Origin: an uncultured Roseovarius sp.
GTDB lineage: Bacteria > Pseudomonadota > Alphaproteobacteria > Rhodobacterales > Rhodobacteraceae
Reading direction: 5' to 3'
Length of the DNA stretch: 64,000 nt
Assembly (NCBI GenBank): GCA_951812895.1
Contig: OX638333.1
Span: forward strand, 1,106,366-1,170,365
The notes beneath the pieces were generated by a model. The model did no database searches and was not told where the DNA came from. It saw nothing but the letters and a program-made list of their open reading frames with translations. How positions within the stretch are numbered: position 1 is the first letter of the stretch; each line of letters opens with the position of its first letter. A program made the position numbers and the translations under genes. This document shows, one piece after another, positions 1 through 64,000 of this stretch.

Positions 1-80
1 ACGGCTCAGTGACTCGATCTTGCACTGACTACGCCGAGCTGCCGCAACGACGCGGGCAGAAGATACTAAGGAGAGACGGT

Positions 81-287
81 ATGGCCAACGGCACCGTAAA
101 ATGGTTCAACTCGACCAAAGGCTATGGTTTTATTGCCCCCGAAGACGGCGGCAGTGATGTGTTCGTGCACATTTCTGCGGTTGAGCGGGCAGGTTTGACC
201 GGCCTGAAAGACGATCAGAAAGTGACTTTTGATATCGAAGCAGGCCGCGATGGTCGCAGTTCTGCATCCAATATCGCGCTGGCCTGA
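81..287 (+). CDS. Cold-shock domain protein
   Basis: A 68-residue single cold-shock domain protein, the usual size for the CspA family, which binds single-stranded RNA/DNA and melts mRNA structure. The RNA-binding motifs are visible: KWFNSTKGYGFI (RNP1-like, residues about 7-18) and DVFVHIS (RNP2-like, about 27-33). The start is fixed by a strong AAGGAG seven bases before the ATG; reading upstream in the same frame gives no family-like sequence. The gene is alone, convergent with the esterase downstream. Only about 80 bases of leader lie in the window, so cold-shock leader structures cannot be judged. Family call is firm; which paralogue it is cannot be told. Confidence 0.95.
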   Translation: MANGTVKWFNSTKGYGFIAPEDGGSDVFVHISAVERAGLTGLKDDQKVTFDIEAGRDGRSSASNIALA

Positions 288-311
288 GCCAGAGTTAATA
301 ACATTCCGGAT

Positions 312-331
312 CGGGCGCTACTGCGCGCCCG
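312..331. terminator. Bidirectional hairpin between convergent genes
   Basis: A perfect 7-bp stem (CGGGCGC / GCGCCCG) with a 6-base loop, placed between the cold-shock gene and the convergent esterase and overlapping the esterase stop codon. No strong U-tract follows on either strand, so termination is inferred from position and GC-rich stem. Confidence 0.5.
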
Positions 332-983
332 GCCCGATTTCGGAAATGAGTTCTAATGTCTGCGGGCCGATGGCTGCAACGATGCGGCCGACGCCATCGG
401 CATTGGGGTGAATGCCGTCGGCCTGAAAGTAAGGCTGTAGTTCCGATAACCCTCCTTGCCCCAGTCCGGCAAAGAAGCTTTCAAAAAAATGCACGCCAAA
501 TTCTGATGCCAGATCAGGGTAAATAGCGTCAAAGCTTTGTTTATACTCCGGCCCGAAATTACCCGGGGCCTGCATGCCGATTAACAACACCGGCACGCCG
601 TTTGTTTTGGAAATCTCCAGGATCGTACGCAGATTTTCGCGAGACATCTCTGGCGGCAGTCCCCGCAAAAAATCGTTGCCCCCAAGGGTCACGATCATCG
701 CATCGACATCCGGTGTCAGGCTCCATTCAACCCGCGCGGCCCCACCGGCAGTGGTATCGCCCGATACGCCGCCATTGATTACCTCAACCTCAGCCCCCTG
801 CCCGCGCAGCCAGGTTTCCAGCTGTGGTACAAACCCCTGATCATGTGGCAGTCCAAAACCCTGGGTCAGGCTATCACCCAGCGCGAGCACCTTTACAGGT
901 TCGGCAAGAACAGGCATGGCGAGGAAAAGCAGAACAAGAACCTTGCCCCCCACCGCTCTGACCCCATATGTCAGACACTTCAT
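318..983 (-). CDS. Secreted GDSL/SGNH arylesterase (TesA-like)
   Basis: A periplasmic SGNH-fold esterase/lysophospholipase of the TesA type, 221 residues with a signal peptide (MKCLTYG... hydrophobic core ending AMPVLA). Block I is ALGDSLTQGFG with the catalytic Ser, block II has Gly in GGVSGDTT, block III is GGNDFLRG, and block V has the Asp/His pair in DGIHPNADG near the C-terminus, so the catalytic set is complete. It is divergent from the ABC ATPase at 1003. An earlier ATG at 1004 would share a CATG with the ATPase start; 983 was chosen because the signal peptide then begins normally. Esterase preceding a LolD/FtsX-like pair is the common arrangement (tesA-ybbA-ybbP in E. coli). Confidence 0.9.
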   Translation of the reverse strand: MKCLTYGVRAVGGKVLVLLFLAMPVLAEPVKVLALGDSLTQGFGLPHDQGFVPQLETWLRGQGAEVEVINGGVSGDTTAGGAARVEWSLTPDVDAMIVTLGGNDFLRGLPPEMSRENLRTILEISKTNGVPVLLIGMQAPGNFGPEYKQSFDAIYPDLASEFGVHFFESFFAGLGQGGLSELQPYFQADGIHPNADGVGRIVAAIGPQTLELISEIGPGAQ

Positions 984-1002
984 TGCAATCAGGCACGTAT
1001 TC

Positions 1003-1692
1003 ATGACCAAACCCATTCTTTCACTCAACGGCGCCTGTCTGTCACTCGACGGCAATGCCGGACCTGTCCAGATACTTGATGCGATCACGCTGGATGTCCA
1101 CCGGCAAGAGACGATCGGCCTTGTCGGGGCATCGGGTTCCGGCAAATCTTCGCTGCTGATGCTGATGGGTGGGCTGGAGCGTGCGAGCTCTGGAAATGTC
1201 ACCGCATTGGGGCACAATCTGTCTGCCATGTCCGAGGATCAGCTTGCCCGGTTGCGGCGGGATCATTTTGGCATTGTGTTTCAGTCCTTTCACCTGATCC
1301 CGACAATGACCGCCCTGGAAAACGTCGCCACGCCGCTGGAACTGGCAGGAACGTCCGATGCCTATGACCGTGCTGCTGAGGAGCTGGAAACGGTTGGGCT
1401 TTCTGCGCGTTCCGGGCATTACCCATCGCAACTTTCGGGTGGCGAACAACAGCGCGTCGCACTGGCCCGCGCCGCGGCGCCAAGGCCGGATATCCTGCTT
1501 GCGGATGAACCCACCGGCAACCTCGACAGCGCCAATGGATCGGCCATCATCGAGATGTTGTTTGATCTGCGTGAGCGGCACAATTCCACGCTTGTCCTTG
1601 TCACTCATGCACCAGAACTGGCCCAGCGCTGTGATCGTGTAATCACATTGTCGGACGGACGGATCGAGACCGCAAAAGAGGCCGCCGCATGA
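1003..1692 (+). CDS. ABC transporter ATP-binding protein (YbbA/LolD-like)
   Basis: A 229-residue ATPase of the MacB/LolD/YbbA group. Walker A is GASGSGKS (residues 42-49), the signature LSGGEQ is at 144-149 and Walker B DILLADE at 163-169, followed by the D-loop and a switch His (VTHAPEL). It overlaps the permease gene by 4 bases (ATGA), so the two form one unit. These ATPases power extrusion or lipoprotein-handling permeases with FtsX folds rather than importers; the neighbouring esterase matches the E. coli tesA/ybbA/ybbP layout. The substrate is unknown. An upstream in-frame start at 916 would run into the esterase gene and adds non-family sequence. Confidence 0.93.
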   Translation: MTKPILSLNGACLSLDGNAGPVQILDAITLDVHRQETIGLVGASGSGKSSLLMLMGGLERASSGNVTALGHNLSAMSEDQLARLRRDHFGIVFQSFHLIPTMTALENVATPLELAGTSDAYDRAAEELETVGLSARSGHYPSQLSGGEQQRVALARAAAPRPDILLADEPTGNLDSANGSAIIEMLFDLRERHNSTLVLVTHAPELAQRCDRVITLSDGRIETAKEAAA

Positions 1693-4208
1693 CCCTGCGG
1701 GTCGCAGCGCGGCTGGCGCGCAGAGAACTGCGAGGCGGTATTCGGGGTTTTCGGATTTTTCTGGGTTGTGTGATTCTGGGTGTTGCCGCGATTGCCGCCG
1801 TTGGCACGGTTCGCGAAAGCATTTCCCAGGGCTTGGTTCAGGAAGGTGCGCGTCTTTTGGGCGGGGACGCCGAGATTGAACTTACCTATCGCTTTGCCAA
1901 TGAAGCAGAGCGCGAATGGATGGATGCCACTGCGCTGGCTGTGTCTGAAATCGTCGACTTCCGGTCGATGGCGGTGACAGAGGATGGCGCCCGTGGGTTA
2001 ACCCAGATCAAAGCTGTTGATGGGGCCTATCCTTTGATTGGTGAAGTGGGGCTTGAACCCGACATGCCGCTGGAAACAGCACTTGCCGGGGATGGTACTT
2101 TGCCCGGTGCTGTCATGCATCCATTGCTGTCAGAGCAGCTTGGGATCGTGCCCGGGGATCAATTCCGCCTGGGCATTCAGGAATTCCGCCTCATGGCGAA
2201 TTTGGTGGAAGAGCCAGATAACGTAACGGCGGGTTTTGGTCTGGGGCCAAGGACAATTGTAGCAACACCCGCACTTGATGCCTCGGGCCTGCTGTCACCG
2301 GGCACCGTATTTTCCACACTTTACCGGCTTGAATTGCCTGACAATGCCGATCTTGCGGGGTTGCAGGCAGAGGCTGAAACAACATGGCCGGACAGCGGTA
2401 TTCGCTGGCGCGATGCGAGAAACGGCGCGCCGGGTGTGGCCTCTTTTGTAGACCGGTTGGGCGCGTTTCTCGTGCTGGTCGGACTGACCGGACTGGCGGT
2501 GGGCGGGGTCGGAATTTCAGCAGCTTTGCGCGCTTACCTCGCGTCAAAAACCGAAGTCATCGCCACATTGAGGACGCTCGGAGCGGATCAGAGTACAGTT
2601 TTCGTCATCTATTTCATCCAGATCGGTGTTCTGACGTTGATCGGTCTGTGCGCCGGGCTTGCGCTTGGTGTTGGCGTGCCTGTCTTACTGGCACCTTTGA
2701 TCGGCTCTCTGCTTCCTGTGCCGGCTGTGTTTGCGGTGTATGGCGGACCGATAGGCGAGGCTGCTCTTTACAGCATTTTGACCGTCGCCATCTTTACGCT
2801 CTGGCCGCTTGCCCGTGCGCGTGAAGTGCGTGCTGCAGCACTATACCGTGACGCACTTTCCCAAGCACGCGCATTGCCGGCGCTACCCTTTTTGTTGGCA
2901 ACGGTGTTTCTGATCGCGACGCTGTTGTTGTCGGCCGCATCGTTTTCCGGGGATTGGTTACTGACCTTGTGGACAGCGGGAGGGATCGCGGGATCCCTTA
3001 TCCTGTTAAGCTTGTCTGCCTATCTGATCCGCTGGGCGGCCCAGAGATTGCGCCGACGTGCGCGCGGGCGGCCCGCCCTGGGCTGGGCGCTGGCAGCGAT
3101 CGGCGGGCCGGGCAGCACCGCCGGGCCGGTGGTGTTGTCGCTTGGGCTGGGGTTGGCGGTTTTGGCCGCGGTGGGACAGATTGATCAAAACCTGCGCAGC
3201 GCGATTGTGCGCGACCTGCCCGACCGTGCGCCATCGTTTTTCTTTGTGGACATCCAGAAAGACCAAATGCCGGGTTTCATGGCCCAGTTGGAAGACAACA
3301 GCGGCGTCAGCCGGATTGACCAGGCCCCGATGCTGCGCGGGATACTCACCCGTATAAACGACCAGCCCGCCAGCGAAGTTGCCGGAGATCACTGGGTCGT
3401 GCGCGGTGACCGGGGCATCAGTTATGCTGCGGCTCTGCCAGAGCGTACAAAGATTTCTGCGGGGGAATGGTGGGGGCCGGGCTATACCGGCGCGCCGCAG
3501 GTCAGCTTTTCGAAAGCCGAAGCAGAGGAAATGGGCCTCTCGCTTGGCGATGAAATCACGGTTAACATTTTAGGGCGCGAAATCACTGCGACGCTTACCT
3601 CATTCCGTGAGGTTGATTTTTCAACTGCGGGAATGGGGTTTGTGATGGTCATGAACCCCGCCGCCTTGTCGGGTGCGCCCCATACTTTCATTGCGACTGT
3701 CTATGCCGATTCTGAGGAGGAAGCCGGTGTGTTGCGCGGTATATCTGACGCCTACCCTAACGTGACCGCGATTCAGGTGCGCGATGCCGTGGAGCGGGTG
3801 AGCAAGCTGCTTGCCGGCCTGGCCTCGGCCACGGCCTGGGGGGCGTCGGTGGCGCTGCTGACCGGATTTTTGGTACTGATCGGTGCAGCGGCAGCGGATC
3901 AGCGGGCACGTAGCTATGAAGCGGCAATCCTGAAAACCCTTGGGGCCAGCCGGGCGCGCATTCTGGCAGGGCAGGCGATGCGGTCTGCGCTGTTGGGTGC
4001 AGCAGCTGGTATCGTGGCGTTGGCTGCTGGTGTCACTGGGGGATGGGCGGTTTGCCGGTTCATCATGGAAACACGGTTTGAAGTGGCGATTGGGCCGGCT
4101 TTGCTGATCGTATTGGGGGGCGCTGCAATCAGCCTGATTGCAGGGCTGTGTTTTGCGCTTGGACCGATGTCGGCGCGCCCGGCACGGATACTGCGCGCAC
4201 GGGAATAG
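1689..4208 (+). CDS. FtsX-family ABC permease (YbbP-like)
   Basis: A large 839-residue inner-membrane permease. An N-terminal membrane helix (GCVILGVAAIAAVG, about 25-45) is followed by a long periplasmic part, an FtsX helix group at about 250-380 (VGLTGLAVGGVGISAAL; KTEVIATLRTLGA is the typical coupling loop), further helices at about 390-490, a second periplasmic domain, and a second FtsX group at about 690-835 with the repeated coupling loop YEAAILKTLGASRARIL. This duplicated architecture is that of YbbP. It overlaps its ATPase by 4 bases. The role is probably lipid or lipoprotein related, but no substrate can be read from the sequence. Confidence 0.92.
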   Translation: MTLRVAARLARRELRGGIRGFRIFLGCVILGVAAIAAVGTVRESISQGLVQEGARLLGGDAEIELTYRFANEAEREWMDATALAVSEIVDFRSMAVTEDGARGLTQIKAVDGAYPLIGEVGLEPDMPLETALAGDGTLPGAVMHPLLSEQLGIVPGDQFRLGIQEFRLMANLVEEPDNVTAGFGLGPRTIVATPALDASGLLSPGTVFSTLYRLELPDNADLAGLQAEAETTWPDSGIRWRDARNGAPGVASFVDRLGAFLVLVGLTGLAVGGVGISAALRAYLASKTEVIATLRTLGADQSTVFVIYFIQIGVLTLIGLCAGLALGVGVPVLLAPLIGSLLPVPAVFAVYGGPIGEAALYSILTVAIFTLWPLARAREVRAAALYRDALSQARALPALPFLLATVFLIATLLLSAASFSGDWLLTLWTAGGIAGSLILLSLSAYLIRWAAQRLRRRARGRPALGWALAAIGGPGSTAGPVVLSLGLGLAVLAAVGQIDQNLRSAIVRDLPDRAPSFFFVDIQKDQMPGFMAQLEDNSGVSRIDQAPMLRGILTRINDQPASEVAGDHWVVRGDRGISYAAALPERTKISAGEWWGPGYTGAPQVSFSKAEAEEMGLSLGDEITVNILGREITATLTSFREVDFSTAGMGFVMVMNPAALSGAPHTFIATVYADSEEEAGVLRGISDAYPNVTAIQVRDAVERVSKLLAGLASATAWGASVALLTGFLVLIGAAAADQRARSYEAAILKTLGASRARILAGQAMRSALLGAAAGIVALAAGVTGGWAVCRFIMETRFEVAIGPALLIVLGGAAISLIAGLCFALGPMSARPARILRARE

Positions 4209-4223
4209 AATTCAGGTGCGCGT

Positions 4224-5174
4224 TTAGGTCAAACGGCCTCGCTGTTCCCCGGGGGAGACACCGAAGAACCCGCGATACACCCGCGAGAAATGCGTGACGG
4301 ATCGAAAGCCGCAGGCAATCGCAATTTCGGTGACTGACTTTTCGCTTTGCAGCAGCAGGTTTCGGGCGCGCTGCATTCGGATCTCTTGGTAGTATTTTGA
4401 CGGCGAACGGTCGAGATACCGACGAAACAACCGTTCCAACTGCCGGGTTGAGATACCGACATGTGCAGCCACTTCAGTAGTGGAAAGCGGATCTTCGATT
4501 TCTTCTGACATGCGTTGAATGGCCTGTGTCAGATGCGGGTTGCGCATACCATGCCGGGCCTGCACCGAAATCTTTTGAGCTGCGGTCGACTCACGCACAG
4601 AACTGAGCACCATCTGGTCGGCCACGCGGTCTGCGAGGTCTTCGCCATGCGCCGTGCGGATCAAATGCAGCATCAGGTCGGCGGTGGCCGTTCCGCCGGA
4701 TGCGGTGATGATTTTCTCGTCCGGTACAAACACATTGGGCACCAGATCCACATCGGGAAACTCTTCCACAAACAGATCATGAAACTGCCAGTGAACAGCC
4801 GTTCGCATTCCATCCAGCATACCCGCAAAGGCCAAAATATAGGCTGCTGAACACAACGCCCCGATGGGTGTGCCATGCAACCTTTCCCGCCGCAGCGCCG
4901 CCAAAAGCGATCGGGAAATGTGGTTACGCATATTGAGGCCTGACAAAACAAAGAGCCGATCCGCCTGCCAACGCTTGTCGAAACCACCATGAACGCGGAT
5001 GACTGTACCGCTGGAGCTCATCGCGGTTTCACCGTTTTCCGAGGCAAAGCTCCATTCATAGAGCGCCTGACCGCTTTCCAGATTGGCGATGCGCAATGGT
5101 TCTATCGCGCAGGAAAACGCAATATGGGCAAATTCATCCACAAGATAGAAAACGAAGGATTCAGTTTTCGACAT
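4224..5174 (-). CDS. GlxA-family AraC-type transcriptional regulator
   Basis: A 316-residue regulator with an N-terminal DJ-1/PfpI-like domain (SFVFYLVDEFAHIAFSCAIEPLRIAN onward, shared with amidotransferases but used here for sensing) and a C-terminal AraC double helix-turn-helix (AAHVGISTRQLERLFRRYL, then AIACGFRSVTHFSRVYR). The start at 5174 has a G-rich Shine-Dalgarno just upstream and removes a non-family extension. GlxA-type proteins such as GbdR control glycine betaine and related amine catabolism in other bacteria. It sits immediately downstream of, and on the same strand as, gcvP, which makes a role in glycine or betaine-derived one-carbon metabolism likely, but this is inference. 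Confidence 0.88.
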   Translation of the reverse strand: MSKTESFVFYLVDEFAHIAFSCAIEPLRIANLESGQALYEWSFASENGETAMSSSGTVIRVHGGFDKRWQADRLFVLSGLNMRNHISRSLLAALRRERLHGTPIGALCSAAYILAFAGMLDGMRTAVHWQFHDLFVEEFPDVDLVPNVFVPDEKIITASGGTATADLMLHLIRTAHGEDLADRVADQMVLSSVRESTAAQKISVQARHGMRNPHLTQAIQRMSEEIEDPLSTTEVAAHVGISTRQLERLFRRYLDRSPSKYYQEIRMQRARNLLLQSEKSVTEIAIACGFRSVTHFSRVYRGFFGVSPGEQRGRLT

Positions 5175-5324
5175 CACCCACCCCCGACCGGCGATCAAGC
5201 GGCCTGTGATTAGAACATAGTGCAATATCACACATGCTCAAATTATGGGACCAGTCAAAAAAGTACCCCCGACAACATAAAATTGTCGGGGATGTAGGTT
5301 TTTTAGTCTGAGTAGCTTTTGCTG

Positions 5325-8174
5325 CTATTCTGCCGCTTCAGCATACTCTTCCATAGGTGGGCATGTGCAGACCAAGTGGCGATCACCATACACGTTGTCG
5401 ACGCGATTGACCGGAGGCCAGTATTTGTCGACCCGGAAGGCCCCTTTGGGATAGCAGGCTTGTTCTCGGGTATAGGGCCGGTCCCAGTCACCTACCAGAT
5501 CTTCGACCGTGTGCGGCGCGTTCTTGAGCGGATTGTTTTCCGCATCAATCGTGCCTTCTTCGATCTCACGAATTTCATCGCGGATCGCCAGCATCGCATC
5601 ACAGAAGCGGTCAAGCTCTGCTTTGTTTTCGCTTTCTGTTGGCTCCACCATCAATGTTCCGGCCACTGGCCAGCTCATCGTTGGGGCGTGAAAACCGTTG
5701 TCAATCAGACGCTTGGCGATGTCGTCCACAGTAACTCCGGCGCTGTCTGCAAAGGGGCGTGTGTCGATAATACACTCATGCGCCACCCGGCCTTTGCTGC
5801 CTTTGTAAAGCACGTCATAGGCCCCTTCGAGACGTTTGGCGATGTAGTTGGCGTTTAGAATCGCCACCCGCGTCGCCTGTGCCAAACCATCGCCCCCCAT
5901 CAGCAGGCAATACGCCCAGCTGATCGGCAGGATCGAAGGTGAGCCATAGGGCGCGCCTGATACCGGCCCCTGCTCGCCACCTGTTTCCGGATGCCCCGGA
6001 AGATGTGGCACCAGATGCTCTTTTACACCGATTGGCCCCATACCGGGCCCTCCGCCACCATGCGGAATACAAAAGGTTTTGTGCAGGTTAAGGTGACTTA
6101 CATCGCCGCCCACATCACCCGGACGGGCTAGGCCCACCATCGCATTCATGTTGGCACCGTCGATATAGACCTGGCCACCGTGATCGTGCACCAGCTGCGT
6201 CACTTCACGCACGCTTTCCTCGAAAACGCCATGGGTGCTGGGATAGGTGATCATGCATGCGGCCAAGTTGTCTGAATGCTGTTCTGCCTTGGCCCGGAAG
6301 TCATCCAGATCAATGTCACCATTTGCACCGGACTGAACGACCACAACTTTCCAGCCCACCATCTGTGCACTCGCCGGGTTGGTCCCATGTGCGCTCATCG
6401 GGATGAGGCAAACATTGCGGTGCCCTTCACCGCGTGAGCGGTGATATGCGGAAATGCTCAGAAGACCTGCATACTCTCCCTGAGCGCCCGAATTGGGTTG
6501 CATCGAAATGGCGTCATAGCCGGTAATGTCACAGAGCTTTGAGGAAAGATCATCAATGAGCTCTTTGTACCCCAAGGCCTGATCCTGCGGGCAGAAAGGA
6601 TGCAGCCGGGCAAACTCGCGCCAGCTGATCGGGATCATCTGGGCCGCGGCGTTCAACTTCATGGTACAAGACCCAAGCGGGATCATCGCCCGGTCAAGTG
6701 CCAGATCTCGGTCGGCGAGGCGACGCATATAGCGCATCATCTCGGTCTCGGCCCGGTTCATATGGAAAATCGGGTGAGTCAGATATTCGGTCTTGCGATG
6801 CATGTGTGGTGGCACCCGGTATTCGGGGCCAAACTCATCATCCTTGCGGCGAATACCAAAAGCACGCCAGACCGCCTCTACATTCTTGGGCCGGGTTGCT
6901 TCGTCAATGGTGATGCCAACACGGGTTTCCCCAACGCGGCGCAGGTTGATACCTTCGTCAATCGCAGACTTGATCACAGCCGCCTGCAGCGGACCAACAT
7001 CAACCGTGATTGTGTCAAAGAACACTTTGGGGTCGACCTTGAACCCGGCATTTTCAAGCCCGTTGGCAAGGCGAACCGTTTTACGGTGAATTCGCTGTGC
7101 AATCGCCTTGAGTCCCTTTGGACCGTGGAACACCGCATACATAGAGGCCATAACAGCCAGCAATGCCTGCGCTGTGCACACGTTAGATGTGGCTTTCTCA
7201 CGGCGGATATGCTGCTCGCGGGCCTGCAGCGACAAACGGTAGGCTTTGTTGCCACGCGCATCAACCGACACGCCGACGATCCGGCCCGGCATTGAGCGTT
7301 TATAGGCATCTTTGGTTGCCATATAGGCCGCGTGCGGACCACCATAGCCCATTGGCACGCCAAATCGCTGTGTGGTTCCCACAGCAATATCTACACCCAT
7401 CTGGCCGGGCTCTTTCAGCAAAGTAAGTGCCAGAGGATCGGCAGAGACAACGCCGATAGCTTTGTTTTCATGCAACGCGGCAATTTGGTCTGTAAAATCA
7501 CGGACGTGGCCATAGGTGCCAGGGTACTGGAATATCGCACCGAAAACCTTTGTTGCATCCAGTTTGTCCGGGTTGCCAACGATAATCTCGATTCCCAGAG
7601 GGGCAGCGCGCGTTTTCATCACGGCGATGTTCTGCGGGTGGCAATCGCGATCGATGAAAAATGCTGTTGCTTTGGATTTCGAAACCCGCTGCGCCATTGT
7701 CATCGCTTCCGCGCAGGCGGTGGATTCGTCCAGCAACGATGCATTCGCGATATCAAGACCTGTCAGATCGGCAATCATCGTCTGATAGTTGAGCATCGCT
7801 TCGAGCCGGCCCTGGCTGATTTCTGCCTGATAGGGAGAATAGGATGTGTACCATGCCGGGTTTTCCAGAATGTTCCGCTGGATCGCCGGGGGTGTGACCG
7901 TGCCGTGGTATCCCTGACCAATCATGCTGACCAGAACCTTGTTCTTGGCTGCTGTCACACGCATAAAATGCATCAGTTCACGCTCTGATTTAGCCTTGCC
8001 GAAATCGAGTGGTTTCTCCATCCTGATCGCACTGGGGACGGTCTCATCGATCAGTCCTTCAAGGTCTTTGGCCCCAATTGTGGCCAGCATCTCTGCCATC
8101 TCTTCAGGAGAGGGACCAATGTGACGACGGTTGGCGAAATCATAAGGCAGGTAGTCTGTAGGTGTAAAAGCCAT
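5325..8174 (-). CDS. gcvP: Glycine dehydrogenase (decarboxylating), P-protein
   Basis: Full-length 949-residue P-protein of the glycine cleavage system: a PLP enzyme that decarboxylates glycine and passes the aminomethyl group to the lipoyl arm of GcvH. The two fused halves are both present; the PLP lysine is Lys699 in [16 protein letters not shown], and the glycine-rich loop follows. The start at 8174 is chosen because GGAGGA lies four bases upstream; the ATG 12 bases earlier lies inside that Shine-Dalgarno region. It is last in a gcvT-gcvH-gcvP operon, about 210 bases after gcvH, and all three genes lie behind the glycine riboswitch at 9975-10130. Confidence 0.97.
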
Positions 8175-8384
8175 TGGCTCCTCCATTTCAATTTCCTGAT
8201 CCGGCCTCAGCGAATTACCCGCAGGCTAGTGGATTCAGGTGCAGCATTTCCCCAAGGGGCAGCCCAAAGGCGCATCGTGCCAAGGGCCAAAACCTGACGC
8301 TGTCAGTCTTGTCGGGTGATCCAACCAGATCGTCGGATTGCCACCCCTTTGATCAGGCAGCAATCCGCAGCATCCGTAGTTCGA

Positions 8385-8744
8385 TTAGCCGATGAACTCT
8401 TTGTAGGCTGCTTCGTCCATGTAGTCGTCCATCTGACTTGCATCGGAGGCTTTGATCTTGAAGATCCAGCCTCCGCCGATCGGATCTTCATTCACAGTGC
8501 TTGGTGCGTCTTCCAGCGCCCCGTTCACTTCAACGATCTCTCCGTCAATCGGTGCCAGAATGTCGCTCGCCGCCTTGACGCTTTCGATCACCACAATCTC
8601 TTCGTCCTTGGTCACCTCGGTGCCGGTATCAGGCAGGTCAACGAATACGATATCGCCAAGCTGTTCGGCGGCATGTTCAGTGATGCCAACAACAACAACA
8701 TCCCCTTCGACGCGCAGCCATTCATGTTCTTCGGTGAATTTCAT
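8385..8744 (-). CDS. gcvH: Glycine cleavage system H protein
   Basis: A 119-residue lipoyl carrier protein, standard length. The lipoylated lysine is Lys57 in the motif [10 protein letters not shown]-terminus [13 protein letters not shown] and the loop [12 protein letters not shown] are diagnostic. The ATG at 8744 follows an AGGGAGAAAG ribosome site. It sits 19 bases downstream of gcvT and upstream of gcvP in the same transcript, shuttling the aminomethyl group between P and T proteins. Confidence 0.97.
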
Positions 8745-8763
8745 GATCTTTCTCCCTTGGTGA

Positions 8764-9888
8764 TCAGCGTTTGAAATTTGCAGATGTGAAAGGCATTGCA
8801 GCAACCGTTACCGGCTGTCGCTTGCCTCGCACTTCGCCAAAAAGCTTTGTGCCTTCGGCGGCTAATTCTGAGGACACATAGCCCATAGACATTGGTCCTT
8901 CGATTGTTGGGCCAAACGCACCTGATGTAATTGAACCCACAGGATCACCACCTTCAGCCTCTTTGTAAAGATGTGTTCCTTCGCGCATGGGTGCCCGTGA
9001 TTCCGGACGAAGCCCGACACGTGCGCGGCTGGCGCCATTTTCCAGCTCGTCCAGAATGCGCGCGGCCCCCGGAAAGCCACCTTCGCGGTCGCCGCCACGG
9101 CGGCGCACTTTCTGTATGGCCCAGTTCAGGCTTGCCTCTACCGGGCTGGTCGTGGTGTCGATGTCATTACCATAAAGGCACAAACCGCCTTCCAGCCGCA
9201 GACTGTCCCGCGCGCCTAGCCCGATAGGCTCTACCGCGTCATGCGCCAGCAATGCGCGTGCAAAAGCTTCTGCATGTTCATCCGGCACCGAAATTTCATA
9301 TCCGTCTTCACCGGTATAACCAGAGCGTGAAATCCACAGCTCACCATAGTCCGATGCAAAAATTCCAACATCCATGAACCGCATTGCATCACAACCCGGC
9401 GCGATTGGCTCCAACACACCCTCGGAAGCGGGGCCCTGCAGGGCAAGAAGTGCACGGCCCTCGATTTCTTCGATTTCGCAACCTTCCAGACCCGCGCGCA
9501 TATGCGCGATGTCGGCCTCTTTACAAGCCGCATTGACCACAACAAACAAATGATCGACGCGATTGGCCAGCATCAGGTCGTCGAGGATGCCTCCTTCTTC
9601 GTTGGTAAAGAAACCGTATCGCTGACGTTTCTCACCAAGCGCCAAAAGGCTTACAGGGACCAATGATTCCATCGCTTTGGCCGCGCCGGCATATCCGTCG
9701 GCATGGCGTACAATGACCTGACCCATGTGGCTGACATCGAACAATCCGGCACTTGCGCGCGTATGTTGATGTTCCTTCATCACGCCCAGACCGTATTGCA
9801 CCGGCATTTCATACCCGGCAAAGGGCACCATCTTGCCACCCAGCTCTTTGTGCAAGGCATTGAGTGGCGTTTGACGCAGTTCGCTCAT
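8764..9888 (-). CDS. gcvT: Glycine cleavage system aminomethyltransferase, T-protein
   Basis: A 374-residue T-protein that releases ammonia from the H-protein-bound aminomethyl group and makes 5,10-methylene-THF. Diagnostic stretches are [12 protein letters not shown] (about residues 19-30), [18 protein letters not shown] and [13 protein letters not shown], including the conserved Arg/Asp region used for folate binding. The start MSELRQTPL at 9888 has GGGAGAGA just upstream; the in-frame upstream sequence runs into the riboswitch leader. First gene of gcvTHP and the one directly controlled by the glycine riboswitch. Confidence 0.97.
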
Positions 9889-9974
9889 CCGTTCTCTCCC
9901 ACTTTGTGGGCCGGGAAAAATCTTGCGATTAACCGGCACCGTCCCAACGTATGTCTATCATACGTCCGCGATGC

Positions 9975-10130
9975 CCCCTCTGTCCTTTCGCCTGAGATCG
10001 CTATCCCTTCGGCGTACCGGAAAAAATCCGGTCTCTCTCCAGAGTCCTATTTATCAGATCGGTCCTTGTGGCCTGAGAGTTTCCGGGGCGGTTGCTCCTT
10101 CGGCACCGGCTAAGCCGGTTCTCCCGATCC
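9975..10130 (-). promoter_or_regulatory. Tandem glycine riboswitch
   Basis: Read on the minus strand, two glycine aptamers lie head to tail in the gcvT leader. The first (about 10130-10061) has GGGAGA, the core GCCGAAGGAGCAA, then ACTCTCAGGC and AAGGACC. The second (about 10047-9975) has GGAGAGA, the core GCCGAAGGGAUAG, AUCUCAGGCGAAAGGAC and a G-rich close. This is the classic two-aptamer arrangement in which glycine turns on the cleavage operon. The gap from the second aptamer to the gcvT ATG is about 85 bases, where the expression platform must lie; I could not resolve its fold. Exact ends are approximate. Confidence 0.92.
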
Positions 10131-10166
10131 AATAATTGTGTGCTTTAGTATACAATCCGAGTCGCA

Positions 10167-10619
10167 TCAAGGCTTTTTGGCACAAGTTTCTGTGTGAAGA
10201 ATTTCCAGAAGATTAAAATTGTCGCAAATCAGGTCTTTCAGGGTCAGTCCATCAAGGCTTTGGTAAAAAGCTTCAACAGCCGAAGCAAGCGCCAGCTGCA
10301 GCCGGCACGCACCAATCAGTGGGCAACTGTTATCGACATCGGCAAAGCATTCCCCTGCGGGTGATCGCTTCTCAACTTGCCGAAAAACTGTTCCGACCTG
10401 AATATCACGCGCCTCTTGCGCCAGGCGAATGCCGCCATGCCGACCACGTTGGGTGTAAAGATAGCCCAGCTGAGCCAGATTATTCACGACCTGCGCCAGA
10501 TGGCTTTCAGAGACATTGCAGCATTCTGCAATCTCCGTTTTGGTGGAAAGCTGGCCTTCATGTGCACCGCAATACATCAAAATGCGCATGGCGATATTTG
10601 TGCGTTTGGTGATCCGCAT
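10167..10619 (-). CDS. Rrf2-family regulator, NsrR-like
   Basis: A 150-residue winged-helix Rrf2 protein. The N-terminus MRITKRTNIAMRILMYC and the HTH with SESHLAQVVNNLAQLGYL are typical of NsrR, the nitric-oxide-sensing repressor. Three cysteines expected for an Fe-S cluster are present (Cys91, Cys99, Cys105, in ECFADVDNSCPLIGAC). The first spacing (8 residues) is longer than the 5 I recall for E. coli NsrR, so cluster type is open. It lies just upstream of the gcv leader on the same strand and divergent from the 10712 gene. No NO-detoxification gene is adjacent, so its targets are elsewhere or unknown. Confidence 0.82.
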   Translation of the reverse strand: MRITKRTNIAMRILMYCGAHEGQLSTKTEIAECCNVSESHLAQVVNNLAQLGYLYTQRGRHGGIRLAQEARDIQVGTVFRQVEKRSPAGECFADVDNSCPLIGACRLQLALASAVEAFYQSLDGLTLKDLICDNFNLLEILHTETCAKKP

Positions 10620-10711
10620 GGTAATCTTTGCCCGGTCTTGAACTTTGCCAATCCTGCCGCCAAAAAGATCGGCGTAATATGACCCAGATCAACAAAGTGC
10701 AAAAACAACAG

Positions 10712-11317
10712 ATGAATCCCGCATATTTCTTTGGTTACGGCAGCCTGGTGAACCGCGACACCCATGTATTCGGCGGGGCCTCTGCAGCAACACTAAAAGG
10801 CTGGCGGCGGGTCTGGCGACATACGATGCTTCGCCCGGTTGCATATTTGACAGTAGTACCCGACCCAGACAGCGAAATTGATGGTCTGATTGCACAGGTT
10901 CCGGATCAGGATTGGGCAGCACTGGACGAACGAGAGCGCGCTTATGACCGGGTTGGTGCAGCGCATCAGATCGCCCACCCACTAAGCTTTGATCCTGAAA
11001 TCGCGGTCTATACCATCCCCGAAGGTAAGCATGGTCACCCGACAGACGTGTATCCTGTTTTGCTCAGCTATGTTGATGTGGTGGTAGTGGGTTACCTGCG
11101 CGAATATGGAGAGGCAGGCGTTGCACGGTTTTTCCAGACAACCGATGGATGGGACGCCCCGATCATAGATGACCGCAGCGCACCGATTTATCCACGCCAT
11201 CAAAACCTAAGCGTGGACGAAACCATCTTTGTGGATGAAACACTAAAGGCTTATGACATAAAGATTATCACCCGCTCGGCATCGGCAGCGGCAAGCGCGC
11301 TGTGGCCCGATGCCTAA
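10712..11317 (+). CDS. Gamma-glutamylcyclotransferase-like protein
   Basis: A 201-residue protein with the gamma-glutamylcyclotransferase/AIG2 fold signature at its start: YFFGYGSLVN, the phosphate-like substrate loop. LKGWRRVWRH and the later VVVGYLREYGEAGV fit family members that cleave gamma-glutamyl groups, but the substrate is not readable. The start at 10712 matches the usual family N-terminus; an ATG at 10679 would add eleven polar residues and neither has a clear ribosome site. Divergent from the NsrR-like gene, convergent with gltX. Confidence 0.75.
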   Translation: MNPAYFFGYGSLVNRDTHVFGGASAATLKGWRRVWRHTMLRPVAYLTVVPDPDSEIDGLIAQVPDQDWAALDERERAYDRVGAAHQIAHPLSFDPEIAVYTIPEGKHGHPTDVYPVLLSYVDVVVVGYLREYGEAGVARFFQTTDGWDAPIIDDRSAPIYPRHQNLSVDETIFVDETLKAYDIKIITRSASAAASALWPDA

Positions 11318-11323
11318 GCAATT

Positions 11324-11351
11324 GCAAACCCGCCCGGCGAGGTGGGCTTGC
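11324..11351. terminator. Hairpin between convergent genes
   Basis: An inverted repeat GCAAACCCGCC ... GGTGGGCTTGC (about 10 pairs, one mismatch, 6-base loop) fills the space between the stop of the cyclotransferase-like gene and the end of gltX. Placement suits a shared bidirectional terminator; the flanking T-runs are short. Confidence 0.55.
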
Positions 11352-11355
11352 GTCC

Positions 11356-12681
11356 TTATTCTTTCGCCTTGATCACCTGCAGCAACGGCAAAAGCTGCGC
11401 CATATCCGGCCCATGGCTTTGCCCTGTCAGCGCCTTACGCAACGGCATGAACAGCCCCCTGCCCTTGCGCCCGGTCGCCTGTTTGACTGCGGCAGTCCAG
11501 GTGCCCCAGCTGTCGCTGTCATGGGGGCCTTCTGGCAAAAGCGTCATGGCTTGCGCCGCGAATTCTGCATCCTCTGCATCGATCACCGGATCGGCCCCAT
11601 CCCGCAACAGGGTCCACCATTCGGAAAGATCACCCAGCGTAGTAATGTTCTCTCGCATGACAGCCCAGAACCCGGGTGCCAGATCATCTGGCACGCCAAG
11701 CTCTGAAATCCGGTCCTTCACTGCAGAGAAATCCAAACCCAACAGATATTTAGCGGTCAGAGGGAACAAATCTTCGACATCAAACTTTGTAGGGGCAGAC
11801 CCGAAATGCGTGATATCAAACCCTTCAATCAGCTCCGCCATTTCAGTCTGCAACTCAACCGGATCAGAGGAACCAAGCCGCGCCAGAAGGCTAAGAAGTG
11901 CGGCAGGCTCAATGCCTTGCGTGCGAAGATCACGCAAGGACAAGGTGCCAAGGCGTTTCGACAGCGACTCCCCCTGCGGGCCCGTCAGCAACGAATGATG
12001 GGCAAATTCCGGAACCGTACCGCCAAGCGCCTGTATGATCTGGATCTGGGTTGCGGTGTTGGTCACATGATCCGATCCGCGCACAACATGCGTCACGCCC
12101 ATTTCCGTGTCATCCACAACCGACGCCAAGGTATACAGCACCTGCCCGTCACCACGGATCAGAACCGGATCGCTGACACTGGCTGCATCAATAGAGATGT
12201 CGCCGAGTATCCCATCCGTCCATTCGATCCGCTCCTGATCAAGTTTGAACCGCCAGACGCCATCGCCACGTTCGGCCCGCAGGTGGTCTTTTTCCTCTTC
12301 AGAAAGAGCCAGCGCCGCACGGTCATAGACCGGTGGGTTGCCCATGTTCAAAAGCTTCTTTCGCTTCAGGTCAAGTTCGGTAGGTGTTTCAAAAGCCTCA
12401 TAAAAACGACCCATTCCACGAAGCTTCTCTGCCGCTTCAGCATACCGGTCGAGGCGTTGCGACTGGCGTTCCACCCGGTCCCAGTGCAGGCCCAGCCATT
12501 CCAGATCCTGTTTCAAGGCATCAACATATTCTTCTTTCGACCGCTCAGGATCAGTGTCGTCGATCCGCAGTATGAAAGTGCCCCCGGTTTTGCGCGCGAT
12601 GAGGTAATTCATCAGCGCGGTACGCAGGTTTCCCACATGGATATATCCGGTGGGGGACGGGGCGAAACGGGTGGTGGTCAT
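11356..12681 (-). CDS. gltX: Glutamyl-tRNA synthetase
   Basis: A 441-residue class I synthetase that charges tRNA with glutamate. The HIGH-type motif is HVGN (residues 15-18, in APSPTGYIHVGN), the zinc-free catalytic core follows, and the second signature is ESLSKRLG. The C-terminal helical anticodon-binding domain is present to the end. An AGGAG lies seven bases before the ATG at 12681. Alphaproteobacteria often carry two gltX genes; this shorter type resembles the GltX2 kind, and whether it charges tRNA-Glu or mischarges tRNA-Gln cannot be told here. Confidence 0.93.
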   Translation of the reverse strand: MTTTRFAPSPTGYIHVGNLRTALMNYLIARKTGGTFILRIDDTDPERSKEEYVDALKQDLEWLGLHWDRVERQSQRLDRYAEAAEKLRGMGRFYEAFETPTELDLKRKKLLNMGNPPVYDRAALALSEEEKDHLRAERGDGVWRFKLDQERIEWTDGILGDISIDAASVSDPVLIRGDGQVLYTLASVVDDTEMGVTHVVRGSDHVTNTATQIQIIQALGGTVPEFAHHSLLTGPQGESLSKRLGTLSLRDLRTQGIEPAALLSLLARLGSSDPVELQTEMAELIEGFDITHFGSAPTKFDVEDLFPLTAKYLLGLDFSAVKDRISELGVPDDLAPGFWAVMRENITTLGDLSEWWTLLRDGADPVIDAEDAEFAAQAMTLLPEGPHDSDSWGTWTAAVKQATGRKGRGLFMPLRKALTGQSHGPDMAQLLPLLQVIKAKE

Positions 12682-12755
12682 GATGTAGCTCCTGTTCGCT
12701 GCGGGCTTTGTCACAGGCGGGCGGGATTGTCCAGAATTGACCTTGTTTATCGGGC

Positions 12756-13184
12756 TTACGCGGGGTGGACGGTCCAGATTTTGTCGAGGTCGGCAAGGCC
12801 GGTACGGATCAGTTCGGCCAGTACTTCAACATCGATATCATCGAGCTTGTTCACATACAGACAGGATCGGCCCAGTTTATGTTTACCCAGTCGGTTCATG
12901 ATGGCGCTGTAGTTCTGATATCCCGGCATGATGTAGATCGAGAGAGCAGATTTACGCGGAGAGAACCCGGTGGCCAGAAAATCACCTTCGCGGCCCGATT
13001 TGTAGACATAGTGATAGCGCCCGTAGCCGATAATGGATGGCCCCCACATCACAGGTTCAAACCCCGTAACAGTTTGAAATAACTTCAACAAAACACCAGA
13101 ATCTTGCTTTCTTCTCGCGGGTTCAACCGTGTCGATGAAACCTTGGGGAGATAATTTGGTTGGCTGGGTTTTATTGGCGGCCAT
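12756..13184 (-). CDS. DUF1801 domain protein
   Basis: A 142-residue cytosolic protein of the DUF1801 (YdhG/YjbR-like fold) family; the stretch FEPVMWGPSIIGYGRYHYVYKSGREGD and the later YIMPGYQNY, KLGRSCLYVNKLDDID are characteristic. Biochemical role unknown. The start at 13184 has AGAGGA six bases upstream; an upstream in-frame ATG at 13205 lies before that site. It stands alone between gltX and the divergent metallo-hydrolase. Confidence 0.8.
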   Translation of the reverse strand: MAANKTQPTKLSPQGFIDTVEPARRKQDSGVLLKLFQTVTGFEPVMWGPSIIGYGRYHYVYKSGREGDFLATGFSPRKSALSIYIMPGYQNYSAIMNRLGKHKLGRSCLYVNKLDDIDVEVLAELIRTGLADLDKIWTVHPA

Positions 13185-13276
13185 GACATCCTCTTTTACA
13201 TTCACAATACGGTGAGACAGCGGCTGTTGTCATCTTTGGGTGTTATAGAGATGTCGACGAACTCAGGAGGACCATG

Positions 13277-14194
13277 ATGACCCGCACTCTTTCCCGCCGC
13301 TCGCTTTTAACCGCTGCAGCAGCCGCACCTTTGGCTGCCGCGACATCACCAGTATTTGCTGGCGCACCGATGATGGGCGCGGCGACGACACCGTTTAATC
13401 GCTTTAAATTAGGGGATTACGAAGTCACAACCCTTTTGGCGGCGAGCCGCGTCGTAGGTGATCCGCATCAGATATTTGGACTGAATGTAAGCGAGGCAGA
13501 ATTTGCGGCAGTATCAGTTAGTGCCAACATACCGACAAACGAAGCGCAGTTTTTCTTTACACCCACAGTGGTGAATACCGGCAGTGAATTGGTTTTGTTT
13601 GATACCGGGTTGAACGGTGAGGGTATAAAGGCCGCTTTAATGTCAGCAGGTTACACTGCGGATCAGGTGGATATCGTGGTACTGACCCATATGCATCCGG
13701 ATCATATTGGGGGGATGGTAAATGGGGGCAAACCGACATTCGGGAATGCGCAATATGTCACCGGACGTGTAGAGTTTGATGCATGGGCAGCGGCGGAAAA
13801 TGCCGGATTCAACAGTAATGTCCGGCCCTTTGCCGAACAGACGACAATGCTCGAAAATGGCGGCTCGGTCGCCTCTGGCATAACCGCCATATCTGCATTT
13901 GGGCATACCCCGGGGCACATGGTTTACCGGATTGAAAGTGCAGAGAAGCAATTGATTATAGGTGCTGATTTCGCCAATCACTATGTCTGGTCACTGGCCC
14001 ATCCGGACTGGGAAGTACGGTTTGACATGGACAAGGAAGCTGCCGCAAAGACACGCCGAAAGCTGCTGGATATGATGGCGACAGACCGGTTGCCGTTCAT
14101 TGGATATCACATGCCCTGGCCTGCGGTCGGGTATGTGGAAACTGCGGGTGACGGGTTCAGATACGTTCCGGCCAGTTACCAGATGCTGCTGTAG
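13277..14194 (+). CDS. Tat-exported metallo-beta-lactamase-fold hydrolase
   Basis: A 305-residue MBL-fold enzyme. The N-terminus carries a twin-arginine signal (TLSRRSLLTAAAAAPLAA, cut near AGA about residue 29), so it folds before export to the periplasm. Metal ligands are in THMHPDHIGG (residues about 138-145), a later His in AFGHTPGHM, an Asp in IIGADFANHY and a C-terminal His in IGYHMPW. This layout is that of the AHL-lactonase/glyoxalase-II-like MBL branch; the substrate is unknown. Two adjacent ATGs (13274, 13277) follow AGGAGG; the second has better spacing. Confidence 0.85.
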   Translation: MTRTLSRRSLLTAAAAAPLAAATSPVFAGAPMMGAATTPFNRFKLGDYEVTTLLAASRVVGDPHQIFGLNVSEAEFAAVSVSANIPTNEAQFFFTPTVVNTGSELVLFDTGLNGEGIKAALMSAGYTADQVDIVVLTHMHPDHIGGMVNGGKPTFGNAQYVTGRVEFDAWAAAENAGFNSNVRPFAEQTTMLENGGSVASGITAISAFGHTPGHMVYRIESAEKQLIIGADFANHYVWSLAHPDWEVRFDMDKEAAAKTRRKLLDMMATDRLPFIGYHMPWPAVGYVETAGDGFRYVPASYQMLL

Positions 14195-14463
14195 ACAAAC
14201 CCGGATTTGAGCGGGCGAAAGGGGTTTGACAACGGCTTTCAGCCGCTGTTTCGCGCAATGGCATTGTTCAATTTCCGGCGACTGGCTTTTCGCACAGATT
14301 GCGAAAACGAAGTTGTAAAAGCCGATCAAAATCCAAGCGATCAGGCAAGGTGAACAAATCTTTGTCTGTCGTCCTTTAGCATTCACCTCCGGAAAGTTCT
14401 GGTCTACCCATTGGGACATAGCACCCGCATCGTCCAAACACTGCCAGAACGGGAGATTGATCA

Positions 14464-15885
14464 ATGACAACCTCAGACACCGAGCTTTGCTACCTGTCTG
14501 CCACCGAAGTTCTTGCACGCTTTAAAGCGCGGAGCCTGTCGCCCGTTGAATATCTGAACGCCTTGATCGCCCGTGCAGAGGCGACCGAGCCAAAGATCAA
14601 TGCCTTCTGTGCCATCCATTTTGACAAGGCCATGGGCTGGGCCAAACAGGCAGAGGCCAGATATGCCAGCCAACCGGATGATCTGCGCCCCCTGGAAGGG
14701 TTGCCTATCGCGATCAAAGGCAACAAAGGATTGGCGGGGGAAATCGTGACCAACGGGTCGCTCTATTTCAAAGACAATGTCAGCACACAAACCCATTATT
14801 CCGTACAACGCCTGTTTGATGCAGGGGCATATTATCATGCCCAGACCACAACCCCGGAATTTTGCGGGGCGGGCACGACGGATTCGCGCATTCACGGGAC
14901 AACCCGCACACCATGGGGATTGGACTATACTTCTGGCGGTTCGTCGGGCGGCGCCGGCGCGTCATTGGCGGCAGGGTCATCGCCACTGGCAACAGGGTCG
15001 GATATCGGTGGGTCAATCCGCATTCCCGCGGCGTGCTGTGGGGTTGTGGGGTATAAACCACCCCATGGCCGCAACCCCACCGCATCTTATGACATGTACA
15101 ACGCAACCGGACCGATGGGGCGGACTGTTGCCGATGTCGCGCTGATGCAGAATGTTATGTGCGGCCCGCATCCACACCTGAATGCATCATTGCGGCCCCG
15201 GTATGAGCTGCCAATGGCCCATGAAGGGCTGGAAGGGTTGAAAATCGGCTGGTCGATGGACCTGAATTTCTTTGAGATTGATGAACACGTCCGCAAAAAC
15301 ACCCTCAAAACGCTGGAGGTTCTGTCCGATCTTGGCGCCGAACTGGTCGAGGTCAACCCCGGTTGGAACGACCGGTTTGAAAGAGCCGTCGTCGTCTATC
15401 TGGATCATCTGTTCGGCGGGGCCATGGCGGAAACCGTAGCGACCGACCCAACGCTGGCCTCGAACTGGGGCACGTATTTTGCCGAACAAAGCGGCACCAC
15501 CACCAGCCTCGATTTCGTTCAAAGCTATCGCGCACAGGAAGAATTTGGACAAACATTCGGGGACATCGTGGAAGAGTGTTATGCCTTTATCTGCCCCACC
15601 CTTGGGTCGCATGAAGTGGCCGCAGATATTGGCCCGCATGATCTGGTTCATATCAACGCTAAAGCTGTGGATTCCCTTTATGGCTGGGTCCTGACGCACC
15701 CGTTCAACATGCTGGGCCGGTGCCCGGTGTTGAGCGTGCCGTCGGGCATCGGTGAGAATGGGTTGCCCACCGGCATACAAATCGTTGCCCGTCACCTGGA
15801 TGACGAACGGGTGTTCCGTGTTGGACAAGCGTTGGAAGACGCCCAGCCCTGGCTGAACTCTCCGGAAAATCGCCCAACTATCTGA
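14464..15885 (+). CDS. Amidase-signature family amidase
   Basis: A 473-residue amidase with the complete Ser-cisSer-Lys triad: Lys85 in PIAIKGNKG, cis-Ser160 in TSGGSSGG and the nucleophile Ser184 in [11 protein letters not shown]. Members hydrolyse carboxamides, and no GatB or GatC lies beside it, so it is a stand-alone amidase rather than a tRNA amidotransferase subunit. A short GGGAG precedes the ATG. It follows the metallo-hydrolase after 269 bases and is convergent with nadE. Substrate not predictable. Confidence 0.88.
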
Positions 15886-15965
15886 AGAGTAAAGATTGGC
15901 CTGTTTAAACATTCCAGTGCCAAAGGCGACAGTGGCCCTACCCGAGCTAACTCTACTTCGGCTGT

Positions 15966-17624
15966 CTACCCGTCATCCCGCCAGCGGTTCACGATCGGAT
16001 AGCGGCGATCGAGCCAGAAGGCCTTTTTAGACAGCCGTGTACCGGGGGCGGACTGGAACCGCTTGTATTCGGAAATGTAGAGCAGGTGTTCCACGCGTTT
16101 GGCATCTTCACGCGTGAAGCCTGCGGCGATGCAATCGGTGATCGAGCCGTCCTGATCCACAAGGATTTCAAGAATACCGTCCAGCACCGGGTAGTCGGGC
16201 AGTGAATCGCTGTCCTTTTGGTCCGGGCGCAGTTCGGCGCTTGGTGGTTTCTGGATCACGTTGGGGGGGATAACTTCTCCATTGGGTCCCATCATCCAGC
16301 CGCGGTGATTGGCATTGCGCCAGCGGCAGATGTCGAACACCCGGGTTTTGTACATGTCCTTGATCGGATTATAACCACCCGCCATATCGCCATAGATCGT
16401 GGCATAGCCCACTGCGACCTCTGACTTGTTGCCGGTGGTCAGGAGCATTTCGCCGAACTTGTTCGACAGCGCCATAAGCAGCAGACCGCGCAGGCGGGAT
16501 TGGATGTTTTCCTCGGTCAGGCCCGGTTCGGTACCTTCGAACAGCGGCGCAAGCGTGTTGGTGATTGCTCCGCGGCCCTCTGAAATGGGTACAAAGTCGT
16601 ACCGGCAGCCAAGATTTTCTGCCACGGCCTTGGCATCATCCAACGAAGATTGAGAGGTGTATTCCGAAGGGAGCATAACGCTGCGCACGTTCTCTGGCCC
16701 AAGCGCATCGACGGCGATGGTCGCAACGATTGCGCTGTCAATGCCACCAGAAAGGCCAAGCAGCACCTTTTTGAAGCCAGTCTTGGCCATGTAGTCGCGC
16801 AGCGAGAGGACCATCGCGTGATAGTCCTGTTCAAAGGCATCCGGCAGATGTGCAAGCTCGCCGGGCTGTGCACGCCAGCCCTCTGAGGTGCGGACCATAT
16901 CGAGATGGGCAATCGCCTCTTCCATCACCGGCATTTGCAGGGCCAGTTCGCCGCCGGGGTTCAGAACAAAGGTACCGCCGTCAAAAACCTGATCATCCTG
17001 CCCGCCCACCAGATTGAGGTAGATCAGCGGCAGGCCGGTTTCGATGACGCGGGCAACCATCAGGTTCTGCCGCACCTCCATCTTGTTGCGGTAATAGGGC
17101 GAGCCATTGGGAACCAGCAGGAATTCGGCCCCGGTTTCGGCCAGTGTTTCGGGCACGTCGGTGTGCCAGCTGTCTTCGCAAATGGGTGAGCCGACACGCA
17201 CATCATCCACCACATAAGGGCCGCCAAGGGGCCCAACATCGTAAATCCGCACCTCGTCGAACACGGTCTCATTCGGCAGGTTATGTTTCAGGACACGGGC
17301 CGTGATGCGGCCGCCTTTGAGGATGTAATAGGCGTTATAAAGCCCCTCACCCTCGACCCCCGGTCCGCCAATGGCCAGTGCCGGACCGTCTGCGCAGTCA
17401 AGTGCCAGTTGTTCCAGTGTTGCGATTGCCGCCTTGTAAAAGGCTGGTTTCATCACCAGATCCTGGGTGTTGTAGCCGGTGATGAACATTTCCGGCAGTG
17501 TTACCAGATTGGCATCAGCATCGCGCCCCGCCTCCCACGCGGACCGGGCCAGTGCTGCATTGCCGTCCAGGTCACCCACGGTGGGGTTAAGCTGGGCCAG
17601 AGTCAGGCGGAATTTGTCAGACAT
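15966..17624 (-). CDS. nadE: Glutamine-dependent NAD+ synthetase
   Basis: A 552-residue two-domain enzyme that amidates nicotinic acid adenine dinucleotide, the last step of NAD synthesis. The N-terminal nitrilase-like glutaminase domain has its Glu45-Lys113-Cys149 triad (TLPEMF, LKHNLPNE, GSPICEDSW). The C-terminal synthetase has the PPi loop LSGGIDSA at about 291-298 and the KSEVAVGYATIYGDMAGGYNPIKD region. It stands alone on the minus strand; its upstream region carries two large dyads (17696-17800). Confidence 0.96.
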   Translation of the reverse strand: MSDKFRLTLAQLNPTVGDLDGNAALARSAWEAGRDADANLVTLPEMFITGYNTQDLVMKPAFYKAAIATLEQLALDCADGPALAIGGPGVEGEGLYNAYYILKGGRITARVLKHNLPNETVFDEVRIYDVGPLGGPYVVDDVRVGSPICEDSWHTDVPETLAETGAEFLLVPNGSPYYRNKMEVRQNLMVARVIETGLPLIYLNLVGGQDDQVFDGGTFVLNPGGELALQMPVMEEAIAHLDMVRTSEGWRAQPGELAHLPDAFEQDYHAMVLSLRDYMAKTGFKKVLLGLSGGIDSAIVATIAVDALGPENVRSVMLPSEYTSQSSLDDAKAVAENLGCRYDFVPISEGRGAITNTLAPLFEGTEPGLTEENIQSRLRGLLLMALSNKFGEMLLTTGNKSEVAVGYATIYGDMAGGYNPIKDMYKTRVFDICRWRNANHRGWMMGPNGEVIPPNVIQKPPSAELRPDQKDSDSLPDYPVLDGILEILVDQDGSITDCIAAGFTREDAKRVEHLLYISEYKRFQSAPGTRLSKKAFWLDRRYPIVNRWRDDG

Positions 17625-17695
17625 ATCTCGGGTCTTTTGCCATTCTTTTTCGCCTGATACCCCAGAACGAAAAGCAAGGGAAAGCTGATTTAAAG

Positions 17696-17734
17696 CGTTT
17701 TGAATTAATCCTGCGACAGGAATAAGTCAAAACG
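17696..17734. repeat. Imperfect dyad upstream of nadE
   Basis: An 8-bp perfect outer arm (CGTTTTGA / TCAAAACG) encloses an inner CCTG-cga-CAGG hairpin and nearly matching middle segments, giving an almost continuous 39-base palindrome in the divergent nadE/MORN promoter region. It could be an operator, a terminator-like RNA hairpin or a dispersed intergenic repeat; the sequence alone does not decide. Confidence 0.6.
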
Positions 17735-17758
17735 TTACGCACCATAGGCGCGTTGCAC

Positions 17759-17800
17759 GCGTTTCGCAAAACGGACTGATTCAGGTTTTTTGCGAAACGC
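17759..17800. repeat. Perfect 13-bp-arm dyad before MORN gene
   Basis: GCGTTTCGCAAAA and its exact complement TTTTGCGAAACGC are separated by 16 bases. Transcribed rightward it ends ...ACGCTTTT, a terminator-like shape. It lies 25 bases from the previous dyad and 100 bases ahead of the MORN gene. Confidence 0.65.
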
Positions 17801-17899
17801 TTTTAGGAAAACACGTTGTCAGCCCGGCACGGGTCCATTAGATTTCTGTAAACCTGTGGGGGAGTAGCAGGTTACGGCAATAGGGCGGGAATGGACGTA

Positions 17900-19330
17900 A
17901 TGCTGATCAAAACCATCATTTTCACGACTGCATTCGGCCTTGCCGGGGCGGCGCTGGCACAGTCTGGCGACGTGCAGACCAAGCAATACGATGATGGCGG
18001 AATTTATCAGGGCACCTTCCAGAACGGCCTGCAGCACGGGACCGGCACCTATACGCTGCCCAACGGCTATGAATATGTGGGCGACTGGGTCGAAGGTGAA
18101 ATCCGGGGCAACGGCGTTGCGCGATTCCCCAACGGATCGGTCTATGAAGGTGAATTCGCCAAGGGCAAGCCGAGCGGCGTCGGTAAGATCGTCTTTTCCG
18201 ATGGCGGCACCTACGAAGGCAGCTGGGAAGATGGCAAAATCACCGGTCAGGGCATGGCAATCTATGCCAATGGCGTGCGCTACGAGGGCAGTTTTCGCAA
18301 TGCGATGCATCATGGCCGTGGCCGGATGGAAAGCCCGGGGGGCTATGTCTATGACGGTGACTGGATCAATGGCGTAAAGGAAGGGATGGCCAACATCACC
18401 TATCCCGATGGTGCGGTCTATGATGGCGAAGTCCGACGCGGTGCCCGTGAGGGCGAAGGTACGCTGCGCATGCCGGGTGGGCTGATCTATGCCGGGCGCT
18501 GGACCGACGGCCAGATCGACGGCAAGGGCAAGCTGACCCAGCCCAATGGTGATGTGTACGAGGGGGACCTGGTCAGCGGCCGGCGCGAAGGCACCGGCAA
18601 AGTCATCTACAACAATGGTGATGTTTACCAGGGAAGTTTCTCAGACGACCGTCGTCACGGACAGGGCGTTTTCACCGGCACCGATGGCTACCGCTATGAA
18701 GGTGGTTGGGTGGCTGGCAAAATTTCGGGGACAGGTCAGGTGATTTATCCCGACGGCTCGATCTATGACGGTGAGTTCCGCGATGATCTGGCCAATGGTC
18801 AGGGCAGAATTGTCTACCCTGACGGGTCAACCTACGAAGGTGAATGGAACGGCGGGATCATCGATGGGATCGGCAGAGCGACCTATCCCAATGGTCTGGT
18901 CTATGAAGGTGAGTTCCTGAACGCCCGCAACCATGGTCACGGCGTGATGACCTATGCTGATGGCTATCGCTATGAAGGCATGTGGCAGGATGGACAGCGT
19001 CATGGCGAAGGAACCGCCATCTATCCCGATGGCACGGTTTATACCGGGCAGTTCGCCGAAGGACAGCGCGACGGCACCGGAGAGATCGTGATGCCGGACG
19101 GGTTCCGCTATGCCGGGGCCTGGGAAAAGGGCGAGATTTCCGGACAAGGCGTGGCCACCTATACCAATGGTGACATTTACGAGGGTACCTTTCTGCGCGG
19201 CAAACGGCAGGGTCAGGGCACGATGCGTTACGCCACCGGGGAAGAGGCCAGCGGCAAATGGCAGGATGGCGCATTGGCCGAAAGTGATCAGGCGGATGCC
19301 GGTGCTGCAGAAGAAACTCAAAGCGAATAG
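17900..19330 (+). CDS. Exported MORN-repeat protein
   Basis: A 476-residue protein made of a signal peptide (MLIKTIIFTTAFGLAGAALA, cleaved before Gln) and about 18 consecutive 23-residue MORN units plus a degenerate nineteenth, ending in an acidic tail. Each unit has the pattern Y-x-G-x-[WF]-x5-G-x-G. Units alternate between a W type (YEGxW, then I-x-G) and an F type (YxGxF, then R-x-H/E-G). MORN arrays form extended beta-hairpin solenoids that bind lipids or proteins; in the periplasm this one is probably an envelope scaffold, by inference. The ATG at 17900 is preferred over 17891, which puts an acidic residue in the signal peptide and lies too close to the G-rich site. Confidence 0.87.
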   Translation: MLIKTIIFTTAFGLAGAALAQSGDVQTKQYDDGGIYQGTFQNGLQHGTGTYTLPNGYEYVGDWVEGEIRGNGVARFPNGSVYEGEFAKGKPSGVGKIVFSDGGTYEGSWEDGKITGQGMAIYANGVRYEGSFRNAMHHGRGRMESPGGYVYDGDWINGVKEGMANITYPDGAVYDGEVRRGAREGEGTLRMPGGLIYAGRWTDGQIDGKGKLTQPNGDVYEGDLVSGRREGTGKVIYNNGDVYQGSFSDDRRHGQGVFTGTDGYRYEGGWVAGKISGTGQVIYPDGSIYDGEFRDDLANGQGRIVYPDGSTYEGEWNGGIIDGIGRATYPNGLVYEGEFLNARNHGHGVMTYADGYRYEGMWQDGQRHGEGTAIYPDGTVYTGQFAEGQRDGTGEIVMPDGFRYAGAWEKGEISGQGVATYTNGDIYEGTFLRGKRQGQGTMRYATGEEASGKWQDGALAESDQADAGAAEETQSE

Positions 19331-19634
19331 GTTTTGCAGGTCCAACATACCAACGCAAGCCAGTTGCTCCGATAAGTCGACCTGATGCTGAGTCGATCAT
19401 CGCCTTTGATTCAGCGCATGGAGATATATTTGAATATCAGCGGAAGACCCGCTGAGCACATTTCAGAATACGTGACACATCAATTCAGACTGAGATGGTA
19501 TGACCCACTGCCAGGGATTTGAATCGGAACCTCCTATTTTGTGCAAGAGGCCCCGGCTCTAAAGTCGGGGCGTGTGGTGCTGTGTAAGCCCTTAAATACT
19601 CTGATCAGGTATTCAGGGTTCTAGCCGCTGCGCC
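19331..19634. other. Intergenic region with one hairpin
   Basis: 304 bases between the MORN gene and the convergent ddaH. No supported gene. One GC-rich hairpin (GCCCCG / CGGGGC, 19550-19571, 10-base loop) could be a late terminator. A tRNA-like look on the minus strand does not survive checking. Confidence 0.5.
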
Positions 19635-20417
19635 TCAGAATCTCAGCGACAAGCAAGACATGCCACCGTCAAGCTTGGCACATTCTGTATTGCTGACTTC
19701 GACCACGTCGTATCCGGCCTTGCTCAGCATTTCCGCGGTGCGTGGAAAGCCTGCTGGCGCGAGAACGTATTGGTTGAAGCGGATCGAGTTGGCTGCGGCC
19801 TCTTCACCCTCGGCAACATGCAAAACGCGGTAGCCTTCGAAACATCCGGTCGCGTCAAGCCGCTTGGTTGACAGGATGGTTTCAGCATCCAGAAGCGAGC
19901 AATCGGTCTTGAAATGCAGAACTCCGGGAGGTGTAAACACTTCGCGCAAAGTGTGGCCCCATTCGGCCACGATACCGGCCAGCTCTTCCACTCCGGCAGC
20001 GTCTGTCCGGTCGGACCGACCGACCAGAATTTCGCGGGGTGTTACCAGAATATCGCCGCCCTCGATATGTCCGGGGCCCTTAATATGACGCACGTCGTCA
20101 TAGACTTCCTGGATTGCCGGCTCCATTTCGGCAACTTCGCCTAAACGGCTTGGCGCGCCGGGGCGCATCATGATTGCCCCCTGAGGCAGGCAAAGGGTTG
20201 TGTCCTCGACGAAAACCGAGTCCGGGAAATCGTCAAGCGCGGGCAGTTCGATGACTTCCGCACCGGTTTCTTTCAGTGTCGCAACATAGTGCACATGGGC
20301 CGCCTGCATCTTGGCAAGATCAGGCGTTCCGATATCTGCGGCACGCAGGCCATTTGTGATGCTGGCCGACGGACGGCGGGTGATGGCGCGGGTAAATTCA
20401 AAGGTTGGGTTTGTCAT
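19635..20417 (-). CDS. ddaH: Dimethylarginine dimethylaminohydrolase
   Basis: A 260-residue DDAH, which hydrolyses asymmetric dimethylarginine or monomethylarginine to citrulline plus di- or monomethylamine. The guanidine-modifying-enzyme landmarks are in place: FVEDT (about 69-73), HIEGGD (117-122), the catalytic His168 in LHFK and nucleophile Cys255 in KLDGGMSCLSLRF at the very C-terminus; the length equals the Pseudomonas-type enzyme. It is the last gene of the tetR-aruH-aruI-ddaH operon, 15 bases after aruI, so it presumably feeds methylated arginine into the same catabolic programme. Confidence 0.92.
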   Translation of the reverse strand: MTNPTFEFTRAITRRPSASITNGLRAADIGTPDLAKMQAAHVHYVATLKETGAEVIELPALDDFPDSVFVEDTTLCLPQGAIMMRPGAPSRLGEVAEMEPAIQEVYDDVRHIKGPGHIEGGDILVTPREILVGRSDRTDAAGVEELAGIVAEWGHTLREVFTPPGVLHFKTDCSLLDAETILSTKRLDATGCFEGYRVLHVAEGEEAAANSIRFNQYVLAPAGFPRTAEMLSKAGYDVVEVSNTECAKLDGGMSCLSLRF

Positions 20418-20432
20418 TGGAATTTCTCATGT

Positions 20433-22031
20433 TCAAGAGGAATGCGATTGATTTGGGGCGCGGATTTCAATCAGCCGGGGACCGTCGGTCGTTTGTCCCG
20501 TATTGAGCGCCTCTGTGATTTCCTCTGGTTTGCTCCCTACGCGCTGAAATGGCATGCCGCAGGATTTTGCGATGAATTCAAAGTCTGGCGGTGTTGGGTC
20601 GCACCCGATGACTGTTACGTCCACGGCCTGCATCGAGGTGGCGATTTCCTGATAACCGTAGTTGTTCCAGATCACGAATGTGATCGGCAGCTTCTCATCC
20701 ACGGCACACATCATTTCTGGCAGGCTGAATTGCGCACCACCGTCGCCTGCAAGGCAGATTACCGGTGCGGCAGGGTCTGCCAGTGCAGCACCGATTGCGG
20801 CTGGGATTCCGTATCCCAGAGCCCCATAGCCGGTCGAGGCGTTAAACCATCCACCAGGGCGGTCGTGGTCGTAGTAAAGATTGCCGGCGTAGATCGGGTA
20901 CAGGGAGTCGCCGACGACAAGTGCGTTTGGAACCGCGTCGCGCATGGCGTTTAATATGTGACACAGTTCGCGCATTTCGGGGCCAATTTCTTCAAATGCG
21001 TTCTCACAGGCCGTAGCGGCCCGAACAGCACCGTCCTTTGACGTGTTTGAGCCATCGAGAGCGCCAAAGAGAGCCGTGATTGCATCTGCGGCTTCACCCA
21101 GGATTGGCAGGGTAGCTGGATGGCGGTCGAGCTGCTCAGGGCAAAGATCAATCCGGATTAATGAATGCATCGTCGCCATCTCGCCGGTAGCATTCATATC
21201 ATAATCGGTCTGACCCAATTCGGTGCCCAATGCCAGCACCACGTCCGAACTTTCGATCAGATCACTTACGGCACTGAGACTTGGGCTGGCAGGAACGCCA
21301 AGTGGGTGTTTATGCATCAATCCGCGCGCATTCACGGTCTGAACAACCGGAGCGTCAAGTTTTTCAGCCAGGGCGCTAAGGCCTCCGGCTGTCCGGCGCG
21401 CACCCCCACCGGCCAGTATGACCGGCGCTTTGGCATTGACCAGCAACTCCGCCGCCTGCGCGATCAATTCAGCCGCGATTGTGGTATTGTGTGGTTGGTC
21501 AGGGGCAGAAGGTGCAACAGTGTAGTCAGCCCCCGCAATATCCAGCGGAATCTCGATATGGGTAGGTCCGGGACGACCAGACTGGAACGGAGCAAAGGCC
21601 CGGGCCATCGCTGGCATCAGATCGTCCTGGCTTTCGATCCGTTCAGACACCAAAGCGACCGTCTTTGCCATTGCCTGTTGATCGGGCATCTCGTGCAGAT
21701 GGCCCAAACCCTTACCCAGGCTGGACAGACTGTTTACACCCGAAACAACCAGCATCGGTACGCTGTCGGCGCGGGCTTGTCCCATCGCGGTCAGGGTATT
21801 TGCCAACCCCGGCCCGGTGATAACAAAGGCCACGCCGGGTTTGCCGGACACACGGGCATAGCCATCAGCCATGAACCCGGCACCTTGTTCGTGGCGCGGG
21901 GTGACATGGCGAATGCCGGAACTTGCCAAACCACGATATAGTTCGACCGTATGGACACCCGGAATACCGAACACAGTATCCACATCACGTTCGACCAGCT
22001 GTGAAACCAGCGCTTCTCCGATACTTGTCAT
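20433..22031 (-). CDS. aruI: ThDP-dependent decarboxylase, AruI-like (2-ketoarginine)
   Basis: A 532-residue thiamine-diphosphate enzyme of the acetolactate-synthase family. The N-terminal catalytic Glu is in RHEQGAGFMADGYAR, and the C-terminal ThDP/Mg motif is GDGGAQFSLPEM...WNN. FAD-linked acetolactate synthase would normally be longer (about 560-590) and paired with a small subunit, which is absent. Instead the gene overlaps an arginine:pyruvate-transaminase-like gene by 4 bases, the pairing of AruH with AruI (5-guanidino-2-oxopentanoate decarboxylase) in the arginine transaminase pathway. The specific substrate is inferred from this context. Confidence 0.8.
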   Translation of the reverse strand: MTSIGEALVSQLVERDVDTVFGIPGVHTVELYRGLASSGIRHVTPRHEQGAGFMADGYARVSGKPGVAFVITGPGLANTLTAMGQARADSVPMLVVSGVNSLSSLGKGLGHLHEMPDQQAMAKTVALVSERIESQDDLMPAMARAFAPFQSGRPGPTHIEIPLDIAGADYTVAPSAPDQPHNTTIAAELIAQAAELLVNAKAPVILAGGGARRTAGGLSALAEKLDAPVVQTVNARGLMHKHPLGVPASPSLSAVSDLIESSDVVLALGTELGQTDYDMNATGEMATMHSLIRIDLCPEQLDRHPATLPILGEAADAITALFGALDGSNTSKDGAVRAATACENAFEEIGPEMRELCHILNAMRDAVPNALVVGDSLYPIYAGNLYYDHDRPGGWFNASTGYGALGYGIPAAIGAALADPAAPVICLAGDGGAQFSLPEMMCAVDEKLPITFVIWNNYGYQEIATSMQAVDVTVIGCDPTPPDFEFIAKSCGMPFQRVGSKPEEITEALNTGQTTDGPRLIEIRAPNQSHSS

Positions 22032-23215
22032 GCTGTTTCCAATGCCAAATTAGCTGCGTGAGTGATGATCCGGTCAATGGCGGTGGCAAAGGATGCGTCA
22101 TCTACTGTCAGCGCAACACGCACCCAATTGTCCAACGTGTCACCAAACGAAGAGCCGGGCATGACCGCGACGTCACCATGCTCGAGTAAATGAAGCGCAT
22201 AGTCATTGCCGTTCATGCCGGTTGCTGAAACGTCGATCAGGGCAAACATGCCCGCCTCCGGGCTGTGCACATTCAGCACGCTTTCCTGTGACAACCGCTG
22301 TTGCAACTGTTCTGCCCGTGCCGCAAAACGTTGTTTCATGCCCGGGGCTACGCTTGATCCTTCGCGGATCCCCTGTTCGGTCATGTCGGCGATAAAGGGC
22401 TGGTTACCAAAGAGCATCGTTTCCGAAAGCGAAAGCAGGTTTTCAGTAAAGGCCTCTGGCCCGACACACCAACCGCTGCGGAATCCCGGGGCGGCATGGG
22501 ATTTTGAAATCGACGAAACGACGATGGTCCGGTCGGCCAGTTCAGGACGGGACAAGGGGGAGGCAAATTTTGAGCCATCGAAAATCAGCTCTTCATAAAC
22601 CTCATCCGAAACAATCCAGAAATCATGTTTGATTGCCAGCTCACCGATTGCATCAATATCCGCCTCTGTCAGGATTGAGCCGGTGGGATTATGCGGTGTG
22701 GTCAGCAAGATCGCCGTGGTTTTGGGTGTAATGCGCGCGGCGATATCTTCTGCGCTGATACGAAATCCGTTTTCAGGCCGAAGCGGCACCGGAACGATGT
22801 CGGCCCCGCTGGCACGGATCACGCCTGCATAAGTGGCGTACATCGGATCACCGACCAAAACCTCGCATCCGGTTTCTGCAACGCCCATCAAAACGGTGAA
22901 AAGCGATGTCTGCGTGCCCGGAAAGCAAAGTACCTGGTCAGGTGTAATTGCCTGGCCTGTGCTGTTTGAATAACGTTCGGCCAATGCGGCACGCAATCCG
23001 GCCTCTCCTCGGCCGCTGGAATAGGTTGTGCGGCCCCTGCGCATGGCGTCCGCCGCAGTTTCAATCAGCTCTGCCGGTGTCGGAACATCAGGCTCACCAA
23101 TGGTCATTTCGATGATGTCGCGGCCCTGTGCCACCAATTCCTTGGCCTTGAGGTACACTTCCCATTTCGCGCCGCCGAGGCCCGCCAGACGTTTCGTAAT
23201 CTCGGTTCTTCTCAT
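22028..23215 (-). CDS. aruH: Class I aminotransferase, AruH-like (arginine:pyruvate)
   Basis: A 395-residue fold-type I PLP aminotransferase. The PLP lysine is Lys238 in SSISKSHAAPGFRSGW; Asp204 (SDEVYEEL) binds the pyridine nitrogen, and TPHNPTG is the substrate loop. N-terminus AGLGGAKWEVYLKAKEL resembles the arginine:pyruvate transaminase AruH. It overlaps both neighbours by 4 bases (tetR upstream, aruI downstream). With AruI it would convert arginine to 4-guanidinobutyraldehyde; no aldehyde dehydrogenase or guanidinobutyrase is in this operon, so the rest of the route must be elsewhere. Confidence 0.82.
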   Translation of the reverse strand: MRRTEITKRLAGLGGAKWEVYLKAKELVAQGRDIIEMTIGEPDVPTPAELIETAADAMRRGRTTYSSGRGEAGLRAALAERYSNSTGQAITPDQVLCFPGTQTSLFTVLMGVAETGCEVLVGDPMYATYAGVIRASGADIVPVPLRPENGFRISAEDIAARITPKTTAILLTTPHNPTGSILTEADIDAIGELAIKHDFWIVSDEVYEELIFDGSKFASPLSRPELADRTIVVSSISKSHAAPGFRSGWCVGPEAFTENLLSLSETMLFGNQPFIADMTEQGIREGSSVAPGMKQRFAARAEQLQQRLSQESVLNVHSPEAGMFALIDVSATGMNGNDYALHLLEHGDVAVMPGSSFGDTLDNWVRVALTVDDASFATAIDRIITHAANLALETA

Positions 23216-23859
23216 GACAAATCTCCTGGGTCATCTAGGTCCAGCCCGACAATCGCACCAACTGATGCAAGTCCGATTTCCGGCAATTCATTGGGTTTGA
23301 ACGCGCTCGGCAAAGCGCCACCTTCCAGCCACAACCCGTCGATTACGGCATTGCAGGCGATCGCCAGACGGCGCAGTTGTGTGGGTGTTGCAGGTTTATT
23401 CGCCTCGATCAGTGCGTTCTTGATCAATGCTTCGAGCCGGTCGCGAAAATCATAATAAGTTTTTTCGTGGATAACCCGCATTTGCGCGTCATTGCGCACC
23501 TTATTCAGAAAACCGGCCCACAACGAAATGAACCGGGGTGTTGCTACAGGCGGCTTCAAACCTGTCACCACGAATGCGGCCAGACGTGCCTTGTGGCTGA
23601 TATGGATTCCGGCAACTGGTGCCGCTGTCAGATTAGTCATGTGGCGCATATGATGCTCAAATGCCGCCATGATCAGCTCTTCCTTCGTTGAGAAATAGTG
23701 CCGGATCAGCCCTTGTGTCACCTCTGCCTGCTTGGCAATCTCACGCACAGTTGCCCCCGCAACGCCCCGTTCCGCGACCAGCGAAATGGTCGCCTGAATC
23801 AGAGCTTCCTTGCGGTGTTCAGCAGGCTCACGCCTGAATTTAGGAGCGCTTTCGGACAC
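23212..23859 (-). CDS. TetR-family regulator (BetI-like) of the arginine operon
   Basis: A 215-residue TetR regulator. The N-terminal HTH is complete (REIAKQAEVTQGLIRHYFSTKEEL), and the C-terminal half resembles BetI-type ligand domains (ARLAAFVVTGLKPPVATPRFISLWAGF). It starts with GTG at 23859; no later start keeps the HTH. It is the first gene of the aruH-aruI-ddaH operon and sits 18 bases downstream of a perfect palindrome at 23878-23895, so it very likely represses its own operon and responds to arginine or a derivative (inference). Confidence 0.85.
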   Translation of the reverse strand: MSESAPKFRREPAEHRKEALIQATISLVAERGVAGATVREIAKQAEVTQGLIRHYFSTKEELIMAAFEHHMRHMTNLTAAPVAGIHISHKARLAAFVVTGLKPPVATPRFISLWAGFLNKVRNDAQMRVIHEKTYYDFRDRLEALIKNALIEANKPATPTQLRRLAIACNAVIDGLWLEGGALPSAFKPNELPEIGLASVGAIVGLDLDDPGDLS

Positions 23860-23877
23860 GGGTTATTCGATTCTATT

Positions 23878-23895
23878 ATTATACAAATGTATAAT
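23878..23895. promoter_or_regulatory. Perfect palindromic operator before tetR
   Basis: ATTATACA-AA-TGTATAAT: 8-bp perfect arms with a 2-base centre, directly upstream of the GTG of the tetR gene. The size and symmetry are those of a TetR-dimer operator, and it probably overlaps the operon promoter. Confidence 0.75.
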
Positions 23896-24078
23896 TATCG
23901 ATTTCTTGCTTTGCGGCAACCCGGAAAATGGAGAAAGGTAACAGACTGAAGAAGTTGAAGCGTGAAAAGTCTTTAATCTCAAATTTTCTAATCGCAATCA
24001 TGCTAGTGGTACCGCACAGCGGAGCAGTAGACTTAATTCCTGTAGCTCTGGATTGATTGCTGTTTTTAAGCTGATCAA

Positions 24079-25296
24079 CTAAGCAGCCACCAGCGGACGC
24101 CCCGGACGCGCGCGCGCGATCAGCAATCCGATGATCAGCAGATTCAGAACGTTCCAGACAATTCCGTTGACAAAGGCCAGCGTATACCCTCCGGTCAGAT
24201 CGTAGATCCAGCCCGACATCCAACCGCCTACCGCCATCCCTGTGATGGTGGCCATCATAACGAAACCAATCCTGCGCCCGGCCTCACGACTAGGCATGTA
24301 TTCCCGCACCACCAGCGTATAGCTGGGTACTATCCCGCCCTGCGCCAGTCCAAAAATGATGCTCACAACGTAAAGCGATACAAGACCCCCGGCAGGCAGG
24401 TACAGCAGCAAGGCTATGCCTTGCAAACCGGAGCTGATCAGGATGGTTCTGGTACCCCCCAGCCGGTCCGCAACCAGCCCGAAAAACATCCTTGAGAACA
24501 CGCCTGCCACCAGCATCACCGCCAACAGCTGACCGCCCACAACAGCGCCAAACCCAAGGTCGACGCAAAGGCTTACCATGTGAATCTGCGGCATTGCCAT
24601 CGCGATGCAACAGCCCAACCCGGCCAGTGCCAGAAGCGCGGTGATTAGCGTGGGCGACAGGCCGGTTGCCTGGGATCGTGTGCTGGCCTCTCTATCAGCC
24701 TGAACCCTCGCCTCTGGCGGCACCCGCCTGAATAGCAAGAAGGCCAAAGGGATGTTCACAACAACAACCACAGCCGCAATCGTGAGGTAAGCCTCGCGCC
24801 ACGCACCCGCGCCGATTTGCCCGGTCAGGGCCATTGGCCACACCGCCCCGGCCAGGTAGCTGCCGCAGGCGACAATTGCCACGGCGACACCACGCCGCCG
24901 CAGAAACCATTGCGATACATCCGCCATCATCGGCCCAAAGCCTGCGGCGGTTCCAAACCCGATGACAAACTGCGCGGTTGTCAGCAACAAAATCGTCGGG
25001 CTCGTGGCTGCGGCAGCCGTCGCAGCACAGGTCAGAAGCGTGGCGCCGATGATCGTGGCTCCGGCGCCATATCGGTCAATCACCCGGCCAAGCGTGAAAT
25101 TTCCGGCGGCGAACCCGAACATCGTAACCATGAACGGGACTGACGCCTCTGCCCGGCCTACGCCAAATTCGGCCTGAACCGCAGGCATCAGCACAACGAT
25201 TGCCCAGATGCCGACATTGCCGATCGTCGTGATCAGCAAGCACACGATCATCCGGATCCACGAATATCGACTGTCAAGAATGTCATGCCCGTTCAT
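24079..25296 (-). CDS. MFS transporter
   Basis: A 405-residue, about 12-helix major facilitator permease. The first helix is at about 15-38 (MIVCLLITTIGNVGIWAIVVLM); the loop 2-3 signature is present as GRVIDRYGAG, and the repeat in the second half is GLVADRLGG. The oxalate/formate-type and nitrate-type MFS proteins look similar; the substrate is unknown. It lies on the same strand as the arginine operon but upstream of it, separated by about 200 bases with its own promoter space. The ATG at 25296 (MNGHDILDSRYS) is preferred to an upstream in-frame start. Confidence 0.85.
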   Translation of the reverse strand: MNGHDILDSRYSWIRMIVCLLITTIGNVGIWAIVVLMPAVQAEFGVGRAEASVPFMVTMFGFAAGNFTLGRVIDRYGAGATIIGATLLTCAATAAAATSPTILLLTTAQFVIGFGTAAGFGPMMADVSQWFLRRRGVAVAIVACGSYLAGAVWPMALTGQIGAGAWREAYLTIAAVVVVVNIPLAFLLFRRVPPEARVQADREASTRSQATGLSPTLITALLALAGLGCCIAMAMPQIHMVSLCVDLGFGAVVGGQLLAVMLVAGVFSRMFFGLVADRLGGTRTILISSGLQGIALLLYLPAGGLVSLYVVSIIFGLAQGGIVPSYTLVVREYMPSREAGRRIGFVMMATITGMAVGGWMSGWIYDLTGGYTLAFVNGIVWNVLNLLIIGLLIARARPGRPLVAA

Positions 25297-25409
25297 GGCG
25301 GCGACGTTAGTCCTGGCCGTGGCAAGTGACCAGCGCAATTTCCGGCGGGGCTTGGCCTTGGCGTTTTACCGGGGTATGCCTTCGTTACGGCAATTTGCGG
25401 AACCAGATT

Positions 25410-26369
25410 ATGACATCCCCCACCAGCCCCACCGATATCGCCCGTGACGTTCTCGACATTGAACGCGATGCCCTGACCCGCATGCGGGATGAACTGCCGG
25501 CGGCTTTTGACGCGGCGGTCGAATCTCTGCTGACGGTTCCCGGGCGTGTGATCGTTTCGGGCATGGGAAAGTCCGGCCACATAGCGGCGAAGATCGCGGC
25601 CACAATGGCCAGCACCGGCACGCCTGCCCAATACGTGCACCCGGGCGAGGCGAGCCATGGTGATCTTGGGATGATTACCAGCCAGGATGCGGTCATCCTG
25701 ATTTCCAACTCTGGTGAAACCCGCGAGCTGGCCGATATCATCGCCCATACCAGCCGCTTTGCCATCCCGCTGGTCGCGATCACCAAGAAATCTGACAGTA
25801 CGCTTGCCCGGCAAGCCAACCACTTACTGCCCCTGCCCGATGCGCCCGAGGCGTGCGCCATTGGCATGGCCCCCACAACATCAACCACCTGTACGCTTGC
25901 CCTTGGGGATGCGCTGGCCGTGGCGCTTATGCGGCTGCGTGGGTTTGAAAAGGAAAACTACCTTGCCTTTCATCCCGGCGGCACGCTTGGGGCGAAGCTG
26001 CTGAAAGTTTCGGCCATTATGCACAAGGGCGATGAATTGCCGGTCGTGGCACCCGAAACCGCGATGAGCGACACGCTTGTCGAGATGAGCCAGAAAGGGT
26101 TTGGAGTGGTCGCCCTTGTGACGGGTGGTCATCTCTCCGGCATCATCACCGATGGCGACCTGCGCCGCAACATGGATGGGCTGATGTCACGCACCGCAGG
26201 AGAGGTTGCGACCAACAACCCGCTGGTGACCCAACCCGATGTACTGCTGACCGAGGCCCTGGGGCTGATGAACGCCAACAAACGCACCGCTTTGCTGGTG
26301 GTTGATGATGAGCACCGGCTTGTCGGCCTGATCCACATCCACGACACATTGCGTGCGGGTGTTGCGTGA
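25410..26369 (+). CDS. kdsD: KpsF/GutQ-type arabinose-5-phosphate isomerase
   Basis: A 319-residue sugar isomerase that makes arabinose 5-phosphate for Kdo synthesis. The N-terminal SIS domain has SGMGKSGHIAAK and ISNSGET phosphate-binding loops, with LAFHPGGTLGAKLL ending the domain; two CBS motifs follow (about 200-319: GVVALV...GIITDGDLRRN and TALLVVDDEHRLVGLIHIHD). No other Kdo gene is adjacent, so the family call is firm while a GutQ-like variant role is possible. Start at ATG 25410. Confidence 0.88.
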   Translation: MTSPTSPTDIARDVLDIERDALTRMRDELPAAFDAAVESLLTVPGRVIVSGMGKSGHIAAKIAATMASTGTPAQYVHPGEASHGDLGMITSQDAVILISNSGETRELADIIAHTSRFAIPLVAITKKSDSTLARQANHLLPLPDAPEACAIGMAPTTSTTCTLALGDALAVALMRLRGFEKENYLAFHPGGTLGAKLLKVSAIMHKGDELPVVAPETAMSDTLVEMSQKGFGVVALVTGGHLSGIITDGDLRRNMDGLMSRTAGEVATNNPLVTQPDVLLTEALGLMNANKRTALLVVDDEHRLVGLIHIHDTLRAGVA

Positions 26370-26395
26370 TCTGCGCAAAACACTTGGATCAAATG

Positions 26396-26435
26396 TAAGC
26401 CGCGCATTCCCGGCGCGCGCTGATGAGCGGCTTTA
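26396..26435. terminator. Hairpin after kdsD
   Basis: AAGCCGC ... GCGGCTT (7 perfect pairs, 23-base GC-rich loop) followed by TTTAAT, in the space between kdsD and the convergent SDR gene. The long loop makes it a modest candidate. Confidence 0.4.
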
Positions 26436-26464
26436 ATAGCGGTTCAAAATTCGCTTCATCGGCG

Positions 26465-27205
26465 TCAAATACAGCGCCCGCCATCGACCTCCAGGCAAAC
26501 ACCGGTGATCATCGCCGCCTCGTCACTGCACAAAAACGCGGCTGCCGCGCCCATATCCTGAGGTGTGGAAAATCGCCCCATTGGGATGGTCGACAGGAAT
26601 TTCGCCCGCATTTCCGGTGTATCCTCACCCATGAAAGACGCCAAAAGCGGCGTTTCCCCGGCCACTGGATTGATCGCATTGACCCGCACCCCATCCGGTG
26701 CGAGCTCTACCGCCATCGCCTTTGTTGCGGTGATCATCCAGCCCTTGGATGCGTTGTACCAGTTCAGTTTAGGTCTCGGACTGACCCCCGCGGTCGATGC
26801 AACGTTCAGGATTGCCCCGCTGCCGCGCTCTTTCATTCCTGTAACAAAGGCGCGTGCAGTCAGGTAGACCGACTTGCAATTGACTGCGAATACCCGGTCA
26901 AAATCATCTTCTGTGACATAGTCCAGCGCCTGCGGCAGGTGTGTAACGCCCGCGTTGTTTACAACGATATCAGGCAACCCAAAGGTCTTTTGCGCCGCCA
27001 TCGCCAAGCCCTGCACACTTGCCCCGTCTGAGACATCCACCGCACAGGCCGCTGCCCCTAATTCTTCGGCCAGAGTAACCGCAGCTGTCGCGTTGATATC
27101 AGCAATCATCACCTGCGCGCCCTCTGCAAAGAAGCTGCGCACGATCCCTTCACCAAATCCGCTTGCCCCGCCGGTTACAATCGCCGTTTTTCCATCAAGC
27201 CGCAT
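26465..27205 (-). CDS. Short-chain dehydrogenase/reductase
   Basis: A 246-residue classical SDR: cofactor loop TGGASGFGEG, NNAG motif in VVNNAGVTHLPQAL, active-site Ser in NVASTAG and YxxxK as YNASK. The Asp in IADIN after beta-2 favours NAD(H). It resembles the glucose/3-oxoacyl reductase-like group often annotated as SDR family oxidoreductase; substrate unknown. Stands 60 bases ahead of the end of the YcaQ-type gene, on the same strand but downstream. Confidence 0.85.
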   Translation of the reverse strand: MRLDGKTAIVTGGASGFGEGIVRSFFAEGAQVMIADINATAAVTLAEELGAAACAVDVSDGASVQGLAMAAQKTFGLPDIVVNNAGVTHLPQALDYVTEDDFDRVFAVNCKSVYLTARAFVTGMKERGSGAILNVASTAGVSPRPKLNWYNASKGWMITATKAMAVELAPDGVRVNAINPVAGETPLLASFMGEDTPEMRAKFLSTIPMGRFSTPQDMGAAAAFLCSDEAAMITGVCLEVDGGRCI

Positions 27206-27264
27206 GTCACCCTCGCCTTATCGCCTCTATTCAAGTGGTAGCGATTTTCGCCTGCCCGTTCCAG

Positions 27265-28431
27265 TCAGGCCGGTTGCGCCACGTCCCAGCCCACATCGGA
27301 AATGCCCGCCAAACGCGCGAACCTCCGTAGCTCAGCCTCGAATTTCGCCAACCGGTTGCTGCCCCACTTAACACGAGCCTCCGGCCAGAACCCCGTGACC
27401 CGCAGCCAACCCTGTGCCCGGTCAGCCTTGATCTCGCAGCGCCCGACAAACCGGTCACCCTCCAGCAGAGGATAGACATAATAGCCCCATTGCCGCTTGG
27501 CCTTTGGCACAAACATCTCGTTGCGATAAGCAAAGCCAAACAACCGTTCAAGGCGCATACGGTCCCGTATGGCAGGGTCAAAAGGATTCAAGATACGTAA
27601 GCGTATGGTTGGGGAAGGTGCATCCCGCAGCCGGGATTCAATGTCCGGCACTGCAAGACATTCACGCCATTCCCCATCAAATCCTTCTACCCGCACAGGC
27701 ACAGTCTGGCTGTTTTCCATCCAGCGTTTGGCCTCTTTGGCATCCATCGCTTCCCAAAACCTCTGAACCTCTCCGCAGCTCCCAACCGATAACTTATCAA
27801 GTGCTTGATTGCAAAGCATGTTTCTGCCTTCAACTTCTCCGGGACATTCTCTGAGAAGCCCCGGGAATACCCGCTCTCCCAAATTATAAAATTTGACAAA
27901 ATTCTTCCGGTAACATGTTGCCAGATCACCCGCATACCACATCTGATCCAGCGCTTTCTTATGCGGCGGTCTGGCCCACATTTCGCGGCTGGAAGTCTTG
28001 GTCTCAAAGGCGTGAGTGGAAAGCGCGCCCTCCCTCTCTATACGCTTCCGTATGTTATTAATCTCTTCCTGCCCCAGACCTGACTGATACCACTCGCTTG
28101 CGGCGACACGCGCACCCAATCGGCGAAATTGTCTTTGCCAGACCGGCAGTGTTTCCATTGGGATGAGCGAGGCGTCATGCGTGAAATGCTCAAACAACTG
28201 CCGCCCTGACAGCAGCGGCCACAGCATTTTTTCGCGGTAATTCTGGTTCCGGCTCCACAGGATATGATGATGCGCCCGGGTGACATTGCGGATCGTGTCG
28301 ATCTGGACAAAACCCAACGCCCGGATCATCGCCATCACATCAACCGGGCCGGTCGGCGTCTCTGACAACCCATTGGTCCACAGCCACAACCTGCGCGCAT
28401 CCCGATTGCGGATGTTCAGCGCTGCCGTCAC
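27265..28431 (-). CDS. YcaQ/AlkX-type crosslink-repair DNA glycosylase
   Basis: A 388-residue winged-helix protein of the HTH_42 family. The catalytic QxD motif of YcaQ/AlkZ glycosylases, which unhook interstrand crosslinks and remove bulky N-alkyl bases, is visible as FVQIDTIRNVTRAHHHILWSR near residues 40-60. Further landmarks are YVYPLLEGDRFVGRCEIKADR near the C-terminus. It starts with GTG, overlapping the upstream gene's TGA stop (GTGA). The family is known; alphaproteobacterial members have little direct characterisation. Confidence 0.82.
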   Translation of the reverse strand: MTAALNIRNRDARRLWLWTNGLSETPTGPVDVMAMIRALGFVQIDTIRNVTRAHHHILWSRNQNYREKMLWPLLSGRQLFEHFTHDASLIPMETLPVWQRQFRRLGARVAASEWYQSGLGQEEINNIRKRIEREGALSTHAFETKTSSREMWARPPHKKALDQMWYAGDLATCYRKNFVKFYNLGERVFPGLLRECPGEVEGRNMLCNQALDKLSVGSCGEVQRFWEAMDAKEAKRWMENSQTVPVRVEGFDGEWRECLAVPDIESRLRDAPSPTIRLRILNPFDPAIRDRMRLERLFGFAYRNEMFVPKAKRQWGYYVYPLLEGDRFVGRCEIKADRAQGWLRVTGFWPEARVKWGSNRLAKFEAELRRFARLAGISDVGWDVAQPA

Positions 28432-29219
28432 GGCGTGCTCATATAGATCAACGCATCGCGCAGTGCCTGGCCCTTCTGCTCCATCACCGCTTCGTAAAAC
28501 ATCATCCCAACCATGCAGGCGCGTGTATTGTCAGCCCGCCTCAGGTTGGCCGCAGCAAACAACAGGCGCTGCGCATCGCCGGATGCCATGATCCGTCGTT
28601 CAATCGCCTGATGCAGCTGTTCTTCGATCCGCTCATTTGTACTTTTGCTCAGCTTAACCATACGGCGCGAAACGCCCAGTTTCGCTGCCTTGAACTGTAT
28701 TCGGTAATATTCTTTGAGCGACGAGGTCTCCATCCGCGCCGCAACTCGCATCATTGCGTCTGACGCGCGATCATCAGACCAGGTTTCTCTCACGATCCGG
28801 CCGCATTGCCTGGGCGTCAGGCCACTCAGAAGGGCCTGTTCAAACTGAAAATAGAATTTCAGCTCACCCGTGCTCAAATGCCCCAATCCATTGTCGATCA
28901 ACGGCCAGATGACACCATCCACCCGGCCGGAAATGGTTTCAGGGTCAGTGTACACCCCGATCACCTGATCAGTGATGTAGCCCGCAATTGCGGAATCTGT
29001 GTAAAACTTTCGATCCTGTTTGACGGCAAGAGCCAGGTTTTCACCACTGAATCCCAATGCCTGCATTTCTTCCTCTACCGGAAAGAAGTCAGGAAGCTGC
29101 TTTACCAAGCGCAGGATATCACCCCGGTTCGCACCCAACTTGCCCCCCTCGGTAGCCGAAACATCGCCGGCAAACGGCAGGGTTAGAAGGGCGCAGATCA
29201 AAAATGTGGCAAGACGCAC
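28428..29219 (-). CDS. Exported hypothetical protein
   Basis: A 263-residue protein with an N-terminal signal peptide (VRLATFLICALLTLPFAGDVSA) and a largely helical soluble remainder; I do not recognise a named domain. Family-like features are scattered aromatic and charged helices (FQFEQALLSGLTPRQCGRIV) and two Cys. The start is put at the GTG at 29219 because GGAG lies six bases upstream; a TTG at 29231 would overlap that site. It overlaps the YcaQ-type gene by 4 bases, so the two are co-translated, though an exported protein beside a DNA repair enzyme gives no functional hint. Confidence 0.7.
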   Translation of the reverse strand: MRLATFLICALLTLPFAGDVSATEGGKLGANRGDILRLVKQLPDFFPVEEEMQALGFSGENLALAVKQDRKFYTDSAIAGYITDQVIGVYTDPETISGRVDGVIWPLIDNGLGHLSTGELKFYFQFEQALLSGLTPRQCGRIVRETWSDDRASDAMMRVAARMETSSLKEYYRIQFKAAKLGVSRRMVKLSKSTNERIEEQLHQAIERRIMASGDAQRLLFAAANLRRADNTRACMVGMMFYEAVMEQKGQALRDALIYMSTP

Positions 29220-29386
29220 GTATTTCTCCAATCGATTGATGCACAGAACACCCGTTGACCATGCAATTCTAATGTGTAGCGCAATTATGTTTGGTGAAAA
29301 GCACGAACTCGATTCATCTCGAGAGTAGATTCACTCAGCCGAACCTGTTAAATGATGCTGCGACGCAGCAATTCACGAGGGCCATC

Positions 29387-30214
29387 ATGAGCGCCACCGC
29401 CCGCAAAACTGCCCCACTGCCCGATGATATTCTGGCAATGAAGGGCGACACTCCCATCGTCAGCCTGACGGCCTATACCACCCCCATGGCCCGGATGATG
29501 GATGCGCATTGCGACTTTGTTCTTGTTGGCGACAGCGTCGGTATGGTGCTGCACGGCCTGCCATCGACGCTTGGCGTGACCATGGACATGATGATCATGC
29601 ATGGCGCTGCTGTGGCGCGTGGCTTGGAAAAGTCCATGCTGGTGATTGACATGCCGTTTGGCTCTTACGAGGAAGGCCCAGCTCAGGCGTTCCGCAACGC
29701 GGCGCAATTGATGCGGGAAACCGGCGCCGTCGCGGTCAAGCTTGAAGGCGGCGAGCATATGGCCGAAACCATCGCGTTTCTCGTCGCGCGTGGTATCCCT
29801 GTCATGGCCCATATCGGCCTGACCCCACAATCCATTAATACCCTTGGCGGTTACAAGGTTCAGGGCCGTGACGATCAGGCCGAACAGTTGCTGGCCGATG
29901 CCCGCGCCATTGCGGATGCAGGTGCGTTTTCCGTCGTGCTGGAAAAAGTGCCCGCCACGCTTGCCGATCAGATCACCGCCGAAATTCCAATACCCACCAT
30001 TGGCATCGGCGCATCTGCCGGATGCGACGGCCAGATTCTGGTGGTCGACGACATGCTCGGACTGTTCACAGCTTTCAAACCCAAATTCGTCAAGCGCTAC
30101 GCCCAGCTGGGAACCGATGGAGAGGCCGCAATCGCGGCCTATGCCGCCGACGTGCGCGCCCGTAGTTTCCCTGCTGAAGAACACACATTTGCAGACAAGG
30201 CCCCCGGCAAATGA
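29387..30214 (+). CDS. panB: 3-methyl-2-oxobutanoate hydroxymethyltransferase
   Basis: A 275-residue PanB, which makes ketopantoate from alpha-ketoisovalerate and methylene-THF for pantothenate/CoA synthesis. Landmarks: [15 protein letters not shown], the Mg-binding [40 protein letters not shown] and [16 protein letters not shown]. The ATG at 29387 gives the standard length. It overlaps panC by 4 bases. Confidence 0.96.
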
Positions 30215-31053
30215 CACCACCAATTTTGCGGAAGTTGGCCGATCTCCGCGTTAAAACGGCCAAATGGCACAAGTCAGGTGAAACCATCGGTGTCGTCCCA
30301 ACGATGGGCGCGCTGCATGACGGGCATCTTTCGCTTGTTGCGGCTGCCAAAAAGACCTGCGACCGCGTCGTCACCACGATTTTTGTGAACCCAAAACAGT
30401 TCAATAATCCCGATGACCTTAAAAACTATCCGCGCACCGAAGAGGATGACGCCAGAAAGCTCGCCCGCTTTGGCATCGACGCGGTTTATGTTCCCGACCC
30501 GGATCAGGTCTATCCGGAACGGTTCTCCACGACGGTATCCGTGGCGGGCCTGACCGATGTGATGGACGGCGTCTTTCGCCCTGGCCATTTCGATGGAGTC
30601 GCCACTGTCGTTACAAAACTGTTTCTGCAAACGGCCGCGACGGATGCGTTTTTTGGTGAAAAGGATTTCCAGCAGCTTCAGGTCGTGCGCCGACTGGCCA
30701 AAGACCTGGACATCCCAATCACCGTCCATGGATGCCCCACGATCCGAGAGATTGACGGGCTTGCCATGTCCTCGCGCAACCTGCTGCTCAGCGATCGCGC
30801 ACGGGTCAAAGCACCGTTGCTGTTTGAAGAAATGGAAGGCATCGCCGAAGGCGTCGGCCAGGGCGAGGCGTTTGAGCCTTTGCAACAGGCCGCTATCCGC
30901 CGGTTGGAAAATGCCGGATTCAACAAGATCGAATACCTTGAAATCCGAGCCAATGATGATCTCAGTCTGCTGGATGCCCCGTCCCGATCCTCTCGCCTGT
31001 TTGCATCGGCCTTTCTGGCAGGGGTACGGCTGATTGATAATATCGCGATTTGA
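30211..31053 (+). CDS. panC: Pantothenate synthetase
   Basis: A 280-residue PanC joining pantoate and beta-alanine. The HIGH-type motif is [15 protein letters not shown], with His34/His37; FVNPKQFN, the KDFQQL region and the KMSKS-equivalent [10 protein letters not shown] are all there. Translationally coupled to panB by an ATGA overlap. A short GC-rich hairpin follows 60 bases later. Confidence 0.96.
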
Positions 31054-31114
31054 ATCGGGCTCCATGCTCAGGGAACAAGCCGCGTAGTGGTGACGCGCGC
31101 GTTGGCGATGCGCG

Positions 31115-31129
31115 GCGACCTTCGGTCGC
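31115..31129. terminator. Small hairpin after panC
   Basis: GCGACC-TTC-GGTCGC, six perfect pairs, followed on the plus strand by TGTTTCG. Positioned between panC and the convergent M20 gene. Short and weak as a terminator, hence low confidence. Confidence 0.3.
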
Positions 31130-31163
31130 TGTTTCGCCCAAGGACAATCGCGCCTGCCAGAAC

Positions 31164-32441
31164 TCAAACCTCTAACAAATCCTTCAACGCCAACGCCATC
31201 ACCTGCGCCGACTGAACCATATCGTCAATCCCCACATACTCATCCGGCTTGTGCGCCAGATCCAGTATCCCCGGCCCATACGCGATACAGTTCTTGAGGC
31301 GCCCGATCCGGTCGATGTGTTTCTGATCATAAGTTCCGGGGCTGACTACATAATCTGCCTCACGGCCAAACACCTCTTGTACAGCCTGCGCCACAGCGCC
31401 CACCACAGGCGCATCACGCTCTGTCATCGTGGGCAGCACCCGGTGCAGTTCACGCATGTCATATTCAAACCCATCCCGGCCCTTGCGTACACGCTCCAAA
31501 GTATCTCGGACCTCTGCCTCAACCTCCGAAATGTCTTCTTCGATCAAAAACCGGCGGTCTACAACGATACGGCACCGATCCGGAACACAAGGAGATGGCA
31601 GCCCGGTATACCCATCCCCCTGCTCTGCCTCGCCGCCGTGAATCGAATTGATGTTCAGAGTGGATTGCTTGGCCCCTTCCGGCACAACCGGCATCTCGGT
31701 TCGCCGCGCAGCCAGAGCCGGAAACAGGGTTTCCTCCATCTCATTGATCACGGCCCCCATATGACGCACTGCGCAATCCCCCAGAAACGGCATCGAGCCA
31801 TGGGCGATCTCACCCTTTGTCTCAATCTCAGCCCACCACACGCCGCGATGACCCAGGCAAATGCGATCTTTGTTCAGCGGCTCGGGAATGATCACGTGCT
31901 GCACCCGCTCCGGGCTGAAATACCCCCGTTCTGCCAGATAAGCGACACCGCCGAAGCCTCCGGATTCTTCGTCCGCTGTGCCACTGATCTCGATTGCGCC
32001 GGCAAAATCCGGATAAACTGCGATAAAGGTTTCTGCGGCAATGATGCTCGCCGCAAACCCACCTTTCATGTCACACGCCCCCCGGCCATAGACCTTGCCG
32101 TCGATGACCGCGCCACCAAACGGATCAGTGGTCCAACCGTGGCCGACCTCAACCACATCGATGTGACTGTTGAAGTGCACACATTGTCCGTCACGCGCGC
32201 CCTGACGCCGCGCCACGATGTTCCAACGCGGATAGCGGTCACTGTCCCCCGGCGCGCCAATCGCCCGGATCAGTTCTGTCTGAAATCCCGCGTTCGACAA
32301 ACGCCGGTCAAGGTAATCACAAATATCCCGGTAGTATTCTCCCGGCGGATTTAGCGTCGGAATCCTGATCAGATCCTGAGTAAGAGAAACAAGCTCGTCC
32401 CGCCGGGCCTCAATTTCCGTGCGCAGTTTGTCCTGTGACAC
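31164..32441 (-). CDS. ArgE/DapE-family (M20) deacylase
   Basis: A 425-residue zinc metallopeptidase-fold deacylase. Metal and catalytic residues appear in FNSHIDVVEVG, YGRGACDMKGG, the Glu pair in GTADEESGG and the C-terminal His in LAHKPDEYVG. These enzymes remove N-acyl groups from amino acids; members of this length (about 425) are usually annotated ArgE/DapE family without a proven substrate. It starts with GTG at 32441, with AGGA seven bases upstream. Downstream of the sulfotransferase-like gene on the same strand, 64 bases apart. Confidence 0.87.
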   Translation of the reverse strand: MSQDKLRTEIEARRDELVSLTQDLIRIPTLNPPGEYYRDICDYLDRRLSNAGFQTELIRAIGAPGDSDRYPRWNIVARRQGARDGQCVHFNSHIDVVEVGHGWTTDPFGGAVIDGKVYGRGACDMKGGFAASIIAAETFIAVYPDFAGAIEISGTADEESGGFGGVAYLAERGYFSPERVQHVIIPEPLNKDRICLGHRGVWWAEIETKGEIAHGSMPFLGDCAVRHMGAVINEMEETLFPALAARRTEMPVVPEGAKQSTLNINSIHGGEAEQGDGYTGLPSPCVPDRCRIVVDRRFLIEEDISEVEAEVRDTLERVRKGRDGFEYDMRELHRVLPTMTERDAPVVGAVAQAVQEVFGREADYVVSPGTYDQKHIDRIGRLKNCIAYGPGILDLAHKPDEYVGIDDMVQSAQVMALALKDLLEV

Positions 32442-32505
32442 CGAGAATTCCTTTTACTCTGCTAAAGTCAGGCTCATACCGGGTTTGGCCCTCTATACAC
32501 CCACA

Positions 32506-33483
32506 CTATGCTGGCAGGGCATGAACTGTCGAAACAGCCTGAAATATTTCCCGAATTAGGTTCAATTGATCAGGGTTGAAGCTGGGCGTAGCCGCATTCG
32601 CATCGGCCAACTCATTTTCGTCAAAAAGACGCTCTTCATCGGGAAAGAAACGTGCACGTATTGTTTCGTTCGTTTGTTTGAACATTGCCAGAACCCCTCT
32701 GGCCTCTTGGTCTGATATGATCCGGCCCTCTGAACCACATTCCGGAAATCCACGCCTTGAAAGGACTTGTTGAATTTTTCTGATGTTTAAATCTCCGGCT
32801 AATGTCATTTGGCGTAAGACTTCCAGCACATCAATGTTGGGCGACACATTTGATTTTCTTTTCGGTAGGATGTCTTCCGGGATATCTGATACGCCTAGGA
32901 CTTGCATGAAGTCCGCAACAACATCCTCCTGATAAAGCGATCCACGTTGCATTCGCCTTACATGCCACCTTGCGTCAGGAAAATTTTCAGACCAACTGTC
33001 AATAACCCGGTCGTAAAACCCTTTGGCCGCCTGAAACTTTTCCAGATATTCCTGAAAATTACAGGCAAGACGTCCGGTTTTGATTTTCTGCTTGTACGAC
33101 GACTCGAGCATCTGATCTTGCCGCCGAATGTAGAAAATCAAATTTACAGGATGTTGGCTCAAACAGGGTATAACACGACTAACTAACTTTGGATTACATC
33201 CAGACAGCATTTCCGAAGTTATTAGAACCTTCTCCTGTGCCGAAGCTTGAACAATTGCATCAACATCCGCGCCAATTTGCTCGGCTTGCTTTAGCTTTCC
33301 GCTACGTATCGCAACAGCAAGATCATTTACGGTTGCGCGCCTCCGGCGCCGCACCAACTCCACGCCCCGTTGCACTAAAAACTTTCTGGAATTCAAACAA
33401 AATGACTGTGCTGCAGTAGACCCGGTTTTCGGGGCACCAATATGCAACCAAATTGATTTTGTACACTGATCTTGCTCTGCCAT
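32506..33483 (-). CDS. Sulfotransferase-like protein
   Basis: A 325-residue protein whose N-terminus holds the PAPS 5'-phosphosulfate loop WLHIGAPKTGSTAAQ (Lys19-Thr20-Gly21-Ser22-Thr23), typical of sulfotransferase-fold proteins acting on glycans or surface polymers. The 3'-phosphate-binding region is plausibly IFYIRRQDQMLES. The rest is divergent. The base composition from about 32.5 to 33.7 kb is noticeably more AT-rich than the flanking genes, and it interrupts the rpe/M20 neighbourhood, which suggests acquisition by transfer. Start at ATG 33483. Acceptor unknown. Confidence 0.68.
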   Translation of the reverse strand: MAEQDQCTKSIWLHIGAPKTGSTAAQSFCLNSRKFLVQRGVELVRRRRRATVNDLAVAIRSGKLKQAEQIGADVDAIVQASAQEKVLITSEMLSGCNPKLVSRVIPCLSQHPVNLIFYIRRQDQMLESSYKQKIKTGRLACNFQEYLEKFQAAKGFYDRVIDSWSENFPDARWHVRRMQRGSLYQEDVVADFMQVLGVSDIPEDILPKRKSNVSPNIDVLEVLRQMTLAGDLNIRKIQQVLSRRGFPECGSEGRIISDQEARGVLAMFKQTNETIRARFFPDEERLFDENELADANAATPSFNPDQLNLIREIFQAVSTVHALPA

Positions 33484-33731
33484 GCTTCCTGCCTCGGATG
33501 TTTCATCCAGTCCCGATCTTCGCCGGGTGATGAAAGCGTATCGGAAAGCTGATTCTGCGACAAGCCCAGCGCACAAGGACGCGTTATCACGTGATGGTAA
33601 TGCCACTCCGTTTCTGCAAGTATGGATTACCCAGACACGAGGTGAGATTAAGAACGAGAAAAACCTGAGCGGGCAGATTTACAATAAACCGTTTACAAAA
33701 GTGCAAAAAGTGCAAATCCTCAAACAGCCAG

Positions 33732-34418
33732 TTAGACCGCAGCGGCTGCTGCCCGAATTGCGCGAATGTTGTCACCGTAGGGGGTTGGATTAGCCACGCT
33801 GCCACCCTTGAAAACTGCGGATCCTGCAACCAGAACATCTGCCCCCGCCGCCGCCATGAGCGGTGCAGTCTCTGGGGTGATCCCACCGTCAATTTCGATA
33901 TGAATTGGCCGATCGCCGATCATTTTGCGCAGATTTTTGACTTTTTCAATTTGGCTGTGAATGAATTTTTGCCCGCCAAATCCGGGGTTTACGGTCATCA
34001 CACAGATAAGATCAACCATATCAAGCAGATAATCCAGATCCTCAATTCCCGTCCCGGGGTTCAGCGCCAATCCCGCCTTACATCCCAAACCTCGGATCGC
34101 CTGAAGCGACCGGTGCACATGCGGTCCTGCCTCCAGATGCGCAGTGATGACGTCAGCACCTGCCCTGGCAAAAGCTTCAAGATACGGATCAACCGGGGAA
34201 ATCATCAAATGCACATCCATAACCGTTTTGATATGCGGCCGGATCGCCGCACAAAGCGGCGGGCCAAACGTGATGTTCGGGACAAAATGCCCATCCATTA
34301 CATCAACATGAATCCAATCCGCGCCTTCGGCCTCAACACACTGAATTTCCTGGCCAAAATTGGCAAAATCCGCTGAAAGAATTGAAGGGGCGATCTTGAT
34401 TGAGCGGTCGAATGTCAT
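33732..34418 (-). CDS. rpe: Ribulose-phosphate 3-epimerase
   Basis: A 228-residue TIM-barrel epimerase of the pentose phosphate/Calvin cycle interconverting ribulose 5-phosphate and xylulose 5-phosphate. APSILSADFANFG opens the barrel, DVMDGHFVPNITFGP carries metal ligands, DVHLMISPVDPY, MTVNPGFGGQKF and EIDGGITPETA complete the family signatures. Divergent from the acyl-CoA ligase gene. Confidence 0.96.
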   Translation of the reverse strand: MTFDRSIKIAPSILSADFANFGQEIQCVEAEGADWIHVDVMDGHFVPNITFGPPLCAAIRPHIKTVMDVHLMISPVDPYLEAFARAGADVITAHLEAGPHVHRSLQAIRGLGCKAGLALNPGTGIEDLDYLLDMVDLICVMTVNPGFGGQKFIHSQIEKVKNLRKMIGDRPIHIEIDGGITPETAPLMAAAGADVLVAGSAVFKGGSVANPTPYGDNIRAIRAAAAAV

Positions 34419-34573
34419 CTTGCTTCTCTGTTATTGGAGGTCTGGCATGCCCCCGCTCTTGCGGTCTCATTGGCGCCACGTCAACCCCTAGCAATTCAGC
34501 CGAACCATGGGAATTGATCCCAACGATCCTTTATGCCACCGTCTTTCTTACCGAAAACAGCATTGGGAATAAT

Positions 34574-36217
34574 ATGCAGGGCACTATGATGCATCGCCCG
34601 CTCCGGATAATTGATATCCTGATTTTCGCCGCCGAAGCCTATTCTGATCAGGGCATCATTTCGGTCAGGGACGAGGGAGATGTGCATCGCATCACCTATC
34701 CCGACATTTTGGGCCGCGCAGCGCAACTTTCCCAAGCGCTTGAAAGCATTGGTATTAACAGGGGTGACCGCGTCGCCACGCTCGCATGGAATGGACATCG
34801 CCATTTTGAGCTGTACTACGGCATATCGGGTATGGGTGCGGTCTGTCACACGATCAATCCGCGTCTGGCCCGGGAACAGCTGTTGTATATCTTTAATCAT
34901 GCCGGTGATCGGGCTCTTTTTGTGGATCCAAGCCTGGTTCAGGTGATCGAGGCGGTTCAGGACAGTTTGCCAGAAGATCTGGTGCTGATTGTTATGACAG
35001 ATCACGAACACATGCCCGAGAGCACGCTGGAATTGCTCTGTTATGAAACGCTTATCTCAACAGAAAGCAGAGATTATGAGTGGCCCCATTTGCCCGAAGA
35101 TACTGCGGCGGGGCTTTGTTACACCTCTGGCACAACAGGTAATCCAAAGGGCGCGCTTTATTCGCACCGATCAACCGTCCTGCATGCAATGATGGTTCCG
35201 TTGGGTCAAACCAGCAGCTTTCGTGCGGGCAAACGCATTCTGCCCGTTGTCCCCTTGTTTCATGTCAATGCCTGGGGCCTTCCCTACACTGCCCCACTGG
35301 CTGGCATGACGATGGTGATGCCCGGTCGCAAGCTGGATGGCGCTAGCCTGTTTACGTTGATGGAAGCAGAACAGGTTTATTCCGCCTGGGGAGTTCCCAC
35401 CGTTTGGGCGGGCCTTTTGACAGAGATTGAATGCCAAGGGCGCCCACCAAATGGGTTTTCTGATCTGGTTGTCGGGGGCTCTGCCGCTCCACGGTCACAG
35501 ATCGCCGCCTATGAAAAGCTTGGCATTACCGTCAACCAATGCTGGGGCATGACGGAAATGAGTCCGGTGGGTGCCCGGGGTATTTTACCATCGTCGTTAC
35601 AGGATGCAGATTTCGACACCCGTATTGATGCCAAGATCGGCGCCGGGCGTCGTTTGTTTGGGGTGGAATTCAAGATAACCGACGACGATGGCAAACGCCT
35701 GGCCCACGACGGCGAAAGCACCGGAGAGTTGTTCGTTCGTGGCAGTACTGTGATCAGCAGTTACTTCAACGACAAGGATGCAACCGACGCCGCATTTGAT
35801 GACGACGGTTGGTTCGGAACCGGCGACGTTGCAACACTTGATGCCGGTGGGCGACTGGTGGTGCGGGACAGGGCAAAGGATCTGGTGAAATCCGGCGGGG
35901 AATGGATTAGTTCTATCGACCTTGAAAACACGGCTGTGTCGCACCCTGACATCGCCACCTGCGCGGTTATTGCCGTACCACATCCAAAGTGGGATGAACG
36001 GCCGGTTTTGGTGGCTGTCGCTGCAGGTGATGCGCGTCCTGCATTGGACGAACTTCACACATTTATGTCCGATCAGTTTGCAAAGTGGCAGTTGCCGGAC
36101 GACATCATTTTTGTTGAAGAACTTCCAATAAACGCGACCGGCAAAGTTTCAAAACTGCAGCTGCGCAAGCGTATGGCTGATTATGTCCATCCGGATCAGC
36201 GTGAGACATCGGGTTGA
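34574..36217 (+). CDS. Fatty acyl/carboxylic acid CoA ligase
   Basis: A 547-residue ANL-superfamily ligase that activates a carboxylic acid to its acyl-CoA via an adenylate. Motifs: P-loop [18 protein letters not shown], aromatic/gate region [10 protein letters not shown], hinge [11 protein letters not shown]...[16 protein letters not shown], and the catalytic lysine in NATGKVSK near the C-terminus. N-terminus [15 protein letters not shown] matches the common medium/long-chain ligase start; GGGA lies upstream of this ATG. It overlaps a phosphotransferase gene by 4 bases, an association seen in 4-hydroxyacid (levulinate-like) catabolism. Confidence 0.9.
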
Positions 36218-37236
36218 GCGAGCAGGCACTTGATACCGGCCAATTGGAGCGATGGGCGAAAACGCATGTCACAGGCTTTTCCGGACCACTAAGCGTTAAC
36301 AAATTCGGCGGTGGGCAATCCAACCCGACCTACCAGATTAAAACGCCAGATCGCTCTTATGTTCTGCGCCGCAAGCCACCTGGTGTATTGCTTAAATCCG
36401 CACATGCCGTTGACCGGGAATTCCGTGTTCAGTCAGCATTAACCCATTCAAAAGTCCCCGTCGCCCGGATGATCGCCTTTTGTGAAGACGACGGCATCAT
36501 TGGCTCGGCCTTCTATCTGATGGAAGAAGTCACGGGACGGATATTTGATGATCCCAGATTGCCAGGATGCAGCCCAGATGAACGCGGCAGCATAATCGCG
36601 GCAATGAACAGCACGCTTGCCGCGGTCCACGAGGTTGATGTCGAAACCGCAGGATTGTCAGATTTTGGCCCATCTGGTCACTACTACAAGCGTCAAACTG
36701 ATCGCTGGTCAAAACAGTACCACGCCACCCAGACCGAAGACGTGCCGGATCTGGAGACGCTGATGGGTTGGCTGCAGAAGAACATGCCCGCCGATGACGG
36801 GCAGCGAACGCTGGTACACGGGGACTATCGGCTCGACAATCTGATCTTCTCCTCCAAAGGTGAATCACTGCTCGCTGTTCTTGACTGGGAACTGTCAACT
36901 ATCGGCCACCCCTTCGCCGATCTGGCTTCGGTGATTATGCAGTGGTCGATGCCAACGGGAGCGGAAGGTCGCGGGCTGGCCGGGGTTGATCGCGCTGCCC
37001 TTGGTTTGTGGAGCGATCAAAGGTTTATCGTCGAATACTGCGAACGACGTGATATTGCCGGAATTGAAAATTTTGGATTTTATCTGGCGTTTTGTCATTT
37101 TCGGATGGCGGCGATCCTACAGGGCGTAAAAAAACGGGCGTTAGATGGAAACGCCTCTGATCCCGAACGCGGTCTTCGGCTTGGTCGATATGTTCCTGAA
37201 TTTGCAATGGCGGGACTGGAGGCTACCCGGAAATGA
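36214..37236 (+). CDS. APH-family phosphotransferase (ACAD10/11- or LvaA-like)
   Basis: A 340-residue kinase-fold protein. The nucleotide loop is KFGGGQSNPTYQI, the conserved lysine lies in YVLRRKP, the catalytic loop is LVHGDYRLDNLIF and the metal site is VLDWELSTIGHPFADLA. This is the branch fused to acyl-CoA dehydrogenases in ACAD10/11, which phosphorylates 4-hydroxyacyl-CoA, rather than an antibiotic kinase. It begins with a TTG that overlaps the ligase stop (TTGA). Its place between an acyl-CoA ligase and a thioesterase supports an acyl-CoA substrate. Confidence 0.85.
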   Translation: MSEQALDTGQLERWAKTHVTGFSGPLSVNKFGGGQSNPTYQIKTPDRSYVLRRKPPGVLLKSAHAVDREFRVQSALTHSKVPVARMIAFCEDDGIIGSAFYLMEEVTGRIFDDPRLPGCSPDERGSIIAAMNSTLAAVHEVDVETAGLSDFGPSGHYYKRQTDRWSKQYHATQTEDVPDLETLMGWLQKNMPADDGQRTLVHGDYRLDNLIFSSKGESLLAVLDWELSTIGHPFADLASVIMQWSMPTGAEGRGLAGVDRAALGLWSDQRFIVEYCERRDIAGIENFGFYLAFCHFRMAAILQGVKKRALDGNASDPERGLRLGRYVPEFAMAGLEATRK

Positions 37237-37652
37237 ACAATGCAAACGATCCAACATATGATGCGGAAGGGTCAGCCTTGCAGCGCCATCTTGGGTACAG
37301 GCTAACAGAGTGGCGGGAAGGGTTCGCCCGGGTGACGCTTCCTATGTCGGATTTCATCATGAATCGTCAGGGCCTGCCGCATGTCGGGGTTCACGCAACC
37401 CTATTGGATACAGCGATGGGATATGCCGGATGCTACACTGGCGATCCCGCGCAAAGGCAGATGGCGCTGACCCTCTCACTCACTGTAAATTATCTTGATC
37501 AAGCCAGTGGCGACCTTTTGATCGCCGAAGGGCGAATGACCGGCGGTGGGCGGCGCACTTATTTTGCAGAAGGGCAAATAATCGACAATTCCGGCGCAAC
37601 AATCGCGACAGCAACCGGAGTTTTTCGGTATCGAAGCAATAAATTCATCTAA
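37233..37652 (+). CDS. Hotdog-fold thioesterase (PaaI/YdiI type)
   Basis: A 139-residue hotdog-fold protein. RVTLPMSDFIMNRQGLPHVGVHATLLDTAMGYAG has the PaaI-type helix with the HG-like (here HV/GV) and catalytic Asp region, followed by LTLSLTVNYLDQA and the terminal beta strands ending VFRYRS. It would hydrolyse an acyl-CoA. Overlaps the kinase by 4 bases, the third gene of this unit; it ends the operon 25 bases before the copper promoter. Confidence 0.82.
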   Translation: MNNANDPTYDAEGSALQRHLGYRLTEWREGFARVTLPMSDFIMNRQGLPHVGVHATLLDTAMGYAGCYTGDPAQRQMALTLSLTVNYLDQASGDLLIAEGRMTGGGRRTYFAEGQIIDNSGATIATATGVFRYRSNKFI

Positions 37653-37677
37653 CTAAGACAAACTTGCGCCGCCTGCC

Positions 37678-37708
37678 TTGACCTTCCAGTTACTGGAAGC
37701 ATTATGTG
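37678..37708 (+). promoter_or_regulatory. CueR-type promoter/operator of copA-cueR
   Basis: A -35 box TTGACC (37678-37683) and -10 TATGTG (37703-37708) are 19 bases apart, the overlong spacing used by MerR-family activators. The spacer carries a perfect 7-3-7 dyad CTTCCAG-TTA-CTGGAAG (37683-37699), close to the CueR consensus ACCTTCC...GGAAGGT. The predicted transcript starts about 25 bases before the copA ATG. Confidence 0.88.
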
Positions 37709-37738
37709 CTGCTGGACTTCTCCAATTTGGCGCACCCG

Positions 37739-40198
37739 ATGTCTGAGACACAGCTTCAACGTATAGAAATAGGTGGCATGACCTGTGCAGGATGTGCTGG
37801 CCGGGTCGAGCGAACGCTTAAGAACCTTCCCGGGTTACAGGATGTCGCGGTCAATTTCGCATCCCACACAGCACAACTACGCGCAGACAATGCCGGGCTG
37901 AAAGAAATAGAAGATGCGTTACACACTATTGGCTATATGGCACGCACCAAGGAGATCAGACTAGCCTTGGCTGGGTTGAGCTGCGCCTCTTGTGTGGGAC
38001 GTGTCAACAAGGCTTTGGAAGAAATACCCGGCGTGTTGGACGCGAATGTTAATTTTGCCAACAGCACTGCAACCATTCGTTATTTTCCTGAAATTGCGGA
38101 TCAGGCCATTCTGATAAGTGCCATCAAAAGTGCAGGGTATCAGGCCCAGGTGATAGAAGACGCCGCACGAGAAATGCCCAATCGCCATGAAGAAATCGCC
38201 GAAACCCGACGATGGACGATTGTTGCAATGATTTTGGCGTTACCTGTGTTTGTGATGGAAATGGGTGGACATCTGTCCACTGACTTCCGCGAATTCATCC
38301 ATCATACAATCGGGCAAGAGACATCCTGGTCCATCCAATTTTTGCTGACAACATTGATCCTTGTCTGGCCAGGCAGGAAGTTTTTTACAATCGGTGTCCC
38401 TACTTTGTTCAGGGCCGTGCCTGATATGAACAGCCTCGTGGCTCTCGGCACGCTCGCCGCTTGGGGGTATTCAAGCGTTTCACTTTTTGTCCCATCCATT
38501 CTACCCTTGGGTGCCAGAGCCGTCTATTTCGAAGCTGCCGCTGTGATCGTCGCCCTGATCCTGCTGGGTCGTTGGCTTGAAGCGCGCGCAAGAGGGCAGA
38601 CCGGGGATGCGATCGAAAAACTGGTTGAGCTGGCCCCCAACACGGCCCGAATTGAACGTGACGGCGTTCCAGTCGAAGTTTCTACGGCAGAGATTATAGT
38701 TTCTGACATTGTGATCGCGCGACCGGGCGAACGTTTGGCGGTGGATGGAACCGTTGTTTCAGGTGCCTCATTTGTGGACGAAAGCATGATCACAGGCGAG
38801 CCGCTACCGGTGTCTAAGTCGGAAGGGGATCCCGTTACCGCCGGAACAATCAACGCTGATGGTATGCTGCGATTCCGTGCCGAAAAGGTTGGCCGTGACA
38901 CGGTGCTGGCCCAGATTATCCGCATGGTCGAGGCGGCCCAAGGTGCAAAACTGCCCATTCAGGCGGTTGCAGATAAGGTGGTGCGCATCTTTGTGCCCGT
39001 TGTAATTGCAATTGCGGTGTTCGCTGTCATCGGATGGCTGACCTTCGGCCCTGAGCCTGCTCTAGGGCTGGCATTGGTGGCCGGGGTATCGGTGCTGATT
39101 GTGGCATGCCCTTGTGCAATGGGACTTGCAACGCCTGCATCCATCATGGTCGGCACAGGACGCGCGGCAGAACTGGGTGTTCTTTTTCGCAAGGGAGAGG
39201 CCCTGCAAACCCTGAGCGATGTACAGATGGTAGCATTTGATAAAACCGGCACGTTAACGCAAGGCCAGCCAACGCTGACGGAAATCAAGACAACGGGTGA
39301 GGTCCAACGAAAAAATCTTCTCAGGCTTGTCGCCGCGGCAGAATCAGGCTCTGAACATCCGATTGCACGCGCGATAGAGGCCGCTGCCGCTAAAGAAGCC
39401 ATCGAACTGCCAAAACCAGAGTCGTTTCGCGCTATCAGCGGCTTTGGCTTGTCTGCTGAGGTAGACGCTCATTCAATTCTTATCGGCGCCAAACGTCTTA
39501 TGGAGCGCGAAGGAATTGAAACAGATACTTATTCGGTAACAGCGCTTGAGCTGGAAGGCCAAGGGAACACGGTCATCTACGCAGCGGTTGATGGTAAGCT
39601 TGCTGGCATGCTGGCCGTTTCAGACCCTCTCAAACCGACAAGTCGTTCTGCGATAGAGGATTTGAATGTCAATGGGGTCAAGGTGGCCATGATCACCGGA
39701 GATGGCAAGGCGACGGCGCACCACATTGCTGACGAGCTTGGGATAACAACAGTTTATGCCGAGACCGCACCAGACGGAAAAGCAGAAATTGTTCGCACAC
39801 TTCGCGAACGCTTCGGATCTGTTGCTTTTGTCGGGGACGGCATCAATGACGCCCCTGCAATGGCAGAGGCGGACATCGGAATTGCTGTTGGCACCGGGAC
39901 CGATGTTGCGATTGAAACTGCTGATGTTGTTCTGACTTCCGGTGATCTGACCGGCGTTCTGACCGCGCATCACGTTTCTAAGCGAACGATGGCGAATATT
40001 CGTCAAAACCTTTTCTGGGCCTTTGGATATAATGCGGCGCTGATCCCCGTTGCCGCAGGCGTATTGTACCCGATCACAGGCATGTTGCTGTCGCCTATGC
40101 TGGCCGCCGGGGCAATGGCGCTTAGTTCTGTGTTTGTGGTAAGCAATGCATTGCGTTTACGAAGTGTGAACCAAACCAGTGAAAGAACTGCATTATGA
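37739..40198 (+). CDS. copA: Cu(I)-translocating P1B-type ATPase
   Basis: An 819-residue copper exporter of the inner membrane. Two N-terminal metal-binding domains (GMTCAGC with Cys16/Cys19; GLSCASC with Cys82/Cys85) precede eight membrane helices. The transmembrane copper site is CPC at 457-459 ([11 protein letters not shown]); the phosphorylated Asp is Asp501 in DKTGTLT; TGEP, the SEHPIA His-Pro motif of P1B ATPases and GDGINDAPA are all present. Start at ATG 37739. It is transcribed with cueR behind the CueR promoter, a self-contained copper-efflux unit. Confidence 0.97.
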
Positions 40199-40581
40199 AC
40201 ATCGGTGAAATTTCCGAACGCACCGGCCTTCCTGCAAAAACCATCCGTTATTACGAGGATATCGGATTGATCTCTCCGATGCGCGACGCAAACGGTTACA
40301 GAAATTTTGCCGAAAACGATGCCCACAAACTCGCCTTTCTTGGGCGGGCCAGAACACTTGGGTTTTCGATAGAAGATTGCCGGACGTTGTTGGCCCTGTA
40401 CGAAGACCAAAGCCGGGCCAGCGCCGATGTGAAACATGTGGCAACAGAGCATCTTCGTCAAATCGAGGACAAGATCGCCCAGCTTGAATCGATGCGCCAA
40501 ACACTGCGCCATTTGGTTTCGGCCTGTGCTGGTGATAACAGGCCGGATTGCCCGATACTGTCTGATCTCGCAAAGTCGTAG
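40195..40581 (+). CDS. cueR: Copper-responsive MerR-family activator
   Basis: A 128-residue MerR regulator. The HTH/wing is [26 protein letters not shown]...NGYRNF, then a dimerisation helix, then the copper-binding loop CAGDNRPDC with Cys111 and Cys119, the C-X7-C spacing of CueR (monovalent metal sensor). Overlaps copA by 4 bases and would activate the 19-bp-spacer promoter upstream of copA by underwinding it when Cu(I) is bound. Confidence 0.95.
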
Positions 40582-40593
40582 GTACCCACCTAC
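40578..40593. terminator. Hairpin spanning convergent stops
   Basis: GTAGGT-ACCC-ACCTAC, six perfect pairs. It contains the cueR stop codon and the stop of the convergent FAD oxidase, so the two operons meet on it. Short and without long T-runs. Confidence 0.4.
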
Positions 40594-41924
40594 ACCTCTG
40601 GCCCCGCACGAAATTCACCCCAACGCATGACAGCATTGGCGCCCAGAAAGGTAATCGGCGCAGGCGGAAGACGGGCCGGTTGGTCCTGAGCCAGCACACT
40701 ATCCAACAATTCAGAGCTTTGCCCAGATGCCATTTCTGCCATTAGCTTTCCGTGCAATGTGCCCTTGGTCGCACCCAGTCCATTCTGACAACAGGCCGAA
40801 TATAGTCCGTCATCCACTTCTCCCAGAGCCGGGACACTATTTCTGCTCAGGCACAGCATCCCACCCCAGCTGTATTCCATTTCGACATTCGACAGCATCG
40901 GGAAGCGCGCCTTGAAGGCGCGATCATGGGTGCGCGCCATCTGATCAACGCGCCTGTTCGAGACTTTCATGCTTGGATTACATGTAACCCTGTTGCGCAT
41001 GATGATCCGGTCCCCGCCAGTGCCCGAAATCCGCCGCACGGTGGAACCGATGGGATCAGATGGCGTTACGCCCCATTTGGCCTCGCCGCCCAAACGTTTC
41101 ACCTCATTCTCACTCAGTGCCCGTGTCATGGAGCCATAGAGGAAGATGTGCAAAAGACGGCCTTCAAAATGGCCAAAGCTATTTGCATGACCATTTACGG
41201 CGAGGATAACTTTGGGTGCCGTCACCTGCCCCTTGGCTGTACGTGCCACCCAGTCGCATCCCCGAGACAGCTCTACCACGGCAGAGTTTTCATGGATGCG
41301 CACACCCTTCGCGCGAAGCCCATTGGCGAGACCCCGGACATACATGGCCGGCTGGATAACGGCAGTGCCTGGCGTGTGCAGCCCACTCTGGTAGTATTCA
41401 CTGCCGGTTAGCGCTTTCATTTGCATCGCGTCCAGATGCTCGAACGCCTCTCCCAGCTTGGTCAGGTGAGCGGCATAATCCTGATTATGCTTATGCGCCT
41501 TTGCGCTGGCGGCACCGTTGGTTTTGCCCGAACGAGAAAAGCATTCGTTTGGCAATCCGAACTCACGTACCAACGCCTCAGCGTAATCAATCGCCTCACG
41601 GTTTTGCCTCAGATGCGCCAGATCTTTTTCCAAAGTGCTGCCGTAGTCATCCGAAGACAGGTCATGCGGCAGATCAATCATAAATCCTGAATTGCGGCCG
41701 GCGGGCCCTTCAGCGATGCGGGCAGCATCAAGAACCATTATATTGTCACTGGGATGCAATTCCTGTAGGCGCCGCGCCGCAGTTAGACCTGCAAAACCAC
41801 CGCCGATGATTAGCCAGTCAGCAGTGGGATTGCCTTCGAGCGGCTCTGCAGCATGCTGATAAGCAGGTAAGATTTCGTTCCATCCGGTGCGGCCGGGATG
41901 GCAGGGCATCCGTTTTACTTTCAT
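40590..41924 (-). CDS. DAO-family FAD amine/amino-acid oxidoreductase
   Basis: A 444-residue flavoprotein of the DAO fold (D-amino acid oxidase/gamma-glutamylputrescine oxidase/sarcosine oxidase family). FAD loop IIGGGFAGLTAARRL begins near residue 39; GPAGRNSGFMID is the flavin-proximal motif typical of PuuB-like members, and YSWGGMLCLSRNSVPALG is the C-terminal FAD contact. It would oxidise a C-N bond, here probably a secondary amine or D-imino acid made earlier in the operon. Last gene of the eleven-gene unit; overlaps the SDR upstream by 4 bases. Confidence 0.85.
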   Translation of the reverse strand: MKVKRMPCHPGRTGWNEILPAYQHAAEPLEGNPTADWLIIGGGFAGLTAARRLQELHPSDNIMVLDAARIAEGPAGRNSGFMIDLPHDLSSDDYGSTLEKDLAHLRQNREAIDYAEALVREFGLPNECFSRSGKTNGAASAKAHKHNQDYAAHLTKLGEAFEHLDAMQMKALTGSEYYQSGLHTPGTAVIQPAMYVRGLANGLRAKGVRIHENSAVVELSRGCDWVARTAKGQVTAPKVILAVNGHANSFGHFEGRLLHIFLYGSMTRALSENEVKRLGGEAKWGVTPSDPIGSTVRRISGTGGDRIIMRNRVTCNPSMKVSNRRVDQMARTHDRAFKARFPMLSNVEMEYSWGGMLCLSRNSVPALGEVDDGLYSACCQNGLGATKGTLHGKLMAEMASGQSSELLDSVLAQDQPARLPPAPITFLGANAVMRWGEFRAGPEV

Positions 41925-42655
41925 GGCAGGCTCAGTTGCGCAGTGCGACCACCGTCGATGGTGTAAATTTGGCCCGTCACGAAACTTGCGTCATCCGATG
42001 CCAGCCAACAGATCAACCGTGCCACTTCCGCAGGGTCACCTGTGCGGCGCAGCGGATGAATGCCGCCAATCTCGGCGCGAAATGCCGTTGGATCCGGCAT
42101 CGAGTCAATGAAATCCACATTCAGCGGCGTATCTATCCAACCCGGTGCTACCGCGTTACACCGCACACCATCCGGCCCGTGATCTACAGCCACCGCGCGG
42201 GTCAAGCCGTGCAGTCCAGCCTTTGAGGCGCAATAGGCCGGATGTCTTGGGTTTGACCCGAGCCCTTCAATAGATCCTACATTCACAATTGCTGCGTTCC
42301 CGGACGCCCGTAACATCGGCATCGCATGGCGGGTCAAGAGAAACGGCGCCGTCAGATTGACCTGCATCTGCAAATGCCAGTCTGCAATATCGCCCTCTTC
42401 AACTGTACCCTCACGCATGACCCCGGCATTGTTGATCAGGATATCCAATCGGCCTGCAGCGGCCTGCACAGCGGATACTACTTCTCTTGGTGCTTCTGGA
42501 TCGCTGAAATCAGCCACGATTGCCTCATGCACTGCCGGGCCTCGCTGTGCAGTGAACACGCGCGCGCCCTGTTCTGCAAGCTGCCTTGCCGTGGCCTCAC
42601 CCATCCCGCTGGAGGCGCCGGTGACAAGTGCGACTTTGCCCTCAAATCTGCTCAT
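41921..42655 (-). CDS. SDR oxidoreductase (betaine operon, first copy)
   Basis: A 244-residue classical SDR: TGASSGMGEA cofactor loop, INNAGV, NVGSIEG with the active Ser, YCASK, and APGWIDTPLN after it. The residue set after beta-2 (TAQRG) lacks an Asp, so NADP(H) is possible. Overlaps both neighbours by 4 bases. In the operon it probably oxidises a hydroxyl made by the P450 or present on the substrate (inference). Confidence 0.85.
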   Translation of the reverse strand: MSRFEGKVALVTGASSGMGEATARQLAEQGARVFTAQRGPAVHEAIVADFSDPEAPREVVSAVQAAAGRLDILINNAGVMREGTVEEGDIADWHLQMQVNLTAPFLLTRHAMPMLRASGNAAIVNVGSIEGLGSNPRHPAYCASKAGLHGLTRAVAVDHGPDGVRCNAVAPGWIDTPLNVDFIDSMPDPTAFRAEIGGIHPLRRTGDPAEVARLICWLASDDASFVTGQIYTIDGGRTAQLSLP

Positions 42656-43383
42656 GTGACCGGCTTCCCTCCATTCACCTCAACAAGGGCACCACACATG
42701 TATCTTGCCGCGTCAGATGCAAGAAACAGGATCACGTCGGCGATCTCGTCAGGTTCTGCAATATGACCGATCGGAACAGATGCATTCAGCTTTGCCACCG
42801 CCTCATCCGGATCAAAACCGCGAATGGCAAACCCGGTGCGCAGCATCGGTGTGTTCACCTCATTCGGACAAACTGCATTCACCCGGATCCCCTGATGCGC
42901 GTGATCCCGGCCCAGGCATTGTGTCAGCGATGCAATCGCTGCTTTAGACATCACATAAAGCGGGTGGTTCGATCCCGGGCGCAGCCCCCAACAGGATGAC
43001 GTGTTGACGATTGCCCCACCGCCATTTTCCGCCATCAACGGGATTGCCGCCCGGCACAGGCGAAACGGCGCCTCGACATTGACGCCCATGGTCAACGCAT
43101 AGTCTTCATCCGAGGTGGCGGTGATATCCCCGCGCGTGATGACACCCGCATTGTTGCAAAGAATATCCAGCCCGCCCATTTCCGCGACAACTTGGCCTGG
43201 CAATGCATCGCAGAACCCGGTGTCCAATAGGTCACCGTCAAAATGTGCTTGGGCCGTAATTGCGGAAGTGTCCCGATCCGTCACTGCGACCTGCGCGCCT
43301 TCGGCTTGCAACATCCTGACCAGCGTCTGGCCAATCCCGCCAGCAGCCCCCGTTACCAGCGCTTTCTTTCCAGTAAATCTCAA
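42652..43383 (-). CDS. SDR oxidoreductase (betaine operon, second copy)
   Basis: A 243-residue classical SDR: TGAAGGIGQT, AVTDRD with Asp after beta-2 (NAD-preferring), CNNAGV, NTSSCWG and the active Tyr/Lys as YVMSK (YxxxK). It begins with TTG overlapping the P450 stop (TTGA). It is only moderately like its neighbour SDR, so the two are not a fresh tandem duplication and probably act on different intermediates. Confidence 0.84.
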   Translation of the reverse strand: MRFTGKKALVTGAAGGIGQTLVRMLQAEGAQVAVTDRDTSAITAQAHFDGDLLDTGFCDALPGQVVAEMGGLDILCNNAGVITRGDITATSDEDYALTMGVNVEAPFRLCRAAIPLMAENGGGAIVNTSSCWGLRPGSNHPLYVMSKAAIASLTQCLGRDHAHQGIRVNAVCPNEVNTPMLRTGFAIRGFDPDEAVAKLNASVPIGHIAEPDEIADVILFLASDAARYMCGALVEVNGGKPVT

Positions 43384-44570
43384 TGGAGCACCTCATATCT
43401 GACCGGCAATGTCATTGCACCGGTATTCCCGCTATCAGGGCGCCATACTGGCACCCCATCATATTCAAATCGCACAAAGTTTTTGCGTAAAGCCCCAATG
43501 GCAGCCGCCATATCTGTGCGGGCAACGTAGTGACCGATGCAGTGATGCGCACCGCCACCAAAACCAAAATGTTTGCGTCGCCGAACGGTAATGTCGAACC
43601 GGCTGTCGTTACAAATTTCGGGATCACATGCAGAGGCATGTATCAGAAGGTGCAAAACTGTCCCTTTGGCAATCGTCAGCCCATTGACCTCGACATCTTC
43701 GACCGCTTCACGCGTTGCCCAAGTGGTTGTTGGCCGGGCGCGAATGAACTCTTCGATTGCGGCTGGGATAAGGGACGCATCAGCGCGTAACTCTTGCCAT
43801 TGGTCCGGGCTTTCGATGAAAAGAGACAGCCCCAACCCAAGCAAAGCACGGGTCGTATCCACCCCACCAAAAATGGAAATGACGATAATGTTGAGCAGCT
43901 CGTCATGTGAACAATTTCCATTTCGATCAAAATCTGCCACCAGCCGGGCTACATAGCTTTGTGTATCTGCCCCGCATCTCACCTTGACCACCAGCTTATC
44001 GGCAAGCTGGTGCAGGCGCTCACAGGCGGCATTAAACCGACCTTCATAGGATTTCGCATCGATCCCCATGGCCAGACCCAGTTCGGATGCATCATGAGCG
44101 ACCATTGGCCATTCTTCACGATCCAAGCCAAGCAACGTGGTGATTGCCTGCCCCGCAAATGGTTCACAAAACGCCTGTAGAAAGTCACAGCTTTCTGATC
44201 GTCTCATATCTGAACACAATGCTTCGGCAATATCCTTAAATTCCGGTATCAGGCTTTGAACATAGGTTTCACTCAGCGCTGGCACGGCGAGCGCCCGCAA
44301 TCTGCGATGCGTATCTCCTTCCTGCCCGATCACAGACTGCTTCCAGAATTCTGCAAAGCTTCCGTTTATGCCCACTGTGTCGGGCCAGTTGTGACTGCCC
44401 TGACGAAAGCGGCGGTCGCGCAGTATCTTACCAACCTCGCGATAGCGTAGAACGGCAAGACCAAAGGGTGTCTGCGCGCACCACCCATGGTCCCGCGCCG
44501 CTAAAACTTCGGGGCCGCGCGTGGAAAAGGCCGGATCGCTTAGATCAAGAAATGGAAGAGCCTCAGACAT
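43380..44570 (-). CDS. Cytochrome P450
   Basis: A 396-residue soluble bacterial P450. The heme ligand is Cys344 in FGFGGGAHHCIG; the ExxR is Glu274-Arg277 in EEFIR; the I-helix oxygen-activation motif reads GGVDTTR (235-241) where AG(x)DTT is usual. RHF-type K-helix and PTTTWATREAV are normal. ATG at 44570 lies 8 bases inside the upstream gene; a GTG two codons earlier is possible. No ferredoxin or reductase is in the operon. In context it may hydroxylate the substrate or oxidatively remove an N-methyl group; this is inference. Confidence 0.9.
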   Translation of the reverse strand: MSEALPFLDLSDPAFSTRGPEVLAARDHGWCAQTPFGLAVLRYREVGKILRDRRFRQGSHNWPDTVGINGSFAEFWKQSVIGQEGDTHRRLRALAVPALSETYVQSLIPEFKDIAEALCSDMRRSESCDFLQAFCEPFAGQAITTLLGLDREEWPMVAHDASELGLAMGIDAKSYEGRFNAACERLHQLADKLVVKVRCGADTQSYVARLVADFDRNGNCSHDELLNIIVISIFGGVDTTRALLGLGLSLFIESPDQWQELRADASLIPAAIEEFIRARPTTTWATREAVEDVEVNGLTIAKGTVLHLLIHASACDPEICNDSRFDITVRRRKHFGFGGGAHHCIGHYVARTDMAAAIGALRKNFVRFEYDGVPVWRPDSGNTGAMTLPVRYEVLH

Positions 44571-46599
44571 GCGCACAAATCCTCAGCGCGTCATGCATCG
44601 CCGCCGCCATGTTGCGGGATGAAACAGCATCACCAATTCTGATCAGGTCGTACCCGTTTGCCGGCGGCTTATCGGGCAAGACCGGGCCACCGGACACCCA
44701 TGCATCTACATCAATCTGCCCATTGTTCCGGCTACCCTCACGCAGGTCTTCGTACAGGGCGTCATTGGGAACAGTTCCAAATTCTGTGACAACAAGATCG
44801 AATTCCTGAAGCTTCTCTGCTCCACTCAGAACATTACGCAGTTTGGCAGAAATCCGGTTTCCAGATCGCGACAGGCCCACACATTCCGTGTCCGGCACGT
44901 AACCAATTCCCTGTGAATAGAGGTCACGCAAGGCCACCGCGCCGGTTGTCGGGCCAAGTTCATGATGCGGCGCTCGATCAGGTGTGGCCAGCGTAACCTG
45001 CGCCCCCGCCTGCAGCACCATATCGGCCAAAACCGCCCCCGGCTGATCACCCAGCTCATCCAGAACGAGCACATGGCCCGAAGCTCGAACGCTCCCCTCC
45101 AGTACATCCCAGGATGGCACTGCCAGATCTGCGCCAGTACACCTGCATTCTTCCGGCAAACCACCCGTGGCCAGCACGATGAAATCCGATTCATCTTTCA
45201 GAATATCCTGTGCTTCTACAAAACTTCCCAAACGCAGTTCCACACCCAGATGCAGCAGCTCAGCCTCTAACCAATCGCGCACGCCAATGATGTTACGCCG
45301 TGTTCGACCTTTGGCTGCCAGGCGCAACTGTCCTCCCAGCACGGGTTGTGCCTCGTGAAGGATCACATGATGCCCGCGCTCGGCCAGAACACGCGCGGCT
45401 TCCATCCCAGCGGGGCCACCGCCAACAACAGTCACTTTGCGGCGGGCGACCGAGGTCGCAATCACATGTGGCAGTGTTGCTTCTCGTCCCGTGGCAGCGT
45501 TCTGACCACAGACCGCTGCTTTCCCCTGATTGACGCGATCAACACAGTAACCAAGGCCGACACACGGACGAATGCGGTCCTCTTCGCCGTGCATCAATTT
45601 GTTAACCAGATGCGGATCGGCCATATGCGCCCGTGTCATCCCCACAAGATCAACTGCCCCACTACTGATCGCATGCCGCGCAGTGGCCAGATCAGCGATG
45701 CCGCCCGCGTGCAGGATCGGCAGGTCAACGGCTGCGCGAATGCGCGCGGCCACGAGTAAATGCGGGGCCGACGGGGTGCCCATCGGCGCCACCCACCCGG
45801 CAAGCCCGAGGTCATCATAGGGCGCACCTGCCATGATATTGAGGTATGTCAGGTGGCCTGTGGCCTCCAACTTGCGGGCAATCTCGACACAGTCCTCGGC
45901 TAACAGGCCATCCTCCAGCTCTTCATCACCTGTAAGCCGCATGCCGACGATAAAATCAGGGCCAGTCTCACGCCGTACCGCGTCGAGCACTTGGTAGGTA
46001 ATACGCAGCCGGTTCTCCAGCGACCCACCATAATCGTCACCGCGCTTGTTGGTATGTGGCGACATGAACTGTCCCAACAGATGCGAATGCGCCAGCAGTT
46101 CTATGCCGTCAAACCCTGCCTGATACACTCGCGCAGCTGCCGCCGCGAAATCGGCAATCACCCGGTCGATATCCTCCTGCTCCATCACCTTGGGAATTGC
46201 CCGATGGGCGCGCTCGCGCACCTGCGACGGCCCCATCACCGGCAACCAATGGGCATCGTCCCAGACTGTGCGCCGCCCCAGATGCGTCAGCTGAATAATA
46301 GCACCTGACCCGTGCTGGCGAATGCCAGCCGCATATTGCTCCAGCCAGGGAATAATGCTGTCATCACCCGCATATGCCTGTCCAAAGACTGACGGGCTGT
46401 CAGGGGACACGTTGGTGGACCCGCCGATAATTGTCAGGCCAATCCCGCCCTTGGCCTTTTCCTCATGATAGAGGCGATAGCGTTCCCTAGGATGGCCCTG
46501 CTCCACAAAAGATGGCGCATGCGCGGTGCTGACGATCCGGTTTCTCAGGGTCAGGTGGCCCAGCTGAAACGGTTCGAGCAGTGGATCGCGCGCACCCAT
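44563..46599 (-). CDS. TMADH/N-methylproline demethylase-like flavoprotein
   Basis: A 678-residue fusion of an Old Yellow Enzyme barrel (about 1-370; LLEPFQLGHLTLRNRIVSTAH, HLGRRTVWDD, GRITYQ-type FMN site, VDLVGMTRAHMADPH) with an FAD/NAD(P)-binding half (VTVVGGGPAGMEAARVL from about 390). This is the trimethylamine/dimethylamine dehydrogenase, 2,4-dienoyl-CoA reductase group; N-terminal wording resembles N-methylproline (stachydrine) demethylases. The linker cluster region has Cys346, Cys352 and Cys364, with Leu349 where a fourth cysteine of the [4Fe-4S] site is expected. Likely removes an N-methyl as formaldehyde. Overlaps P450, 3 bases after the epimerase-like gene. Confidence 0.85.
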   Translation of the reverse strand: MGARDPLLEPFQLGHLTLRNRIVSTAHAPSFVEQGHPRERYRLYHEEKAKGGIGLTIIGGSTNVSPDSPSVFGQAYAGDDSIIPWLEQYAAGIRQHGSGAIIQLTHLGRRTVWDDAHWLPVMGPSQVRERAHRAIPKVMEQEDIDRVIADFAAAAARVYQAGFDGIELLAHSHLLGQFMSPHTNKRGDDYGGSLENRLRITYQVLDAVRRETGPDFIVGMRLTGDEELEDGLLAEDCVEIARKLEATGHLTYLNIMAGAPYDDLGLAGWVAPMGTPSAPHLLVAARIRAAVDLPILHAGGIADLATARHAISSGAVDLVGMTRAHMADPHLVNKLMHGEEDRIRPCVGLGYCVDRVNQGKAAVCGQNAATGREATLPHVIATSVARRKVTVVGGGPAGMEAARVLAERGHHVILHEAQPVLGGQLRLAAKGRTRRNIIGVRDWLEAELLHLGVELRLGSFVEAQDILKDESDFIVLATGGLPEECRCTGADLAVPSWDVLEGSVRASGHVLVLDELGDQPGAVLADMVLQAGAQVTLATPDRAPHHELGPTTGAVALRDLYSQGIGYVPDTECVGLSRSGNRISAKLRNVLSGAEKLQEFDLVVTEFGTVPNDALYEDLREGSRNNGQIDVDAWVSGGPVLPDKPPANGYDLIRIGDAVSSRNMAAAMHDALRICAHV

Positions 46600-46602
46600 G
46601 CC

Positions 46603-47709
46603 CTACCCCCCGAAAGAGGCGACCGGCGCGCCGAACTGCGCCACATCAGGCGTGATACCTAGACCCGGACCATCGGGCAGATTAACATGACCGGCCTCAA
46701 CGGTGACCGGCGCCTCTGGCACATAGGTTTCGGCCACGTAAGGTGTGGACAACCATACTGCCTCCAGCTGTGAAGGCGCCACCGTCGCACCCATATGTAT
46801 ACAGGCCGCGGCAACAATATCACCGCCCCAACTATCATCACAGGTGTGCGGCAGGCCGCGCGCCGCGGCGATATCGCGAAATGCACTAAACGGGCGCAGT
46901 CCGCCGAGGCGCGACAATTTCATACCAAACCCGTCGACCAGCCCAACGCCCACAACCCGCAGGACAGTGTTGAGGTCCACCATGCTTTCATCGAGGTAAA
47001 TCGGGTGGTTGATCTGATGCCGGATCGCCGCGACCTCTTCGATCGTGTTGCAGGGTTGTTCAAGGACAAATGGCACATCCGGGCATTCCCGGCTAAGCCG
47101 CAGAGCATCACGCGCGGACAGCCCGCGATTGGCGTCAACGGCAAGACGGGCAAGACCGCCCACCGCCTCGTGCACCTTGCGCACCGTGGCAATGTCTTCG
47201 GCCACGTCGCGCCCGCCGACTTTGATCTGAATACGGGGAAAGCCCTGTGCCACCTTATCTGCTGCCAGTTGGGCGATGTCGTCCGGGTCGCCGATACCGG
47301 TTGCAAAGTATGACGGCAGCCGGTTGGCCACCGCACCGCCCAGCAGCGTGGCCACAGGCACACCCATTGCCTTGCCCAACAAATCATGCGCCGCAATGTC
47401 GATGGCAGACCGCGCATAGCTTTGCCCATTGACCTGTCCATCTATGGCCTGCGCGATGCTATTGATGGTAATCGATGTCCCAATCAGCGCCTCGCCAACC
47501 TGCATCAGGGTCGCACGTACACCTGCCGCACTCACCGGCGCATAGCGTGCTCCAAGAGGGCAAACCTCGCCCCAGCCTTCAACGCCGGTATCCGACACCA
47601 ACCGCACCACGGTGGTATCAAGCGACCAAACCTGTTGACCGGCAAAGGTATAGGGGCCGTAGCGAACTGGCAGATCCTTTTGGTAGATATGAAATTCGGC
47701 AAGGCGCAT
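46603..47709 (-). CDS. hpbD: Enolase-superfamily epimerase, 4-hydroxyproline betaine epimerase-like
   Basis: A 368-residue mandelate racemase/muconate lactonising-type enzyme. Metal ligands are Asp192, Glu217 and Asp240 (VDANRG, LEQPC, YLDES), and the two acid/base lysines of a 1,1-proton-transfer racemase are Lys163 (IQIKVGG) and Lys264 ([11 protein letters not shown]). From memory it is strikingly like HpbD of Pelagibaca bermudensis, 4R-hydroxyproline betaine 2-epimerase, including the N-terminus ([14 protein letters not shown] / [10 protein letters not shown]) and the active-site surround [17 protein letters not shown]. The symbol is by similarity only. ATG at 47709 matches that N-terminus; a TTG at 47718 is possible. 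Five bases after the MttB gene. Confidence 0.85.
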
Positions 47710-47714
47710 CTTGG

Positions 47715-49265
47715 TCAATGTTCCTGATTTAGAGCATCCGCTGCAGGAATTTCCCGCTCGCGTCTGGCAATGTAGTCGAGCAATGCTTCATTCACGCCAG
47801 CATCCAGCTTGGGCTCTTCATAGGCCGCCAACAGATCGCGGGTGTATTTCAAAGCGCGTTCATTGGCCTCTACCGCGCCTTCTGCGGCCCATTGTTCGAT
47901 AGAGTTGTTGTCAAACAGCTCCGGCATGAAAAACGCCCGTTGGAAGTTTTCCAACGTATGAGGGTGGCCCAGGTAATGCCCTCCGGGACCAATGTCCGAG
48001 ACGGCTGCGATGGCTTCGTCAAAGTCGTCCCAGCGGACGCCCTCTGCCATACGGTAGGCCATCGCACATTGCTCTGCGTCGACAACGAACTTTGCCATGC
48101 TGCAATGCATCCCAGCCTCGTTCCAGCCAGCCGAATGCCACATGTAATTCGTCCCCGCCATCTGTAGGGCCATAAGAGTGGTTGCGCTTTCATACCCGGC
48201 CTGAGCATCAAAGGTTTTGGCACCGCCCAGTGTGTTGGAAGACCGCCACGGCACCTCATAAAACCGCGCCATCTGGCCAATCATCAGGTTCATCAGGCTG
48301 ATCTCGGGCGTGCCAGCCATTGGTGCGCCGGATTTCATGCTGACCGTCGACAGGTAATGCCCGTAAATCGCAGGTGCGCCTTTGCGGATAACTTGAGTAT
48401 AGGCCAAGGCGCTAAGCGCCTCTGCGTTCAATTGTGCAACCGTGGGTGCGACCGAGGCTGGCGTGTTGGCACCGCCAAGCACAAAAGGAGAGCACAAAAC
48501 CGGTTGATTGCGCTTGCTGAACGCCCGCATCGCGCCCAGCATCGTTTCGTACCATACAAGTGGGCTGTTACCGTTGCAGTTGCCGGTGCAGACAGGATGC
48601 GTTTCCAGGTATTCCTCGCCGAACAGGATGGCACACATTTCCATCACATCCTCGGCGTTCTTGGGGCTGGTGGTCATGCCCATGAAGGTTTTGTCGGAAT
48701 GCTTCATCGACGAATAGGTGATCCGCAAATGCCGTTGGCTGATCGGGTGGTCGTAGGGTTCCACGATGTGATGCGCCGAAGAATGCATTGCAGGCAGCAT
48801 ATGCGCCAGCTTGTGGAAATTGCTTAGGTCTTCCATCATCGGGTTGCGCCGCACATCATCGAGATCGCGCAGATAGGGCGCGCCGGTCATGGGAACAAAA
48901 ATCCCGTGATCGCGACCGAATGGCAGGTTATTGGCGGGGTTTCGCGCGTGGTAGGTAAAAGTCTCAGGGATGGTTGCGATCAGCTCGCGCACCAGATCGC
49001 GATCCAGAAAAACCGTCTCGTCCACCACTTTTGCACCCGCTCTGCGCCAGTCTTCAAGCGCGATGTCATCGCGGAAATGAACACCGACATTCTCCAGGAT
49101 GTGCATGCTTGCCGCATCGATGCGCGCGATCTGTTCGTCGTCCATCGGCTCAGTCAACGGAAGGTTCCGTTTTAGCGCGGGCAACATAGTGAAATCGCGT
49201 GCCTGCCGCGCCGATTTTCGCGCGCCGCGGCCCCGGCGGGTGGTTCCGACTGCTTCAACGGTCAT
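47715..49265 (-). CDS. MttB-family corrinoid methyltransferase homologue, non-pyrrolysine
   Basis: A 516-residue member of the trimethylamine methyltransferase superfamily (MttB/MtgB/MtpB). Typical passages are [48 protein letters not shown] and [22 protein letters not shown]. The frame is unbroken, with no internal amber codon, so it is the non-pyrrolysine kind that demethylates quaternary amines such as glycine betaine or proline betaine. Its usual partner, a small corrinoid protein, and a corrinoid:THF methyltransferase are not in this window. Overlaps the ProC-like gene by 4 bases. Confidence 0.85.
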
Positions 49266-50023
49266 TGGCTGTTCTCCAATTTCGCCTCGATCCTGTCGAG
49301 GGCGGCTCTGAGGTGGGTGTGTATACCAGCGGATCGCAGGTCTGTTTTCATCTGAAGGCTCAATGAACCGGGTGTCGCCAAGGCGTTCAACTCTCGATCA
49401 ATCTGGCCTGCATTGTTTTTAGGCATCGCATTCAGGAAGCCTGACAAAAGCTGTGTTGTGTAGAATTCCGCAGTCAGCGCGTCACCGGTTTTTCTGGCCA
49501 ACCAACCAGCGCTGGTGCTCATCATATCCAACATCCCGGAAATGAACGTCGCGATTGCAGAGTGATAATTGAATGCCGCTTCATCAGGTAGAGTGATCAC
49601 CGGATTTTCCGGCTCAAATAGTGCGTCCAGCAAATCACCATCTGGGTATGCAGGAAGCGGGCAGCCTCCGACTTCCAGAAATCCCACAGGCATTGTCCGG
49701 ATGATATCAATCGCAGGCGCACAAAGCGATTTCAGTTGCGCCAGCGAAACGCTCGCCATTGCGGAGATCACCTGTTGCCCGGCACGAAAAACCAAAGGCT
49801 CCAGCACCTTTTCTGCGACGCCGGGTCGGACACACAGAAAAACGATATCGCTTTCATCTAAAACCTGTTGGTTCGGGGCGACCCTTATGCCTACGCCTTT
49901 GGCCAAAGCGGCAGCCGTTTCTGCATTTCGTTCTGAGACAGTGACATCATGCCCCTTTGCGGCCAGAAAGCGCACCATGGGAGCAGCTATATGTCCTGTT
50001 CCGATGAAGCCAATACGGCTCAT
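49262..50023 (-). CDS. Pyrroline-5-carboxylate-reductase-like NAD(P)-binding protein
   Basis: A 253-residue protein of the ProC fold. The N-terminal Rossmann loop is IGFIGTGHIAAPMV (GTGHIA about 8-13), then FLCVRPGVAEKVLEPL and a helical dimerisation half. It is a little shorter than housekeeping ProC (about 270) and diverged in the C-terminal proline-binding helix, so a special pyrroline or imino-acid reductase/dehydrogenase is more likely than proline biosynthesis. Located between the aldehyde dehydrogenase and MttB-family gene, overlapping each by 4 bases; fits reduction or oxidation of a ring imine in this route. Confidence 0.8.
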   Translation of the reverse strand: MSRIGFIGTGHIAAPMVRFLAAKGHDVTVSERNAETAAALAKGVGIRVAPNQQVLDESDIVFLCVRPGVAEKVLEPLVFRAGQQVISAMASVSLAQLKSLCAPAIDIIRTMPVGFLEVGGCPLPAYPDGDLLDALFEPENPVITLPDEAAFNYHSAIATFISGMLDMMSTSAGWLARKTGDALTAEFYTTQLLSGFLNAMPKNNAGQIDRELNALATPGSLSLQMKTDLRSAGIHTHLRAALDRIEAKLENSQ

Positions 50024-51510
50024 CCCACATTGTCCCCTTCTTTCGGGTCAGTCAGGTCGATCCAGATGGTTTTCATTTCGGTGAACTGATCATGGGCGTG
50101 AACAGAATTATCGCGCCCGCCAAACCCGGATTGTTTGTAACCGCCAAAGGGTGTGCTGATGTCCCCCTCGCCATAACAATTCACCGTAACCGTACCGGCG
50201 CGAATATCCCGGGCTGTGCGGATCGCGTGGCGAATGTTGCTGGTAAAGACCGATGCGGCTAGGCCATAGTCTGTGTCATTGGCAAGCTCGATCGCCTCAT
50301 CCGCACTTCCCACTTCGATGACCGACAAGACCGGCCCGAAAATCTCGTCCCGGGCGCGGGGATCATCTCTTTTCACCTCATAAACCGTGGGAGGCACAAA
50401 ATTGCCATCCGCCGTGCCACCGACAACTGCCTTACCTGTAAAATAGCTGCTGACTTTCTGGCAATGCTGCACATCAATCAGAGCGCCCAAATGGTTCGCC
50501 GGATCTAGCGGATCGCCGGTTTTCCAGTCACGGATGCGTGCAAGGATACGCTCCATCAGCGGCTCTTTTACCGCCTTATGTACAATCAAACGCGATGCGG
50601 CCGAACAGTTTTCACCCATGTTCCAGAAGGCTGCATTCACAACATGTTCTGCTACATTGTCCAGATTTTCGGCATCTTCCAAAACAAGGGCCGGGTTTTT
50701 ACCACCGCATTCCAAAGTGACCTTTTTCATATTACTGTCAGCGGCATAACGCAGAAACCGTTTGCCGGTTTCGGTCGAGCCGGTGAAGCTGACCATATCG
50801 ACGCCCATGTGCAGACCTAACGGCTCACCAACAGATGGACCATCCCCCGGCAGCACCTGCAGGACGCCGCGCGGGACCCCAGCCATATGTGCTACCTCTG
50901 CCAACCGCAGCGCGGTCATCGACGTCTGTTCAGCCGGTTTCACGATCACTGAATTGCCTGCCGCCAGTGCAGGCCCGATTTTCCACGCCATCATCAAAAG
51001 CGGAAAATTCCAAGGCAACACCGCCGCAACCACACCGACGGGTTCACGCACGATCATTGAAATAGCATCATCACCTGAGGGCGCGGTTTGATCATAGATC
51101 TTATCAATCAGCTCGCCATGCCATTTGATTGTGTGAATTGTCTCGGGAATATCAATAAGTTCGCAATCACGGATCGGCTTCCCGCTATCCAGGCTTTCCA
51201 TCACCGCGAACTCTCGCTTTCTGCGGGTGATCAGCTTGCACAGGCGGATCAGTACATCCTTGCGCTCTGATGGATGCAGGCGTGACCACTCTCCACGATC
51301 AAAGGCTTCGCGGGCTTTCCGGACAGCAAAATCCACGTCTTCGCCATTGGCCGTACTGATCTTTGCAATGACATCACCGGTCGCCGGGTTGATTGTCTCC
51401 ATCATCGGGCCGGAACCCTTGCGGAATTTTCCGTCCACAAACGGCGCGGCGGGAAAGTCCAGTTCAGCTGCGATAGCAGAGTATTCGCCGCGTGTCAGAA
51501 GGTCTGTCAT
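50020..51510 (-). CDS. Aldehyde dehydrogenase
   Basis: A 496-residue NAD(P)-dependent ALDH. Nucleotide region VLPWNFPLLM...VKPAEQT, GSTETGKRF, active-site Glu in VTLECGGKNP, nucleophile Cys in MGENCSAASR and the C-terminal EIFGPVLSV / PFGGYKQSGFGG are intact. It looks like the PuuC/betaine-aldehyde group, not the longer 2,5-dioxovalerate type, although a ketoglutarate-semialdehyde role would fit beside the DapA-family gene. Start ATG overlaps the latter by 4 bases. Confidence 0.9.
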   Translation of the reverse strand: MTDLLTRGEYSAIAAELDFPAAPFVDGKFRKGSGPMMETINPATGDVIAKISTANGEDVDFAVRKAREAFDRGEWSRLHPSERKDVLIRLCKLITRRKREFAVMESLDSGKPIRDCELIDIPETIHTIKWHGELIDKIYDQTAPSGDDAISMIVREPVGVVAAVLPWNFPLLMMAWKIGPALAAGNSVIVKPAEQTSMTALRLAEVAHMAGVPRGVLQVLPGDGPSVGEPLGLHMGVDMVSFTGSTETGKRFLRYAADSNMKKVTLECGGKNPALVLEDAENLDNVAEHVVNAAFWNMGENCSAASRLIVHKAVKEPLMERILARIRDWKTGDPLDPANHLGALIDVQHCQKVSSYFTGKAVVGGTADGNFVPPTVYEVKRDDPRARDEIFGPVLSVIEVGSADEAIELANDTDYGLAASVFTSNIRHAIRTARDIRAGTVTVNCYGEGDISTPFGGYKQSGFGGRDNSVHAHDQFTEMKTIWIDLTDPKEGDNVG

Positions 51511-52415
51511 TTTGCCTCTCCGGTGATCTGTGCGATGGACGTGTCCAGTGTACGGATCACTTCTTCGAGCGCCCGTTTGTCATCTTTGTTAAGCGGTTGC
51601 AGGGGTTTGCGTGGCGGGCCGCCGGGGATGCCACGCATGGTCAGGCCATGTTTGATGCACTGAATGAACTTGCCACCCTGCTCCAGCACCCGCATCAGCG
51701 GCATAAGAGCCGACATAATGGCCCGCCCTTTGGTGAAATCACCTTCCAGCACACAGGCCCGATACAAAGCGATGTGCGCCTCAGGTGCAAAGTTCGATCC
51801 GGCACACACCCAGCCCCGGGCACCCCAGGCGAAGAATTCAAGCGCCTGGTCATCCATGCCGCATAAAAGGCCAAGATGCGGATAGTCCCGCCCGATCATG
51901 TGCAACCGGTTGATGTCGCCACTGCTTTCCTTGATCCCGCAAAAATTGGACGAGCGGCCAAGCCGATCCAGCGTTTCTTCGTCCATATTCACGCCCATCC
52001 GACCGGGGTAATTGTAGAGCATCACCGGCATATCGACCGCACGGTCAATGGCCAAAGCATGCAGTGCAATTTCGCGCCCCGTAGGCACGGAATAAGGCGG
52101 CGTTGCCACGAGGATCGCATCGGCCCCAACGTCTTTGGCGGCCTTTGCATAGGCGATGCTTTCTTCGGTCCGCAAGGCGCCTGTCCCCACGACCATTGGC
52201 ACCCTGCCTCCGATCAGGCTTTTGATATTGCTTGCTAATTCCACCCGCTCTTCAAAACTTTGCGCGTAATACTCGCCAGTTGTCCCGGCAGAGATGATCC
52301 CGTGCACACCGGCACCGATCAACAGCTCCACCGTCTCGGCCAGGGCCGCTTCGTTCACCGTGAAATCGTCATGATAGGGGGTGACGATCGGGGTCCATAT
52401 CCCTTCAAATCGCAT
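51507..52415 (-). CDS. DapA/N-acetylneuraminate lyase-family aldolase/deaminase
   Basis: A 302-residue TIM-barrel class I aldolase of the dihydrodipicolinate synthase family. The Schiff-base Lys162 is in GIKESSGD, Tyr134 in MLYNYPGR and the GTTGE phosphate-like loop at 44-48. Lysine synthesis is unlikely because the gene is inside a catabolic operon. In hydroxyproline degradation a DapA-family enzyme (HypD) deaminates pyrroline-4-hydroxy-2-carboxylate, followed by an aldehyde dehydrogenase, exactly the pair found here. That function is inferred. Its start lies 11 bases inside the GntR gene. Confidence 0.87.
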   Translation of the reverse strand: MRFEGIWTPIVTPYHDDFTVNEAALAETVELLIGAGVHGIISAGTTGEYYAQSFEERVELASNIKSLIGGRVPMVVGTGALRTEESIAYAKAAKDVGADAILVATPPYSVPTGREIALHALAIDRAVDMPVMLYNYPGRMGVNMDEETLDRLGRSSNFCGIKESSGDINRLHMIGRDYPHLGLLCGMDDQALEFFAWGARGWVCAGSNFAPEAHIALYRACVLEGDFTKGRAIMSALMPLMRVLEQGGKFIQCIKHGLTMRGIPGGPPRKPLQPLNKDDKRALEEVIRTLDTSIAQITGEAK

Positions 52416-53109
52416 GTTTACGGTCCTTTATAGCGGTCATATCCAATGGCAGTGGGTCCGGCGTTACGAACTGTTCGAGCCGGTCCAGTGACAGGTTCCA
52501 GTGATCAAGCGTCAGCTCTACCGCGAGCTCAGGCTCCTGATTTTCGATGGCAGTAATCATGGCGTCGTGTTGTTCAACAGCCTTGTACACCCGGGTCTCT
52601 TCACCCTTGGATGCAGGGCGATAGAAAGTCTGGCTGAGACGGGTGTGGTCGATCAGCATCCGGTTGAGGCTGGTAAGGAGGTAAGGGTTGTGGGCCATGA
52701 GGCCGATTTTCCAATGAAATCTGTGGTTTAGAAGAGCCGAACGGCCCGCATCACCATCTTCTGTTGCCGTGCGGAATTCTTCCTGAATGGCCTTCAAAGG
52801 TGGGATTTGCTCGACGCGGCGGTGCTCTGCGGCAAGGCGGGCGATATTGGCGTAGATCATAGGCGCGGTCTGAAAGAACATCCGCATGACAGACAGGTCC
52901 ATAGACGCCACCTTGGCCCCGCGATTCTGTTCAAGGCGGAGATATCCATCGCCGCTAAGCCGTTGAAATATCTCACGCATTGGCGTTCTTGAAATGCCAT
53001 ACTGGGCGCAGAGTGCGGCCTCATCAAGATCACTGCCCGGCGCAATCTCTAACGTGAGAATGCGCATGCGCAGATCTTCCATGCATTGCGTTTTACGGTC
53101 AGGCGGCAC
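52405..53109 (-). CDS. GntR/FadR-family (FCD) regulator of the betaine-type operon
   Basis: A 234-residue regulator with an N-terminal winged HTH (MRILTLEIAPGSDLDEAALCAQYGISRTPMREIFQRL) and a C-terminal all-helical FCD ligand domain (HRFHWKIGLMAHNPYLL with likely metal-binding His). A GTG at 53109 is chosen because AAGGGA lies seven bases upstream; a TTG at 53133 sits inside the operator. First gene of the eleven-gene operon, overlapping the DapA-family gene. Probably an autorepressor induced by a pathway intermediate. Confidence 0.86.
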   Translation of the reverse strand: MPPDRKTQCMEDLRMRILTLEIAPGSDLDEAALCAQYGISRTPMREIFQRLSGDGYLRLEQNRGAKVASMDLSVMRMFFQTAPMIYANIARLAAEHRRVEQIPPLKAIQEEFRTATEDGDAGRSALLNHRFHWKIGLMAHNPYLLTSLNRMLIDHTRLSQTFYRPASKGEETRVYKAVEQHDAMITAIENQEPELAVELTLDHWNLSLDRLEQFVTPDPLPLDMTAIKDRKHAI

Positions 53110-53126
53110 AAGCGAATCCCTTTCTT

Positions 53127-53146
53127 TATACAATTTGTATACAAAT
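53127..53146. promoter_or_regulatory. Overlapping palindromes, GntR operator candidate
   Basis: TATACAA-T-TTGTATA (53127-53141) overlaps ATTTGTATACAAAT (53133-53146), each perfect. The core TTGTATACAA fits FCD-GntR operators. It lies just upstream of the regulator's ribosome-binding site. Confidence 0.65.
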
Positions 53147-53655
53147 CGTATTCACGCGTCTACACTTTTTGAATCCAGCAAATCCGACCATCTGAACGAA
53201 AGTGTTAACGAGCCAAATTGGGCAAATTAAGGGGGGTGACATCCGTACACCCCCCGTGCACCCCCTGTAAACCGGCAGTGCATCACTCCCAGGCCCGGCA
53301 ACAAGGTTAATTTCGCAATAACGTCAGGTTAGCATCTGTTGAGCAGCGCAGGATATCTCCTGATGGAGGGTATAACCTCGTCAGGTGATGGACCGCTTTT
53401 TCAGTTTTGATTGTTAGCTGGTCACCACACAATGAAGTTAGACTCCAGACCAACAATTCAGCACAGTCCGCTGAGCGGACTTTCCGAACTCTCGTCCACA
53501 ACGCTATTGCCGTCGCAGAAAACGCTTGCATTTGCGGCGACATCTTTTTGGTGGTGCATCGAATTTCACTGAACCAGCCATTCAAACGCACTGATCTCAT
53601 CGGGCTTCAAACAGCCCTTTCACCGTAGTCGATTTCAATAATTGAGGCATCGACT
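53147..53655. other. Region without a supported gene
   Basis: About 500 bases between the GntR promoter and the integrase remnant. It is more AT-rich and irregular in codon use; a 97-codon minus-strand open frame at 53307-53600 has no recognisable features. The strong hairpin at 53231-53255 is the only clear structure. Confidence 0.5.
53231..53255. repeat. G-rich/C-rich perfect hairpin
   Basis: GGGGGGTG and CACCCCCC, eight perfect pairs with a 9-base loop, followed by a second C-run GTGCACCCCC. Lies upstream of the GntR-operon promoter, so could insulate it or end readthrough. Confidence 0.6.
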
Positions 53656-54161
53656 TTACGACTCTCGCCGCAAGCGCCCCACCATCCGGATTTGTGCATA
53701 TCCGCGCGACTCAAGATCAACCGGCGTTATCCAATAGCTTACCAATCGACCAAAACGGCGGGATGTAATGTGCGGGCGATCATGAAACCGGCTTGGAAAC
53801 ATGAAGCTGCAATCGATAAATTCGGAGACGCCACCCAATCAGTTAAGGAATCTCGCGTGTTGCCAGTAAGTTCAAACTGCACAGATCGCTTTGTTTGGCT
53901 CAGGAATACCGATACCCGTTCGCGAAAATACTCGACTTTAACCAGGTCGGTCACTTTGAGTTTGACCAGTTCACAGCCAATCAGTTTGCTGTCAATTGGG
54001 ACGTTGAAGAACGCGGCATCGCGCAAGTTGCCAGCGAGCTCGAGCCGCGCACTGATTGCCCAATCCTGTTTTGGAATGAGCAATCGTTTTCGTCCGGTGA
54101 ATCGGCCGATATTCCAGACTTTGCGTTTCGGGGTGACGGCAGGGAGCTGAACACTGGGCAT
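53656..54161 (-). pseudogene. Decayed tyrosine recombinase/integrase
   Basis: Two minus-strand frames together spell an alphaproteobacterial site-specific integrase. The first (from 54161) gives PAVTPKRKVWNIGRFTGRKRLLIPKQ...FNVPIDSKLIGCELVKLKV...RSVQFELTGNTRDSLTDWVA; then the frame shifts and MFPSRFHDRPHITSRRFGRLVSYWI...LESRGYA continues it, matching the usual order in this family. The stretch that should follow (THSMRRTK with the catalytic Arg, then the His and Tyr boxes) is lost. At least one frameshift plus loss of the C-terminus mean it is inactive. Similarity is from memory of the family. Confidence 0.6.
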
Positions 54162-54254
54162 AATTTGTCCTCCATCCGTCCCTTCAAACGCTTAGCTGAG
54201 GCGATCTTGATAACAACCTTGAAAGCCACACGATCACCGTCGGAATGAAACGGA

Positions 54255-54271
54255 GTTGCGTCTAACGCAAC
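54255..54271. repeat. Perfect palindrome GTTGCGT-cta-ACGCAAC
   Basis: A 7-3-7 perfect dyad between the integrase remnant and the rpoE promoter, about 30 bases before the -35 element. Could end transcription from the left or bind a regulator. Confidence 0.5.
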
Positions 54272-54301
54272 CCGTTCGACGGAAGGCTTCTAGCAAATTA
54301 G

Positions 54302-54328
54302 TGATCCAAGTTGCCCATCACTTCGTAT
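54302..54328 (+). promoter_or_regulatory. RpoE (ECF sigma) promoter of rpoE-chrR
   Basis: TGATCC (54302-54307), a 17-base spacer and GTAT (54325-54328). The -35 equals the known TGATCC of Rhodobacter RpoE promoters. The same spacing occurs at two other places in this cluster, so autoregulation is likely. The transcript would begin about 75 bases before the GTG start. Confidence 0.75.
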
Positions 54329-54410
54329 CTGAGTTATGTTCACACTGACCTTAGATAATCCGCATCAATTACCGTGCGTTTCGCCGGTAGCCCGTGGCGA
54401 AGGTAACAGT

Positions 54411-54971
54411 GTGCCGAAAAGTAAAACTGACTTCTCACAACAAACTGTCTGGATGGTCGCGATCAGGGATACGCGTGACCGAAGCGCATTTTCCGAACTG
54501 TTCGATTTCTTCGCTCCACGCCTCAAAGGTTTTATCATGCGATCAGGGACCTCGGGGCATCAAGCCGAGGAAATCGTGCAGGACGTGATGCTGACGGTTT
54601 GGCGCAAGGCCGCGATGTTTGACCCGCATCGCGCACAGGTTTCGGCCTGGATCTATCAGATTGCCCGCAACCGCCAGATTGATGTTGCACGCAAGGATAA
54701 CCGACCGATGCCGGAAGAACTCAGACAGGAGTCTGGAAGCGAACCCGATGTCAGCCAAATTCTGAGCCTTGAGCAAGAAGCAAAACGGTTGAAGAAAGCG
54801 CTTGTGGAACTCAAACCTGAGCAACGCGATGTATTGGAAAAAGCCTATTTGGGCGAGTTGACCCATCAAGAGATCAGCATCCAAACCGGCCTTCCGCTTG
54901 GAACCATAAAATCTCGCATCCGGTTGGGGCTGGAGCGCCTGAGACACGAGCTAAAGGACCTCAATCCATGA
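54411..54971 (+). CDS. rpoE: ECF sigma factor RpoE (singlet-oxygen response)
   Basis: A 186-residue ECF sigma factor. Region 2 is FSELFDFFAPRLKGFIMRSG...EIVQDVMLTVWRKAAMFDPHRAQVSAWIYQIARNRQIDVARK; region 4 is LKPEQRDVLEKAYLGELTHQEISIQTGLPLGTIKSRIRLGLERLRHEL. This matches the Rhodobacter RpoE of the ChrR type. The GTG at 54411 has AAGG upstream and lies downstream of the promoter; an ATG at 54336 would fall at the transcription start. Overlaps chrR by 4 bases, the usual sigma/anti-sigma coupling. Confidence 0.93.
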   Translation: MPKSKTDFSQQTVWMVAIRDTRDRSAFSELFDFFAPRLKGFIMRSGTSGHQAEEIVQDVMLTVWRKAAMFDPHRAQVSAWIYQIARNRQIDVARKDNRPMPEELRQESGSEPDVSQILSLEQEAKRLKKALVELKPEQRDVLEKAYLGELTHQEISIQTGLPLGTIKSRIRLGLERLRHELKDLNP

Positions 54972-55603
54972 GCGCCATCACCCATCATATCCCCGATGCC
55001 ATGCTGGCGGCATATACTTCGGGCCGTCTTCCGCATCCGTTTTCTGTCGTGGTCGCCAGTCATGTTTCACTATGTTCGCAATGTCGGGCGGCGCTTGAGG
55101 CCCATCAGGCTGTTGGTGGTGTTGTGCTGGAAGAAACCCATGGTGCCTCGGTTTCCTCGTCTCTGAAAGACGCTCTTCTTGCAAAGCTTGATGACCCATT
55201 CTCGCCCGAACCGGTTTTTGACCGCTCGGGCATATTTCCGGGCCCTGTTATGGAAGCCCTGAAGGGGCGTGCTCCACGTTGGAAAAAGGTGGGGATGGGC
55301 GTGCGTCAGGACATCTTGTCGGAAAATGCAGACGGGTCAGTGCGGCTACTTAACATCCCACCTGGGCAGGCAGTGCCTGATCACGGCCATTATGGACTGG
55401 AATTGACGTTGGTTCTGCAGGGCAGCTTCAGCGACAAGACCGGTCACTTTGGTGTGGGCGATCTGGAAGTTGCCGATGAAGATATCGAACACACTCCAAT
55501 CGCAGATCCGGGTGATCCTTGTATTTGCCTTGCGGCAACGGATGCGCGGCTGCGCTTCAATTCATTTGTACCGCGCTTGTTGCAGCCGTTTTTCCGCATC
55601 TGA
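54968..55603 (+). CDS. chrR: Anti-sigma factor ChrR
   Basis: A 211-residue zinc anti-sigma protein. The N-terminal anti-sigma domain has the zinc ligands His7, His32, Cys36 and Cys39 (HHIPD; SHVSLCSQC). A C-terminal cupin domain carries HGHYGLELTLVLQGSF and GDLEVADEDIEHTP, the second metal site needed in Rhodobacter to release RpoE on singlet oxygen. It holds RpoE inactive until the signal arrives. Directly follows rpoE. Confidence 0.93.
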   Translation: MSAITHHIPDAMLAAYTSGRLPHPFSVVVASHVSLCSQCRAALEAHQAVGGVVLEETHGASVSSSLKDALLAKLDDPFSPEPVFDRSGIFPGPVMEALKGRAPRWKKVGMGVRQDILSENADGSVRLLNIPPGQAVPDHGHYGLELTLVLQGSFSDKTGHFGVGDLEVADEDIEHTPIADPGDPCICLAATDARLRFNSFVPRLLQPFFRI

Positions 55604-55688
55604 CAAACGCTTATTCTTGATGCCATAAGGCGCACTCCTATCTTCAACCCAATATGCCCTATGCTTGTTCCAAGGAACATGTGTCGGA

Positions 55689-55723
55689 CTTTTGCAATTG
55701 ATTTCGCTCAAAGATTGCAAAAG
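55689..55723. terminator. Hairpin after chrR
   Basis: CTTTTGCAAT and ATTGCAAAAG, ten perfect pairs with a 15-base loop, 85 bases downstream of chrR and between convergent units. AT-rich stem; could end either transcript. Confidence 0.45.
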
Positions 55724-55742
55724 CAAAAGATCCGGAAATGCA

Positions 55743-55759
55743 ATACGATGTCATCGTAT
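55743..55759. repeat. Perfect palindrome ATACGATG-T-CATCGTAT
   Basis: An 8-1-8 perfect inverted repeat between chrR and the convergent SDR gene. No gene starts nearby, so an operator role is not obvious; RNA hairpin more likely. Confidence 0.5.
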
Positions 55760-55812
55760 CTGACCGCATGCAGTCGGGATTCTATGACCCGTTCATCTGA
55801 AATCGGCCGCTT

Positions 55813-56538
55813 TTATTTGCCTCTGTAAAACACAATGTCTGGCAGCCACTCTAGACTTCGTATCAACCATGAAAATGGCGCGGGAAAATCTGTGCGGAAA
55901 CGGTGCTTGCGCATCGCGTTCAATACGCGTTCTGCTGCGTCTTCGGTTTCCATTAGCATTGGCATTTTGAAGCTATTCTTCTCGGTCAGGCGTGTTTTGA
56001 TAAAACCGGGATTAACCACGCGTACAACAACCCCTGTATCTTTGAGGTCAAAGCGCATCGTTTCCGCCAAGCTGATCAGGGCCGCCTTGCTTGCCCCATA
56101 TCCCACAGCGCCGGGCAGCCCACGATAGCCGGACAAAGAACCGACAAGCGTGATGTCTCCGGCCCCTTTTCGCACAAATGCTGGCACAACTTCACCCAAC
56201 ACCCGCAGCGCACCGGTGAGATTCACGTTCACCATGGTCACCGCGGCGTCGCTGTCCCATTCCGTGGCGCGCATGGGTTCATAAGCGCCCGCATTGAATA
56301 TAACCCCGTCAATATCACCGATCTTTCCAGCCGCAAGACGAACGGCCTTTGTGTCGGAAACATCCAGCGGCAAGACGCGGGCATCTGGCAAGTCAGAGGC
56401 CAGGCTTGCAAGGCGTTCCTCACTGCGCGCCGACAGAATGAGCCGTGCGCCCTCGTCACTCAGCTTGCGCGATAGCGCGCGCCCCAACCCTTCGCTTGCC
56501 CCAATTAGCCAAAAGGTTTTTCCAGAAAAAGCCGTCAT
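55813..56538 (-). CDS. SDR oxidoreductase of the RpoE cluster
   Basis: A 241-residue SDR: LIGASEGLGRALSR cofactor loop, FNAGAYEP (NAG), GSLSGYRGLPG with active Ser and YGASK. The cofactor loop has Ser/Arg after beta-2 (ILSARSEERL), favouring NADP(H). Overlaps the DUF1365 gene by 4 bases and is its downstream partner. The same SDR type sits in the RpoE/ChrR-controlled cluster of Rhodobacter; a lipid-related reduction is probable but unproven. Confidence 0.85.
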   Translation of the reverse strand: MTAFSGKTFWLIGASEGLGRALSRKLSDEGARLILSARSEERLASLASDLPDARVLPLDVSDTKAVRLAAGKIGDIDGVIFNAGAYEPMRATEWDSDAAVTMVNVNLTGALRVLGEVVPAFVRKGAGDITLVGSLSGYRGLPGAVGYGASKAALISLAETMRFDLKDTGVVVRVVNPGFIKTRLTEKNSFKMPMLMETEDAAERVLNAMRKHRFRTDFPAPFSWLIRSLEWLPDIVFYRGK

Positions 56539-57305
56539 TCCCCGGCACCGCGAAACGATTGATTGTCTGACATCAAAAGCTCGGGTGCGGGTTGCTTTTT
56601 CAGGAACGGCGCACGTTTAAGGTAGAGAACCACTGCCTGCCAGTGGATCAACGCCAACACACGAAGTGACCCCAATGGGCGCCGCACTGCGGCCCACAAA
56701 AGGGATCGGCTGGTCGCGGGGCGCCGCTGACCGGACAACGTCGCCAAAACCCCCTGATCACCGTCTTTATAAGAAATCCGTATATTGACCGCCTTGGCGG
56801 TTATTCCGAAGCTGAAGTGGTAGGTTCCACGTATCTTCTGAAACGGCGAGACATGCATCAGTTTCTCCGCGAACAGATCATCATGCTTTTCGATCGGGCG
56901 AAAATCATCATGCGCGCAGAAATAGCAGTGCCTGTGCCCGAAGGTATTGTTGACCTCAGCGATAAAGGCGCAGGGTTTGTCATCGATCAGCGCAATCCAG
57001 AAACTGACGGGGTTGAAATGAAACCAGAGAAAACTGGGCTGTGCCAGTAACAGGAGCTGCGCATCATCCACAGGGAAACCACGGTCAGACAACATGCACC
57101 TGAACCAGGCGATTCCGCTGCCATTTTCGCGCGGCCCGCCATGATGGCGATCCCACAGGGACCACAGGTTGAACCGGTTTCGCGACAGCATCTTGGGAGA
57201 CGGACCGCTCAGATCGGTGAGGATATAGTCAACGCCGTATGTAAACGCGTTTTTCAATGCCCCACGCCGGGCGTGCATGGTCTGAGCCTGAATATGGTCG
57301 ATCAT
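56535..57305 (-). CDS. DUF1365 family protein
   Basis: A protein of about 256 residues from MIDHIQAQTMHARRGALKNAFTYGVDYILTDL; DUF1365 hallmarks are HARRG...F.YGVDY, LLAQPSFLWFHFNPVSFWIALID, EVNNTFGHRHCYF and MHVSPFQKIRGTYHFSF. Its biochemistry is undefined, but it usually neighbours a flavoprotein and a cyclopropane-type methyltransferase, as here. The start is uncertain: the RpoE-type promoter ends at 57316, which puts the ATG at 57305 almost at the transcript start; a later ATG at 57278 has CAGG upstream. Confidence 0.82.
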   Translation of the reverse strand: MIDHIQAQTMHARRGALKNAFTYGVDYILTDLSGPSPKMLSRNRFNLWSLWDRHHGGPRENGSGIAWFRCMLSDRGFPVDDAQLLLLAQPSFLWFHFNPVSFWIALIDDKPCAFIAEVNNTFGHRHCYFCAHDDFRPIEKHDDLFAEKLMHVSPFQKIRGTYHFSFGITAKAVNIRISYKDGDQGVLATLSGQRRPATSRSLLWAAVRRPLGSLRVLALIHWQAVVLYLKRAPFLKKQPAPELLMSDNQSFRGAGE

Positions 57306-57315
57306 CATACCCATC

Positions 57316-57342
57316 ATACGCGTGCGCGCGAACGTTGGATCA
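57316..57342 (-). promoter_or_regulatory. RpoE-type promoter of the DUF1365-SDR unit
   Basis: On the minus strand TGATCC (57342-57337), 17 bases, then GTAT (57319-57316). Identical layout to the rpoE and 57405 promoters. Divergent from the flavoprotein promoter, about 60 bases away. Confidence 0.7.
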
Positions 57343-57404
57343 TTCTTTTTTCGCAAAGCAGAGACGTTTTTGACAGAGCATGTAAAATCAATCCTATTAA
57401 AAAG

Positions 57405-57431
57405 TGATCCAGCTCAGAGCGGATACCGTAT
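57405..57431 (+). promoter_or_regulatory. RpoE-type promoter of the flavoprotein/CFA operon
   Basis: TGATCC (57405-57410), 17 bases, GTAT (57428-57431), about 30 bases before the ATG at 57461. Third copy of the layout seen at rpoE. Confidence 0.72.
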
Positions 57432-57460
57432 TTCTTCATACGTCGCAAAAAGAGGGCTGA

Positions 57461-58795
57461 ATGTTCGATCAAGTACAAGGTGTTCGCCGCAATATTGCTA
57501 TCATCGGGGGTGGCATCTCGGGGATGGCTGCGGCGTATTATCTATCCCCCCGGCACAATGTGACACTCTATGAGGCTGCGCCCAGATTGGGCGGCCACGC
57601 ACGCACCGTGATAGCGGGCAAGAATGCAGATCAGCCGGTGGATACAGGTTTCATCGTATTCAACTATGTAACTTACCCCAATCTGACGCGTTTGTTTCGT
57701 GACCTTGATGTTCCGGTGATCCAAAGCGACATGAGTTTTGGAGCAAGTATTGAAGGCGGTTGGCTGGAGTACGGATTGGACAGTATTCGCGCTCTTTCAG
57801 GTCAGAAAAGGAACCTGTTGCGCCCACAGTTTTATCGAATGGTTGCGGACATCATCCGCTTTGGAAAACACGCCGAAGCAGCCGCACAGGACGATGATAA
57901 GACCATAGGAGAATTAGTGGACGAACTGGGCTTGGGGCGTTGGTTTCGTGATCATTACCTTATGCCGATGTGTGGCGCGATATGGTCGACACCGACGAAT
58001 GATGTGGATCAGTTCCCAGCGAGGTCACTTGTTCGGTTTTTCCGCAATCATGCTCTTTTGGCAGGATCGGGCAAACATCAATGGTGGACGGTCAAGGGCG
58101 GCAGCATCGAATATGTTCGCAGACTTGAGGACGCCCTGATTGCGCGAGGCAGCACTATTCACAAAGATACGCCGGTGCATCAGATAAAACGCAGCGAATT
58201 CCATGTGGAAATTGCAACGGAAAATACAAAACCTGAATCCTTCGATGAGGTGGTTCTTGCCTGCCATTCCGACCAAGCGCTTGACCTTCTGGGCGATGGT
58301 GCGACGCCTGTGGAACGCGCAATCCTGAGAGCCATTCGCTACCAGCCAAACACGGCCGTGCTGCATTGCGATCCCGGACAGATGCCCAAACGCAAATCCT
58401 GCTGGACAAGCTGGGCACATTGTTCGCAGAACGGCAAAATGGGCGTCACCTACTGGATGAACAAACTTCAGGACATACCGGAAAGTGACCCGCTTTTTAT
58501 CACGCTCAACCCGCCGGCGCCCGTCCCCGACGAGGCAATTTATGATCAGGTCGAATTCGCCCATCCTGTTTTTGACAAGGCAGCCCTGAAAGCACAGCGC
58601 GACATTCGCCAGATGCAGGGGCAAAATCGAACATGGTTTGCCGGCGCGTGGAACCGATTTGGATTTCACGAAGATGGCATTGCCAGTGCAATGCGCGTCG
58701 TGCGCCAATTGAACACACCCACCACTCACCCAAAAGGAACAGCTCTTGAAACTGACAAACAAAGCTCTGAAATCGCAGTTCCTGTCGACATGTGA
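57461..58795 (+). CDS. NAD(P)/FAD-dependent oxidoreductase (amine-oxidase type)
   Basis: A 444-residue flavoprotein. FAD loop IAIIGGGISGMAAAYYLS (GGGISG at 16-21), then GGHARTV and TGFIVFNYVTYPNLTRLF; C-terminal FWFAGAW-like RTWFAGAWNRFGFHEDGIASAM. This is the flavoprotein regularly found beside DUF1365 and CFA-type methyltransferases, proposed to act on fatty acyl chains. In R. sphaeroides a gene of this kind belongs to the RpoE regulon and to furan fatty acid formation (from memory). GAGGG four bases upstream of the ATG. Confidence 0.87.
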   Translation: MFDQVQGVRRNIAIIGGGISGMAAAYYLSPRHNVTLYEAAPRLGGHARTVIAGKNADQPVDTGFIVFNYVTYPNLTRLFRDLDVPVIQSDMSFGASIEGGWLEYGLDSIRALSGQKRNLLRPQFYRMVADIIRFGKHAEAAAQDDDKTIGELVDELGLGRWFRDHYLMPMCGAIWSTPTNDVDQFPARSLVRFFRNHALLAGSGKHQWWTVKGGSIEYVRRLEDALIARGSTIHKDTPVHQIKRSEFHVEIATENTKPESFDEVVLACHSDQALDLLGDGATPVERAILRAIRYQPNTAVLHCDPGQMPKRKSCWTSWAHCSQNGKMGVTYWMNKLQDIPESDPLFITLNPPAPVPDEAIYDQVEFAHPVFDKAALKAQRDIRQMQGQNRTWFAGAWNRFGFHEDGIASAMRVVRQLNTPTTHPKGTALETDKQSSEIAVPVDM

Positions 58796-59903
58796 ACGGC
58801 TGCGCGAGGGGCGATTGACCCTGCGCACTCCCGAAGGCGAAAGATACAATTTTGGCACCTTTGGCCCCGAGGCTGAAATGGTCATAAACGATTGGGCGGC
58901 TGTTTCCGCACTGGCCGCACATGGACAGGTCGGCCTTGGCGAGACTTATGTGCAGGGCATGTGGGACACGCCTTCTGTCGAAGGACTTGTGTCGCTGGCG
59001 ATGGTCAATCGGGACCACCTTGGAACATTTGATCAGGCCAGCCCATTCAACCAGGCTAAGTTTCGTTTCGTGGATTTAGTTTTGCGGGCGAATTCGCGGC
59101 GCGGCGCCCGAAGGAATATTCGGTCGCACTACGATGTTGGCAATGAGTTCTATGGTCTCTGGCTGGATGAGGGCATGACCTATTCCTCGGGGCTTTTCGA
59201 TGCAGCAAATGACGATCTGACTCGGGCGCAAACGCGTAAGAATACACGCGCTTTGTCACGGTTGGGCGGCGGAGAGCGGGTTTTGGAAATCGGCTGTGGC
59301 TGGGGTGGATTTGCCGAACATGCCACCTTGGAGGGACGACAGGTAACCGGGGTTACCATCTCGCGCAACCAGCACAGCTATGCCGAATGCCGTCTGGATG
59401 GAAATGCAGATATCCAACTGCGTGACTATCGTGACATCGATGGCCAATACGACAACATCGTTTCCATCGAGATGATCGAAGCCGTTGGGGAGCGTTACTG
59501 GCCCAGTTACTTCGCAGTGCTCAAACGCAACCTGGCTGACGGCGGGCGCGTGCTGTTGCAGGCGATTACCGTCAAGGACAGCTTCTTTGAGCGGTACAAG
59601 ACTTCTTCTGATTACATCCGCCAATATGTATTCCCCGGAGGCATGTTGATGTCTGATCAGGTGATTGCCGACCAGGCCGGCGCAGCCGGATTGAATGTTC
59701 AGGACAATTTCGCCTTCGGGCAAAGCTATGCCAAAACCTGCCGCATCTGGGCCGAGCGCCTTAGTGCGCAGAAGCGCAAGGTCGATGAACTGGGTTACGG
59801 AGAAACCTTCTTTCGCAACTGGCAATACTATTTGGAAATCTGTGCGGCTTCGTTTGCCATCGGGCACACCGATGTTGTCCAGGTTGAGCTGGCTCATGCA
59901 TAA
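58746..59903 (+). CDS. Cyclopropane-fatty-acid-synthase-like SAM methyltransferase
   Basis: A 385-residue CFA/mycolic-acid-synthase-type enzyme acting on unsaturated acyl chains of membrane phospholipids. SAM site VLEIGCGWGGFAEHAT, then GVTISRNQHSYAE, IVSIEMIEAVGERYWPSYF and the C-terminal YIRQYVFPGGMLMSD; N-terminus LRTPEGERYNFG. It begins with TTG at 58746, with AGGA seven bases upstream, 50 bases inside the flavoprotein gene. In Rhodobacter related enzymes make methyl-branched and furan fatty acids rather than simple cyclopropanes, so the product here is open. Confidence 0.9.
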   Translation: MKLTNKALKSQFLSTCERLREGRLTLRTPEGERYNFGTFGPEAEMVINDWAAVSALAAHGQVGLGETYVQGMWDTPSVEGLVSLAMVNRDHLGTFDQASPFNQAKFRFVDLVLRANSRRGARRNIRSHYDVGNEFYGLWLDEGMTYSSGLFDAANDDLTRAQTRKNTRALSRLGGGERVLEIGCGWGGFAEHATLEGRQVTGVTISRNQHSYAECRLDGNADIQLRDYRDIDGQYDNIVSIEMIEAVGERYWPSYFAVLKRNLADGGRVLLQAITVKDSFFERYKTSSDYIRQYVFPGGMLMSDQVIADQAGAAGLNVQDNFAFGQSYAKTCRIWAERLSAQKRKVDELGYGETFFRNWQYYLEICAASFAIGHTDVVQVELAHA

Positions 59904-60390
59904 ATTCGCATTCCTGACGGCCTTACTCGTTCTGCCTGGCTTGGCGCTGGCATCCCAGGTTAAAACGGTGCTGCCAGGCGCAGAAATGCGCGGTGCGGCC
60001 ACATTTCGGTATCTGAGCTTTCCGCTTTATGAAGCCCGTCTTTTTACCAAAAACGGCGCACCTTTCGCTTGGGAAGAGGATTTTGGACTGGAGCTGACAT
60101 ATCTGCGGAGCTTCACCGCGTTTGATCTGGTGGAAAGCACCATTCAGGAGCTTGGTCGGACCGGTGGAGAGTTGCCAGTGCGGGACCAGTTGAACAATTG
60201 CTTTGTAGATATTCGCAAAGGAGATCGCTATCTCGCGGTTTCACAAGGTCAAAACAAAATAGGGTTTTGGCGCAACGACACGCGCATGTGTACGCTGAGT
60301 TATCCCGGTATCAAAACCCGGTTCATGGCAATTTTCATGGGCGACAACACAAAATCCAAGAGCTTTACCAAAAGGCTTCGGGGCGATTGA
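59896..60390 (+). CDS. Chalcone-isomerase-like exported protein
   Basis: A 164-residue protein with a signal peptide (MHKFAFLTALLVLPGLALA) and a chalcone isomerase-like fold region: RGAATFRYLSFPLYEARLFTKNGAPF, LELTYLRSFTAFDLVESTIQEL and a FWRNDTRMCTL strand. Bacterial members of this fold bind fatty acids or have unknown activity. The ATG at 59896 overlaps the methyltransferase stop by 8 bases. Member of the RpoE operon; a periplasmic fatty-acid handling role is a guess from context. Confidence 0.78.
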   Translation: MHKFAFLTALLVLPGLALASQVKTVLPGAEMRGAATFRYLSFPLYEARLFTKNGAPFAWEEDFGLELTYLRSFTAFDLVESTIQELGRTGGELPVRDQLNNCFVDIRKGDRYLAVSQGQNKIGFWRNDTRMCTLSYPGIKTRFMAIFMGDNTKSKSFTKRLRGD

Positions 60391-61616
60391 TGTTGTATCC
60401 ACGCGTCAGCCTCTATGCCCTTATGCTGGCTGCAGCGGGGATCCCGCTATATATTCATTTGCCGCGCTTTGCCTCAACCAATCTGGGCGTGGGTCTGGGC
60501 ACGGTTGGCGTGATGCTTCTTGCGATCCGCCTCATAGATTTGGTGCAGGACCCCGCGATTGGTTGGGCCATTGATCGATGGCCCGGTGCGCAAGTTCTGT
60601 TTGCTGTCGCCGCGGCGATTGGGCTGGCCGTCGGTTTTCCTGTGCTGTTCACCCTAGGGTCTGGGCCGATGATAGAGCTACACCTCATGGCGGTGCTCGT
60701 GCTGCTTTTCTCAGCCTACAGCCTTGGTATGATCCTGCTTTACGGTCGCAGCGCAACTCTGGCCCGGGAGCCGACGCCAAGGGCCCTTATGACGGTCGCG
60801 TCTTTTCGCGAAGGCGGCATGCTGGCGGGCGTTATCATTGCAGCCAGCGCCCCTGCTTTGTTTGTTGCCATGGGCGCTCAGGGTCAAGGCTATCCAACCT
60901 TTGGGTTCTTTCTTGGAACATTGGCCATGCTGACAGCGATTGTGACCCTTCCTATCTGGCGTCGACCACCAATCCTTGGAGAGCGAATTTCACTGAAGTC
61001 GTTTGGTCAGTCCGGTGCGCTTCGTTTGCTGGTGCTGGCGCTAGTGAACAGCCTGCCTGTCGCCATCACCTCGACCCTGTTCCTGTTCTTTGTCGAAGAT
61101 CGGTTGCAGCTTAGCGGACGGGCGGGTCCGCTGCTGGTCCTGTTCTTCCTCAGTGCGGGTCTGAGCGTTCCAGTCTGGACAAGAATAAGCCAATTGCTGA
61201 GCCCAAAAAATACGTTGATAGTCGCCATGCCGCTCGCCATTCTCGGCTTTGTCGGTGCGGCATTTCTGGCCCCCGGCAACATGGCAGGCTTCACAATAAT
61301 CTGTATCGCTTCTGGCGCTGCTCTTGGGGCTGATATGGTCATCCTGCCAGCCATGTTTTCGGTGGCGTTGACGAAGGCTGGGTTAAAAGCATCGCTGGCC
61401 TTTGGAATCTGGTCCTTTGCGGGCAAACTTGGGCTGGCTCTGGCTGCTTTTGTTGTCCTGCCCATGCTTGAGCTGAGTGGATTTGCACCCAACACAGCGA
61501 ACAGCGCCAGCGCCCTTGCCATGCTCAACATCTCTTACGCTATCATCCCATGTATCCTGAAACTCTGCGCATTCGGACTTGTTCTTGCGCTTCCGACAGA
61601 AGGCCCAGCCCAATGA
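60390..61616 (+). CDS. MFS transporter of the RpoE operon
   Basis: A 408-residue permease with about 12 helices, of the GPH/MFS_2-like branch (LIDLVQDPAIGWAIDRW, the diagnostic loop with charged residues, LLYGRSATLAREPTPRALMTVASFREGG). Substrate unknown. The ATG shares one base with the preceding TGA, so the two are coupled. Related MFS genes sit in the Rhodobacter RpoE cluster. Confidence 0.87.
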   Translation: MLYPRVSLYALMLAAAGIPLYIHLPRFASTNLGVGLGTVGVMLLAIRLIDLVQDPAIGWAIDRWPGAQVLFAVAAAIGLAVGFPVLFTLGSGPMIELHLMAVLVLLFSAYSLGMILLYGRSATLAREPTPRALMTVASFREGGMLAGVIIAASAPALFVAMGAQGQGYPTFGFFLGTLAMLTAIVTLPIWRRPPILGERISLKSFGQSGALRLLVLALVNSLPVAITSTLFLFFVEDRLQLSGRAGPLLVLFFLSAGLSVPVWTRISQLLSPKNTLIVAMPLAILGFVGAAFLAPGNMAGFTIICIASGAALGADMVILPAMFSVALTKAGLKASLAFGIWSFAGKLGLALAAFVVLPMLELSGFAPNTANSASALAMLNISYAIIPCILKLCAFGLVLALPTEGPAQ

Positions 61617-62170
61617 AATTCATCTCCATTATTCTTTTGTTGGCCCTGAGCGCGGTCTTCGTCAAAAACATGTTTTTCAGCTTTCGTGCGCAAGACCCCT
61701 CGGATTACACGGACACGGCTCCCGCGTTTGACCTCAAAACCCATTTGACAGGTGATATTTTGTCCGAAGGCCTGATCTTTGGCCCCAAAGGAAAGATGGC
61801 CAACAGTTTCGTTGCCAAAATGGTTGGCGAATGGGACGGCGACACCGGCACACTGACAGAGGAGTTCATCTATTCAAACGGCAAACAACAAAGCCGCAAA
61901 TGGTTCCTGACATTGCGCGAAGGCAACAGGTTTACCGCCAAAGCGGATGACATCATCGGCGAGGCAACAGGTGAGGTATCAGGATCGACTGTCAAAATGA
62001 CCTACCGGATCGTGCTTCCGCAAGAGGCGGGCGGTCATACCTTAGACGTTACTGACTGGCTCTATCTGACAGAGAGCGGCGTTATCTTGAATAAGTCCGA
62101 AATGCGTAAATTTGGCATCAAAGTGACCGAACTTGTGGCAACTATGCGCCGCGATACACAAGGACATTAG
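61613..62170 (+). CDS. DUF3833 family exported protein
   Basis: A 185-residue DUF3833 protein with an N-terminal membrane/signal segment (ISIILLLALSAVFVKNMFFSF) followed by a beta-rich lipocalin-like domain (LTGDILSEGLIFGPKGK, TLTEEFIYSNGKQQSRKWFLT). Not a lipoprotein here since no lipobox Cys is visible. Overlaps the MFS gene by 4 bases; last of the operon. Function unknown; consistently linked to CFA/DUF1365 clusters. Confidence 0.82.
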   Translation: MKFISIILLLALSAVFVKNMFFSFRAQDPSDYTDTAPAFDLKTHLTGDILSEGLIFGPKGKMANSFVAKMVGEWDGDTGTLTEEFIYSNGKQQSRKWFLTLREGNRFTAKADDIIGEATGEVSGSTVKMTYRIVLPQEAGGHTLDVTDWLYLTESGVILNKSEMRKFGIKVTELVATMRRDTQGH

Positions 62171-62582
62171 CTGGATTGTCCCAGGTTGCGAAAAGCGAAT
62201 ACCCTAACGTTAACTCACCTCGGCGGCCTTTCGGCTCACAAGGAAAACGATTAGTTGTTGACGACCGGATGTGAGTTTAACTTCCCTCATTCGAGCCAAA
62301 ATTGCGAAACCAAGGGGAGGCAAGCAAATAGATATTGGCCCTCCACACTTAGTTTCGCGGATATCGCTATGGGTTAATTTCCACCATTGGTTCATTTGTA
62401 GTGAAAGCGCGCTTCGCCCTGAGCCTCGGTTATTGCCGTTTTCGAAATTACTGCGGCCGGTATGAATGGCTGTTATTTCCACTGCAAAGCAGCGTGTTTT
62501 TTTCACCGTCGCAGAGAATGTTGCGCTGCGAACGCACGCAGCAACGTTTTTTTGCACGTCCGGTTTGGGCCCCTAGCATGTG
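62171..62582. other. Region without a supported gene
   Basis: About 410 bases between the RpoE operon and the insertion sequence. A 115-codon minus-strand frame at 62210-62557 has no domain I recognise. Part of it (around 62500-62555) resembles the stretch near 53500-53540 (both have CGTCGCAGA-AA followed by GC-rich text). Confidence 0.45.
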
Positions 62583-62654
62583 TAATTGGGCTGACCCTGA
62601 TCTGAGGTTGAGCTCCCGGTAGGATCACAGGATAGCTGTGAACAAGGGAGACTG

Positions 62655-63692
62655 ATGATGGAATATTTTGCCGGACTGGATGTGTCGCTGCGGTCGTGCG
62701 CGCTTTGCATCGTTGATAGCAAGGGCAAGGTGATGCTTGAGCGCGATCTGCTGTGCGAGGTTGGCGACATTGCGGAGTGCTTGACGGATTTTGCTTATCC
62801 GATTGAGCGAGTTGGCTTCGAGGCGGGCACGATGAGCCAGCACCTTTTCTTTGGCTTGACCAATGAGGGCTTCGACGTCGTGTGCATGGAAGCGCGTCAG
62901 GTGAATGCGGCGCTGTCTGCGATGCGCAACAAGACCGACAAGAATGACGCCCGAGGAATTGCGCAGATCCTGCGCACCGGATGGTTCAGCCCTGTGCACA
63001 TGAAGAGCCGGAAGGCCCATGGCTATCGTGCATTGCTCAGCACCCGTAAAGCCCTACTTAACAAAACGATTGATCTGGCCAATGAAGTTCGCGGGTTGCT
63101 GAAAATCTTCGGCATCCGCCTGCCCAAGACCGTGAAGCATGGCAGCTTTGACGGTGTTGTCCGCCCGATGATCGAGATGGATGATGTTCTGGCACATGCT
63201 ATGCTTCCGCTGCTAGATGCACGCCTTGTTCTGTATCAGCACTTCCTGGAACTGGACCGGCGCGTCAAACGCGCTGCAAGTCACGATGAGGTCTGCATGC
63301 GGATGATGACTGTGCCGGGTGTCGGGCCGATCGCAGCGCTGACCTTCAAGGCGGCTGTCGATGATCCTGACCGCTTCAAGCGATCCCGCACGGTGGCCGC
63401 ACATTTTGGGCTGACACCGCGCCGTTTCCAGTCGGGTGAACATGACAATCCCGGCCGAATATCAAAGGCGGGTGACAGAGACGTTCGCGCAACTTTATAC
63501 GCGGCGGCAAATGCACTGCTCATGCGCACGATGGCCGGGTCACAGATCAAAACCTGGGGGACGCGCCTGATGCGGACCAAAGGCAGACGTCGCGCTGTCG
63601 TCGCCGTCGCACGTAAACTGGCTGTTTTGCTACACCGCATGTGGGCAGATGGCACTGAATTCCGTCCGGAAATGGTGGAGGGTACGGCATGA
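62655..63692 (+). CDS. IS110-family DEDD transposase
   Basis: A 345-residue recombinase. The N-terminal RuvC-like DEDD set is visible: Asp9 (FAGLDVS), Glu56 (VGFEAGT), Asp95 and Asp98 (NKTDKNDARGIAQ). The C-terminal Tnp20 domain has VPGVGPIAALTF, with Ser260 (FQSGEHDN) as probable nucleophile and RISKAGDRDVR after it. All catalytic residues are intact, so it may be active. GGGAG lies four bases before the ATG. Confidence 0.93.
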   Translation: MMEYFAGLDVSLRSCALCIVDSKGKVMLERDLLCEVGDIAECLTDFAYPIERVGFEAGTMSQHLFFGLTNEGFDVVCMEARQVNAALSAMRNKTDKNDARGIAQILRTGWFSPVHMKSRKAHGYRALLSTRKALLNKTIDLANEVRGLLKIFGIRLPKTVKHGSFDGVVRPMIEMDDVLAHAMLPLLDARLVLYQHFLELDRRVKRAASHDEVCMRMMTVPGVGPIAALTFKAAVDDPDRFKRSRTVAAHFGLTPRRFQSGEHDNPGRISKAGDRDVRATLYAAANALLMRTMAGSQIKTWGTRLMRTKGRRRAVVAVARKLAVLLHRMWADGTEFRPEMVEGTA

Positions 63693-63931
63693 TCTGAACC
63701 ACCCACCACCAAACCGAGCGGGGTCGTCCCTCACCGGACGAGGTTCGTGGATGAAGCCGAAAATGACTGCTGCGCCACGTGAAGCGCGTCTCTTAGCGGG
63801 GCTCTCCACAACCGATCCGACATATGCGTGCAGCGGTGCCACCTGAGCATCAATCAGACTGCGAAGAGAAGCGTGACCCGGATGAGCGACAAAACCCAAA
63901 ACTAAAAAGGAAAATGAGCTTGACCCAAACA
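63693..63931 (+). ncRNA. Candidate guide (bridge/seek) RNA region of the IS
   Basis: About 240 non-coding bases between the transposase stop and the right inverted repeat. In IS1111-type elements this end encodes a structured RNA that directs target choice. Short stems can be seen, such as CGTCC...GGACG (63725-63740) and GCGC...GCGC (63772-63787). No covariance or expression data, so low confidence; strand follows the transposase. Confidence 0.35.
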
Positions 63932-64000
63932 CCCAATTAGAGAAGCGGTCTTTTGCTAGATATTGCCGGGACGTCTGTCCGATATCCGCACAGGCTCTGC

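Follow-up and report, generated by a model that had tools for sequence, protein, structure and literature searches.

A candidate hydroxyproline betaine catabolic operon with an MttB-family methyltransferase in an uncultured Roseovarius

Gene content of the operon

The 64,000-nucleotide stretch of DNA analysed here (the window), from an uncultured Roseovarius sp., carries eleven open reading frames on the minus strand between positions 40590 and 53109 (Table 1). All were recovered in the ORF list in the order given by the initial annotation, and the Pfam assignments agree with the gene families that it had named: GntR plus FCD, DHDPS, Aldedh, F420_oxidored (ProC-like), MTTB, MR_MLE, Oxidored_FMN plus Pyr_redox, p450, two SDRs and DAO. 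Four-base overlaps are indeed found at most junctions (7/10). The others are an 11 bp overlap of GntR and DapA, a 14 bp overlap of OYE and P450 when the longest P450 start is taken, and a 3-bp gap between the epimerase (MR) and OYE genes. The P450, ALDH and DapA each show the expected motifs in motif alignments. The ORFs and Pfam matches of the operon include no transporter gene, no Rieske enzyme and no corrinoid protein, as had been noted from the sequence, but the genome does encode corrinoid (B12-binding_2) and OpuAC-family proteins elsewhere.

Table 1. Predicted features of the operon, with positions in the window
Feature	Position	Strand	Evidence
GntR/FCD-family regulator, likely autorepressor	52405..53109	-	Pfam GntR + FCD; ORF extendable to TTG 53133; conserved palindrome TGTATACA directly upstream
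Predicted GntR operator, palindrome TTGTATACAA	53135..53144	.	TGTATACA conserved in upstream stretches
DapA-superfamily lyase, predicted imino-acid deaminase/dehydratase	51507..52415	-	Pfam DHDPS 215 bits; Lys162, Tyr134 and also Arg139 kept
Aldehyde dehydrogenase (ALDH), predicted 2-oxoglutarate semialdehyde (or amino-aldehyde) oxidation	50020..51510	-	Pfam Aldedh 525 bits; Cys302 present; nearest PDB chains 7uyy, KauB
ProC-like imine reductase, accessory	49262..50023	-	NCBIfam PRK06476 159 bits, below cut-off 254; 12/70 complete cassettes
MttB superfamily (non-pyrrolysine), predicted (hydroxy)proline betaine:corrinoid methyltransferase	47715..49265	-	Pfam MTTB 702 bits; groups with HpbD-linked MttBs
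HpbD-like (hydroxy)proline betaine 2-epimerase (MR), predicted	46603..47718	-	PDB 4e8g 502 bits, 2pmq 412 bits; 59% to annotated HpbD; K166, K267, W322 kept
OYE/TMADH-type flavoprotein, predicted N-methyl(hydroxy)proline demethylase	44563..46599	-	46% to annotated HpbA; tree; CVGxxYC motif
Cytochrome P450, accessory	43380..44576	-	Pfam p450; heme Cys motif and I-helix GGVDTT
SDR2, Asp-type short-chain dehydrogenase, NAD-preferring by motif	42652..43383	-	Asp at beta-2 end in 37/37 aligned sequences
SDR1, Gln-Arg instead of Asp, NADP type by motif	41921..42655	-	QR in 37/37 aligned sequences
DAO-family FAD oxidase/dehydrogenase, predicted secondary (or N-methyl) amine to imine	40590..41924	-	Pfam DAO 159 bits; 72/81 related loci

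Of 64 upstream stretches, 46 contain the palindrome TGTATACA (shuffle mean 0.2) and 41 contain ATAC-N5-GTAT (shuffle mean 0.22), the set being made up of the window and those loci with a GntR of >55% identity and enough sequence. Because this conserved predicted operator lies directly upstream, GntR probably starts at GTG 53109, the start originally annotated.

A five-gene core and its variable neighbors

Related loci were collected with MttB as the query, hence its presence in all cassettes of this survey. The 81 loci are the window and the best 80 of 523 MttB matches, so the frequencies cover near relatives only. Eleven of them, with one cassette end missing on the contig or in the cassette, were left out of the complete-cassette counts. 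Presence was scored at identities of 45% (GntR, DAO, MR), 58% (SDRs), 60% (P450, OYE, ALDH, DapA), 35% (ProC) and 75% (MttB). The operon is a mosaic, and its conserved unit is a core of GntR-DapA-ALDH-MttB-DAO, all five of which occur in 62/70 complete loci; the variable genes around it (SDR2 and SDR1, P450, the HpbD-like epimerase, ProC and OYE) are accessory. Since the core order recurs across many genera among these best 80 matches, the order in the operon is above chance. A search for the same arrangement in other genomes, proposed in the initial annotation, recovered the core, but no locus with all eleven genes turned up among the 81 MttB loci or the 20 HpbD loci compared. The epimerase was present in 8/70 complete cassettes and OYE in 1/70, and most relatives would therefore have to encode these two steps at another place or act on a different substrate.

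The core itself is not invariant. R. nubinhibens (L079) has GntR-MttB-SDR2-SDR1 without DapA, ALDH or DAO, two loci (L132, L133) have MttB and lack the rest, and no MttB is seen in the core clusters shown for Agrobacterium and Rhizobium. The Agrobacterium core genes adjoin betaine ABC genes and a gene annotated as 4-hydroxyproline epimerase; ProVWX betaine transporters adjoin core genes in some relatives. One genome (G178) carries HypD/HypO and, elsewhere on the same contig, a core cassette, which rules out replacement of the core by HypD/HypO in this genome and indicates that the core is not simply a replacement. Extra ORFs of 208-214 aa in related cassettes (L072, L107, L108, L145) were considered as a dedicated corrinoid gene and rejected, as by eye they resemble GNAT acetyltransferases.

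The adjacent SDR genes bear opposite cofactor signatures; of the 30 complete cassettes with at least one of them, 29 have both. By motif they look like an NAD/NADP oxidation/reduction pair that would invert a ring hydroxyl. The P450, found in 9/70 complete cassettes and each time with the SDR pair (9/9), may hydroxylate proline betaine. Its relatives were of no use as a guide to substrate: of the 23 P450 loci in other genomes, L033 alone contains the operon, and clustering of the remaining 22 gave only weak shared neighbors (9 loci have an ABC ATPase, 5 a 790-aa protein and 4 a 458-aa protein).

Predicted enzymes of demethylation and ring opening

The best PDB match of the epimerase, 4e8g, and the match 2pmq/4h2h (412 bits) are entries that we take to be HpbD. 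The residues K166, K267 and W322 align with their counterparts in 2pmq, the first two presumably being the catalytic lysine pair and the third the betaine-binding tryptophan. Both the overall similarity and these residues suggest that the enzyme is HpbD-like, a predicted 4-hydroxyproline betaine 2-epimerase. In a survey of the family, HpbD matches at E <= 1e-90 were found in 20/394 genomes, at 21 places. The window aside, these places give the 20 loci counted (L193-L211 and L033; 19 genomes), of which L211 has an epimerase only 47% identical. In the 10-20 kb stretches read, at a 45% identity threshold, MttB was present in 13/20 loci, a Rieske pair in 1/20 and a P450 in 1/20, and in 7/20 no MttB lay within the stretch fetched. 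L206 carries MttB as well as the Rieske pair. In L207, an MttB-MR-SDR2-SDR1 module is divergent from homologs of HypD (71%), HypO (80%) and 4-hydroxyproline epimerase (59%), the first two percentages being relative to S. meliloti genes whose names were assigned from cluster layout. No MttB is seen among the annotated genes shown for the Paracoccus pantotrophus hpb cluster or for a Shinella HpbD-like gene. The operon has no Rieske demethylase or reductase, and the closest match in the genome to the Paracoccus Rieske enzyme is at 35%.

DapA shares only 25% identity with HypD of S. meliloti, and ALDH only 25% with HypH. GntR shows 30% identity to the regulator of the same hyp cluster, and a BLAST comparison at E 1e-3 did not match DAO to HypO. 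In motif alignments DapA keeps Arg139, which we take to be the carboxylate-binding arginine of DHDPS and which HypD lacks; DapA is not an ortholog of S. meliloti HypD. The top model for ALDH is PuuC (500 bits, cut-off 850), with 321 bits for the oxoglutarate-semialdehyde model, and DAO scores 133 bits against the pipecolate oxidase AmaA model (cut-off 600). The operon ProC gave no BLAST match to ProC of the Paracoccus cluster.

The range of candidate substrates can be reduced to (hydroxy)proline betaine. Recruitment of an HpbD-like enzyme for another alpha-amino-acid betaine (pipecolate, alanine or 3-hydroxyproline betaine) is unlikely; it would accommodate the lack of orthology between core DapA, DAO and ALDH and the enzymes for 4-hydroxyproline in S. 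meliloti, as well as an epimerase absent from most relatives, and alanine betaine is present in marine holobionts according to the accessible text of PMC11965087, but the HpbD, HpbA and HypD/HypO/4HypE contexts favor (hydroxy)proline. Alternatively, the same substrate might follow another downstream route, in which DAO would oxidize the ring nitrogen on the side away from the carboxylate, ALDH would yield (N-methyl-)4-hydroxyglutamate, and DapA would be a 4-hydroxy-2-oxoglutarate aldolase releasing pyruvate and glyoxylate. The resemblance of DAO to AmaA and of ALDH to PuuC (model scores, both below cut-off), the retained arginine of DapA and the automatically annotated GO terms of relatives, glyoxylate catabolism, are consistent with such a route. 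We nevertheless consider it quite unlikely: the operon is without an aminotransferase or glutamate dehydrogenase to form the 2-oxo acid, and DAO, DHDPS and ALDH make up the known cis-4-hydroxy-D-proline set, as far as the accessible part of PMC4113996 goes.

The MttB gene is a 516-aa ORF with no in-frame stop, its MTTB domain covering positions 2-500 of 500; the full domain and the absence of a pyrrolysine codon point to the non-pyrrolysine MttB superfamily. In an unrooted tree it forms one group (100/100) with 14 MttBs that were chosen for lying in HpbD loci. The genome has 14 MttB matches, and of the 13 others the 12 entered in the tree all fall outside this group. One protein with B12-binding and B12-binding_2 domains and a DIHDIG motif is encoded outside the operon, near DUF1638 and a homocysteine methyltransferase. 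The genome also has four OpuAC-family proteins and a second pterin-binding protein besides FolP, which was told apart by score (277 versus 98 bits). This MtgC-like neighborhood and the second pterin-binding protein suggest an MtgBCDE-type system. In Ruegeria pomeroyi these families form a glycine betaine demethylation and methionine synthesis system, and marine bacteria with it have "up to seven" MttB paralogs (PMC12478193, accessible part). A MetF2 beside MtgD was considered and dropped, since the ORF that precedes the MtgD-like gene on its upstream side (318 aa) has no Pfam match. Since the genome encodes a corrinoid protein elsewhere, its absence from the operon is no obstacle, and MttB acting with that protein is the best candidate for the first demethylation. 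For the second, the OYE falls in an 8-row group that includes HpbA (99/100, three internal branches unresolved), with CVGxxYC read in 6/8 rows, and OYE relatives in L198 and L201 adjoin MttB.

P450s can N-dealkylate, and in R. albus (L073) an OYE demethylase lies between the epimerase and SDR2, the slot of the P450 in others. It is nonetheless improbable that the P450 performs the first demethylation and MttB acts on another methylated amine or at a later step, as the P450 is missing from 61/70 complete cassettes, occurs only with the SDR pair, and is found in one of the 20 HpbD loci versus 13 for MttB. Homarine and trigonelline, candidate substrates in the initial annotation, have very little in their favor: the breakdown of homarine is reported to be common across marine Rhodobacterales, but both compounds are aromatic and would fit badly because an HpbD-type epimerase should require an sp3 alpha carbon, and the HypD/HypO/4HypE and HpbA contexts do not match. 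A 2026 paper on homarine catabolism is cited in the accessible text of PMC13390433.

Proposed pathway and comparison with known systems

Gene content, homology, conserved context, motifs and partner genes elsewhere fit the order of steps first suggested from the sequence, in which a betaine would undergo epimerization, stepwise N-demethylation, oxidation to an imine, deamination and aldehyde oxidation. On balance, we favor a role of the operon in the catabolism of hydroxyproline betaine, a salt-protecting compound, with proline betaine probably a side substrate and the B12-dependent MttB responsible for the first demethylation. MttB would transfer one N-methyl group to the MtgC-like corrinoid protein, which would pass it either to an MtgD-like protein and then tetrahydrofolate or into the synthesis of methionine, and the HpbA-like OYE would take off the second methyl as formaldehyde. 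DAO would convert cis-4-hydroxy-D-proline to a cyclic imine, the DapA-family lyase would deaminate this to 2-oxoglutarate semialdehyde, and ALDH would yield 2-oxoglutarate. SDR2 (NAD type) and SDR1 (NADP type) would invert the ring hydroxyl in isomers unusable by the core, the P450 may add a hydroxyl to proline betaine for entry into the same route, ProC would turn a by-product imine into proline, and GntR would repress the operon via TTGTATACAA.

In the known pathway the first methyl is removed by an oxygen-using enzyme. The present route had been put forward as undescribed; the combination of MttB, P450 and SDRs does differ, but the whole is probably a variant of the known HpbD pathway with MttB in place of the oxygen-using demethylase. 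Judging from titles and abstract openings, none of the papers listed links MttB with hydroxyproline betaine in an aerobe, although Zhao 2013 and Kumar 2014 may mention it. If the assignment is true, one MttB group, found in many marine genomes, gains a specific testable substrate, and vitamin B12 and methionine synthesis are tied to the turnover of a second osmolyte. It would also explain first-methyl removal in aerobes with HpbD but no Rieske demethylase beside it, and the dehydrogenase pair and P450 yield sharp predictions on stereochemistry and proline betaine entry. A wider scheme for aerobic marine Alphaproteobacteria is tentative and somewhat unlikely as a whole: the MttB branch would feed methyls to a shared methionine-synthase corrinoid protein, the P450 would hydroxylate proline betaine, the NAD/NADP dehydrogenase pair would correct the hydroxyl configuration, and one ring-opening core would serve several proline-derived betaines.

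A hydroxyproline/proline betaine pathway with HpbD, HpbB1C1 and HpbA was reportedly described by Zhao in 2013 and Kumar in 2014, both of which PMC4113996 cites. The operon shares with it an HpbD-type 2-epimerase, an HpbA-like OYE, DAO, a DHDPS-family lyase and ALDH, as well as betaine ABC transporters beside some relatives. In contrast, it has MttB rather than a Rieske demethylase pair, adds the SDR pair, P450 and an unmatched ProC, and its DapA, ALDH and DAO are of other subfamilies than S. meliloti HypD, HypH and HypO. The S. meliloti hyp cluster, as far as it is described in the accessible part of PMC6608401, likewise has a GntR regulator, a DHDPS-family deaminase, ALDH and DAO. Its identity to the operon DapA, ALDH and GntR is low, however, DAO is unmatched, and no betaine genes were seen in that stretch. 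By families, MtgBCDE of Ruegeria pomeroyi (PMC12478193, accessible part) is similar: its MttB lacks a corrinoid gene of its own, DUF1638 and a homocysteine methyltransferase are encoded close to the MtgC-like protein, and there is a second pterin-binding protein. Here, in contrast, MttB shares its catabolic operon with a betaine epimerase, and its predicted substrate is hydroxyproline betaine. Eubacterium limosum is an anaerobic acetogen. Its proline betaine:corrinoid methyltransferase MtpB is, by description in the accessible part of PMC8604678, also a non-pyrrolysine MttB, several members sharing one corrinoid protein, whereas the MttB described here is part of a full degradation operon.

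Operon architecture and related cassettes

The eleven ORFs described in the initial annotation are present on the minus strand in the order given there, and each gene family named was matched by Pfam. The 4 bp overlaps attributed to most junctions were found at 7 of 10, the remainder being two longer overlaps and one 3 bp gap. Of 64 stretches upstream of GntR, 46 contain the palindrome TGTATACA, against a mean of 0.2 after shuffling, and the position of the window's copy, TTGTATACAA, favors a GTG start for GntR. A heavy-metal P-type ATPase gene (copper-type by eye) adjoins the operon. Among 83 clustered loci, 15 encode a member of a ∼817-residue protein family of similar appearance near the cassette, as the related gene set in other genomes is called here, and 11 encode a MerR-like protein of ∼128 residues.

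Positions of the features discussed (G000:C1 is the single contig of the window's 4.54 Mb genome; L numbers are compared loci)
Feature	Sequence	Position	Strand
Window	G000:C1	1106366-1170365	
Operon of eleven ORFs	window	40590-53109	minus
GTG start of GntR	window	53109	
TTGTATACAA, palindrome upstream of GntR	window	53135-53144	
P-type ATPase gene	window	37706-40198	
L212	G000:C1	1064000-1083900	
Second HpbA-like OYE gene	G000:C1	1072618	
Second HpbA-like OYE and its divergent neighbor	L212	7513-10625	
One of the MttB-family matches	G000:C1	1013970-1015394	
Rieske demethylase pair and MttB	L206	5450-9342	
Rhizobium core locus	L152	3-16644	

For the survey of related loci, the 80 closest MttB loci were taken from named genomes (the best 80 of 523 matches) and L033 was added from a family search, giving 81 in all. 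MttB, the query, is in every locus by design; its closest named relatives among these best 80 matches are from Roseovarius, with identity up to 94%. Seventy cassettes were complete, defined by DAO plus GntR or DapA on the contig, and hence contain DAO by definition. Among these, DapA and ALDH each occur in 69, GntR in 63, and all five core genes together in 62; GntR-DapA-ALDH-MttB-DAO is the most frequent form (29/70). The accessory genes are SDR1 (30/70), SDR2 (29/70), ProC (12/70), P450 (9/70), epimerase (8/70), and OYE (1/70). SDR1 and SDR2 occur together in 29 complete cassettes, SDR1 alone in one and neither in 40, and both the P450 (9/9) and the epimerase (8/8) are restricted to cassettes with the SDR pair; because the surveyed loci share kinship, Fisher p values for gene co-occurrence overstate independence. 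OYE and P450 were found together in none of the 81 related loci. MttB without DapA, ALDH, or DAO is seen in L079, L132, and L133. The operon is a mosaic.

L079, from Roseovarius nubinhibens ISM, reads GntR-MttB-SDR2-SDR1. Growth of this strain on trans-4-hydroxyproline is listed in Table 3 of PMC4113996.

Epimerase, dehydrogenase pair, and second demethylation

The epimerase is 59% identical to a Paracoccus protein annotated as 4-hydroxyproline betaine 2-epimerase, and its first PDB match is 4e8g (502 bits), followed by 2pmq and 4h2h (412 bits). Residues K166, K267, and W322 align with the corresponding residues of HpbD, the epimerase of the known hydroxyproline betaine pathway; we take these to be its catalytic lysines and betaine-binding tryptophan. 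The closest curated profile, cis-3-hydroxy-L-proline dehydratase (263 bits, cut-off 500), is no argument against HpbD, since annotated HpbD itself scores 245 bits on it. A second enolase-superfamily protein (33%–36%) and a ∼365-residue ORF recur near HpbD-like genes in L195, L197, L198, L201, and L202; four of these loci have them placed between MttB and the SDR genes. Pfam identifies the ORF of L198 as a zinc-type alcohol dehydrogenase, and the ORFs of the other four were so classed by eye. Together, the two genes may form a module that acts on a different hydroxyproline betaine.

SDR2 has an Asp at the end of β2 in 37 of 37 aligned sequences; SDR1 has Gln-Arg instead, again in 37 of 37. Asp at this position marks the NAD type and Gln-Arg the NADP type. 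Adjacent dehydrogenases of opposite cofactor preference suggest that a hydroxyl would be oxidized to the ketone and then reduced to the other configuration. The P450 may provide this hydroxyl by hydroxylating proline betaine; alternatively, it could be an N-demethylase.

The second demethylation would fall to the OYE, which is 46% identical to annotated HpbA, the N-methylproline demethylase of the known pathway. In a 13-row tree with long branches it falls in an eight-row group with HpbA (99/100), within which the order of three branches is unresolved. The motif CVGxxYC was read in six of these eight rows and in none of the five paralogs at greater distance. A second HpbA-like OYE (45%) is encoded in the same genome, ∼30 kb from the window, and an ornithine-cyclodeaminase-like gene (37%) is divergent from it; an N-methylproline module is possible.

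Links of the core to hydroxyproline

As described in PMC4113996, the known cis-4-hydroxy-D-proline trio comprises DAO, DHDPS, and ALDH. In L207, an MttB-epimerase-SDR2-SDR1 module is divergent from homologs of S. meliloti HypD (71%) and HypO (80%), names assigned by position next to one annotated 4-hydroxyproline epimerase; it is likewise divergent from a homolog (59%) of another protein so annotated. In Agrobacterium, the core (GntR-DapA-ALDH-DAO) lacks MttB, and next to come are genes for a betaine ABC transporter and for a protein annotated as 4-hydroxyproline epimerase. The Rhizobium locus L152 begins with an HpbA-like OYE, which the tree pairs with HpbA, and continues with DMSP-lyase-like genes, the electron-transfer flavoprotein genes EtfAB, and genes of glutathione-linked formaldehyde oxidation; after these stand the core, here too lacking MttB, and genes for a betaine ABC transporter. 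The core adjoins ProVWX on Cereibacter pB and in Leisingera; in the window's genome, four OpuAC-family proteins are encoded elsewhere, and a search run without a positive control found no match to Cereibacter ProX.

Several observations speak against hydroxyproline betaine catabolism. DapA is 25% identical to HypD and ALDH 25% to HypH, and DAO gave no match to HypO. DapA retains an Arg typical of DHDPS, presumably its carboxylate-binding residue, which HypD lacks. The top profile of ALDH is PuuC, and its nearest PDB entries are 7uyy and KauB. One genome (G178) holds the HypD/HypO set and the core set together, and the epimerase and OYE are absent from most related cassettes. Possible alternatives are another betaine as substrate and a 4-hydroxy-2-oxoglutarate aldolase route.

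First demethylation and the corrinoid partner

HpbD-like proteins, taken at E ≤ 1e−90, occur in 20 of 394 genomes in the family. Among the 20 HpbD loci other than the window, MttB is present in 13 and absent from the fetched stretch in seven; the SDR pair is found in 14, and an OYE adjoining MttB in two. On plasmids of Cereibacter, Leisingera, and Mesorhizobium, MttB adjoins the epimerase. A Rieske demethylase pair occurs in one of the 20, L206, alongside MttB. The two are directly adjacent there, placing both first-step solutions in one HpbD locus. No MttB is among the annotated genes of the hpb cluster of Paracoccus pantotrophus, where a Rieske pair is present, or of a Shinella plasmid locus with an HpbD-like gene. 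In the MttB tree, a 100/100 branch separates the window, 12 core-locus MttBs, and 14 HpbD-locus MttBs from 12 sampled paralogs of the window's genome; the HpbD neighbors of the 14 rows are no independent result, because these rows were chosen for that link.

MttB-family matches lie at 14 places in the window's genome, and one of them contains an in-frame TAA. The operon encodes no corrinoid protein, as the initial annotation reported; one B12-binding_2 protein was found elsewhere in the genome. Its gene is flanked by a DUF1638 gene, with a homocysteine methyltransferase gene ∼1.5 kb away on the other side. In addition to the FolP-like protein, the genome encodes a second one with a pterin-binding domain, ∼5 kb from another MttB. 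The nearest match in this genome to the Paracoccus Rieske demethylase is 35% identical. These observations make MttB the best candidate for removing the first methyl group. The operon is best read as a real, conserved variant of hydroxyproline betaine degradation in which the first step is probably B12-dependent.

The window's genome shares the B12-binding_2, DUF1638, homocysteine methyltransferase, and pterin-binding families with the MtgBCDE system of Ruegeria pomeroyi. There, according to the account in PMC12478193, both the demethylation of glycine betaine and the synthesis of methionine depend on a single corrinoid protein, which the several pfam06253 paralogs are proposed to use for other compounds.
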